Positions 1 to 41,571 of a stretch of 41,571 bases of DNA are shown one piece after another (position 1 is the stretch's first letter; every line of letters starts with the position of its first letter). Origin of the DNA: Alphaproteobacteria bacterium (GTDB lineage Bacteria > Pseudomonadota > Alphaproteobacteria > Rhizobiales > Beijerinckiaceae); the NCBI GenBank assembly GCA_016869595.1, contig VGDT01000026.1, positions 1 through 41,571 on the forward strand, in the 5' to 3' direction. Under the pieces are notes generated by a model. The model was not told the DNA's origin, searched no databases, and saw only the letters and a list, made by a program, of their open reading frames with translations. A program made the position numbers and the translations under genes.

Positions 1-54
1 CGGCGCGATCTTTGAAAACTGCTCGTCTGTCAGCCAGAATCGATCGGGAATCAT
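1..54 (-). pseudogene. IS5-family-like transposase, N-terminal end (runs off window)
   Basis: Reading the minus strand from an ATG at 54 gives MIPDRFWLTDEQFSKIAP, the typical opening of IS5-family (IS427-like) transposases. The rest lies outside the window, so whether the gene is intact cannot be told. Just upstream, 112-123 carries the near-palindrome gggtctggaccc, which could be the terminal repeat of this element; it abuts the IS701-type element that starts at about 128. The family call rests on one short segment. Confidence 0.55.
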
Positions 55-124
55 CGGCGCTTCCTTTCGGAAGCCGTGAATCACAACGCTTGGATCGTGC
101 CAAGCAATTTATGGGTCTGGACCC

Positions 125-140
125 TAGCATTACAGTTGCA
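125..140 (+). repeat. Left terminal inverted repeat of the IS701-type element
   Basis: Sixteen bases, tagcattacagttgca, are exactly complementary to 1577-1592. The outermost three bases may belong to the YTAR target rather than to the element. Confidence 0.85.
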
Positions 141-1589
141 ACTTATAGAGAACTCTGACTCCTTGGCTCACCATGATTCGCTGAAGGGGTCATGGGATGT
201 CGGGAGCCTCGATCGAGACGACGCTCGAGTTATGGGCGTCGTCGCTGCGTGAGGTGAAGCGTCGGATGCGGCCGCTGTTCACGCAGGCGCGCGTGGCGCG
301 CTCGGCGGAGCATTTTCTCGACGGGCTGCTTGGCGAGGAGCGGCGCAAGACCGGATGGATGCGGGCGGAAGCCGCGGGCGATCCGGGGCCGTGGCGGCAA
401 CAAGCCATCCTTGGGCGCGGACAATGGGACGCTGACGCATTGCGCGACATCGTGCGCGACTATGCGCTTGAGACGCTCGCCGACAATGACGCGGTTCTCG
501 TCGTCGACGAAACAGGTTTCTTGAAGCAGGGCAAGGCGTCCTGCGGCGTCTCGCGGCAATATACGGGCTCGGCGGGAAAGATCACGAACTGCCAGATCGG
601 CGTCTTCGCCTGCTACGTGGCAAAGCGCGGCCACGCTTTCATTGACCGCGAGCTGTATCTCCCCAAAAGCTGGACCGACGACAAGGCGCGCCTGGCCAAG
701 GCGCATGTGCCGCCAGAGATGATTGAAGACGCCCACGGCGGCTTTGCGACCAAGCCGGCGCTGGCGCTCGCGATGATCAAGCGCGCCATTGCGGCGAAGG
801 TTCCCTTCGCCTTCGTCGCCGCCGATACGGTCTATGGCGTCGGCGACATCGAGATGGCGTTGCGCCGCGCAGGCAAGGGTTATGTGCTTGGCGTGAAGTC
901 CACAGAGCCATTTCATTCCTGGGGCAAGCCACAGCTCATCTCTGGAACGGCGAAAGAGATCGCCGATCGTCTGCCCGCGTCCGCTTGGATGAGGCTGTCC
1001 GCGGGCGCGGGGACGAAGGGCGAGCGCCTGCATGATTGGGCTTACGTCGAACTCGCCGATCTCGACGGCGATCAATACGGCGAGGCGCTCAAAGGTCAGA
1101 CATGGACGCGCGGTCTACTGATCCGGCGCAAGATCGCCGACGGCGACCTCGCTTTCTTCACGACCTGGGCGCCGCAAGGAACGAGCATCGGAATGCTTGC
1201 GGAAGTCGAAGGTCATCGTTGGGCGATCGAAGACAGCTTCGAAACCGCCAAGAACGAACTCGGCCTCGATCACAATGAAACGCGCTCCTGGCACGGCTGG
1301 CGCCGCCACGTGACGCTCGTCATGCTCGCCTTCGCGATGATGGCGTCGATCCGTGTTCACGCCAACGCCGCTGCGCCGCCCCCAAAAAGGATGCGGCGCC
1401 AAACAAAGACAACGCGCCGCCGCAATCGAGAGAGCCTATGATCCGCTGGTCGATGCAGGAAATTCGACGCATCGCCAACCGTCTTGCCCGCAAGCAAATC
1501 CATCCGGAATTCGTCATCACCTGGTCGTTATGGCGAAGAGCGCACCAAGCCCAGGCAAAGCGCGCTCATCAGAAACTGCAACTGTAATG
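128..1589 (+). mobile_element. IS701-family insertion sequence, complete
   Basis: The ends are perfect inverted repeats: 125-140 reads tagcattacagttgca and 1577-1592 is its exact reverse complement. Between them lies one transposase gene. The flanking tetranucleotides are CTAG (124-127) and CTAA (1590-1593). Both fit the YTAR target known for this family but they are not identical, so either one copy mutated or the two flanks no longer come from one insertion event. The right end abuts the truncated autotransporter gene; the left end abuts an IS5-like end. Confidence 0.85.
197..1441 (+). CDS. IS701-family DDE transposase (C-terminus in the -1 frame)
   Basis: Transposase for the surrounding element. 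The reading frame gives 414 residues with DDE-type motifs: VVDETGF near residue 101, FVAADTVYG near 210, and the Glu region HRWAIEDSFETAKNELGLDH near 342. The last residues of this frame (RRQTKTTRRRNRESL) look wrong for the family. In the -1 frame, from about 1381 to a TAA at 1585-1587, the DNA encodes a plausible C-terminus containing MIRWSMQEIRRIANRLARK and WSLWRRAHQA, ending inside the right inverted repeat. The switch point is ccgcccccaaaaagg (1376-1390), which holds C CCA AAA in the zero frame. It is either a programmed -1 shift or a one-base indel. The restored protein would be about 463 residues. Confidence 0.85.
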   Translation: MSGASIETTLELWASSLREVKRRMRPLFTQARVARSAEHFLDGLLGEERRKTGWMRAEAAGDPGPWRQQAILGRGQWDADALRDIVRDYALETLADNDAVLVVDETGFLKQGKASCGVSRQYTGSAGKITNCQIGVFACYVAKRGHAFIDRELYLPKSWTDDKARLAKAHVPPEMIEDAHGGFATKPALALAMIKRAIAAKVPFAFVAADTVYGVGDIEMALRRAGKGYVLGVKSTEPFHSWGKPQLISGTAKEIADRLPASAWMRLSAGAGTKGERLHDWAYVELADLDGDQYGEALKGQTWTRGLLIRRKIADGDLAFFTTWAPQGTSIGMLAEVEGHRWAIEDSFETAKNELGLDHNETRSWHGWRRHVTLVMLAFAMMASIRVHANAAAPPPKRMRRQTKTTRRRNRESL

Positions 1590-1592
1590 CTA
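1577..1592 (-). repeat. Right terminal inverted repeat of the IS701-type element
   Basis: Exact reverse complement of 125-140. The TAA that ends the -1-frame transposase extension (1585-1587) lies inside it. Confidence 0.85.
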
Positions 1593-2830
1593 ATCTTGGC
1601 GGCGACATTCCTGGGGGCGTGAGCGCTCTTCCGCGGAATCAGCGCGGGGTCGCAAATGTGATCAACGCTTGGTTCAACGCGGGCCTTCCCTTGGCGCCAA
1701 GTTTTATCAACCTCTACAGCCTTACTGGGACTGGTCTGACAAACGCTTTGGCGAGTTCGGCGGGCGAACCAGCGACGGGCGCGCAACAGATCGGATATCG
1801 CTCATTGGGCCACTTCCTGTATCAAATGCTTGATCTCCAGGGACCAAATCGCGGCCAGGGCCAAATAGGCGACGCAGGCGGCTTCATTGCGAGTTACACG
1901 ACAGATGAGCCAGCCGCGTCGAAGACAATCTCGCTTTCGCACGCGAACCTATCGCGTTCGCCCCCACCAAATGCTTCCGCACTTTACGAACCTCGCTGGT
2001 CGATCTGGGCCAGCTCTTTCGGCGGCTACGGCCATTTGGGCGGCGATTCTCTTGGCTCGGGCGCGCACGGCCTCGCCTCCAGCATCGTGGGGATGGCGAC
2101 AGGTCTCGACTATCGCCTGACGCCTCAGACGGTTCTGGGCGTCTCGATGGCGGGCGGCGGAACCAATTGGGGTTTGTCGGAGGGACTCGGCGGCGGGCGG
2201 AGCGACTTCCTCCAAACCGGCGTCTATGGATTAACTTACGTGGGCCCGGCTTATGTATCGGCGGCTTTCGCCTTCGCCAATCACTGGATGTCGACCCAGC
2301 GTAGCGCGGCCTTTGGCGATGTTCTGACGGCCAACTTCAGCGCCCAGAATTATGGCGGACGCGTCGAGGGCGGCTATCGCTTTGCGACGGCGCTCGGCGG
2401 GTTGACGCCATATGCGGCTATTCAGCCACAGAGCTTCAGCACGCCGAGCTATGGTGAAACCGACAGCATTCCAGCGGGCTTCGGACTGAATTATCGCGGT
2501 CGTTCCTCAACCGACACACGCGGCGAACTAGGCGGTCGCTTCGATCACATTATTGGGATTTATCGCGACGCGCTGATTATGCTGCGAGGACGCGTCGCCT
2601 ATGCTCACGATTGGGTGAGCAACGCGACCCTGGCGACGGCCTTTGCGGCCCTGCCAGGCGCGGGCTTTACGGTCGAGGGCGCCAAGCCGGTGAAAAATAC
2701 GGCGCTGCTAACGACAGCTGTCGAGCTTCGGTTGCCTGGGGGCGCGGCCTTGTTCGCCAAATTCGATGGTGAATTCTCTCACCGGTCGCAGATGTACTAC
2801 GGCAGTGCAGGAATGCGCTATTCCTGGTGA
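1593..2830 (+). pseudogene. Autotransporter, C-terminal fragment (linker plus beta-barrel)
   Basis: The frame runs out of the IS right end without its own start codon. It begins in an autotransporter-like linker (VSALPRNQRGVANVINAWFN), then passes a Ser/Pro-rich stretch into a barrel of about 280 residues starting near EPRWSIWASSFGGYGHLGGD. The barrel has repeated amphipathic strands, glycine-rich turns, and ends in GMRYSW, a terminal aromatic residue as expected for outer-membrane barrels. The N-terminal signal and most of the passenger domain are absent from this side of the IS, and none is visible on the other side, so the gene was truncated rather than merely split. Substrate and role are unknown. 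The barrel frame itself is intact to its TGA. Confidence 0.8.
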
Positions 2831-3054
2831 CGTCTAACCCTGCCGCCTATCCAGCGCTCGAAGATGCGGGCCAAAACTAAGCGGCTGCCGGTGACGAAAG
2901 CAGGATGCAAATTTTTTCGGCGGACGCTGCCCCTCGTTAAGCAGTGCGCGTCACGCGATGATGTTTCGTTTGCGCGCGCCTTAATCAGAGAACGCCCCGA
3001 AGACATTATCGTTTAAGCAACTCAACGATCCCTCGCCCACAGCTTCGCTGTAGG

Positions 3055-3070
3055 TGGCGCCCGGATTGCA
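3055..3070 (+). promoter_or_regulatory. Sigma-54 (RpoN) promoter of the outer-membrane protein/nasTS transcript
   Basis: TGGCGC-N5-TTGCA matches the sigma-54 consensus TGGCAC-N5-TTGCA at ten of eleven positions, with GG (3056-3057) and GC (3068-3069) at the required 12-base distance. The predicted transcription start is near 3081. Sigma-54 with NtrC is the usual control of nitrogen-assimilation genes. The 224 bases before it (2831-3054) show no gene I can recognise. Confidence 0.7.
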
Positions 3071-3106
3071 TCCATAACCGCGAAGGCGTCGTTCGCGACG
3101 TCACAC

Positions 3107-3122
3107 GGTCCATAGAGGGGCC
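3107..3122 (+). promoter_or_regulatory. ANTAR-type hexaloop hairpin (likely NasT target) in the leader RNA
   Basis: ggtcc-atagag-gggcc folds into a 5-bp stem (one G-U pair) with a six-base loop having A at position 1 and G at position 4, the signature of RNA hairpins bound by ANTAR antiterminators. It lies 8 bases before an intrinsic terminator. An additional hairpin, CGTCG-TTCG-CGACG, sits at 3087-3100 but lacks the A1/G4 loop. The ANTAR protein NasT is encoded downstream in the same direction. Confidence 0.55.
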
Positions 3123-3130
3123 CCCAGCAT

Positions 3131-3181
3131 CGCCGCTGTCCTGAACGTCTGCTACGCAGGCGCTCAGGCGGCGGTTTTTTT
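3131..3181 (+). terminator. Intrinsic leader terminator (attenuator)
   Basis: CGCCG (3131-3135) pairs with CGGCG (3169-3173), and CCTGA (3140-3144) with TCAGG (3164-3168), separated by a 4-base bulge; seven T residues follow at 3175-3181. It lies between the sigma-54 promoter and the start codon at 3210, so it would stop transcription unless an antiterminator acts. Confidence 0.65.
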
Positions 3182-3209
3182 GTTTTCAGGGCGCATAGGC
3201 GAGGCGTAA

Positions 3210-3602
3210 ATGAGATTCGCGATGAAGAGAGAACAGCCGCGGCGATCAACGCTCCGACAGTCGCAAGGCGCGCTGGCGATGGCGATGGCGGCCGCGATCG
3301 TCGCGGCCGACGCGAACGCCGCGCCCCGCAAGGCCGTATCTGCGGAAGCCCCTTCGATACAGACTCAGCCAGTGACGGCGCAGCCCGCGCCCCCGCCGCC
3401 GGCGCCCATGGGAGTCTTCGGCGCCGATATGCCCGCCGCCGGCAAGCTCGTTCTCTCCATTACCCCCATCTTCGCCAATCTGTCGGGCATCAAGATGGGG
3501 ACGCGCACGGTCTCAAACGAATATATCGTCACGACCGTGCCGTTCTTTCTCAATCCCAGACAGACCGTGCGCATCATCCCGCAAAATATGGGAATTATAT
3601 AG
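3210..3602 (+). pseudogene. Outer-membrane beta-barrel protein, N-terminal part (split by IS1595-type element)
   Basis: The ATG at 3210 follows GAGGCG at good spacing. The product starts with a basic segment and a hydrophobic signal peptide (ALAMAMAAAIVAADANA), then a Pro/Ala-rich linker and the start of a barrel (GKLVLSITPIFANLSGI, YIVTTVPFFLNPRQTVRIIPQN). The frame enters the insertion sequence at 3590 and stops at 3600-3602. The C-terminal part continues at 5206. It resembles the 'transporter' outer-membrane proteins of rhizobia whose substrate is not known. Its leader carries sigma-54 and NasT-like signals, so I infer a former role linked to nitrate uptake. Confidence 0.8.
3582..3589 (+). 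repeat. Target-site duplication, left copy
   Basis: caaaatat, identical to 5198-5205. Eight-base duplications are typical of IS1595-family insertion. Confidence 0.92.
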
Positions 3603-3612
3603 ATGAGTCCCT

Positions 3613-3744
3613 TTAGCTATCTGCCTTCGCCTTCTCGATCTTGCGGCGCTTCCGCTGCCGCTCTTTCGCGGGCTGGCTTTTCGGCTTGGGGCGATACCGC
3701 AGAACCTTGTCGGTTACGGCGTCTAAAATCTTCGGCGTTTTCAT
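3613..3744 (-). CDS. Small basic protein of the IS1595-type element (43 aa)
   Basis: The ATG at 3744-3742 overlaps the transposase TGA (3743-3741) as ATGA. The product begins MKTPKILDAVTDKVLRYRPK and continues into a very basic Lys/Arg-rich tail ending KIEKAKADS. It has no domain I recognise. The overlap suggests translational coupling to the transposase. It may bind DNA or help transposition, but this is inference; it could also be a non-coding remnant. Confidence 0.5.
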   Translation of the reverse strand: MKTPKILDAVTDKVLRYRPKPKSQPAKERQRKRRKIEKAKADS

Positions 3745-4664
3745 GCGATCAAAGCCTTGTAGGTGAGGCGCTTGCCGACAACGCGGGACACAAAGCTGTC
3801 CAGCCGTTTCAACGTGTGCCGGGCCACGTTGCCGTCATTCAGTCGGAAGGCAAATTCATCGACGTAGCGACCAAGATGCTTGGCGCTGGCGTGATGGTAA
3901 ACGCCAATCAGGCCGCGCTTGAGAACGGCGAAAACGGACTCGACGCTGTTCGTCGTCACGCCGTCGCGGACATACTCGCCTTCGCTGTGGTTGACGCTTT
4001 CGTGGTCGAAGAACAGACCGCCCATAGCCTGATAGACGGCGGCTTCGTCGGTGTGCAACATCGAACCGACCTCGACGCTCTGCACGATCACGTCTTGAAT
4101 GGTTTGCGTGTCCGTGGCGTCGATCTTGACAGCCTTGGTGCGCCCGCCTTTGCCGCGCTCGCGCATGCCAAGCACGGCGGTCTTGCCGACCGTCCCGCGC
4201 CCCGCTTTCAGCTTTTTGTGTTCGTGCTTGTTGGCTTCGATCCCGCCGACATACGTCTCGTCAATCTCGACCAGACCTTGAAGTTTATCCAGGTCGCTGC
4301 CGCAGGCTTCGCGGAGCCGGTGCAGCATGAACCACGCGGACTTTTGCGTGACGCCGATTTCCTTGGCGAGTTGCATCGACGAAATGCCCTTGCGGGCCGT
4401 AACGAGCAGATACATCGCGTAAACCCACTTGTGCAGCGGGACGTGTGAGCGTTCGAAAATTGTGCCAGTGCGGACGGTGAAATCTTCCTTGCACTGGTTG
4501 CAGCGGTAAAATCCGCTCTTACGGGCCGTGATCCGCTCGCCAAGGCCGCAGACAGGACAACGCGGGCCGTGCGGCCAAAGCCGCCCCTCCAAGTAGGAGC
4601 GGGCGGCCTCTTGGTCGGGGAACATGGCGAAGAGTTCGAAAGTTGAAATGGTTGATTTAGACAT
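3741..4664 (-). CDS. IS1595-family transposase
   Basis: 307 residues. The N-terminal zinc ribbon is visible as CPVC (near 36-39) and CNQC (near 55-58), followed by a helix-turn-helix-like segment (MQLAKEIGVTQKSAWFMLHR). The DDE catalytic core shows VEIDETYVGG (first Asp), MLHTDEAAVY (second Asp) and NSVESVFAVLKRG (the Asn/Glu region), typical of ISXO2/IS1595 enzymes. Length and motifs suggest it is intact. The start at 4664 overlaps the end of the 80-residue gene upstream. Confidence 0.93.
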   Translation of the reverse strand: MSKSTISTFELFAMFPDQEAARSYLEGRLWPHGPRCPVCGLGERITARKSGFYRCNQCKEDFTVRTGTIFERSHVPLHKWVYAMYLLVTARKGISSMQLAKEIGVTQKSAWFMLHRLREACGSDLDKLQGLVEIDETYVGGIEANKHEHKKLKAGRGTVGKTAVLGMRERGKGGRTKAVKIDATDTQTIQDVIVQSVEVGSMLHTDEAAVYQAMGGLFFDHESVNHSEGEYVRDGVTTNSVESVFAVLKRGLIGVYHHASAKHLGRYVDEFAFRLNDGNVARHTLKRLDSFVSRVVGKRLTYKALIA

Positions 4665-4899
4665 GTGAGCTACCTTTCTTACGGCTGAAATGTTGGGCTT
4701 CTATTTCCTCGATTGCATTGCTGCCGCCGGGGCGTTGGCACCCCCAATATCCGTCGAGAAGCTGTATCCACTCTATTTCACCGTCTCGGGCGAACGCATC
4801 CCAAGCGGCCCGCGCCGCCACACAATTGGCCGGCGGGCGGCTGTTATAGCGCCGCCCGCTTCTATGCATCGAATATAGATTCCATCCGAGGGCTATCAC
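4657..4899 (-). CDS. Uncharacterised IS1595-element accessory protein (80 aa)
   Basis: Starts with GTG at 4899-4897, overlapping the TGA of the 68-residue gene (4898-4896), and ends inside the transposase start region. The product includes NCVAARAAWDAFARDGEIEW and a C-terminal EIEAQHFSRKKGSSHV. I recognise no family. The double overlap in one direction with both neighbours is the main reason to think it is translated. Function unknown. Confidence 0.45.
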   Translation of the reverse strand: MIALGWNLYSMHRSGRRYNSRPPANCVAARAAWDAFARDGEIEWIQLLDGYWGCQRPGGSNAIEEIEAQHFSRKKGSSHV

Positions 4900-5102
4900 T
4901 TGGTCGCCACTTTGACAGCTTTTTCGTCTATGGCGGTGTCAATCCACCGCACGGCCCGATCCAATGAAGTTGTAACGAATATGGCCGATCCACGTTTGTT
5001 GTTGGGATCAAAAACCTTCGCGGTGGGGTTTGCGTAGTCAGGCGCAGGACCGCATGTCGTCGTGATTTTATAGCCTTTGTAAGTGTGCATAGAAGCCGAC
5101 AT
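4896..5102 (-). CDS. Uncharacterised small protein of the IS1595-type element (68 aa)
   Basis: The ATG at 5102 follows GGAGAAAAAGA, a good ribosome-binding site, and is the first gene after the element's right end. The product has an ordered look: MHTYKGYKITTTCG, then KVFDPNNKRGSAIFVTTSLD and RAVRWIDTAIDEKAVKV. This resembles small conserved proteins carried by plasmids and phages, but I cannot name the family. It leads the four-gene run that ends with the transposase and the 43-residue protein. Confidence 0.6.
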   Translation of the reverse strand: MSASMHTYKGYKITTTCGPAPDYANPTAKVFDPNNKRGSAIFVTTSLDRAVRWIDTAIDEKAVKVATK

Positions 5103-5197
5103 TCTTTTTCTCCATCATCTAAGCTCGCCTCATTGGCGATAACATCAAGGTAGATGACTCCCTCGTGATTGTCAAGGGACTAAAATATATAATTCCC

Positions 5198-5205
5198 CAA
5201 AATAT
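5198..5205 (+). repeat. Target-site duplication, right copy
   Basis: caaaatat, identical to 3582-3589, directly after the IS right end TATATAATTCCC. Confidence 0.92.
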
Positions 5206-6052
5206 CGCGGTTGCGACGTAAATTGTCGGGCTCAGCTACGGCGTCACGAAAGATTTCGCGGTGGTGCTCACGGCCGGCATGGTCGAGAAAAATCTCAACG
5301 CCCTAACCTGGAAGGGCACTTCAGGAATTCTGCCGCTTGGCAGGAGTTTGCCGGGAACGACGAGCCTTGCCGATGTCACTTTGTCGGGCGTCTATCGCAT
5401 CTATCAGGACGACATCCACCGCATTCAGCTCTCGCTTGGCTTCTCTTTCCCCGCCGGCAGCTACACGGCGACGTTCAAGGACTTTCTGCTGCCCGACGGA
5501 ATCCGCCGCAACGTCCGCGCATTTTATGGAATGCAGCCCGGCACGGGCACGTTCGATTTCCTCCCCGGAATCGTCTATGCGGGCTATCTGGGACCGTGGT
5601 CCTGGGGCCTGACCTATCGCGGGCGCTTTCCGCTGGCCCCAAATTCGCTGGGTTATTCCTGGGACTATTTGCTCAACTATCGCCTGACTTTCCCGCTCGG
5701 TCCCAATCCTTCGGGGGGCTACCGCTGGGGCGATCTGCATGAATTCAACGGCTGGGTCGGCTACACTTGGACCGCGGGGCTGACGACCACCTTTCGCGCG
5801 AGCGGTTCGACGCAGGGCCCGATTCGCGGCTTCGATCCGGAAATCCGCGGCCCGGCCGTGCCGGCAAATCCAGCCTTTTATGGCGGGCAGCGGGGCGAAC
5901 TCTTCGGCGGCGCGACGATCAGTGGCAAGTTCATCGGTTACGAAAACACGATGCTCGCCATCGAGGCCGGTCTGCCCGTTTATCAGAATCTCAACGGTCC
6001 GCAGATTATGAAGAACTGGCAAGCAGGCATGTCGTTGCGGTTCAAGATATAA
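5206..6052 (+). pseudogene. Outer-membrane beta-barrel protein, C-terminal part
   Basis: Joining 3589 to 5206 after removing one duplication copy restores the frame QN-IAVAT, then meets an in-frame TAA at 5219-5221 and continues IVGLSYGVTKDFAVVLTAGM. A single C-to-T change from CAA would create this stop. From 5222 the frame is open to 6052 and shows a barrel with MVEKNLNALTWKGTSG, FPAGSYTATF, AFYGMQPGTGTFDFLPGI and a C-terminal strand ending WQAGMSLRFKI. The gene therefore carries two independent lesions. The ATG at 5261 could start a barrel fragment without a signal peptide, which should not reach the outer membrane. Confidence 0.8.
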
Positions 6053-6124
6053 GCGTCGGTCGCTCTGGCGGCGGGTCGTGGAGATTTACCGCTCTCCGAT
6101 ACGCCGCTGCAGACGCGACCGTAT

Positions 6125-6721
6125 ATGCGCGCATCGGACATCCGTGAATTGAAAATCGTCATCGTCGACGAAAGCCCCATCCGCTCGCTGATCCTTCAGG
6201 AAGGACTGCGTGAAGCCGGCTTCACGCAAGTCGAGCGCATCGGCGAAATGCACAATCTGCTGAAGCAGATTTACGCGATCGACCCCGACGTCATTCTGAT
6301 CGATCTCGAAAATCCGTCACGCGACACGCTCGAACAGATGTTTCAGGTCAGCCGCGCCGTGCGCCGGCCGATCGCGATGTTCGTCGATCAGAGCGATGCG
6401 GACTCAATCCAAGCCTCGGTAGACGCCGGCGTCTCCGCCTATATCGTCGACGGGCTGAAAAAGGAGCGCATCAAATCAATTCTCGACCTGTGCGTGTCGC
6501 GCTTCAAGGCGTTTTCGAAACTTCAGGATGATCTCGAGCGGGCGAAATCCGATCTCGAGGAGCGAAAGACAATCGAGCGCGCCAAGGGCATATTGATGAA
6601 GGCGAAGAAGCTTTCCGAAGAAGACGCCTACAAGTTGATGCGCGGCGCGGCCATGCGCGAAAACAAGAAAATCATTGAGATAGCGCGCTCGGTCATCACT
6701 GCGGCGGAGATGTTTAAATGA
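6125..6721 (+). CDS. nasT: NasT, ANTAR-domain response regulator of nitrate assimilation
   Basis: RNA-binding antiterminator that acts on leader hairpins of nitrate genes and is held inactive by NasS when nitrate is absent (family knowledge). The 198-residue product has an N-terminal receiver-like domain (KIVIVDESPIRSLILQEGL; phosphoacceptor-like Asp in VILIDLEN), a coiled linker (LQDDLERAKSDLEERKTIER) and a C-terminal ANTAR domain (AKGILMKAKKLSEEDAYKLM). It overlaps nasS by ATGA at 6718-6721. Gene order and homology make this call firm. Its original promoter may have been the sigma-54 site at 3055, now separated from it by an insertion sequence. Confidence 0.93.
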   Translation: MRASDIRELKIVIVDESPIRSLILQEGLREAGFTQVERIGEMHNLLKQIYAIDPDVILIDLENPSRDTLEQMFQVSRAVRRPIAMFVDQSDADSIQASVDAGVSAYIVDGLKKERIKSILDLCVSRFKAFSKLQDDLERAKSDLEERKTIERAKGILMKAKKLSEEDAYKLMRGAAMRENKKIIEIARSVITAAEMFK

Positions 6722-7866
6722 CCGGCGAAGCGCATGTGAAAATCGGCTTCATTCCGCTTGTCGACGCAGCGGCGCTGCTGATTGCGACGCATAAGGGCTT
6801 CGCCAAGGCGGAAGGTCTCGATGTCGAACTGATCCGCGAAGTTTCTTGGGCGAATGTTCGGGACAAGCTCGCCATCGGCCGCTTCGATGCGGCCCATCTT
6901 CTGGCGCCGATGGCGGTCGCATCTACGCTCGGACTGGGCCACGTGCGCGTGCCTCTTATCGCCCCGATCAATCTCGCGATGAACGGCAACGCCATTGCAG
7001 TGTCGACGGCGCTTCACGCGGAATTGGCTGCCGAAAGCGAAGTCGCGCATCCGGCGCAAACCGCGCGTGCGCTGGCGAAGCTCGTCGCTCGCCGCCGCGC
7101 CGAAGGACGAGAGCCCTTGACCTTCGGCATGACCTTCCCGTTTTCCATGCATAATTATCAGTTGCGCTTCTGGATGGCGGAAGGCGGAATCGATCCAGAT
7201 GAAGATTTGCGGCTGATCGTTTTGCCGCCGCCTTACATGGTGGAAAATCTCGCGCGCGGTCAGCTCGACGGCTTTTGCGTCGGCGCGCCATGGAGTTCTG
7301 TCGCCGTCGACGCCGGCGTCGGCGTCATTCTGCATTTTGGCTGCGAGATTTTCGCGCGCGCGCCAGAGAAGGTCCTCGCGCTACGCGAAAGCGTCGCCGA
7401 CGACGACCCCAATCTCGTGGCCGCGCTGCTCCGCGCCCTGCATAAGGGCGCCGCTTTCGTCGACGACCCACAAAACCTGGACGAAGTTTCACAGATGTTG
7501 TCGCGTCCGGAATATGTCGGCGTCGACGCCGAGATCATCCGCCGCGTTCTGACGGGACATTTGCGCATCAAGGCGCGTGAGGAGCGCGCCGACGCCGATT
7601 ACCTCATCATCTCAAAAGACGGCGCAATGCGGCCCGATCCTTGGCAAGCCGAATGGATCTATGCGCAGATGCTCCGCTGGGGGCAGACACGCTATTCATC
7701 GGAGATGGCCGATCGCGCGAAGGGCGTCCTACGCCCGGATCTTTTCGACGCCGCTATCGATCGCGCGCATAGTCAACGGGAAATTGGGGCCTTTGCGGGA
7801 CCGTCTCTCGACGGGCGAAACTATGCGGATTATCTCGAAGGCTTCGCCATCGGACAGCGCGTCTAG
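6718..7866 (+). CDS. nasS: NasS, cytoplasmic nitrate sensor (NrtA/CmpA-like binding protein)
   Basis: 382 residues of the NrtA/CmpA periplasmic-binding-protein fold, starting directly with VKIGFIPLVDAAALLIATHK and no signal peptide, which separates NasS sensors from transporter subunits. Other typical segments are WANVRDKLAIGRFDAAHLLA, TFGMTFPFSMHNYQLRFWMA and LDGFCVGAPWSSVAV. NasS binds NasT and releases it when nitrate or nitrite is bound. The start ATG overlaps the nasT stop, so the pair is made in fixed ratio. The C-terminus, YADYLEGFAIGQRV, has a YLEGFA element also found at the N-terminus of the nearby NirA. Confidence 0.92.
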   Translation: MTGEAHVKIGFIPLVDAAALLIATHKGFAKAEGLDVELIREVSWANVRDKLAIGRFDAAHLLAPMAVASTLGLGHVRVPLIAPINLAMNGNAIAVSTALHAELAAESEVAHPAQTARALAKLVARRRAEGREPLTFGMTFPFSMHNYQLRFWMAEGGIDPDEDLRLIVLPPPYMVENLARGQLDGFCVGAPWSSVAVDAGVGVILHFGCEIFARAPEKVLALRESVADDDPNLVAALLRALHKGAAFVDDPQNLDEVSQMLSRPEYVGVDAEIIRRVLTGHLRIKAREERADADYLIISKDGAMRPDPWQAEWIYAQMLRWGQTRYSSEMADRAKGVLRPDLFDAAIDRAHSQREIGAFAGPSLDGRNYADYLEGFAIGQRV

Positions 7867-7897
7867 GCGCTGAACCGCTGCTCAAAAGCGCTACGTG

Positions 7898-7916
7898 TTA
7901 GGCGCCTTTCGCCTAA
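7898..7916 (+). terminator. Hairpin after nasS (possible weak terminator)
   Basis: TTAGGCG-CCTTT-CGCCTAA is a perfect 7-bp stem with a 5-base loop, 32 bases after the nasS stop. Only a short T run (gcattt) follows, so termination would be weak. Confidence 0.35.
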
Positions 7917-8000
7917 GCATTTGGCGCCGCAAGGAAGATGGCGACGCCCTCGACAAGCGCGGAACGCTCGATTTTCTCAAAAAAATCGCCTTCGGCGCGC

Positions 8001-8017
8001 CTGGCCCGAAATCTGCA
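8001..8017 (+). promoter_or_regulatory. Sigma-54 (RpoN) promoter of the nitrate/nitrite reductase operon
   Basis: CTGGCCCG-AAAT-CTGCA fits the extended consensus YTGGCACGRNNNTTGCW except for two positions, with GG (8003-8004) and GC (8015-8016) 12 bases apart. The predicted start of transcription is about 8028, leaving a leader of about 165 bases before the ATG at 8193. Confidence 0.7.
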
Positions 8018-8027
8018 TTTCCTTAAT

Positions 8028-8076
8028 CGGTCAACGACGACCGCCGGTCCGCCGGAAAGAGCCCGAAGTAGGGCTC
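8028..8076 (+). promoter_or_regulatory. Two-hairpin NasT-type leader of the nitrate reductase operon
   Basis: CGGTC-AACGAC-GACCG (8028-8043) is a 5-bp hairpin with a six-base loop having A1 and G4, the ANTAR-binding signature, and it begins at the predicted transcription start. Sixteen bases further, GAGCCC-GAAGTA-GGGCTC (8059-8076) is a perfect 6-bp stem with another six-base loop, G4 present but G instead of A at position 1. Farther down, CGCTTCG and CGAAGCG around 8108-8150 can pair, but no T run follows, so I cannot point to a clear terminator here. Confidence 0.55.
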
Positions 8077-8192
8077 CGTCACAGAAGCAGTTCGCATTAG
8101 TGCGCCCCGCTTCGGTCGTCTTGCCCTTTCCATCTTGTCTAAGGCGAAGCGACCTGTGACCGGACCGTTCGGCCGTTCAACAGAGTCGACGC

Positions 8193-9425
8193 ATGACTGG
8201 ATTGCAGGAGTGTAAAGGCCGCGAAAAGCTCGTCGTCGTCGGCGCAGGCATGGCCGCCACGCGTTTCGTCGAGGAACTGACAAACCTTGCGCCGGATCGT
8301 TACGACATCCTGGTGATCGGAGACGAACCGCGGCTTGCCTATAACCGCGTGCTGCTGTCCTCGGTGCTTGCCGGAGATTTGTCGCTCGACGATATTGAAC
8401 TCCAGCCCTCACATTGGTGGCGAGCCGCTAGCGTTCAGGTAATGAGCGGCTGCAAGGTTGTTGAGATTAACGCCGCGACGCGACGCCTTGTTCTCGATAG
8501 CGGCGAAACGATCGACTATTCGAAGCTCCTGCTCGCCACGGGTTCGCGCGCAATAAGACTGCCGATCGAAGGCGCCGATTTATGCGGCGTTCATGCGTTT
8601 CGTGACGTGCAGGACGTCGAGGCGCTGTCGCAGCTCGGGGGTAGGGCGAAGCGCGCGGTCGTTATCGGCGGCGGTCTTCTTGGACTTGAAGCGGCCTATG
8701 GCCTGGCGCGCCGCGGCGTCGACGTGACGCTGGCGCATGTCATGGACCGGCTGATGGAGCGCCAACTCGATGCGGCCGGCGCCGACATCCTGCGCCGCCT
8801 CGCCGAAGAGAAGGGCGTGCGGATTCTGCTCAACGCCAATACGACACGTATCGGCGGATCGGACCGAGTCGAAGAAGTTGAGTTCGCCGACGGCCGAACG
8901 ATTCCAGCCGACGCCGTAATATTCGCTGTCGGCATTCGACCCAACGCCGACCTCGCTAAAAACGCCGACATTTGCGTCGGACGCGGCGTGATTGTCGATG
9001 ATGGCCTCGAGACGAGCGCGCCCGGCGTCTTCGCCATTGGCGAATGCGCTGAACATGACGGCGTTTGTTATGGGCTCGTCGAGCCTGCCTATGAGCAGGC
9101 CCGCGTCCTCGCCGCAAGGCTTGCCGGACAGGACGCCTCCTATTGCGGCAGCGTTGTCTCCACCAATCTCAAGGTCTCTGGCGTGCGCGTTTTCTCGGCC
9201 GGCGATTATCTCGGCGAAGGCGATGCGCGTCGCATCGTCTGCCAGGACCCGCGCATGGGAATTTACCGCAAGCTCGTCATTCGTGACGACAGGCTCGTGG
9301 GCGCGATCCTTATCGGAGATACGAACGGCGCGGCCGATCTCCTCGATCTCATCCGTTCAGGCGCGGACGTTTCGTCCATGTGCGACGAACTGATGTTCGG
9401 ACCGCCGATGCAAGAGGCCGCCTGA
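8193..9425 (+). CDS. FAD-dependent NAD(P)H oxidoreductase of nitrate/nitrite assimilation
   Basis: 410 residues with the FAD/NAD-disulfide-oxidoreductase-like fold: FAD-binding VVVGAGMAATRFVEEL near residue 14, ATGSRAIRLP near 120, NAD(P)-binding VVIGGGLLGLEAAYGL near 155, and second FAD motif GVFAIGECAEH near 277. It resembles the N-terminal reductase domain of NirB and the electron-transfer subunit of bacterial nitrate reductase (NasB/NasC type). It lacks the siroheme domain, so it should pass electrons from NAD(P)H to NasA or NirA. First gene after the sigma-54 leader; one base separates its stop from the nirA start. Confidence 0.85.
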   Translation: MTGLQECKGREKLVVVGAGMAATRFVEELTNLAPDRYDILVIGDEPRLAYNRVLLSSVLAGDLSLDDIELQPSHWWRAASVQVMSGCKVVEINAATRRLVLDSGETIDYSKLLLATGSRAIRLPIEGADLCGVHAFRDVQDVEALSQLGGRAKRAVVIGGGLLGLEAAYGLARRGVDVTLAHVMDRLMERQLDAAGADILRRLAEEKGVRILLNANTTRIGGSDRVEEVEFADGRTIPADAVIFAVGIRPNADLAKNADICVGRGVIVDDGLETSAPGVFAIGECAEHDGVCYGLVEPAYEQARVLAARLAGQDASYCGSVVSTNLKVSGVRVFSAGDYLGEGDARRIVCQDPRMGIYRKLVIRDDRLVGAILIGDTNGAADLLDLIRSGADVSSMCDELMFGPPMQEAA

Positions 9426-9426
9426 A

Positions 9427-11181
9427 ATGTCCGTCGATTTCACGCTCGATCAGAAGCGCTATCTCGAAGGATTTGCCGCCGGCTTCTCCGCGCGCGGCGG
9501 ACAAAACGCGCCGCCCGCGCAAGCGCAGCCGATGGGGCCCGACGCCGCGCATATTTCAGCGCAGGATCGCGTTACAGCCGCAGGCGGCAAGCTGGCCGAT
9601 CAGGAAAAATGGAAGCGCGAGGAGCATCCCTTCGACGCCTGGCCGCGCCTTGTCGCTCAAGCCAAGGAGAATGCGCCGCCAAAGCCCGCCGACAATTTCC
9701 GCTGGCGATACTACGGCCTCTTCTACGTTGCGCCTGCGCAGGATGCCTATATGTGCCGCCTGCGCATTCCCAATGGCGCGCTCAATCATTGGCAGTTCGC
9801 CGGCCTTGCTGATCTCGCGCAAATTTACGGCGGCGGCTATCTCCATGTGACGACGCGCGCCAATATCCAGATCCGCGAGGTCGAGCCGAAAAACGCCACG
9901 AATATTATCGAGGCGATTCAGGACCTCGGTCTGTGGAGCAAGGGCTCTGGCGCCGACAATATCCGCAACATCACCGGCACGCCGACCGCAGGCGTCGATC
10001 CGCAGGAACTCATCGACACGCGCCCCTATGCGCGCGCCATGCATCATCACATCCTGAACGATCGCTCGCTTTATGGCCTGCCGCGCAAATTCAATATCGC
10101 CTTCGACGGCGCGGGATTGATCGGCGCGCTGGAAGACACGAATGACATCGGCTTTCAGGCGGTCGCGATAGAGGACGGCCGCGGCGTCGCGCCGGGCGTT
10201 TATTTCCGCCTCGCGCTCGGCGGCATCACCGGTCATAAGGATTTCGCGCGCGATACGGGCGTGGTTGTGCCGCCGGACGAAGCGGTCGAGGTCGCCGACA
10301 AAGTTCTGCGCGTCTTCATCGAACATGGCGACCGCGCCAACCGCGCCAAGGCGCGGCTCAAATATGTGCTCGACGCCTGGGGTTTCGACAAATTCATCGC
10401 CGCCGTCGAAGAAAGGCTGGGACGCAAACTGCTTCGCGTCGCGGCCGACGCGATCGCTGTGCGCCCGCGTCAGGATCGCGCCGCCCATATCGGCGTCCAT
10501 CCGCAGAAGCAGGCGGGCTTCAATTGGATCGGCGTTGCGCTGCCGGTCGGCCGTTTCACCCCCGAGCAGGCGCGCGGTCTCTCCGAGATCGCGCGCCAAT
10601 TCGGCGACGGCGGCCTGCGTCTCACCGTTTGGCAGAATGTGCTGATCACCGGCGTCGCCAATGAGCATGTCGGCGAAGCCGTGGCGATGATCTCGGCGCT
10701 CGGCCTTTCGACGCAGGCGTCGCCTATTCGCGCCGGTCTCGTCGCCTGCACGGGGAATTTCGGCTGCCGTTTCGCCGCCGCCGACACCAAAAGGCATGCC
10801 GAAGAAATCGCCGCCTATTGCGAGACTGAAACGCCGATCGATACGCCAATCAATATTCATCTTACCGGCTGCCATCACTCATGTGCGCAGCATTACATCG
10901 GCGATATCGGGCTGATCGGCGCGCGCGTGCCGATCAATGATGATGGCGATACGGTCGAGGGCTATCACATTCTCGTCGGCGGCGGTTTTGCGGGAGACGC
11001 CCGCATCGGCTCCGAGTTTTATCAAAATGTGAAGGCGGAGGAGGCGCCGGAAATGGTGGCGCGAATTCTTCGCGCCTATCGAACGAACCGCGCGAGCGCA
11101 GACGAAACCTTCGTCGACTTCGCACGCCGTCATGACATTGAGACGCTGCATCGTCTCGCCAATGAGGAGAGCACGGCGTGA
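9427..11181 (+). CDS. nirA: NirA, assimilatory siroheme nitrite reductase
   Basis: Reduces nitrite to ammonium in the cytoplasm using a siroheme coupled to a [4Fe-4S] cluster. The 584-residue product shows two repeats of the nitrite/sulfite-reductase half-domain. The cluster ligands are CTGNFGC near residues 441-447 and CHHSC near 482-486 (TGCHHSCAQHYIGDIGLIG). The substrate-side segment VTTRANIQIREVEPKN is also present. The N-terminus (LDQKRYLEGFAAGFSARG) precedes the catalytic fold and has a counterpart at the start of the next gene product. It overlaps that gene by GTGA. Confidence 0.92.
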   Translation: MSVDFTLDQKRYLEGFAAGFSARGGQNAPPAQAQPMGPDAAHISAQDRVTAAGGKLADQEKWKREEHPFDAWPRLVAQAKENAPPKPADNFRWRYYGLFYVAPAQDAYMCRLRIPNGALNHWQFAGLADLAQIYGGGYLHVTTRANIQIREVEPKNATNIIEAIQDLGLWSKGSGADNIRNITGTPTAGVDPQELIDTRPYARAMHHHILNDRSLYGLPRKFNIAFDGAGLIGALEDTNDIGFQAVAIEDGRGVAPGVYFRLALGGITGHKDFARDTGVVVPPDEAVEVADKVLRVFIEHGDRANRAKARLKYVLDAWGFDKFIAAVEERLGRKLLRVAADAIAVRPRQDRAAHIGVHPQKQAGFNWIGVALPVGRFTPEQARGLSEIARQFGDGGLRLTVWQNVLITGVANEHVGEAVAMISALGLSTQASPIRAGLVACTGNFGCRFAAADTKRHAEEIAAYCETETPIDTPINIHLTGCHHSCAQHYIGDIGLIGARVPINDDGDTVEGYHILVGGGFAGDARIGSEFYQNVKAEEAPEMVARILRAYRTNRASADETFVDFARRHDIETLHRLANEESTA

Positions 11182-12770
11182 CTCATTTGCCCTCTCCGCC
11201 TTTTCTCATCCCGCCGAGCGCGCCTTTCACACCCGAGCAGCGCGCCTGGCTCAGCGGCTTCTTTGCCGGATTCGCCGCCCCTGATGACGGCTCCGTCACG
11301 CCGCTTTCGCCTGAAGACAACGCCGCCGTCTTGGCCGGCACTCCAGTCGAAGGCGACGATGGCGAAGCGCCCTGGCATGACCAGACGCTGGCGCTCGACG
11401 CGCGCATGCAGCTTGCGCAAGGACGGCCGCTGCGCCGTCGCATGATGGCGGCCATGGCGCAGCAGGACTGCGGCCAGTGCGGCTATAATTGCGAGACCTA
11501 TGCGGACGCGGTCGCTGCGAAGAAGGAGACACGCCTCAATCTTTGCGCGCCCGGCGGGAAGGACACGGCCCGCATGCTGAAAGCGCTTGCGACGGAGCTG
11601 GATGAGGCCCCGCCAGCGCCAGCTCTCATCACACAAGCTAAGCCTAGCGTTCCGACGTCTGGCGCCTCGCGCGACAACCCGGCCTGCGCGACTTTCGTTT
11701 CGCGCCGGCGGCTCAACAAGGAAGGCTCGGAGAAAGACACCTGGCACATAGAATTCGACATCGCCGCAAGCGAGCTGAGCTATCAGGTTGGCGACAGCTT
11801 CGGCGTATTTCCTAAAAATGATCTCGGCCTCGTCGACCAGATCATCGCCATGCTCGGCGCCTCGCATGTGACGCCCGTACGCGACAAGACTCTGCGCGAC
11901 GTCTTGCTGAGCGACGTTTCGCTATCTCTGGCGCCCGATGCGCTTTTCGAGCTGATCTCCTTCATCACGGGCGGCGCGCATCGCGAGAAGGCGCGTTTGC
12001 TCGCGCAGGGCGAGGACCCGGATGGCGACGCGGCGACGCTCGACGTCCTTGCCGTATTGCAGAAATTTCCTAGCGCCCGGCCCCACCCGGAAGCTTTTGT
12101 CGAAGCGCTGGACCCTCTTCAGCCACGTCTTTATTCCATCTCCTCGTCCCCAAAGGCGACGCCGGGACGCTTGTCGCTGACCGTCGACGCAGTTCGCTAT
12201 GTCGTCGGCAAACGCAAACGTCTCGGCGTCGCCTCAACCTTTCTCGCCGAGCGCATTGCGCCGGGCGACAGTCTTCCGGTTTATGTGCAGTCGGCGCACG
12301 GTTTCGCCCTGCCGGACAATTCTGCAACGCCGATCATCATGGTCGGACCCGGAACCGGCGTCGCGCCGTTTCGCGCCTTTCTGCAGGAGCGCGCGGCGAC
12401 GCACGCAACAGGCAAGACCTGGCTCTTCTTTGGTCATCAACGCTCCGCCTGTGATTTCTTCTACGCCGACGAATTCGAAACGATGAAGGCGACAGGTCTG
12501 CTCACCCGCCTTTCGCTCGCCTGGTCGCGCGACGGCGCGGAGAAATTCTATGTGCAGGACCGGATGCGCCAAACCGGCCGCGAACTCTGGGCATGGCTGG
12601 CGGAGGGCGCGCATTTCTATGTCTGCGGCGATGCGCAGCGCATGGCCAAGGATGTCGAGCGCGCGCTTGTCGATGTGGTCGCCGAATTTGGCGCGCGCAG
12701 CGCCGATGAAGCGGTCGCCTTTGTCGCCCAGCTCAAAAAGAGCGGGCGCTATCAACAGGACGTCTATTGA
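11178..12770 (+). CDS. CysJ-like flavoprotein with N-terminal [4Fe-4S] domain, likely nitrite reductase electron donor
   Basis: 530 residues; the GTG start overlaps the nirA stop. After a short N-terminal WLSGFFAGFAA element, residues 98-123 show C-x2-C-x3-C-x17-C followed by APGG, the pattern of the RnfB/CdhE-type [4Fe-4S] domain. From about residue 165 on comes a CysJ-type FAD domain (RLYSISSSP) and an NADPH domain (GPGTGVAPFRAFLQERAA, YVCGDAQRM), ending QQDVY as in CysJ. The FMN flavodoxin domain of true CysJ is missing; the FeS domain stands in its place. Databases usually label such proteins 'sulfite reductase subunit alpha', but the operon points to nitrite. Confidence 0.85.
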   Translation: MTHLPSPPFLIPPSAPFTPEQRAWLSGFFAGFAAPDDGSVTPLSPEDNAAVLAGTPVEGDDGEAPWHDQTLALDARMQLAQGRPLRRRMMAAMAQQDCGQCGYNCETYADAVAAKKETRLNLCAPGGKDTARMLKALATELDEAPPAPALITQAKPSVPTSGASRDNPACATFVSRRRLNKEGSEKDTWHIEFDIAASELSYQVGDSFGVFPKNDLGLVDQIIAMLGASHVTPVRDKTLRDVLLSDVSLSLAPDALFELISFITGGAHREKARLLAQGEDPDGDAATLDVLAVLQKFPSARPHPEAFVEALDPLQPRLYSISSSPKATPGRLSLTVDAVRYVVGKRKRLGVASTFLAERIAPGDSLPVYVQSAHGFALPDNSATPIIMVGPGTGVAPFRAFLQERAATHATGKTWLFFGHQRSACDFFYADEFETMKATGLLTRLSLAWSRDGAEKFYVQDRMRQTGRELWAWLAEGAHFYVCGDAQRMAKDVERALVDVVAEFGARSADEAVAFVAQLKKSGRYQQDVY

Positions 12771-12778
12771 GGCCGCTC

Positions 12779-15526
12779 ATGCTCGACGGAGTCGTGGCGC
12801 CCGCGCCGCATGAAAATCTGCAAGCGCCAGCCGCGTCCAGTCAGACGACTGCGACACGCTCCACCTGCCCTTATTGTGGCGTGGGTTGCGGCGTGCTCGC
12901 CTCGCCTAGCGGCAAGCATATCAGCGGCGATCCAGCCCATCCGGCAAATTTTGGCAGGCTCTGCTCTAAAGGCTCGGCGCTTGAGGAAACGCTCGGACTT
13001 GAGGGTCGCCTTCTTCATCCGATGCGTCGTCAGGCAGACGGCGCATTGGCGCGGTTGAGCTGGGATGCGGCGCTCGATGAAGTCGCAGCGGGCTTTCGCC
13101 GTATCGTCGACCAGCATGGTCCCGACGCCGTCGCGGTCTACCTCTCGGGGCAGTTGCTGACCGAGGATTATTACGTCGCCAACAAGCTGCTGAAAGGCTT
13201 TATCGGCTCAGCGAACGTCGACACCAATTCGCGCCTGTGCATGGCCTCGACGGTCGCCGGCCACAAGCGCGCATTCGGGGCCGACGTCGTGCCCGGTTGT
13301 TACGAAGACCTGGACGAAGCTGACCTCATCGTGCTGGTCGGCTCAAACGCGGCCTGGTGTCATCCGGTTCTGTTTCAACGCATCATGCGCAACAAGGAGG
13401 AGCGCGGCGCCAAGCTCGTCGTCATCGACACGCGGCGCACAGCGACGGCGGAGAGCGCCGATCTCTTCTTGCAGATCGCCCCTGGCGCCGACCAGGCGCT
13501 GTTTTGTGGTCTGCTGGCTTATCTCGCCAAATTCGCCGCACTCGACGCTGCCTACATTAAGCAATACACGTCCGGATTCGAGAACGCTTTGGCGGAAGCG
13601 CGGCGCATCGCGCCGACGATCGAAGCCATCGCGATGGCGACCGGACTGCGCGAGATCGATATTGCTTCCTTCTTCGAATTGTTCGTGCGGACGCCGCGGA
13701 CGGTCACGGCATTCTCGCAGGGCGTCAATCAGTCGGCGCAGGGGACCGATAAGGTCAACGCCATCATCAATTGCCATCTCGCGACAGGCCGTATCGGCAA
13801 ACCAGGCGCATCGCCTTTTTCGCTGACCGGCCAGCCCAACGCGATGGGCGGCCGCGAAGTCGGCGGACTTGCAAACAGCCTTGCCGCTCATATGGGTTTT
13901 GATCCCAGTAGCGTCGATCGCGTTCGCCGCTTCTGGAATGCGCCGCGCATCGCGACGCGTGACGGATTGAAGGCGGTGCAGATGTTCGACGCCATTGCGC
14001 GTGGCGACATCAAGGCGCTGTGGGTCGTCGGAACAAATCCGGCGGCGTCTCTTCCGAATGCCGGCATGGCGCGCGCTGCGCTCAGCAAGCTCGAACTCTT
14101 CATTGTATCCGACAATGTGACGTCGAACGACACCATCAACAGCGGCGCGCATCTGCTTCTGCCGGCGCAGGCATGGGGCGAAAAGACCGGCACGGTGACG
14201 AATTCGGAGCGCCGCATTTCTCGTCAGCGCGCTTTTTTGCCTGCGCCGGGAGAGACTCGCGCCGACTGGGCGATCTTCGCCGATGTGGCTCAACGAATGG
14301 GTTTTGCGGGTTTCGACTACCGCTCGGCTGCCCAAGTCTTTCGCGAACACGCCGCACTTTCGGCTTTCGAGAATGATGGAACGCGCGCTTTCGACATTGG
14401 CGGACTGGCGCGGCTGAGCGACGCTGAATATGACGGGCTTGAGCCGACGCAGTGGCCGCGCCGCACGTGCGACGTTAAAGGCCGCGCGCGTCTCTTCGCC
14501 CAAGGCGGCTTTTTCTCTCAAGATGGACGAGCGACATTCGTCGCGCCAGCGACGCCTGCCTTGGCCACAAGGTTGACCGAAGACTTCTCGCTTCGGCTCA
14601 ACACCGGCCGCATACGCGATCAATGGCACACGATGACGCGCACCGGCGCGAGCCCCCGCCTCGCGCGACATCTTCCCGAACCCTTCGTAGAGATCAATCC
14701 GTCAGACGCAGCGCGTTTTTGCGTAGAAGATGGCGGATTCGCCCGTGTCGCGACGCCCTATGGCAATTGCGTCTTGCGCGCGGTCGTAACCGATCGTCAG
14801 CCTGCTGGACATATCTTCGCGCCGATCCACTGGACCAATGAAACCGCGGCCGACGCGCGCGTTGGCGCACTTGCCGCCTCATGTGTCGACCCGGTCTCCG
14901 GACAGCCGGAATTAAAGGCGACGCCAGCCGCCGTCTCGCCCTTTCGCTTTGCGCGTCAGGGCTTCATCCTCTCCCGTAAGCCGACGGCTCTGCCCAAAAG
15001 CGTGTGGTGGACGCGGGTCGCAATCGCCAAGGGGTACGGCTATCGGGTCGCCGCCAATCTGCAAGATGACGATTGGGCCGATATCATCAGCGCCGCTACG
15101 GTCAGCGAAGACATTGTCCAGTTGATCGACGAAACGAAGAGCGTTTTCTCCGGCGCCGCCTTCGTCGAGGATCACGCGACGCTCATCTGGTCTCTGTCTC
15201 CCCTTTCGCCGCCCTGGGAGCTGGCCATCGAACTCTTTGCCCGCGAACGTCTGGATGATTCAGAGCGACTGTCGTTCTTATCCGGGCGCTCGGGCGGACA
15301 ATCAACCAACGCGGGTCCGCTCGTCTGTTCCTGCTTCAGCGTCGGGCAAAAGCAAATCGAAACTGCGATTCAGCAGGGATGTCGCTCCGCATCGGACGTC
15401 GGCAAGGCCACGCGCGCAGGCTCCAATTGTGGTTCATGCCGGCCAGAAATCGAACGCCTCATCAAGACCGCTCTCACCGCCGCGTCTGCGACAGGATCTG
15501 CAGCGCCTCTACAACACCCAGCATGA
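12779..15526 (+). CDS. nasA: NasA, assimilatory nitrate reductase catalytic subunit with C-terminal BFD-like FeS domain
   Basis: Molybdenum bis-MGD enzyme reducing nitrate to nitrite in the cytoplasm. The N-terminal [4Fe-4S] ligands are in CPYCGVGC (about residues 30-37) and RLCSKG (about 62). NSRLCMAST holds the likely Mo-ligand Cys; ATGRIGKPGASPFSLTGQPN and NPAASLPNA are typical pterin-binding segments. The last 50 residues add a bacterioferritin-associated-ferredoxin-like [2Fe-2S] domain (VCSCFSVG and GSNCGSCRPEI). A TTG at 12767 overlaps the previous stop, but the ATG at 12779 with GAGG eight bases earlier is the better start. No Tat signal, as expected for the assimilatory type. Confidence 0.92.
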   Translation: MLDGVVAPAPHENLQAPAASSQTTATRSTCPYCGVGCGVLASPSGKHISGDPAHPANFGRLCSKGSALEETLGLEGRLLHPMRRQADGALARLSWDAALDEVAAGFRRIVDQHGPDAVAVYLSGQLLTEDYYVANKLLKGFIGSANVDTNSRLCMASTVAGHKRAFGADVVPGCYEDLDEADLIVLVGSNAAWCHPVLFQRIMRNKEERGAKLVVIDTRRTATAESADLFLQIAPGADQALFCGLLAYLAKFAALDAAYIKQYTSGFENALAEARRIAPTIEAIAMATGLREIDIASFFELFVRTPRTVTAFSQGVNQSAQGTDKVNAIINCHLATGRIGKPGASPFSLTGQPNAMGGREVGGLANSLAAHMGFDPSSVDRVRRFWNAPRIATRDGLKAVQMFDAIARGDIKALWVVGTNPAASLPNAGMARAALSKLELFIVSDNVTSNDTINSGAHLLLPAQAWGEKTGTVTNSERRISRQRAFLPAPGETRADWAIFADVAQRMGFAGFDYRSAAQVFREHAALSAFENDGTRAFDIGGLARLSDAEYDGLEPTQWPRRTCDVKGRARLFAQGGFFSQDGRATFVAPATPALATRLTEDFSLRLNTGRIRDQWHTMTRTGASPRLARHLPEPFVEINPSDAARFCVEDGGFARVATPYGNCVLRAVVTDRQPAGHIFAPIHWTNETAADARVGALAASCVDPVSGQPELKATPAAVSPFRFARQGFILSRKPTALPKSVWWTRVAIAKGYGYRVAANLQDDDWADIISAATVSEDIVQLIDETKSVFSGAAFVEDHATLIWSLSPLSPPWELAIELFARERLDDSERLSFLSGRSGGQSTNAGPLVCSCFSVGQKQIETAIQQGCRSASDVGKATRAGSNCGSCRPEIERLIKTALTAASATGSAAPLQHPA

Positions 15527-15541
15527 AAAAAGGAGCATCGG

Positions 15542-16804
15542 ATGAATCTCTCTGATTTTAGGAAGGCGGGTCATTGGCCGACGCTGCTTTCGGCCTTCCT
15601 CTATTTTGACATCAGCTTCATGGCTTGGGTCTCACTCGGCCCGTTGATGATTTACATCACCAAGGGCATGCCGATTTCCATCGAGGACAAACTTTCGCTT
15701 GTGGCCATTCCGGTTCTCGGCGGCGCATTCTTTCGCGTTCCGCTTGGCCTTCTCTCTGACGCTATCGGCCCAAAGATGACGGGCGTCGCCGCGCAGGTGA
15801 TCGTAATGTTCGCCGTGTCTTTGGTGTGTGTCTTTGGCCTCAGTAGCCCGATCGCCATCGCGCTGTTCGGCTTATCGCTCGGACTTGCGGGAGCTTCCTT
15901 CGCCGTCGCCTTGCCGCAGGCGGGCCGCTGGTATCCGCCGCAATATCAGGGTCTGGTGATGGGCATTGCGGGCGCCGGCAATATGGGCGTCGTGCTCGAC
16001 ACGCTGTTTGCGCCGTCGATCGCCGAGGCTTACGGCTGGCGAACGGTCTATGGCGTGCTGCTCGCACTGATGGTCTTGGTGCTTCTCGTCTATGCATTGG
16101 CCGCCAAGGACGCGCCCGGCGCCAAAACGAAGATCGACCTTACAGGCTACGGAAGAATGCTCGCCGACTCGGACAGCCGTTGGTTCATGTTCTTCTACTT
16201 CATCACCTTCGGCGGCTTTGTCGGCCTCGCCTCCGCGCTGCCCCTCTATTTCACGACACAATATCACGCGACGGGAGTCGCCGCGGGCCTTATGGTTGCG
16301 CTGATCGTCGCCTTCGGCTCCGGTTTCAGACCGGTCGGCGGCTTTATCGCGGACCGTATCGGCGGCGTAAAAACGTTATCGTTCCTCTTCCTCATCGTCT
16401 CGGCCTGCTATTTCGCCGTCGCCTTTCTGCCGGCCGGACCCGCGCCAGCGAAGGGCGTCGCGGGATGGGGCCTGATGCAATTGCCGCCCGTCGCATTTGC
16501 AGCAGTCGCGTTATTCTCCGTTGGCGTGCTATCGCTCGGCATGGGCAATGGCGCGGTGTTTCAGCTGCTGCCGCAGCGCTTCCGCCGGGAGATCGGGGCG
16601 ATGACAGGGTTGGTCGGCGCCGCGGGTGGTCTAGGCGGATTTTTCCTGGCCAAGGCTCTCGCGTTTTCGAAAGGAGCGACGGGCGGCTTCACGGCGGGCT
16701 TCACCTTCTTCGGTTTCCTGGCGCTGCTCGGTCTCGTAGGTCTGATCTTCGTTAAGACGCGCTGGCGCACGACCTGGGGCGCGGTTTCCGGCGCGCGGAT
16801 CTGA
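15542..16804 (+). CDS. Nitrate/nitrite MFS transporter (NNP family, NarK/NasA type)
   Basis: 420 residues with twelve likely transmembrane helices. Family features include the N-terminal TLLSAFLYFDISFMAWVSLG, the glycine-rich helix GLSLGLAGASFAVALPQ, the WYPPQYQGLVMGIAGAGNMG signature and the second-half GNGAVFQLLPQRF. Imports nitrate, possibly also exchanging nitrite. The ATG follows AAAAAAGGAGCATCGG, a good ribosome-binding site, 15 bases after nasA, so it is part of the same operon. It lies upstream of the phosphatase/kinase fusion. Confidence 0.92.
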   Translation: MNLSDFRKAGHWPTLLSAFLYFDISFMAWVSLGPLMIYITKGMPISIEDKLSLVAIPVLGGAFFRVPLGLLSDAIGPKMTGVAAQVIVMFAVSLVCVFGLSSPIAIALFGLSLGLAGASFAVALPQAGRWYPPQYQGLVMGIAGAGNMGVVLDTLFAPSIAEAYGWRTVYGVLLALMVLVLLVYALAAKDAPGAKTKIDLTGYGRMLADSDSRWFMFFYFITFGGFVGLASALPLYFTTQYHATGVAAGLMVALIVAFGSGFRPVGGFIADRIGGVKTLSFLFLIVSACYFAVAFLPAGPAPAKGVAGWGLMQLPPVAFAAVALFSVGVLSLGMGNGAVFQLLPQRFRREIGAMTGLVGAAGGLGGFFLAKALAFSKGATGGFTAGFTFFGFLALLGLVGLIFVKTRWRTTWGAVSGARI

Positions 16805-16815
16805 GTTGAGAAGCG

Positions 16816-18522
16816 GTGTCGGTTCGCGGCGTTCATGATCTTCGAATCGAAGCGGGCTTCGCGACCGAGAAGGGCCGACGGCCGGACAATCAGGACTATG
16901 TCGCATATTGCTTCGGTCCGGGCGGCGCCGGCGCCTTACAGGGCGTCGTCGCCGCCGTTGCTGACGGCGTCGGCGGCCACAAGGGCGGGCGCGCGGCGGC
17001 TGAGACAGCCGTCCGCGCGTTTATCGACGGCTACTATGCGCAGCCGGAGACCTTGGGCGTCGCTCGGGCCGCCGCCCGTTCGCTCGAAGCGGCCAACAGC
17101 TGGATCGCGGCGCAGGCAAGAGTCGATCCTGCTTTGGAAGGAATGGCGACAACGTTCAGCGCGCTGATTCTGTCCCGTCGTAACGCCTTCATTCTCCATA
17201 TTGGCGATAGCCGCGCGTACCGGCTCGCTGGCGATAGCCTCGAAAGACTGACGAAAGACCATGTCTTGGGCCGCGGCGATTTCGCCCATGTGCTCCTTCG
17301 CGCGGTGGGTCTCGAGGATGCGCTTTTGTTCGATCAGGGGATGCATAGTCTCAATCTGCATGATCGATTTCTACTGTGTTCGGATGGCGTTCATGGCGTC
17401 ACGACGGACGCTAAGCTTCACGCGCTTCTTGCCGAAAGGCGCGCGCCCCAGGAAACATCGGAAAGGATCGTTCAGGCCGCGCTCGAGATGGGCAGCAACG
17501 ACAATGTCACGGCGCTCGTCGTCGACGTCATTGATGTGCCGCCAGCTGATGAGCACGCTTTGTCGCGCGCTTTTGCCGCCCTGCCAATCCGCGAGCTGCC
17601 AGCCGTCGGGACTCTTGTCGACGACTTTCAGATCGAAGCCGTTCTCTCCGAAGGGCGGTACAGCCGGCTGATGCAGGCGACGGACACACAGAACGGCAGA
17701 GCCGTCGTATTGAAATTTCCGCATCCGCGTGTCGCAGATGACGCAGCCTACCGACTGGCGTTCGTCAACGAGGCATGGGTTGCAGCGCGGGTGAGAAGTC
17801 CATTTGTGGGCGAAGTCATAGAACTGCTTCCGGGCCGGCAGACGCGGCTCTATTCCGTGATGCCATATTATGAAGGCGAGACGCTGGAGCATCGGCTGCG
17901 GCGCGAACCGCGCATCGATCTTGCCGAGGGCGTTTCAATCGCCACACGCTTGTCGCGCGCGCTCGTGACGTTGCATCGCTGTGGCGTCATCCACCGCGAC
18001 ATTAAACCGGAGAATGTGATTCTATCGAAGGATGGCGGACTGCGGCTCGTCGATCTCGGCGTCTGCCGTGCGCCGAACCTTGAAAATCTGCCGCAAGCGA
18101 ATGCGCCTGGCACGCCGAGCTATATGGCCCCCGAGCTTTTTGATGGCGGTATCGGCGACGAAGCGTCCGATCTTTATGCATTCGGAGTCACCATCTATCG
18201 AATGTTCAGCCGCTGCTATCCATACGGCGAAATCGAGCCATTCAGCAGACCGCGCTTCGGAAAGCCCGCGCCGCTTTCCCTCAAGCGGCCCGACCTCCCC
18301 GCATGGCTCGACGCGGCCATTCTCAAAGCGATCGCCGTTAAGCGCGACGAGCGCTATAACGACGTGTTGGAATTCGCCTTCGAGCTCGAAAACGGCTCGG
18401 CGCGGGCGCAGCCGCTAACGCTGCGCAAAAAGTCTCTTTACGAACGCAATCCCCTTATTTTTTGGCAGGTGCTCTGTTTGCTGCTCGCGCTCCTACTGAC
18501 AGTTTCCGTTTTTCATAGGTAG
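16816..18522 (+). CDS. PP2C-type phosphatase fused to a Ser/Thr protein kinase, C-terminal membrane anchor
   Basis: 568 residues, GTG start 11 bases after the transporter stop. Residues about 1-235 are a PP2C phosphatase (RRPDNQDYVAY, VADGVGGHKGG, HIGDSRAYRL, GSNDNVTALVVD). Residues about 265-540 are a Hanks-type kinase: Lys in VVLKFPHPR, catalytic loop HRDIKPENV, DLG in place of DFG (RLVDLGVCR), and APE in YMAPELFD. The C-terminus is one hydrophobic helix (FWQVLCLLLALLLTVSVF). Such fusions recur next to nitrate transport genes in proteobacteria. A role in setting uptake activity is inference; the target is unknown. Confidence 0.9.
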   Translation: MSVRGVHDLRIEAGFATEKGRRPDNQDYVAYCFGPGGAGALQGVVAAVADGVGGHKGGRAAAETAVRAFIDGYYAQPETLGVARAAARSLEAANSWIAAQARVDPALEGMATTFSALILSRRNAFILHIGDSRAYRLAGDSLERLTKDHVLGRGDFAHVLLRAVGLEDALLFDQGMHSLNLHDRFLLCSDGVHGVTTDAKLHALLAERRAPQETSERIVQAALEMGSNDNVTALVVDVIDVPPADEHALSRAFAALPIRELPAVGTLVDDFQIEAVLSEGRYSRLMQATDTQNGRAVVLKFPHPRVADDAAYRLAFVNEAWVAARVRSPFVGEVIELLPGRQTRLYSVMPYYEGETLEHRLRREPRIDLAEGVSIATRLSRALVTLHRCGVIHRDIKPENVILSKDGGLRLVDLGVCRAPNLENLPQANAPGTPSYMAPELFDGGIGDEASDLYAFGVTIYRMFSRCYPYGEIEPFSRPRFGKPAPLSLKRPDLPAWLDAAILKAIAVKRDERYNDVLEFAFELENGSARAQPLTLRKKSLYERNPLIFWQVLCLLLALLLTVSVFHR

Positions 18523-18549
18523 AGCGGCGAGAGCCAATAAGCCCTTCTA

Positions 18550-20199
18550 CTATTTCGCGCAGGAGCGCCGCCCTGAGCGCATTGCAGGCGGCGTGAACCC
18601 GCCGAAGTCGCGCTCGAGAAGCGTCGCAAATTCGATCGTGGTGCGATCGTCCAGGAATGGGCCGATGATCTGCGCGCCAATCGGCAGGCCGGAACCGTCA
18701 TGATCGATCGGCGCGACGGTCGCTGGCAGTCCCGCGATCGTCGCCGGCGCCGCCCAGATCGTGTGCGCGTCCAGATAGGAGTAGAGCTTGCCATCTATCT
18801 TGACGCGACGCGCCTCGAGCGGCGTCGAATGATCGTGCAAAAAAGCTGTCGTCGGGGCGGCGGGGCAAAGCACGACGTCAAAGTCGTGAAAGAACTCGCG
18901 CCACTTCTGTCGCAGCTGCGCGCGTTCAGCGTCAGCGTCGCGCCATTCGCGAAAACTCAAAACCGCGCCTCTAGCGCGCTCGGCGGCGATGCTGCGGTCG
19001 CGCGGGGAAAATGCGGCCGCGTCTCGATAAAGCTTTTTATAGTTGGCGAACGGAAGTCCAGCGCCCCAATAGGCCGAGAGCAGGCGCGCATGAAGACGCA
19101 TCGCTTGCGCGAGATCGGGCGCTAGGGCGCGTTTGTCAGAGACGCTGGCGCCGGTCTTCGCCAGCCTTTCGGCCAATCTCGCGAGCGCGTCGCTCACGAC
19201 GCGCGACGTCGGCCCGAGCGGATGGGCATTGACGATAAGGACTCGAAAGTCGTTCAGCCTGTCGTGACGCGGCGGCGGCAAAGCGAGCCTGTAACCGACT
19301 CCTGCGCTCATTTCGTCCGGCCCCGCGATGACGTCGAGAGCCAATGCAAGATCGGCGGCGCCGCGCGCCATCGGGCCGACAACCGCAAGATCGTGCTCAA
19401 CCGGCAAGGGCGCCGTTCCCGGGTGCGCATGGCCCCGACGCGGGACAAGACCCTCTGTCGGCTTATGGGCATAGATACCGCAATAATGCGCCGGCTCGCG
19501 CATGGACCCGCCCATGTCTGAGCCAAGCGAGAGCGCGCAAAAGCCCGCCGCCAACGCAGCCGCGGAACCGCCGGACGATCCGCCCGGCGTGCGGCAAGGA
19601 TCGAAGGGATTATTCGTTGTTCCGTAGACGCTGTTATAGCTCTGCCAATCGCTTAGCCATTGCGACACATTCGTCTTGCCGAGAATGACGGCCCCGGCCT
19701 TTTTCAATCGAGAAACGGCGAGAGCGTCTTCCTTCGGCGTGAAATGCTTAAAGCGCGGATCGCCCCAACAGGTCGGCAGGCCGGCGATGTTGAAGGACTC
19801 TTTCACGGTGACGGGGACGCCAAGCAGCGCGCCCGTTTCGCCCCGCGCCAGCGCCGCATCGGCGGCGCGGGCAGCCGCGCGGGCGCGTTCGAAGTCGCGC
19901 ACTGGCGCGGCGTTGATCCGTGAATCCAGCGCTTCTATCCGAGCGATAGCGTCGTCGGTAAGCTCCAACGCAGAAACGCGCCGCTTCCGCAGCGCTGCGA
20001 TGAGGTCGCCGGCCGAACGGTAGTCCCACTCCGATGCCGCAATCTCCTCCTCGACCGCAACCTTCTGCGCCGCCATCGCGGGCGATATGCAGCCCGCCGC
20101 CGCCGAGGCCGCGCAGGCGCCCGCTTCTAGGAGAAGATCGCGTCTTGTGAGGGCGGCCGCCGCGCTGTTTGACGATCCAAAATTATCTCGGCGATCCAT
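18550..20199 (-). CDS. Tat-exported amidase (amidase-signature family), last gene of the peptide operon
   Basis: 549 residues. The N-terminus has a twin-arginine signal (LTRRDLLLEAGACAASAAAG) with a likely cut after AMA, so the enzyme should act in the periplasm. The amidase Ser-cisSer-Lys triad is visible: Lys in GVPVTVKESF, cis-Ser in GGSSGGSAAALA, nucleophile Ser in SDMGGSMREPA. It hydrolyses an amide, substrate unknown. It starts nine bases after the SagB-type gene, so it is probably co-transcribed with the azole-peptide genes; it could modify or degrade a peptide or an unrelated amide. It converges with the phosphatase/kinase gene, with 27 bases between the two. Confidence 0.85.
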   Translation of the reverse strand: MDRRDNFGSSNSAAAALTRRDLLLEAGACAASAAAGCISPAMAAQKVAVEEEIAASEWDYRSAGDLIAALRKRRVSALELTDDAIARIEALDSRINAAPVRDFERARAAARAADAALARGETGALLGVPVTVKESFNIAGLPTCWGDPRFKHFTPKEDALAVSRLKKAGAVILGKTNVSQWLSDWQSYNSVYGTTNNPFDPCRTPGGSSGGSAAALAAGFCALSLGSDMGGSMREPAHYCGIYAHKPTEGLVPRRGHAHPGTAPLPVEHDLAVVGPMARGAADLALALDVIAGPDEMSAGVGYRLALPPPRHDRLNDFRVLIVNAHPLGPTSRVVSDALARLAERLAKTGASVSDKRALAPDLAQAMRLHARLLSAYWGAGLPFANYKKLYRDAAAFSPRDRSIAAERARGAVLSFREWRDADAERAQLRQKWREFFHDFDVVLCPAAPTTAFLHDHSTPLEARRVKIDGKLYSYLDAHTIWAAPATIAGLPATVAPIDHDGSGLPIGAQIIGPFLDDRTTIEFATLLERDFGGFTPPAMRSGRRSCAK

Positions 20200-20208
20200 C
20201 GCGTCACG

Positions 20209-21633
20209 TCACGGCGCGCCTTGCGCGGCGGCACGGCCAATCGCCATCTGACCCACCGCGCCTTCGACGTGAAATGGGAGCCCGGTCATCCGCGAGAAAA
20301 GGTCGATGTCGCCAACGCCGATGGCGCAGGCGCCGAGCTGCATCTCCGTCGCCATCAGATAGAGGGTCTGCATGAGGACACCGACATCCTTCAGGACCAA
20401 AGAATAAGCGAAGCCGCTGTATTTCCATGACACGCGCCCAAACCGCGCCGCTATCGTGATCATGATTTGCGGCGGCCTGGGCGCGCCCATTGCACACTGT
20501 CCGTCATCGATGATCGCCTCGAGCTGGCGCTGCGTGACTGCGATCGCCACGAGCGCATGGCGATCCGCATCATAATGATAGAAACCGCGCTCGAGGCCGT
20601 CGCATTTGTCGACTGCAAGATAAAGCTCCAACTCATAGCTTGCGCCGCCTGAAGGGTAAGGCCGCGCGGCGATCTCCATTTCCTCCCCTTCATCTTCGCT
20701 GAGCTTCTGGCGCGAAATGATGCGCGCGGCGCCGTCGAGAAATTCCGCCACTTCGGCGAGGGTAATTGGATGTGCGTCGTCGAAGACGCGCTCGGAACGC
20801 CGACTGCGTAGCAGCGCAGCAATTGCGGATTCGCTTGTATCGGCGATCTTGGCAAGTTCGATCGTCGGGCCTGGCCACGCTGGCCGCACCGCAGGCGGCT
20901 GCGGGAGATGCGCGTTAGCGTACAATCCGCCCGTTGGGTTCGCGTGGCGGCCGTTCGTGCTGCGAACATGAAAGAGGAGATCGTGGAATTCCCAAAGCGC
21001 AAGATCTTCGTCGCCTTCGCCGGCGCGCAAGCCTTTGGCCGGATCGGACGCGAAGGCGAACTTGCAATCGATGAGCAACGCTAGGAACTCTTCTCCTGGA
21101 AAATCTGGCTCATTGCGCAACTCGGCAAGCGATCGCGGCGTCGCGAGCCGCGCGATGGCGGAAGCCACGTTCGCGTCGCAAAGACGAAGGGTCGCGCCTG
21201 CGAGCGGCGATTCGAGGACTAAGTCCTCGCCGCGCCGCCGCAGATAGGCGAAGCGCGAAAGGACGAAGCGATTCGCGCCGAGCTTCTGAAGGCTCGGCCG
21301 GTAATCTCTGATCTGCGGTTCAACCACCACGATATCTTGACCGCCCGCGCCGCGGGAAAGGCGGTATTCGACAAGGCCGTGCAGGGCGAGCCGCTGGACA
21401 AGTCCACGCAGCTCCTTTTCCTCGGGCGCGTCATTCTCCCCGACGCCCGAAAGGGGCCAGCCCGTCGCGAGTTCGCTCGCGCGGCGGAGCGCGGCGGCGC
21501 TGAACTTGCCAAGGAGCAGCGTTTCACCATCGAACTGCGCCCGGAGAACGCCCCCCGCCTCTTCTTTTAGAGAAACGCGAGGACCCAATTTGGCGAGAAG
21601 CAATGCGGGCGCGGGGCGCGATTCGTCATTCAA
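20209..21633 (-). CDS. SagB/ThcOx-type dehydrogenase (azoline to azole oxidation)
   Basis: FMN-dependent nitroreductase-fold enzyme that oxidises thiazolines/oxazolines in a peptide to aromatic azoles. In the 474 residues, the N-terminal half is a SagB-type extension and the C-terminal half (from about 250) is the nitroreductase domain: RRSERVFDDAHPITLAEVAE, RPYPSGGASYELELYLAV, FYHYDADRHALVAI, KDVGVLMQTLYLMATEMQLG. It starts with TTG two bases after the YcaO-type gene; no in-frame ATG exists near it, so coupling to the upstream gene is likely. The pairing with a YcaO fusion and a Cys-rich precursor makes the role firm. Confidence 0.9.
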   Translation of the reverse strand: MNDESRPAPALLLAKLGPRVSLKEEAGGVLRAQFDGETLLLGKFSAAALRRASELATGWPLSGVGENDAPEEKELRGLVQRLALHGLVEYRLSRGAGGQDIVVVEPQIRDYRPSLQKLGANRFVLSRFAYLRRRGEDLVLESPLAGATLRLCDANVASAIARLATPRSLAELRNEPDFPGEEFLALLIDCKFAFASDPAKGLRAGEGDEDLALWEFHDLLFHVRSTNGRHANPTGGLYANAHLPQPPAVRPAWPGPTIELAKIADTSESAIAALLRSRRSERVFDDAHPITLAEVAEFLDGAARIISRQKLSEDEGEEMEIAARPYPSGGASYELELYLAVDKCDGLERGFYHYDADRHALVAIAVTQRQLEAIIDDGQCAMGAPRPPQIMITIAARFGRVSWKYSGFAYSLVLKDVGVLMQTLYLMATEMQLGACAIGVGDIDLFSRMTGLPFHVEGAVGQMAIGRAAAQGAP

Positions 21634-21635
21634 TT

Positions 21636-23888
21636 TTATGTCCGTGGGTGAAGAGGATTAAGGTCCCGCTCCCGAGTCGGGCGCCGACGCCAACCCATCG
21701 CGACGGGCGTGTCGAAGAGCCGGCCAGGTCCGAAGCGGCGATAAAAGTGCCTCAGACCCGGGACGATCACCCGCACGACAGGGACCTCGATGTCGGGCCG
21801 CGTTTGATCGAGCACTAGAACCTCGAACCCCTTCTTGGCCATATGGGCCACGCAAGCGCGCACCTGTTCGCGCCGATCGCGGGTCGCAAAATCCTTGAAC
21901 GGCGAACGGCCGAAACTCGCCTTGCCCTCCGGGCGCAAGTAAGCGTGCTTGCGCAACGGGAGCGGATCATTCCCGTAACCGTCGCCGTCCTCTTCCGGCC
22001 GGCCGCGCAGCCGCTCGATTGCTAAGAATTGGTTGAGTTCGGTCATCGCGCGCAGCGTCGCGATGCGCGGATCGAAATGCGCGCCCGCCGCGACCTCGAT
22101 GAACTCACGTCCCTCGTCCTTCCAATGCGCCACAGCGATGACGACTGGAATGCCGATGTCTGTCGTGACATTCAGCGCCCAGACGTCGCGGCCCATTGCC
22201 GCGAAGGCGGCGCGCAGGTCGCAAACATAGCTGTCGCCCAACTTGTCGAGGTCGATCTCAGGAGCGCGCAACCGGTTGTACCACCAGATCGCATAGGCGT
22301 CCCGCTCCACCAGTTCGAGAAAGCCCTGAAGAATCGCTTCTTCGATCGTATTGCCGGCCGCGCAGCCGTTTGAGTCCGCGCTCAGTTCATTCCCGCAATC
22401 CGAATTGTGGAAGAAGTAGAGAAGGCCGGTCGGCGCATATTTGAAACGATCGTCGCGAAGAGACCAGACGGGCGACCATTCCATCTCGAGGGACGGATCG
22501 AAACGGCGCGGGACGCCCTCGCCGGAGCAGCGCTCCTGCGCGCGTTCCTCATATTGCGCGTCGCTAAAGTGGATGATCTCTTCAGGATGGATCGCCTCGC
22601 CGGGGGAAAAATCGACGAAGCGACGCGTCACCCTGATCTCATCACCCTGAAAGATGCCGCAATAACGTTCGATCGCTTCCATCAAGGCGCTGGCTTCGCC
22701 CTGTTCCGCAATGCTGCCCTTGCCATAACTGTCGCCGCTCAGCCCCGCCTGCAGCGCGTCGACCGTCTCCGGATAGGGCGAGAAATTGTGGCGAGCGACG
22801 AAGCTCGCGTCGAGCGGCTGGTCGCTCTTGATCCGCTCGAGATGCGAAACGACGCCAGTCAGCGGACTTACGTGTTTGCGATAACGGCCGACAGTTTCGG
22901 CGGGCGTCATGGAGCGATAGCCGCCGCTCGTCACCACAATCCTGCCGCCGGCGCGCAGCCGGATGGGGATCGGCGCGCGTTCGGGATCGCGCAGCGGCGC
23001 GTGGCCGCAGACCGGGCACTGAGGGCGCGCCGGCACGTAATGGCGCATTACTTCGGAGCCCAGCATGTCGAGGCTGACGATATGCTGGCCAAGGTCCGTG
23101 CGAAACCCGCTGGCGATGGCCTTTCCGATCTCGACGGCGGCGAGCGAGACGCCAGCGCGGCCCACCGGCTCTGCCGCAAGCGGCGAAAGAGAGACGCATC
23201 GCGCCGCCTTGCGATCAAGAAAGGCTTTGACCTGCCGGTTCCATTTCATCCGGTCGGAGAGGCATCTCCAGCACGCGCTCTTGCCGGGACTAAAAATGGG
23301 ACCGACGAGTGGAAAAACTCCCGTCGGCTGGACCGGCAGCCACTCGGCCTTCTCTGCAAGCTGGCGTCGATTGAACTCCGAGAGCCGCTCGTCGAGATAA
23401 TCGCCAACCAGAGCGATCCTCAGATCCCCGGCGCCATCGACCACCCTGACGCCGAAGCCGCGGAGCGCGTCAGCGAGTTCCTCTTTACCAGCGACGCCCA
23501 GCGATTCGATCGTCACGTCGACTTTTTGCAAATTCTCAGCCGCGGCGGCGGGATTGAGGCCGAGACTTCCCCAATAGGCGGCCGTCACGTCCTGCGCTGC
23601 GGCGGAAGAAACGACGAAGCGCCGATCGATCAACCGCCTGAAAGCTTCCTCGATCTTGGCGACGGGAAATTCGGCGGAGAGCGCATGAAGGATAGACGCC
23701 TGATCCTCGCCAGCGGCGATGCGTTCGGCGAGCTCACAATACAGCGCGCCGCGCAGAAAGAATTTCCTGTTCTCGGAATAGAGACAGACGACGTCAGGCG
23801 GAAAGATATAGACGGCGTAATTCGGCGCAAAGCGAAGCGCCCCCCCGACACGTTCCTGCAATTGTCGCGTGGGCGCTTCCATCGCCAT
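21636..23888 (-). CDS. Fused azole-peptide cyclodehydratase (E1-like leader-binding domain plus YcaO)
   Basis: ATP-dependent cyclodehydratase that turns Cys (or Ser/Thr) into thiazoline/oxazoline. Residues 1 to about 310 form the E1-like/leader-recognition part, with a zinc tetrad at CWRC (206-209) and CPVC (291-294). Residues about 320-750 are YcaO: nucleotide-binding SYGKGSIAEQGEASALMEAI (387-406), SNGCAAGN (506-513) and ELVERDA (525-531). The C-terminus ends NPLHPRT, a shortened form of the PxPxP tail that matters for catalysis in characterised YcaO proteins. At 750 residues it matches SagC-SagD fusions. It lies 173 bases downstream of the precursor gene. Confidence 0.93.
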   Translation of the reverse strand: MAMEAPTRQLQERVGGALRFAPNYAVYIFPPDVVCLYSENRKFFLRGALYCELAERIAAGEDQASILHALSAEFPVAKIEEAFRRLIDRRFVVSSAAAQDVTAAYWGSLGLNPAAAAENLQKVDVTIESLGVAGKEELADALRGFGVRVVDGAGDLRIALVGDYLDERLSEFNRRQLAEKAEWLPVQPTGVFPLVGPIFSPGKSACWRCLSDRMKWNRQVKAFLDRKAARCVSLSPLAAEPVGRAGVSLAAVEIGKAIASGFRTDLGQHIVSLDMLGSEVMRHYVPARPQCPVCGHAPLRDPERAPIPIRLRAGGRIVVTSGGYRSMTPAETVGRYRKHVSPLTGVVSHLERIKSDQPLDASFVARHNFSPYPETVDALQAGLSGDSYGKGSIAEQGEASALMEAIERYCGIFQGDEIRVTRRFVDFSPGEAIHPEEIIHFSDAQYEERAQERCSGEGVPRRFDPSLEMEWSPVWSLRDDRFKYAPTGLLYFFHNSDCGNELSADSNGCAAGNTIEEAILQGFLELVERDAYAIWWYNRLRAPEIDLDKLGDSYVCDLRAAFAAMGRDVWALNVTTDIGIPVVIAVAHWKDEGREFIEVAAGAHFDPRIATLRAMTELNQFLAIERLRGRPEEDGDGYGNDPLPLRKHAYLRPEGKASFGRSPFKDFATRDRREQVRACVAHMAKKGFEVLVLDQTRPDIEVPVVRVIVPGLRHFYRRFGPGRLFDTPVAMGWRRRPTRERDLNPLHPRT

Positions 23889-23993
23889 CTATCGACCGCC
23901 AGCCTCACACTAGGTTTATTCGCCGGCGACGCGGCGGAAAGGCTTCTAGCCGAAGCAGCAATCCCAGCTTCGGAAGGACGTCAACAAGCCGCC

Positions 23994-24021
23994 GCCGCGG
24001 GCTTTAATCGATCCCCGCGGC
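23994..24021 (-). promoter_or_regulatory. Hairpin between precursor and cyclodehydratase genes
   Basis: GCCGCGGG and CCCGCGGC form a perfect 8-bp stem with a 12-base loop, 40 bases after the precursor stop. No T run follows on the minus strand, so it looks like an RNA-stabilising element or a leaky stop that keeps precursor mRNA in excess over enzyme mRNA, rather than a full terminator. Confidence 0.45.
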
Positions 24022-24061
24022 ATAAGCCTGTCTCACTGCAAAAGTGCTAGAACTGAAGGCC

Positions 24062-24436
24062 TCAGGCGCCGCAGCCCCTGCAACCTCTGCAGCCGCGGCA
24101 ACCGCGGCAACCGCGACAACCCCTGCAGCCGCATCCCCGACAGCCTCGACAACCCCATCCCCATCCCCATCCCCACCAGGCGACGGTTTCAGGTTTGGCT
24201 GTCTCCACATCCTCACGGTCGAACAGACGGAAGGAGCTGAGGCCGACGTCGAAAACTTCCTGTTCATGGATATCGACGTCCATGAAGCGCATATTGCTGG
24301 TCGCCGGTTCGGTCGCGGCTTCTGCCGGGGTGCTCTCGATGTAGGCGCCGCCTGCGAGCGAGAGAGACACGCCGATGACGCCAAGCGCCTTCTTGCCTCG
24401 ATGTGGGTCTTGAGAGTGGTCCGATGAACGCGCCAT
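24062..24436 (-). CDS. Linear azol(in)e-containing peptide precursor with Trp-Gly and Cys-Arg-Gly repeat core
   Basis: 124 residues; ATG at 24436 follows GGGAGGG at 7-base spacing. Three parts are visible. Residues 1-45 are basic, then hydrophobic (KKALGVIGVSLSLAGGAYI), ending PAEAATEP, like a signal peptide. Residues 46-86 are an acidic leader-like segment (DVDIHEQEVFDVGLSSFRLF). Residues 87-124 are the core: Trp-Trp, four Trp-Gly steps, then CRG-CRG-CG, six more CRG units, and CGA. The core has ten Cys, eight Arg and four or more Trp, and no Ser or Thr. It fits substrates of the YcaO and SagB enzymes downstream. I recall Gly/Cys-rich relatives with a similar DVSL...FD leader in rhizobia but cannot verify this. 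Confidence 0.9.
   Translation of the reverse strand: MARSSDHSQDPHRGKKALGVIGVSLSLAGGAYIESTPAEAATEPATSNMRFMDVDIHEQEVFDVGLSSFRLFDREDVETAKPETVAWWGWGWGWGCRGCRGCGCRGCRGCRGCRGCRGCRGCGA
24065..24178 (-). repeat. Repeat-coded core peptide region
   Basis: The plus strand shows the tandem hexamer ccccat (24153-24170, three full copies plus a partial) coding for Trp-Gly, then a 9-bp-periodic stretch for Cys-Arg-Gly down to 24065. The Arg codons are varied (CGA, CGG, AGG, CGC, AGA) and so are the Gly codons, so the periodicity is kept at protein rather than DNA level. Confidence 0.88.
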
Positions 24437-24482
24437 TATCTACCCTCCCAAAAAAATCAAAATCCGCAGTCCCAGCGGGGTT

Positions 24483-24510
24483 AGTGTAGCACTCGACTCT
24501 ACGTCGTCAA
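24483..24510 (-). promoter_or_regulatory. Sigma-70-type promoter of the azole-peptide operon
   Basis: On the minus strand TTGACG (24510-24505) and TACACT (24488-24483) are 16 bases apart. The predicted leader to the ATG at 24436 is about 40 bases. It lies in the 123-base gap after the carbamoyltransferase gene, so the precursor probably has its own promoter. Confidence 0.55.
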
Positions 24511-24559
24511 TGATGGGCCCCGGCTTGCCGCGCTCGCGGCTGCCTGACGGCGCCCTGCT

Positions 24560-26239
24560 TCACCTTTCCGACGTCACGCAAATATCGCCCAAGAAAACGG
24601 CGTCAAGACCGGCTCCGTGAAAGGTCGCCACGGCGTCAGCGGGGCTGCAGACGATCGGCTCGTTGTCGTTGAAGGAAGTGTTGAGCACGAGCGGCACGCC
24701 GGTGCGCTCGAAAAAACGCGAGATCAGGGCGTGATAACGTGGATTCGCGGCGCGCCGCACGATCTGGACGCGCGCGGTCCCGTCCTCATGGATGACGGCG
24801 GGAATGCGCGCCGCGCAACCAGGCTTTGTCGGGCAGGCGAAGAGCATGAATTCGTGACTTCGCGACCGCGGGCCAAGGTCGAACCAATCTTCTGCATGTT
24901 CTGCGAGGACGCTCGGCGCGAAAGGCCGAAAGTCCTCGCGGTGCTTTACCCTCTGATTGAGGATGGCGCGCGTATCCGGCCTGCGCGGATCGGCCAGCAG
25001 CGAACGATTGCCCAGAGCGCGCGGCCCGAACTCCATCCGCCCCTGAAACCAGCCGACAATATTGCCGTCGGCGATCATCTCCGCGGCCTCCCGGGGCGCA
25101 TCCTTGCATTTGCGGGGTTTCAGCCCGGCGGCGCGGACGGCCGCTAGCGCCTCGCGCTCATCATATTCGGGGCCGAGATAGGGCGTTGCGCCCCCCGTCG
25201 GGCGCTTCGCGCCGCGTTCCGCGCAATGCGCGACAAGCGCCGCGCCAATCGCCGTTCCGGCGTCATGCGGCGCGGAAGGAATAAAGATGTCGCTGAAGGC
25301 GCTCGCCCGCGCGATCCGCGCATTGGTGACGCAGTTCAGAGCGACGCCGCCGGCAAGACATAAGGCGCCGCCGCCCGCTTCCCGTTCGAGACGGCGTAGG
25401 AGCGAAAGCGCCGCAAGGTCGGTCGCGTCCTGAAGCGCGGCCGCGACATTCATGTGATGCGGCAGAAAATCGCCGTCGGGCGCCCGCCTCGGTCCAAAGA
25501 GTTCGTCGAGGCCGCGCGGTTCGATTGATTTGAATCCGATCGTCTCAGGGTCTACCGCGTAGCCCTGCTCTGTAACTTCAATGATCGACGCGAACTCCCG
25601 CCGGAAGACGTTCGGGTCGCCGTAGGCGGCAAGCCCCATGACTTTTGCGGCGTCGTAAGCCGAGAAGCCGAGATAGACGCTCGTGTGCTCCCAAACGAAG
25701 CCGAGAGAATGCGGATAGGAGAGGCTTGCAAGGACGTTGATATGATTGCCTTCGGCGCGCGCCAGCATCGTGCAATCGGCCTCGCCGATTCCGTCGATCA
25801 CCAATATGGCGGCTTTGTCGAAGCCTGAAGGATAATAGGCGGAGGCGGCGTGCGCGAGGTGATGGGGCACGAATTTGAGCGCCTTGCCGAAGCGGCGGCC
25901 CATTAGTTTAGATACGGCGTCGTCAACCTCGTCTAGACAACGCAGAAACACCTCTTCGAGACCGCTCTCAGGCCACCATTCGGGTCGAAATTTGGCGCGG
26001 CGCAGCCGCGGCTCGAAAGAATAGGCGACGATATCGATATCGTCAGGCCGCAGGCCCGCGTAATCGAGACAAAACCGCACCGCCTGTTCGGGCAACACAT
26101 GCGGATTGTCGACTTGCGCCTCTTTGGCGTGTTTGATGCGCGAGAAGCGTTCTTCCTCGCATGCCGCGACGACCTTGCCGTCTACTACAAGCGCCGCTGA
26201 CGATTCATGAAAGACAGAATTGATCCCGAGAATATTCAT
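24560..26239 (-). CDS. NodU/CmcH-family O-carbamoyltransferase
   Basis: Transfers a carbamoyl group from carbamoyl phosphate to a hydroxyl, via carbamoyl-adenylate, on sugars or natural products. The 559-residue product is full length: N-terminal ILGINSVFHESSAALVVDGK and EEERFSRIKH, metal-site His in PHHLAHAASAYYPSGF, GGVALNCVTN in the kinase-like fold, and the C-terminal YrdC-like domain with QGRMEFGPRALGNRSLLADP and VLNTSFNDNEPIV. The substrate is unknown. The gene lies just upstream of the azole-peptide precursor in the same direction, but a separate promoter lies between. It could tailor the peptide, or act on a glycan given the sugar genes beside it. Confidence 0.88.
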   Translation of the reverse strand: MNILGINSVFHESSAALVVDGKVVAACEEERFSRIKHAKEAQVDNPHVLPEQAVRFCLDYAGLRPDDIDIVAYSFEPRLRRAKFRPEWWPESGLEEVFLRCLDEVDDAVSKLMGRRFGKALKFVPHHLAHAASAYYPSGFDKAAILVIDGIGEADCTMLARAEGNHINVLASLSYPHSLGFVWEHTSVYLGFSAYDAAKVMGLAAYGDPNVFRREFASIIEVTEQGYAVDPETIGFKSIEPRGLDELFGPRRAPDGDFLPHHMNVAAALQDATDLAALSLLRRLEREAGGGALCLAGGVALNCVTNARIARASAFSDIFIPSAPHDAGTAIGAALVAHCAERGAKRPTGGATPYLGPEYDEREALAAVRAAGLKPRKCKDAPREAAEMIADGNIVGWFQGRMEFGPRALGNRSLLADPRRPDTRAILNQRVKHREDFRPFAPSVLAEHAEDWFDLGPRSRSHEFMLFACPTKPGCAARIPAVIHEDGTARVQIVRRAANPRYHALISRFFERTGVPLVLNTSFNDNEPIVCSPADAVATFHGAGLDAVFLGDICVTSER

Positions 26240-26410
26240 CTAGCGGACTGACTCCCCTTGTCCCGCGCCTGTCGAGCGCCGGCGTGATCATTATCGATCT
26301 CGCCAATCTGGCAAGATAATTTCCCGACGAGATTCGCTAACGCCGGCAGCATGCCACTGTGCGTTTGTCAAAGTCGCCGGGGTCGTCCACGAAGTGAAAT
26401 AGCGCAAGGT

Positions 26411-28531
26411 TCACAAAAGCACCACGCTCTGGGTCAAGATCGAGCTTCGTTGCGCATCAAGGCCAACGCAGATCTCGAATTCACCTGCTTCAGCCACCCA
26501 AGTGAAATTCTCGGAAAGGTAGCAGAGTTCGCTCGTCGACAGGGTAAACGTGACCGTCTTGGTCTCTTTTGCGCCGAGCAAAACCTTGCTCCAGTTCTTC
26601 AGTTCGAGCGCAGGCCGCGCGACTGTGGCGACGCGGTCGCGCACGAAGAGAAAGATCGTGCTTTCAGCGGCGACGTCGCCCTCGTTGCGGGCGTCCACGC
26701 AAATCCGGACTATATCTTCCAGCCTGAAAGTTCTGGGCTCCACGCGCAGATTGGTCAAAACGACCTGCGCATAAGAAAGGCCGTGACCAAAGGGAAAGAG
26801 TGGTTCGCTTGAAAGATCGAGATATCTGCACGTGAAGGGATTGGAAGGATCAAAAGGCCGGCCCGACGAGCGTTCACTGTATGATATCGGGATTTGGCCA
26901 ACGTCCCGAGGCCAAGTCACGGCGAGACGCCCGGCGGGATTGAACCGCCCGGTCAAGACGTCTGCGATGGCGGCGCCCGCCATGTGGCCGAGAAACCATG
27001 TCGCCAACACGGCTTGCGCATGCTCGACCAACCATGGCGCGGTCAATGGACGTCCAGAACAAAGAATGGCGACGACGGGCTTCCCAAGCGAGAGAACGCG
27101 TTCCGCGAGCTCTCGCTGTCGACCCGGTAGGTCGAGTGACGCGCGACTCGCTGCCTCGCCGCTCATCCAGGACGCTTCTCCAACACAAAGGACGATCAAC
27201 TCAGCCTGCTCGCATAAGGCGCAAGCCGCATGGATTGCGCCAGAATCGGCACAGTCAATTCCGCCGCCCGATCCATGCATAATGTCGCAATCGCGAAGCA
27301 ATGCGCGAAGGCCATCAAGAATTGTAATGCTCTTGTCAGGGTCGCCAGCGGCCGCCCATGGCCCCAGCATTTCGGAGCGCGTCTCTGCGAGTGGCCCGAT
27401 GACTGCGATCCGTTTCGCTTTTGGCGAAAGAGGTAAAGTCCCGTCATTGGTAAGAAGCACGATTGCGCGCCGCGCCGCTTCCAGCGCCAAATTCTCTGTA
27501 TCGAATTGTGGGACAGCCGATATAGACACACGTCGATAGGGATCATCCAATAGGCCAAGCTTCTGTTTGAGTGCGAGAACGCGACGCGCAGAGGCGTCGA
27601 TATCGGCAATCGACACCAGTCCGCGCGCCAGCGCCTCCGGCAGATAAAGAAAGGCGCCGCTCACCATATCCATGTCGACGCCGGCTCTAAGAGCGAGCGC
27701 CGCCGCCTCGACGACATCGGCGGCGACGCCATGTTCGATCAACTCCGGGATGGCGGTGTAGTCGCTGACAACCACTCCTTGGAAACCGAGTTCACCCCTG
27801 ACATAATCGCGCAGCAGCTTTGTCGCGGCCGTCATCGGAATTCCGGCGACGCTATTGAACGCCGGCATGATCGCGGCGCATCCTGCGGCCATGGCCGCCT
27901 TAAAGGGCGGCAGATAAACTTCACGCAAAGTCCGTTCGGAAATATCGACTGGCGCATAGTCGCGGCCGGCCGTGGCCGCCCCGCCGCCGCAGAAATGTTT
28001 GGCAGTGGCGGCTATCGCCATGGCGCTCCCGAGATCGGCGCCCTGAAAGCCCCGGACTTTCGCTTCCGCGAATTTCGTCGCGACGAAGGGATCTTCGCCA
28101 GGGCCTTCGGCAATCCGTCCCCAACGGGGGTCTCGCGTCACGTCGAGCATAGGCGCGAAGGTAAGATCAATCCCGTCGCCAGAGGCCTCCCGCGCCGCCG
28201 CGCGCGCCGTTCTCTCCCACAGAGACGGGTCGAAAGCGCAGGCCTCGGCGAGCGGAATAGGAAAAATCGTCTTGTGCCCGTGAAGCACGTCGAGGGCGAA
28301 AAAAAGCGGAACGCCAAGTCGCGTTTCCTCGACCGCGCATTTCTGCATTTCGGCGATCGCCGCGCGACCCCAGACATTGAACACTCCGCCGACGTTTCCC
28401 GCGCGGATGCTCGCCATCACGTCGCCGGAGCCTTGAGGTCCGGTCACAGTCTGCCCCGCCGTCACCAGATTGAGCTGGCCGACCTTTTCATCAAGGGTCA
28501 TTCGCGCAAGAAGCGCTTCTATTCTATCCAT
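26411..28531 (-). CDS. Glycoside hydrolase family 3 beta-glucosidase
   Basis: Cleaves terminal beta-glucosyl residues, for example of cellobiose. Starting at ATG 28531 (MDRIEALLARMTLDEKVGQL) gives 706 residues; the open frame reaches further upstream but the extra 34 residues do not look like the family. Visible are TFAPMLDVTRDPRWGRIAEG, the KHFCGGG motif, the nucleophile region GVVVSDYTAIPEL, the C-terminal sandwich (VGEASWMSGEAASR, ATWFLGHMAGAAIADVLTG) and a fibronectin-III-like end. No signal peptide is seen, so it is probably cytoplasmic. A bidirectional promoter region separates it from the ABC transporter. Confidence 0.9.
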   Translation of the reverse strand: MDRIEALLARMTLDEKVGQLNLVTAGQTVTGPQGSGDVMASIRAGNVGGVFNVWGRAAIAEMQKCAVEETRLGVPLFFALDVLHGHKTIFPIPLAEACAFDPSLWERTARAAAREASGDGIDLTFAPMLDVTRDPRWGRIAEGPGEDPFVATKFAEAKVRGFQGADLGSAMAIAATAKHFCGGGAATAGRDYAPVDISERTLREVYLPPFKAAMAAGCAAIMPAFNSVAGIPMTAATKLLRDYVRGELGFQGVVVSDYTAIPELIEHGVAADVVEAAALALRAGVDMDMVSGAFLYLPEALARGLVSIADIDASARRVLALKQKLGLLDDPYRRVSISAVPQFDTENLALEAARRAIVLLTNDGTLPLSPKAKRIAVIGPLAETRSEMLGPWAAAGDPDKSITILDGLRALLRDCDIMHGSGGGIDCADSGAIHAACALCEQAELIVLCVGEASWMSGEAASRASLDLPGRQRELAERVLSLGKPVVAILCSGRPLTAPWLVEHAQAVLATWFLGHMAGAAIADVLTGRFNPAGRLAVTWPRDVGQIPISYSERSSGRPFDPSNPFTCRYLDLSSEPLFPFGHGLSYAQVVLTNLRVEPRTFRLEDIVRICVDARNEGDVAAESTIFLFVRDRVATVARPALELKNWSKVLLGAKETKTVTFTLSTSELCYLSENFTWVAEAGEFEICVGLDAQRSSILTQSVVLL

Positions 28532-28763
28532 CGCGACCCAGTCGCAGCGCTCTCTCATTCGGACCGAATGGCTCAACATCAAAAGCATACCCGATTCTTG
28601 GCGCTGCGAACCAAACTCGGCCAAGCGTCGCATTCCAGCGGCAACCGGCCCTTCTTTTCGGTGCAGTCGAGTTTATTGTTGTCGCCAACGCCGCCGCCGC
28701 GCATGTTTGGTCAAACACACTTCGTGACTCGGCGATTTATTGATTTCCACGAGGGCGCCGCCA

Positions 28764-30536
28764 ATGAATGAACAAAAAGAGCGAGAGAAACAGAAAGTCG
28801 GCGACGCGACAATCATGGAGCCAGGACTCATTTCACAGTTCCGTGCGATGGCGCATGTGCTGCTTGTCTCGCCTCAGCGAAGCGCAATTGTCTGGCTGGC
28901 TCTCGGATTGGTCGTCGTCGTCGGCGCGACAGCCTATGCGCAGATCGAACTAAATGCCTGGAACCAGCCATTTTACGACGCAATCAACCGCAAGGACCTT
29001 TCTGGGGTCGGGCGGCAGCTGGGCGTCTACGGCATCATCGCTGGCGCTCTGCTGGTCCTGAACGTCGCCCAAGCCTGGCTGAACCAAATGATGAAGCTGA
29101 AGCTTCGCGAAGGACTAACGCGCGATCTTTTCGCCCACTGGCTCGCGCCCAAGCGCGCCTTCATGCTCTCCAGCGCGGGAGAAATAGGCGTCAATCCCGA
29201 TCAGCGCATTCACGAAGACGCGCGACACTTAACAGAACTGTCGACCGATCTCGGCATCGGCCTGTTTCAGGCGCTGCTGCTTTTCGTCAGCTTCGCGGGC
29301 GTGCTCTGGACTCTGTCGGAGAATGTGATCCTTCCGTTCGACGGAAAGGACGTCGTCATTCCCGGTTACATGTTCTGGAGCGCGCTTCTGTACGCGGGAA
29401 TCGCTTCGCTGATCAGTTGGCGCGTCGGCCGTCCCCTCGTCAGGATCAACGCGGAACGCTACGCACGCGAATCCGATCTTCGCTTCGCGCTTGTCGACGT
29501 TAATGAGCACAGCGAAGCCATTGCGGTTTATCGCGGCGAAGCCAGGGAAGAAGCCAAGTTGCAAAGCGAGTTCGAACGGCTCCTTGCTGTCGTGAGAAAG
29601 CTCGTCAGCGCGACGACTCGCCTCACTTGGGTCACGGCCGGCTATGGATGGTTCACGATCATTGCGCCGATTCTCGTCGCAACTCCCGCATATTTTGGAG
29701 GAAACCTCACTTTCGGCGGATTGCTGATGGCGGCGGGCGCCTTCACGCAGGTCCAACAATCGCTGCGGTGGTTCGTCGACAACGCCGGTCCGATCGCGGA
29801 CTGGCAAGCGACGCTGACCCGCGTCGCCGCCTTTCGGGAGGCGCTGCTAGACATGGACAGGGTCCAAAGCGGGATCGGACGCATCGCGCTTGAAAGCGTC
29901 GCCGAGGAAACGCTGGTCCTCGACAACGTGAAAGTTCTTTCCCCAGCGGGCGCCAGCGTTCTGAGCGAAGCCCATGTCGACATTGCGCCGGGGCAACATG
30001 TGCTGATCGCCGGCGCGCCGGGATGTGGGAAGACCAGCCTGTTTCGTGCGCTTGCCGGCGTCTGGCCCTGGGGCGCCGGGCAAATCAGCCTCCCGCTGGG
30101 TTCGATCAGCTATGTGCCCAAGCGTCCCTACATTCCCGATGGTTCGCTGCGCGACGCGCTCGGCTACCCCGATCCATCGTCGAAATATTCGAATCAGGAG
30201 TTCATTTCGGCGCTTGAGCAGCTTGGTTTGACGCAGCTTGTTCCCTCTCTCGACGTGGTGGCGCGTTGGGATCACGAGCTGACAGCGCCCGAGCAGCAGG
30301 CGCTCGCCTTCGCAAGGCTCTTTCTTCATAAGCCGCGGTGGGTGATCGTCGACGCCGCTCTCGAAACGCTCGCGCCAGACGCGAGGCGGACATTTATGGC
30401 CAATTTCCAAAAGGAACTGCCGGATTCGGCATTGATCTCGATCAGTGACGTTTCTGCGATGGGCGACTTTTTCCGGCGTGTCGTGAACCTCAAGCTGGAT
30501 GTATCTGGTCAGCGGCTTGCTCGACCTATCTGCTAA
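28764..30536 (+). CDS. SbmA/BacA/YddA-like ABC transporter with degenerate ATPase domain
   Basis: Inner-membrane protein with an SbmA/BacA-like membrane domain (LNAWNQPFYDAINRKDL, LNQMMKLKLREGLTRDLFAH, NPDQRIHEDARHLTELSTDL) and a C-terminal nucleotide-binding domain. Start ATG 28764 follows GAGGGCGCCGCCA. Walker A is intact (GAPGCGKTS), but the signature reads LTAPEQQALAFAR instead of LSGGEQQ, Walker B ends WVIVDAAL with Ala where the catalytic Glu belongs, and the switch His is absent (ISISDVSAM). Relatives take up antimicrobial peptides, bleomycin, or vitamin B12. The direction here is unknown. It lies 4.3 kb from the azole-peptide precursor. Confidence 0.85.
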   Translation: MNEQKEREKQKVGDATIMEPGLISQFRAMAHVLLVSPQRSAIVWLALGLVVVVGATAYAQIELNAWNQPFYDAINRKDLSGVGRQLGVYGIIAGALLVLNVAQAWLNQMMKLKLREGLTRDLFAHWLAPKRAFMLSSAGEIGVNPDQRIHEDARHLTELSTDLGIGLFQALLLFVSFAGVLWTLSENVILPFDGKDVVIPGYMFWSALLYAGIASLISWRVGRPLVRINAERYARESDLRFALVDVNEHSEAIAVYRGEAREEAKLQSEFERLLAVVRKLVSATTRLTWVTAGYGWFTIIAPILVATPAYFGGNLTFGGLLMAAGAFTQVQQSLRWFVDNAGPIADWQATLTRVAAFREALLDMDRVQSGIGRIALESVAEETLVLDNVKVLSPAGASVLSEAHVDIAPGQHVLIAGAPGCGKTSLFRALAGVWPWGAGQISLPLGSISYVPKRPYIPDGSLRDALGYPDPSSKYSNQEFISALEQLGLTQLVPSLDVVARWDHELTAPEQQALAFARLFLHKPRWVIVDAALETLAPDARRTFMANFQKELPDSALISISDVSAMGDFFRRVVNLKLDVSGQRLARPIC

Positions 30537-30598
30537 CGGCGACGGGGTGAACCAATCAACGGTCGCAGTAGAGCGATCTCCTCTCGGAGTGGCGTGGC

Positions 30599-32065
30599 AT
30601 GAGTTCGAACGCCGATAGTCTCCCTGACTGGATGACGCATCAATGCGCCTTCTCAGCGAAGGCGATGCTTCGTGCGATTTCCGCAACGCAACTCGTCAAG
30701 ATTCGCGTGCATCTTGGCCAACAAATCCGTCCTGCGCGCGGCTCGGTTCTCGCATCTCCCGAAATCGCGGCCTACGATCCCGATCCAGATTATTTTTTCC
30801 ACTGGCTGCGAGATTCGGCGATCGTCATCGACGCGTTACGCGTTCTCTATGAGGACAGAACGCTCGGCCCTGACGCGCTCGATCATATTTCCGACTTCAT
30901 GCAATTCAGCCTCGACCTTTGTCGGCTGGATGGCCGCGTCGTCGCGGAGAGAGACGATTTTCGCCGAAATGTGAGCGCCGATTTCCTGCGTCATGTTCGT
31001 TCGAAAGAGGAACTTCGTCAGGTGACCGGCGACCGCGTGCTTGGCGACGTACGTTACAATCCCGACGGAACGCTCGACATATTAGGGTGGGCGCGTCCCC
31101 AGAATGACGGCCCGGCGCTGCGCGCGTTGACGGCGCTGCGGGCGTGGCGTCTGGAAGCGTTTCGTCAACGAGCGGATTTAGGCGTCGCCGAACAACTTCT
31201 CGAGGCGGACCTCGACTATACCTTCAATCATTGGCGCGACGCCTGTTTCGATCTCTGGGAAGAAATTCGCGGCCATCATTATTATACGCGTCTGGTTCAG
31301 CTTGCGGCGCTCGTTGAGGGCGCGGAATGGCTTGAACAGAGGGGAGACGCCGCCAGGTCGCGCGCCTTCAGAGCCGCCGCAGATGACATTTCGCGATGCC
31401 TTGACGCGCATTTGGATAGGGATGCGAGCTTTTATCGCGCTTTTCTTTCCGATCTCGTCCAGCCCTCGACAATTCCTGACACGCGCCGTCTCGACATCGC
31501 CGTCGTACTCGGCGTGATTCATGCCGCGCGTTCCGGCGACCGGCATGGCGTGCTCGACCCCAAGGTGCTCTCGACGCTTCTTCGGCTCGAGCGCCTCTTC
31601 ACGTCGGAATACAAGATCAATCAGGATCGCGCCGCCGATTGGGGGCCGGCAATGGGCCGCTATTACGGCGACGTCTATTTCAGCGGCGGCGCCTATTACT
31701 TTTCGACGCTCGGCGTCGCGCAGTTCTACTACCTGCTCGCTGAAAGCCTGGCGCGGCTCCAGGCGATCGAGATTTCTCTGGAGCAGCGCGAGATGTTCGC
31801 CGGCATGTTTGACGCGACACCGGGGCAAGCGTTCAACACGCCGGGAGGTCGGCGAAAACTCGCGGAAGCGGCGTTGAAGCGCGGCGACATGTTTATGGCC
31901 ACTGTCAGAACTTATACGCCGCCGACCGGCGAGTTGGCGGAACAGTTCAGTCGCGACGACGGCGTCCAGACATCAGCGAAAAACCTCGCCTGGAGCTACG
32001 CGGCGTTCATCACGGCTCATGCCGGTCGAAATGCCGCGTCGCGCGCCATCGGCAATTGCTGTTAG
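30599..32065 (+). CDS. Glycoside hydrolase family 15 glucoamylase-like enzyme
   Basis: 488 residues with the alpha/alpha-barrel motifs of GH15: DYFFHWLRDSAIVIDALRVL, GWARPQNDGPALRALTALRA, and FDLWEEIRGHHYYTRL carrying the general acid Glu. ELAEQFSRDDGVQTSAKNLA near the C-terminus holds the likely general base. It releases glucose from non-reducing ends of alpha-glucans. There is no signal peptide, so the substrate is intracellular (glycogen, maltodextrin). It follows the ABC transporter with a 62-base gap, in the same direction, and converges on the sugar kinase. Confidence 0.88.
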   Translation: MSSNADSLPDWMTHQCAFSAKAMLRAISATQLVKIRVHLGQQIRPARGSVLASPEIAAYDPDPDYFFHWLRDSAIVIDALRVLYEDRTLGPDALDHISDFMQFSLDLCRLDGRVVAERDDFRRNVSADFLRHVRSKEELRQVTGDRVLGDVRYNPDGTLDILGWARPQNDGPALRALTALRAWRLEAFRQRADLGVAEQLLEADLDYTFNHWRDACFDLWEEIRGHHYYTRLVQLAALVEGAEWLEQRGDAARSRAFRAAADDISRCLDAHLDRDASFYRAFLSDLVQPSTIPDTRRLDIAVVLGVIHAARSGDRHGVLDPKVLSTLLRLERLFTSEYKINQDRAADWGPAMGRYYGDVYFSGGAYYFSTLGVAQFYYLLAESLARLQAIEISLEQREMFAGMFDATPGQAFNTPGGRRKLAEAALKRGDMFMATVRTYTPPTGELAEQFSRDDGVQTSAKNLAWSYAAFITAHAGRNAASRAIGNCC

Positions 32066-32080
32066 GCGCACTGACGCTCT

Positions 32081-32896
32081 TCATCTCTTGTTTCGCAGCC
32101 GCGCGAGGCCGCCCCACAGGCCCCCGAGATCGCCAAGCGACGCGTGAACAATATCGGGAATCGTCGGGTTTTTCCGCCGCAATAGAAGCAGCGCGCTTCG
32201 AGTTCGGTCAATCGAAACGCCAACTTCCTTCATCATTGAGCCGCCGATAACGAAGCGGTCAGGCGACCAATAGGCCACCGTATTGTGCAGTCCGATGGCG
32301 ACGATCCGCGCCAGTTCGTCCCAAACGGGATGATCCTTCGCCAAACTCTCCGGCGGCGCGCCGAAGCGCTCGCCGATCGCATGTCCGGACACGAGGTCTT
32401 CGAGAGTTGGCGCATCGAGAACGGTTCCGAGAATCTGTTCGCCGATCTCGAAATTGAATATTGCGTGGTCAATGACGCCATCGACGATGCGCGCGCCATT
32501 GACGCCGGTCGACACCGTCACGTAAGCGAGGATCGTAGCGCCTCTGCCGGCGCCGAATGTCGCCTCGCCGAGCCCAACCATGGCGGTGTCGTTTTCGAGT
32601 ATTACGGGCGCGCCAAGGACGTGTTGCAGATCGTCGACCAGCGCAGCGCCGTCCCAGCCGGAAAGATTCGGCGCATGCATGAGCATGCGTCTGTCGCGTG
32701 AAATGACCCCCGGCGCCCCGATCGCGAGCGCTTCCACGCGCTCGCCGCCGAGCTCCTGTGCAAGGGCGATGAGTCGGTCGCGTCCGGATCGATAATCCTT
32801 GGGCGTAGCGACGATAACGGTTTGGTCCAAGGTTTCAAGGTCGCGAGATCGCGCAACCCGCGTCTTGGTGCCGCCAATATCCACCACGATGAACAT
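32081..32896 (-). CDS. ROK-family sugar kinase (probable glucokinase)
   Basis: 271 residues from ATG 32896; a TTG four codons earlier is possible. ROK features are the phosphate-1 loop VVDIGGTKTRVARS, ENDTAMVGLGEATFGAG with the catalytic Asp, and YVTVSTGVNGARIVDGV. The usual zinc-binding CxCGxxGC motif of ROK kinases is not seen; the segment reads EIGEQILGTVLDAPTLEDLV. Position next to the glucoamylase and beta-glucosidase suggests phosphorylation of released glucose. Substrate not proven. Confidence 0.85.
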   Translation of the reverse strand: MFIVVDIGGTKTRVARSRDLETLDQTVIVATPKDYRSGRDRLIALAQELGGERVEALAIGAPGVISRDRRMLMHAPNLSGWDGAALVDDLQHVLGAPVILENDTAMVGLGEATFGAGRGATILAYVTVSTGVNGARIVDGVIDHAIFNFEIGEQILGTVLDAPTLEDLVSGHAIGERFGAPPESLAKDHPVWDELARIVAIGLHNTVAYWSPDRFVIGGSMMKEVGVSIDRTRSALLLLRRKNPTIPDIVHASLGDLGGLWGGLARLRNKR

Positions 32897-33426
32897 GTCA
32901 CCGTCCAAGTCTATTAACCGCTACCGCCTAACCTCCACGCACCCACCTTCGAGGTCGCGTAAGGCGTTGCCGAGCCCGCCGCCGGTGAATATGGCGTGGC
33001 GTTTTTCGGAGAGTTAATCCATTGAAAATGCCGCTGGCGCGCCTCGCCATGTGGATTATCGCCACTTCAATTCGATTGGCAAGAACATGCGCCAATAAGC
33101 ATTAAAGCGGCGACGAGCTTTTTGAGCTACTCGGACGCGCCCTGGCTTCATGGCGGATACTGTGCGCGACGGGACGCCGCTCTCCCATTGGTCAATTTCT
33201 TGGCGTGGGCGTAGTTTCGTTTCGTCCTGTCTCTGACCCCCCGAGCGTGGTTGTAAATCGGCAGTGTGTTGGCGGTCGGCCACAGTGCTGAGAAATGCTC
33301 TGATAATCAGGTAAGAAATGCAGGGCTGGCGCCCGCGCCAGCACAAATTAAAAATGCGGGAGCTTTCGCCCCGGGGGCGCAATCATCGCCAATCAACTCC
33401 TTGCGCCGCTTCGGTTGGAGACGAAT
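32897..33426. other. Gap with no supported gene before the acetyl-CoA synthetase operon
   Basis: No convincing gene in 530 bases. A minus-strand open frame at 33056-33382 ends in RRRFNAYWRMFLPIELKWR but matches nothing I know. Two perfect inverted repeats lie in the last 105 bases: GCTGGCGC-CC-GCGCCAGC (33325-33342) and CGCCCCGGGGGCG (33367-33379). Either may be an operator or leader structure of the operon starting at 33427. Confidence 0.4.
33325..33342. promoter_or_regulatory. Palindrome upstream of the acetyl-CoA synthetase operon
   Basis: 8-bp perfect arms around a two-base centre, about 85 bases before the start codon, followed by AT-rich sequence (caaattaaaaatg). A regulator site or a hairpin; which one is not decidable by eye. 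Confidence 0.35.
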
Positions 33427-35205
33427 ATGAAGCATCCAGACGACGCAGACCGCTACGCGACGATCCTCAAGGATCCGCGATCCTTTGTGGTTTCTCCGAA
33501 CCTCGCGGACTATGAAGCCGTTCGCTCAGCTTTCAGCTGGGAACAGGCGCGCGCGGGGCTAAGCGGGTTACCGGGAGGCGGCGGACTAAACATCGCTTAC
33601 GAAGCGGTTGATCGTCATGCGCGAGGGCCACGCGCGAGCCGGGTCGCCTTGCGCTGGATCGGCAAGGCGGGAGAGCGTCGCGACTACACTTACCGCGAGC
33701 TGGCCATATCGACCAATCGTTTCGCAAACGCCCTACAGTCCGTGGGCGTCAAAGCTGGCGACAGCGTCTTCATTCTACTTGGTCGCGTCCCAGAGCTTTA
33801 CGTCGGCATGCTCGGCGCGCTGAAACTAAAATGCGTTGTTTCGCCGCTGTTCTCCGCTTTTGGGCCAGAACCGATCGCGACCCGCATGGAAATCGGCGAC
33901 GCGCGTGTATTGGTCACCACCGAAGCGCTCTATAGACGCAAGGTCGAAGCGCTACGCGAGCGGCTGCCCAAGCTTGAATGCGTCATCCTCATCGACGCGG
34001 AAGAAGATGGTAAGCGAACGCGCTCCTGGCGCAAGCTGATGCAAGCGGCAGAGGAAATCTTCAATATCGCCCCGACCGACCCGCGGGAGACGGCGCTCTT
34101 GCATTTCACCAGCGGAACCACCGGCCGTCCCAAGGGCGTTATTCATGTGCACGAGGCCGTGGTGACCCATTATGCCACCGGGCGCTATGCGCTCGATCTG
34201 CATGACGGCGATCGCTTCTGGTGCACGGCGGACCCGGGTTGGGTCACCGGCACGAGCTATGGCGTCATCGCGCCGCTCACGCACGGCGTCACCAATATCG
34301 TCGTCGAGGCGGAATTTGACGCGCCGAGTTGGTATGGCGTGCTGGCGCAGGAACGAGTCACTGTGTGGTACACCGCGCCCACCGCCATCCGTATGATGAT
34401 GAAGCTCGGCGCCGACGCCGTTAAGGATTACGATCTTTCCGCCCTGCGGTTCGCCGCCAGCGTCGGCGAACCGTTGAACGCGGAAGCGGTCGTATGGGGC
34501 ATGGAAGCCTTTGGCCTGCCCTTCCACGACAATTGGTGGCAGACTGAAACGGGCGGCATCATGATCGCGAATTTCGCCTCCATGGACATCAAGCCAGGTT
34601 CGATGGGCCGGCCATTGCCAGGCGTCGAAGCGGAGATCGTCAGACGCAAAGCCGATGGCGGCGTCGAAACGCTCGGCGCCGGCGAAGAGGGCGAACTCGC
34701 TCTAAAAAGCGGCTGGCCGTCCATGATGCGCGGCTATCTTCATGAAGAGGCGCGCTACCGGAAATGTTTTGTCGGCGAATGGTATCTCACCGGCGACCTC
34801 GCGTGGTGCGACAGCGACGGCTACTTTTGGTTCGTCGGCCGGGCCGACGACGTGATCAAGTCGTCGGGGCATCTTATCGGCCCGTTCGAAGTCGAAAGCG
34901 CGCTGATGGAGCATCCCGCGGTGGCGGAAGCCGCCGTCATTGGCAAGCCGGATCCGATCGCCGGGGAGATCGTCAAAGCTTTCGTGGCGCTAAAGCTCGG
35001 CTTTGAGGCGGACGAACTCATGCGCAAGGACTTGCTCGGCCATGCGCGCAAAAGACTAGGCGCCGCCGTAGCGCCCAAGGAAATCGAGTTTCGCGGCAAT
35101 CTTCCGAAAACGCGCAGCGGCAAGATCATGCGCCGCTTGCTCAAGGCGCGCGAACTCGGCCTGCCGGAGGGCGATCTTTCCACGCTGGAGAGCGATGAGC
35201 GATGA
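33427..35205 (+). CDS. acsA: AMP-forming acetate-CoA ligase (acetyl-CoA synthetase)
   Basis: Makes acetyl-CoA from acetate, ATP and CoA. 592 residues from ATG 33427, which has GGAG upstream. ANL-superfamily motifs: [18 protein letters not shown] (P-loop), [16 protein letters not shown] (the Trp-Trp-Gln-Thr-Glu segment of acetyl-CoA synthetases), YLTGDLAW and the C-terminal [11 protein letters not shown] with the Lys that acetylation controls. It resembles the shorter AcsA of Firmicutes more than the about 650-residue Acs. It overlaps the next gene by ATGA. Being the lead gene of an E1/E2/ACP operon is unusual. Confidence 0.92.
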
Positions 35206-36188
35206 CCAAGAAAGTTCATCTCGACCACGCCCATTTGCTTCATCTCCTGAAGGCGATGATCCGCATCCGCCATTTCGAGGCCAAATGTGTCGAGCTCTAT
35301 CAGGCGCAAAAGATTCTCGGCTTTCTCCACCTCTATGACGGCGAGGAGGCGGTCTCGGTCGGCGTGATGGAAGCGCTGACTCCAGAGGACGCCATCATCG
35401 CCACTTATCGCGAGCACGGGCAGGCGCTCGCGCGCGGCGTCGATCCAAAATGCCTCATGGCGGAGATGATGGGAAAGCTCAATGGATGCTGCCGTGGACG
35501 CGGCGGCTCCATGCATTTTTTCGATCGTAAACGTCGCTTCTATGGCGGCAACGCCATTGTTGGCGGTGGCCTGCCGCTGGCGCTCGGCGTGGCGCTCGCC
35601 GACAAGATGCAGCGACGATCCGCCGTGACGGCCTGCTTCTTTGGCGAAGGAGCAGTGGACGAAGGCGAGTTCCACGAGACGCTCAACTTGGCCAAGCTCT
35701 GGCGGCTTCCGATTTTGTTCGTCTGCGAGAATAATCTTTACTCCATGGGCATGGCGGTCGAGCGCGCGGAGGCCGACATCGACTTCGTGCACAAGGCATC
35801 GGGCTACCGAGTCGCTGGCGAGAAGGTGGACGGCATGGACGTGGTCGCCGTCGAAAGCGCCGCGAGAAACGCCATTGACAGAATTCGCCGCGAAAACGAC
35901 CCCTATTTTCTCGAGTGCCGAACCTATCGCTTTCGGGCGCATTCGATGTTCGACGCACAGCTCTATCGTTCGAAAGAAGAAGTGGAGGCCTGGCGCAAGA
36001 AAGGACCAATCCTCCGCTTTCAGACGTGGCTCGAAGCCAATCGCCTGATCAAGCCAGAGGAAATCGCGGCGATGGAGAAAGAGATCGACGTCGAGATCGC
36101 CGAGGCGGTAGCTTACGCCGAAGCGGGCGGTCTTGAACCGATTTCGGAACTTGAGCGCTTCGTTACGATGGACGAGGTTCCAGCGTGA
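35202..36188 (+). CDS. 2-oxoacid (pyruvate-like) dehydrogenase E1 component, alpha subunit
   Basis: 328 residues. Thiamine-diphosphate enzyme subunit with [19 protein letters not shown], the cofactor-binding segment [20 protein letters not shown] ending near ENN, and [17 protein letters not shown] near the phosphorylation-loop region. The pattern is closest to pyruvate or acetoin dehydrogenase alpha chains. It starts and ends with 4-bp overlaps to its neighbours. Substrate (pyruvate, acetoin or another 2-oxoacid) cannot be read from the sequence. Confidence 0.88.
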
Positions 36189-37192
36189 ACGCGCCCGAAC
36201 CGACCCTTACCCCCAACCGCATGACCTATCGCGAGGCCAGCAAGCAAGCGCTTCGCGAGGCGCTGCTCTCCGATCCGCGCGTCTTTTTGATGGGGGAGGA
36301 CATCGGCCGCTACGGCGGCTGCTATGCGGTGACGAAGGGGCTGTTGGAGGAGTTTGGCGAAGAACGCATTCGCGACACGCCGCTCTCCGAGAGCGCTTTC
36401 GTCGGCGCCGGCGTCGGCACCGCCATGGCGGGGATGCGGCCGATCGTCGAAATCATGACTGTGAACTTCAGCTTGTTGGCGCTCGATCAGATTCTCAACA
36501 ACGCGGTCACCATTCCGCATATGTCGGGCGGCCAGTTCGCGATCCCCCTCGTCATTCGCATGGCCACCGGCGGCGGGCGACGTGTCGCCGCGCAGCATTC
36601 GCGCAGCCTCGAGGGCTGGTATGCCCATATCCCTGGACTGCGCGTCCTGACGCCGGCCACAGTCGAGGATGCGCGCTTCATGTTGAAGGGCGCGCTCGCC
36701 GACCCCAATCCCGTGATTATTTTCGAACATGTCATGCTCTACAATATGGAGGGCGATTTTCCATCGGACATGAAGGAGGTCGATATTGCGCGTGCGAAAG
36801 TGCGTCGCGCCGGACGAGACGTAAGTCTCATCACTTATGGCGGCAGCCTGTTCAAGGCATTGCAGGCGGCCGACGCGCTTTCGTCCGAAGGAATTGACGC
36901 TGAAGTCATCGACCTGCGAACGCTGAGGCCGCTCGATACGAAGACGATCATCGACTCCGTCGCAAGAACCAGACGCTGCATCATCATTGATGAAGGCTGG
37001 CGCAGCGGTTCGATTTCCGCCGAAGTGGGCATGCGCATCGCCGAGGAAGCTTTCTTTGAACTCGACGCGCCGTTGCGGCGCGTCTGTTCGCGCGAGGCGC
37101 CGATACCCTATGCAGCGCATCTTGAAGACGCATGCCTGCCACAAGCGGCTACGATCGTTGCCGTGGCCCGCGAACTTATCCGCCCGTCATGA
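36185..37192 (+). CDS. 2-oxoacid dehydrogenase E1 component, beta subunit
   Basis: 335 residues, GTG start overlapping the alpha-chain stop. Typical beta-chain features: [40 protein letters not shown], the dimer/pyrimidine-site segment [20 protein letters not shown], and the C-terminal transketolase-like half ([20 protein letters not shown]). Forms an alpha2beta2 E1 with the previous gene product. Overlaps the E2 gene by ATGA. Confidence 0.9.
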
Positions 37193-38358
37193 ATGATTTC
37201 AAAATGCCCGCGCTCGGCGCCGACATGGAAGCGGGCACGCTTGTCGAGTGGCTCGTGAAGCCGGGCGATCGCGTCAAGTCCGGCGACGTTATCGCGGTGG
37301 TCGAGACGCAAAAGGGTGCGATAGAAGTTGAGGTCTTTGCTGAGGGCGTCGTCTCCGACATTCTCATTCCAGTTGGCGAGCGCGTCCCGGTGGGGACCGT
37401 TCTTGCGCAGATCGACGGCGCGGGGGTCGCGCCGCTCCCTGTTGAACCTGCCATCGTCGCGCCGAAGCCAGCGCCGCAGGCGTTGGCGGAGGCGCCGCCA
37501 AAACCCACAGTTGCGCCGCAAGTTTCGCGGCGAAAGATTACGCCCGCAGCCCGGCGTCGTGCGGTGGCGTTAAGCCTCGATCTCGAGACGATCGTGAAGG
37601 GGACAGGCGTCGAAGGATCGATCCGGCTCGCTGATGTCGAAGCCGCCGCAAGCGTTGCAAGGCCCGCGCCGCCCTTAACCAGGAGAGGCCTCGACCTTTC
37701 TCAGATGCGCCAGGCGATCGCCGCCGCGATGAGCCGCTCGAAGCGAGAAATCCCGCACTACTATCTTGCGGAAACGGTGGACCTTCACCTCTCCTTGACT
37801 TGGCTCGAGGCCTTCAACGCCGACAGACCGCCCATCGAACGCATTCTGCCGGCCGTACTATTTCTCAAAGCGGCGGCGCTCGCCTTGCGTGAGCAGTCCA
37901 AGCTCAACGGCGCATACGAAAACGGCGTTTTCCTTCCCGCCGCCGGCATCCACGTCGGCTGGGCGATTGCGCTGCGTGGCGGCGGCCTGATCGCCCCCGC
38001 CATCCGCGACACGGACAAAAAGACGCTCGTCGAATTGATGGCCGCCATGCGTGACCTCGTCGAACGCGCTCGTCGCGGAAATCTTCGCAGCTCCGAACTC
38101 ACTTCTCCCACGATCACCGTCACAAGCGTCGGCGATCGTGGCGCCGAGTCGGTGACCGGCGTGATCTATCCGCCTCAGGTCGCCATCGTCGGTTTCGGGC
38201 GCGTGGCGACGCGGCCCTGGGCGGTCGAGGGCCGCGTCGAGAGCCGCCCGCTCGTCACCGTCAGCCTCGCGGCGGATCACAGGGTCACTGACGGCCATAT
38301 CGGCGGCTTGTATCTCGCCGCAGTCGCGCGTCTCTTGCAGGAGCCGGAAAAATTATGA
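37189..38358 (+). CDS. 2-oxoacid dehydrogenase E2 component (dihydrolipoyl acyltransferase)
   Basis: The start is ATG 37189 inside the previous stop (ATGA), giving 389 residues. One N-terminal lipoyl domain has its Lys in ETQKGAIEV (Lys42). An Ala/Pro linker leads to the peripheral-subunit-binding domain ([20 protein letters not shown]) and the catalytic domain, whose active site [10 protein letters not shown] is intact. It forms the core of the complex and transfers the acyl group to CoA. No E3 (dihydrolipoamide dehydrogenase) gene is in this operon, so E3 must be shared from elsewhere. Confidence 0.92.
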
Positions 38359-38621
38359 CCGACGCCGAAATTCGAGCGCTCATATTGGAGCTGATTTGCG
38401 ACATCGCGCCAGAGCTCGATCCTGCGTCAGCGCGCGATCAGGACGACCTGCGCGAAATCTTCGATCTCGATTCAATGGATTTCGCCAATCTCATCGTGGC
38501 GATCCACGACCGCACAAAGATCGCCATTCCCGAGGCTGACTATAACAAGCTCTTCACCTTGGCCGGAGCGACCGCCTATGTGCGCGAGGCGCTCGCAAGT
38601 TCGGCGGCGCGAACCCGATAG
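38355..38621 (+). CDS. Acyl carrier protein
   Basis: 88 residues, overlapping the E2 stop by ATGA. The four-helix ACP pattern is clear, with the phosphopantetheine Ser in FDLDSMDFANLIVAI. No fatty-acid or polyketide enzymes are nearby. Coupling to an acetyl-CoA synthetase and an E1-E2 complex suggests it carries an acyl unit delivered by or taken from that complex, but no such reaction is established. It is a specialised ACP rather than AcpP, because AcpP has the invariant GADSLD. Confidence 0.88.
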   Translation: MTDAEIRALILELICDIAPELDPASARDQDDLREIFDLDSMDFANLIVAIHDRTKIAIPEADYNKLFTLAGATAYVREALASSAARTR

Positions 38622-38710
38622 AAATTTCTCGTCTCGGCAGGGAGAAGGAGGATGTATCGCTTTGTGAGTTTGTCGTCGCTGGCGCGTCTTCTGCGCGTGC
38701 GGAGCCTTGT

Positions 38711-38890
38711 TCAGGTACAGCGGGAGTCGGCCCTTAAGCGCCCAAAGAGCGAGTGGCCAAGCGTATTATTGATGTCGCCGACGAGCCAGTAGTGGCCTGA
38801 GCGGGGACCGTTCGATAAATACCGGCGACAGACCGCCTCAGCCTCTTGCGCGAGGCGGCGCGCCAATTCGGAGGCGACTGAACTCGACAC
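38711..38890 (-). pseudogene. Remnant of plasmid-type TraC/primase-helicase (DUF7146-like) gene
   Basis: Minus-strand frame from GTG 38890 to TGA 38711, 59 residues. It reads SELARRLAQEAEAVCRRYL, then SGHYWLVGDINNTLGHSLFG, the N-terminal signature of the large toprim/TraC-like proteins of proteobacterial plasmids and integrative elements. The normal protein is several hundred residues; here it ends after LRADSRCT. A relic of a past mobile element at this spot. Confidence 0.65.
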
Positions 38891-39209
38891 TCGCTCTTAT
38901 GGGCGCCCCAAATCTCTACCCCCAACACGTGGATCGCCGCGTCGGGGTTTCAGTGGTGGCGGAGGAGCGCTACCGCCTTTCCCCACAACACCCGAACATA
39001 CGCTATCGTCTCCGATTGTGCGCTTGAAGAAAAAGTTGCTTCGAATAACCCCTCGCCCGTCGGCGCTGGGGGCCAGGCCGCATCGCAAGCAGGATCAAGC
39101 ACCGCACCAGTCCGAAATTCGACGTCTCGATAGCACTGACGTCGCGCCCTCCGAGGCGGATACCGTCACGGCTCGACACCTCGGATAGCGCGTTTCTATA
39201 TGGCTTACA
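38891..39209. other. Gap of about 320 bases with no supported gene
   Basis: Lies between the primase remnant and the glycosyltransferase gene. I see no gene, RNA or clear terminator in it. Open frames here look like chance. Confidence 0.4.
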
Positions 39210-40355
39210 TCATCGCCGGGAAGTCTCTCCAGAGAGGACGGTATTGAGGAGCGTGGCGTATTCATCCAGCGTCCGAGCAAAGTCAAAGTCTTCCGCGCGA
39301 CGCGAAGCGCGCTCGGCATAATGCGCTCGGGAGGCGGAGTCCGCCAGTTTGCGCATCGCCTCGGCCATAGCCGCCGAGTCTCGCATGGGCACGAGAATGC
39401 CATGCTCCGCCTCAGTGGCGCGCGTAATTTTCGGCGCAAGGTCTCCACGTAGAATTTCGGAAGGCCCAGAATCGCAATCCGTAACAGCCACGGGAATGCC
39501 GACCACCAACGCCTCGACCAGCGCGTTTGGAAATCCTTCCGCGTTGGAAGCGGACACATAGGCATATGCTCTTTTAAGGCATGCGTAGGGATTGTCGACA
39601 TACCCCGGCAAATGCACCCGATCGCCAATGCCGCGCACAGCCGCAAGCCGGAGAAGAGCCTGGCGTTCAGGACCCTCGCCCAGTATGACGAGATCGCCCT
39701 CTACGTCTGACTGCGCGAAGGCGTCGATAAGCATCGCAAAATTCTTGTTTGGCGTCAGCCGCCCAATTGCAAGCCACGTCGTGGGCGGTAACACGATTGG
39801 CGCAGGCTCCATTGCGCGCGTCATGATGGAATCGCGCTGAATGGGATTGTAGATCACGGAAATCTTGCTGGCGGATACGCCATAGTTTTCGCGCAGGTCC
39901 CGCGCAACGCCATGGGACGTCGCCACGATGTGTTTAGCGAGAGGGTACAGCAGCCGCACGATCAGCTTGTTAATCGCCGCGCCTTGGCCGAGATGGCTTG
40001 ATGTATGGACTCGCTCGCTCAGCACCACTGGCGCGCCAGTGAGCAATCCGGCGACGACCGCGACGCAGTTCGAGCGGGTCAAGAAACTGAATAGAAGATC
40101 CGGTCGCTCGCGCTGAACAAGGGCGACCAACTGTGTGACGCTTGCGACATAGCCTTGCCGGCAATCGAGTTGATGACGCTGGATTTCGACAGGGATTTTG
40201 TAAATTTCTGGAAGCCGATCAAGGAGCACAAGTTCGATATCCGCCGAAAGCTGATCCGAGAGCCTTTCTATCAGGGTTGCAAACACCCGCTCGGCGCCAC
40301 CGCCTTCCAAGGAATTAATAACGAAGAACGCCCGCTTTCGCCGTGATTGAGTCAA
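39210..40355 (-). CDS. Glycosyltransferase family 4
   Basis: 381 residues of the GT-B fold: glycine-rich FFVINSLEGGGAERVFATLI at the N-terminus, SHGVARDLRENYGV mid-protein, VILGEGPERQALLRLA, and the nucleotide-sugar signature ASNAEGFPNALVEALVVGIP with the two Glu of the E-x7-E motif. Likely transfers a sugar in polysaccharide or lipopolysaccharide assembly. The start ATG overlaps the stop of the GT2 gene by 4 bases. Donor and acceptor are unknown. Confidence 0.9.
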   Translation of the reverse strand: MTQSRRKRAFFVINSLEGGGAERVFATLIERLSDQLSADIELVLLDRLPEIYKIPVEIQRHQLDCRQGYVASVTQLVALVQRERPDLLFSFLTRSNCVAVVAGLLTGAPVVLSERVHTSSHLGQGAAINKLIVRLLYPLAKHIVATSHGVARDLRENYGVSASKISVIYNPIQRDSIMTRAMEPAPIVLPPTTWLAIGRLTPNKNFAMLIDAFAQSDVEGDLVILGEGPERQALLRLAAVRGIGDRVHLPGYVDNPYACLKRAYAYVSASNAEGFPNALVEALVVGIPVAVTDCDSGPSEILRGDLAPKITRATEAEHGILVPMRDSAAMAEAMRKLADSASRAHYAERASRRAEDFDFARTLDEYATLLNTVLSGETSRR

Positions 40356-41284
40356 GCGCTTCTCCTTTGCAGAAGCCTGAATCTCATAAAGTCGAACAGT
40401 CGAATGATATGCAGGGCGAGATAAGACGCGAATCCTTCACGCCAATAATACTTATCAAGAAAACTGTCCGGGATGGGCCGGCGGAAAGCGGCCTGCCGGG
40501 CGTATTGCCATGTCACAAGATTGCTGACGCGTCGCAGTTTACGTAAAGTCGCTTGTGGATGTCGCGTCTCTTTGATCATGCGCTCCGCAACCAGCACGAC
40601 AGGGTGGAGAAATGGTTCGAAGCGCGACGATTCTTGCCCAACGACAGCTTTATTATAATGGGCAGAAGGGACAGACGAATAGGCGCCGCGCCCTCTCTGC
40701 ATGACGCGAAGCCACGTAGCCTTGTCCTCGCCCCGCCGATATTCGCTCGGAAATCCGCCGATTGCGATCAGCTCGGCGCGCCGGATCAATGTTGCAGATG
40801 TCCACATTGGACAAGAACGTCGTCGCAGCCATAACGCCAGAAACGCGTCGAAATCAAAAACCTGGTCGCCTTGAATTTGCTTGCCGCATGCGTCCTGGCT
40901 GCGACGGCCATCTGGATAAACGATGCGCCAACTGCAGAAGGCGCAGGTTGATAAGGGGTCTCTTTCTATCAGTCTTGTCAGTGAAGCAAGATGCGTAGTT
41001 TCCCAGGTATCATCTGCGTCGAGTAGCGCAATCCAATCACTTTTTGCCTGCCAGATACCAAGATTGCGTGCGGCGGATGGGCCGCTTCGCGCCATCGCCG
41101 TTCTGATAATTTTGATCCGTGGATCATTCATGCTCTCCACAAGCATGGCGCCACCATCTGTTGAACCGTCGTCGACGACGAGTATCTCAGTTGGTTGGTA
41201 AGTCTGCCGTTGGACCGATTTAACGGTTTCGACGATGTGACTCGCCTTATTGTAGAGTGGAATTACAACTGAAACATCTGCCAT
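40352..41284 (-). CDS. Glycosyltransferase family 2
   Basis: 310 residues of the GT-A fold: SVVIPLYNKASHIVETVKSV, EILVVDDGSTDGGAMLVESM, and the metal-binding IALLDADDTW. RRGEDKATWLRVMQRGRG fits the acceptor-side region. No membrane helix is evident, so it is likely cytoplasmic or peripheral. It is followed in the same direction by the GT4 gene and preceded by UDP-glucose dehydrogenase, which suggests an exopolysaccharide or lipopolysaccharide locus continuing beyond the window. Confidence 0.9.
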   Translation of the reverse strand: MADVSVVIPLYNKASHIVETVKSVQRQTYQPTEILVVDDGSTDGGAMLVESMNDPRIKIIRTAMARSGPSAARNLGIWQAKSDWIALLDADDTWETTHLASLTRLIERDPLSTCAFCSWRIVYPDGRRSQDACGKQIQGDQVFDFDAFLALWLRRRSCPMWTSATLIRRAELIAIGGFPSEYRRGEDKATWLRVMQRGRGAYSSVPSAHYNKAVVGQESSRFEPFLHPVVLVAERMIKETRHPQATLRKLRRVSNLVTWQYARQAAFRRPIPDSFLDKYYWREGFASYLALHIIRLFDFMRFRLLQRRSA

Positions 41285-41319
41285 CGTTGTCAGCCCAGTC
41301 CTTCCGCGGGAATGGTCAT

Positions 41320-41339
41320 GACGCTTTGCAAGAAGCGTC
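41320..41339 (-). terminator. Hairpin between UDP-glucose dehydrogenase and GT2 genes
   Basis: GACGCTT and AAGCGTC form a perfect 7-bp stem with a 6-base loop, 40 bases after the dehydrogenase stop. No T run follows on the minus strand, so termination is uncertain. Confidence 0.3.
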
Positions 41340-41379
41340 GCGTTCCCTCCCGACCACTGATAAAGAGGCGATTAGCGGT

Positions 41380-41571
41380 TCACGCCCTTCCGACGCTCAC
41401 ATAGGCAAAGCCGCGTTTGCGCACGTCGGCGGGTCGATAGACGTTGCGCAGATCGACGATGATCGGCTGTTTCAGGAGAGCCTTCACCCGGTCGAGATCG
41501 AGCGCGCGAAAGGCGTCCCATTCGGTGACGATGGCGAGCGCGTCGGCGCCTTCTAATGCCGAATAGGCGTC
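41380..41571 (-). CDS. UDP-glucose 6-dehydrogenase, C-terminal part (runs off window)
   Basis: The minus strand from the window edge to TGA 41380-41382 encodes 63 residues: ALEGADALAIVTEWDAFRAL and IIVDLRNVYRPADVRKRGFA, the C-terminal domain of UDP-glucose/GDP-mannose dehydrogenases. The enzyme makes UDP-glucuronate for surface polysaccharides. Its neighbours, two glycosyltransferases, fit this role. Confidence 0.9.
   Translation of the reverse strand, partial: DAYSALEGADALAIVTEWDAFRALDLDRVKALLKQPIIVDLRNVYRPADVRKRGFAYVSVGRA

Follow-up and report, generated by a model that had tools for sequence, protein, structure and literature searches.

Cys-Arg-Gly repeats were reported in a putative thiazole-bacteriocin precursor of Bradyrhizobium japonicum (Lee et al., as cited in the accessible text of Haft 2009, PMC2674419). 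The same text describes the cores of heterocycloanthracins, which vary by whole Cys-Xaa-Xaa units. As far as the consulted part of the literature describes them, heterocycloanthracin systems combine a truncated fused enzyme with a separate ocin-ThiF protein, while phazolicin, a rhizobium azole peptide whose positively charged core has both Ser and Cys, comes from the cluster phzEACBD with its own exporter PhzE. Bufferins are Cys-rich RiPPs with a signal peptide on the precursor, made by an MNIO enzyme with other chemistry; according to the accessible text of an MNIO survey (PMC12452194), Sec signal peptides are rare in RiPPs and export has been shown experimentally only for bufferins. Words starting with Methylo, Rhizobi or Bradyrhizobium do not occur in the accessible main text of Cox 2015 (PMC4603692), and in the accessible part of a 2025 survey (PMC11964084) LAP-type clusters are more frequent in Methylocystaceae than in two further families of methanotrophs. 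Haft 2009 aside, no title or abstract start among the literature matches listed, which cover subscription journals thinly, concerns the family described below.

The window analysed here, 41,571 nucleotides of contig VGDT01000026.1 (Beijerinckiaceae, assembly GCA_016869595.1), carries an azole-RiPP cluster of a kind glimpsed before as the Cys-Arg-Gly precursor of a soil rhizobium. Traits that look new are the association of cyanobactin-type enzymes with a CRG core, the signal-like leader, and a partner gene, amidase or VOC-fold, that changes with lineage. What was one sentence in 2009 now stands as a delimited family that shares a leader motif and falls into two lineages with alternative partner genes. 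We know of no characterised product of this family, nor of any product of the B. japonicum precursor. Both precursors have Cys-Arg-Gly repeats and are predicted azole precursors (PMC2674419, accessible text), and the B. japonicum leader probably belongs to the same family as that of the window. The features of the cluster are collected in Table 1.

Table 1. Features of the precursor locus in the window
Feature	Position	Strand	Remarks
Amidase-signature enzyme, twin-arginine (Tat-like) N-terminus, 549 aa	18550..20199	minus	9 bases after sagB
SagB-type FMN dehydrogenase, 474 aa	20209..21633	minus	TIGR03605; CyaGox is the closest solved relative
YcaO cyclodehydratase, fused type, 750 aa	21636..23888	minus	winged-helix/RRE-like N-terminus, TIGR03882 part, YcaO part
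Precursor peptide gene	24062..24436	minus	ATG start, 124 aa
Predicted core, residues 87-124	24065..24178	minus	Trp-Gly head and CRG repeat
Recognition-type motif, residues 56-75, IHEQEVFDVGLSSFRLFDRE	24212..24271	minus	conserved
Signal-peptide-like N-terminus, residues 1-41	24314..24436	minus	basic RGKK, uncharged hydrophobic ALGVIGVSLSLAGGAYI, then AEA
Promoter-like site, TTGACG-16-TACACT	24483..24510	minus	5' of precursor; consensus match only
Carbamoyltransferase (NodU-like)	24560..26239	minus	upstream of precursor; possible accessory

The gene order is precursor, YcaO, SagB and then amidase, with the three downstream genes on the same strand and almost abutting one another. Fifty loci including the window were compared, of which 48 are distinct (L075 and L086 are copies of L012 and L014). 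Both enzyme genes lie beside the precursor in 46/48 distinct loci, a recurrence that supports the original prediction of an azole-peptide precursor. The exceptions are L111, a locus near a contig end with no YcaO found, and L019 (9325-9867), an orphan precursor in whose vicinity no modification genes were found and whose genome (G171) has a full cluster at L020. The window YcaO protein matches TIGR03604, TIGR03882 and PF02624. Its residues 18-746 align to LynD 7-771 (3.8e-139) and residues 17-746 to TruD (3.2e-137), in both cases with the N-terminal domain included. The winged helix of this domain is weak in Pfam, with an E-value of 0.005 in the window protein (below the cut-off), and 3.5e-5 (above it) and 2.3e-4 in two relatives. 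SagB scores 175 bits against TIGR03605 (cut-off 78), and its residues 120-471 align to CyaGox at 1.9e-59. The YcaO is the only one found in its 98.9%-complete assembly and the SagB is the genome's only match above the family cut-off. YcaO proteins end in P-x-x-P-x-T or -S in 46/46 rows, two of them copies; a 47th row, outside this count, is the front piece of a gene that occupies two ORFs at L018 (10535-12695), either a broken gene or an assembly error.

These closest matches are cyanobactin-type heterocyclases and a cyanobactin-type oxidase, not heterocycloanthracin-type enzymes. The likeness to heterocycloanthracins lies in a Cys-Xaa-Xaa repeat core varying by whole units. The window has one full-length fused enzyme, and TIGR03693 (ocin-ThiF) matched none of the eight window proteins scanned, the four cluster genes included; at E 0.1 the precursor itself had no match in Pfam or in NCBIfam, whose library is assumed to include the heterocycloanthracin precursor family TIGR03601. 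By eye, the L-x-E-E/Q-E motif of the window leader loosely resembles the LAELSEE of cyanobactin leaders. The window precursor differs from cyanobactin precursors, however, in its long Cys-repeat core without repeated core cassettes. PatA/PatG-type proteases are absent among the same eight proteins, while the neighbours of relatives are partly identified.

The last 38 residues of the 124-residue precursor, WWGWGWGWGCRGCRGCGCRGCRGCRGCRGCRGCRGCGA, contain five Trp, ten Cys and eight Arg, with no Ser or Thr. The Cys and Arg counts and the lack of Ser and Thr are as first described; the strictness of the CRG rhythm was slightly overstated, for the repeat comprises eight CRG units, is interrupted by a single CG at the third Cys and closes with CGA. 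The Trp-rich head also needs qualification, being present in the window core but long only in close kin and missing from many relatives. In the closest relative the core is shorter by one Trp-Gly and one CRG unit, and across 55 precursors neighbouring Cys are most often separated by two residues (356/679 gaps). Among 11,888 ORF fragments of 41-399 aa, taken from part of the window and the neighbourhoods of relatives' loci rather than genome-wide, 51 are precursors and 15 of these have (CxG)5. No non-precursor fragment has it, so the (CxG)5 core is beyond chance.

The core is spelled with five Arg, three Gly and two Cys codons. It differs from four same-genus relatives by 8, 12, 17 and 17 synonymous and by 0, 3, 3 and 4 non-synonymous codons, and codon position 3 accounts for 10/12, 41/63, 42/61 and 58/97 of the base changes over the whole precursor gene. 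Because the codons are mixed, the core differences mostly synonymous and the changes concentrated at codon position 3, the core is no DNA-repeat artefact. As judged from these substitutions, the CRG repeat is conserved as protein rather than as DNA, and the precursor ORF is real with leader and core both under protein-level selection. Two other ORFs overlap it, one on the plus strand (24044-24427) and one in a second minus frame (24004-24384). From the coordinates, position 3 of the 124-aa frame is position 1 of the plus-strand ORF, and the third-position bias therefore favours the 124-aa frame. Promoter-like sites of the kind listed in Table 1 number 4 in 8.5 kb versus 1.8 expected.

The leader motif L-x-[ED]-[EQ]-E-x-x-D-[VI]-x-L-x-[TS]-F-x-[LV]-F-D-x-E is common, with few exceptions, to the 55 unique precursors, a set that leaves out L068, which has no start. 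Glu at -3 of the motif is present in 55/55, in a count anchored on the D/G-V/I-x-L-x-x-F part, which every family match contained. The set includes 22 closely alike precursors of the amidase-lineage type, near-identical precursors being tallied separately. Ahead of the motif lies a segment resembling a signal peptide. It was scored with a home-made rule, not SignalP, that looks for basic residues and then a hydrophobic run free of charges, optionally with AxA nearby. The pattern occurs in 54/55 precursors, the exception being L093, whose start was placed too late by the script, and comes with a nearby AxA in 47/55. The window precursor has the hydrophobic run but falls outside the strict AxA count, its AEA being preceded by glutamate. 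Shuffled precursor starts yield the pattern in a mean of 9.7 and a maximum of 17 of 55. Among control ORFs, whose mechanically set starts may be wrong, it is found in YcaO 0/47, VOC 1/20, carbamoyltransferases 1/10, SagB 8/46 (2 of these with AxA) and other Met-start ORFs of at least 200 aa 37/168 (19 with AxA). The corresponding figures are 10/10 for TonB-dependent receptors (one Pfam-checked) and 14/16 for amidases. Such a segment ahead of the recognition motif looks new. Searches of the PDB returned one weak match to the precursor profile, a small secreted protein (E 0.1). A leader piece of 28 residues drew a calmodulin match attributable to chance (E 8.7) and gave no confirmation of the cyanobactin-like motif.

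Precursors were found in 33/397 genomes of the family-level sample, in 18/198 of another family of the same order (that of G352) and, in the class-wide sample, in 1/289, the window's own. These samples overlap and every count takes in the genome of the window or of G352. At order level 10/397 genomes were matched by the precursor or the family profile, four of them judged chance: the weak matches L007-L010 (G058, G323, G281, G217) were dropped after inspection of their ORFs, and L021, a region of G058, was left out of the analysis. The family profile finds a precursor in 24/39 of the genomes listed for the window's genus, presumably the methane-oxidising Methylocystis, the window's own included, and several of the 15 others are incomplete assemblies. 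In the plasmid collection, searched in protein mode, the precursor had no match. Uncharacterised relatives in rhizobia had been anticipated, and this held: they occur in the other family of the order and, according to the accessible text of Haft 2009 (PMC2674419), in Bradyrhizobium. The core tail C-x-S-W/R-G-x-C distinguishes 27/33 precursors outside the amidase lineage from 0/22 within it. L063, L065 and L071 represent a second precursor type with the same leader, a short CG-rich core and a Cys-free tail rich in Lys, His and Arg; L071 lies in locus L112 beside a second, standard precursor.

The gene next to the modification enzymes varies. The amidase is present in 17/48 distinct loci and a VOC-fold (glyoxalase/bleomycin-resistance) gene adjoins in 23/48, both in none. 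All 23 VOC genes are antiparallel to the precursor. Twin-arginine motifs stand near the start in the 16/16 amidases whose starts were read (e.g. TRRDLLLEAG), a count outside which falls the seventeenth (L089), found by tblastn only. Amidase and VOC loci are split by a branch supported 100/100 in a tree of 45 YcaO proteins, which excludes L018, with its YcaO in two pieces, and L019 and L111, with none found. The partner gene thus appears to divide by lineage, amidase or VOC but never both, an arrangement that looks new. L092 (G592), a same-genus locus of VOC type, is placed in the VOC clade, which suggests horizontal transfer, with the partner gene following the cluster and not the host genus. 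Eight of the 48 loci have neither gene adjoining (L012, L014, L019, L076, L077, L098, L104, L111); at L098 a partial VOC gene is found about 5 kb away, and L104, like L111, lies near a contig end. As L012, L014, L076 and L077 belong to the amidase lineage, the amidase is not essential.

Beyond the enzymes and the lineage partner, no gene group is found in more than 10/50 loci, with groups defined as ORFs of at least 90 aa with more than 30% identity, a definition that small or divergent partners can escape. Carbamoyltransferase genes lie near the cluster in 10/48 distinct loci, one on the other strand. Genes for dnaG and a TonB-dependent receptor occur together in the same 10/50 loci (9 distinct), all of the amidase lineage, the receptor gene separating dnaG from the precursor cluster (at 2525-4948 in L012, and similarly in nine others); the receptor is either a chromosomal neighbour or an uptake partner. 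A single representative of each of ten gene groups was scanned with Pfam, and one of the ten, a 213-aa ORF, had no match. Further groups are a histidine kinase/response regulator, an epimerase, a glycosyltransferase, a Uma2 protein and a sigma factor. ABC or MFS exporters are absent among the Pfam-identified groups present in at least 5 loci, a comparison that would miss exporters with genes elsewhere or of too divergent sequence. Two candidate partners were rejected, a BacA-like ABC gene (near the cluster in 4/50 loci, 3 distinct) and a GH3 gene (3/50, 2 distinct). In the window, a BacA/SbmA-like transporter fused to an ABC domain is encoded at 28740-30536, 2.5 kb past the carbamoyltransferase.

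Our preferred reading, to which we assign a probability of roughly 0.7 as a whole, is that the segment 18550-24436 directs an azole RiPP that leaves the cytoplasm by its own signal, undergoes an amidase step in the periplasm and serves in competition. The RRE-like N-terminal domain of YcaO would bind the leader motif (L-x-E-x-E..D-V-x-L-x-x-F), and the enzyme, with ATP, would turn core Cys into thiazolines that SagB would convert to thiazoles. That the cysteines become thiazol(in)es is very likely; the product could have up to ten rings along with eight Arg and a Trp-rich head. The N-terminal signal-like segment would then lead the modified peptide out of the cytoplasm, and the twin-arginine amidase, itself exported, may perform late tailoring or trimming in the periplasm. 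The likely, still putative, role of the product is competition with other bacteria. A drawback of own-signal export is that the leader would have to stay masked until the enzymes have done their work. The wider proposal, that the azole RiPPs of Methylocystis and its kin have a true signal peptide, exit by Sec and are finished in the periplasm (by the amidase in Methylocystis) with no dedicated exporter, is put forward tentatively, at slightly less than an even chance. If true, it would provide an azole-peptide example of YcaO chemistry combined with Sec export, and these peptides would be made for, or pass through, the envelope without a dedicated pump. The family offers in this respect an export idea open to testing and a compact four-gene system for study in methanotrophs.

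The main rival to own-signal export is cytoplasmic trimming by TldD/E, in which the leader would be removed inside the cell, a general transporter would export the peptide and the hydrophobic N-terminus would be a membrane-docking or enzyme-binding helix. The window genome has two TldD/E-family matches, on another contig, fit for such a removal, but TldD/E is common (10/14 control genomes) and no proof alone. In microcin B17, TldD/E leaves 13 residues ahead of the first ring (accessible text of PMC10885120); the same trimming here would leave residues 83-95, ETVAWWGWGWGWG, and keep the Trp-Gly head. The BacA/SbmA-like protein of the window could serve as the transporter, yet such a gene is near the cluster in few loci, and the basic start, uncharged stretch and nearby AxA of most precursors form the pattern of exported proteins. 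We regard cytoplasmic maturation as unlikely on balance. Lower still we place a periplasmic or secreted peptide for metal or redox handling, bufferin-like with azoles and perhaps some thiols, and perhaps taken up again by a TonB-dependent receptor. Bufferins, known signal-peptide-bearing Cys-rich RiPPs, chelate copper (accessible text of PMC12452194), methanotrophs need copper (accessible text of PMC9601215), and in its ten loci the gene for the TonB-dependent receptor is located some 3 kb upstream. In all ten, however, dnaG accompanies that receptor on the same side, suggesting a single chromosomal site, and the receptor is absent from the grouped neighbours of the window locus and of the VOC lineage; moreover, bufferin enzymes are MNIO and not YcaO, and the family is found outside the window's genus too.

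The partner genes invite another explanation, that the VOC protein confers self-immunity by sequestering the thiazole peptide while the Methylocystis amidase instead inactivates the product once it is outside the cytoplasm. A precedent is the sequestration of a bithiazole drug by bleomycin-resistance proteins. PF00903 is above cut-off in 3/3 VOC proteins scanned and Ble-like_N in 1/3, and the mutual exclusion of the two genes, with their distribution on two sides of the YcaO-tree branch, fits such a role. The split may however reflect nothing more than descent, since a single change on the tree would account for it; the VOC proteins are very diverse, with Rv0577 as the closest solved one, and eight loci, some at contig ends, have neither gene adjoining. 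We regard immunity by these partners as unlikely on balance. Very improbable is an unmodified Gly/Cys/Arg-rich structural or metal-binding protein encoded by chance beside YcaO and SagB: the sequence is of low complexity, as such a protein would have it, but both enzymes accompany nearly all distinct loci and the leader motif is almost invariant.

The window also encodes at 16816-18522 a PP2C phosphatase-protein kinase fusion that adjoins apparent nitrate/nitrite assimilation genes (8193-16804, from Pfam matches).
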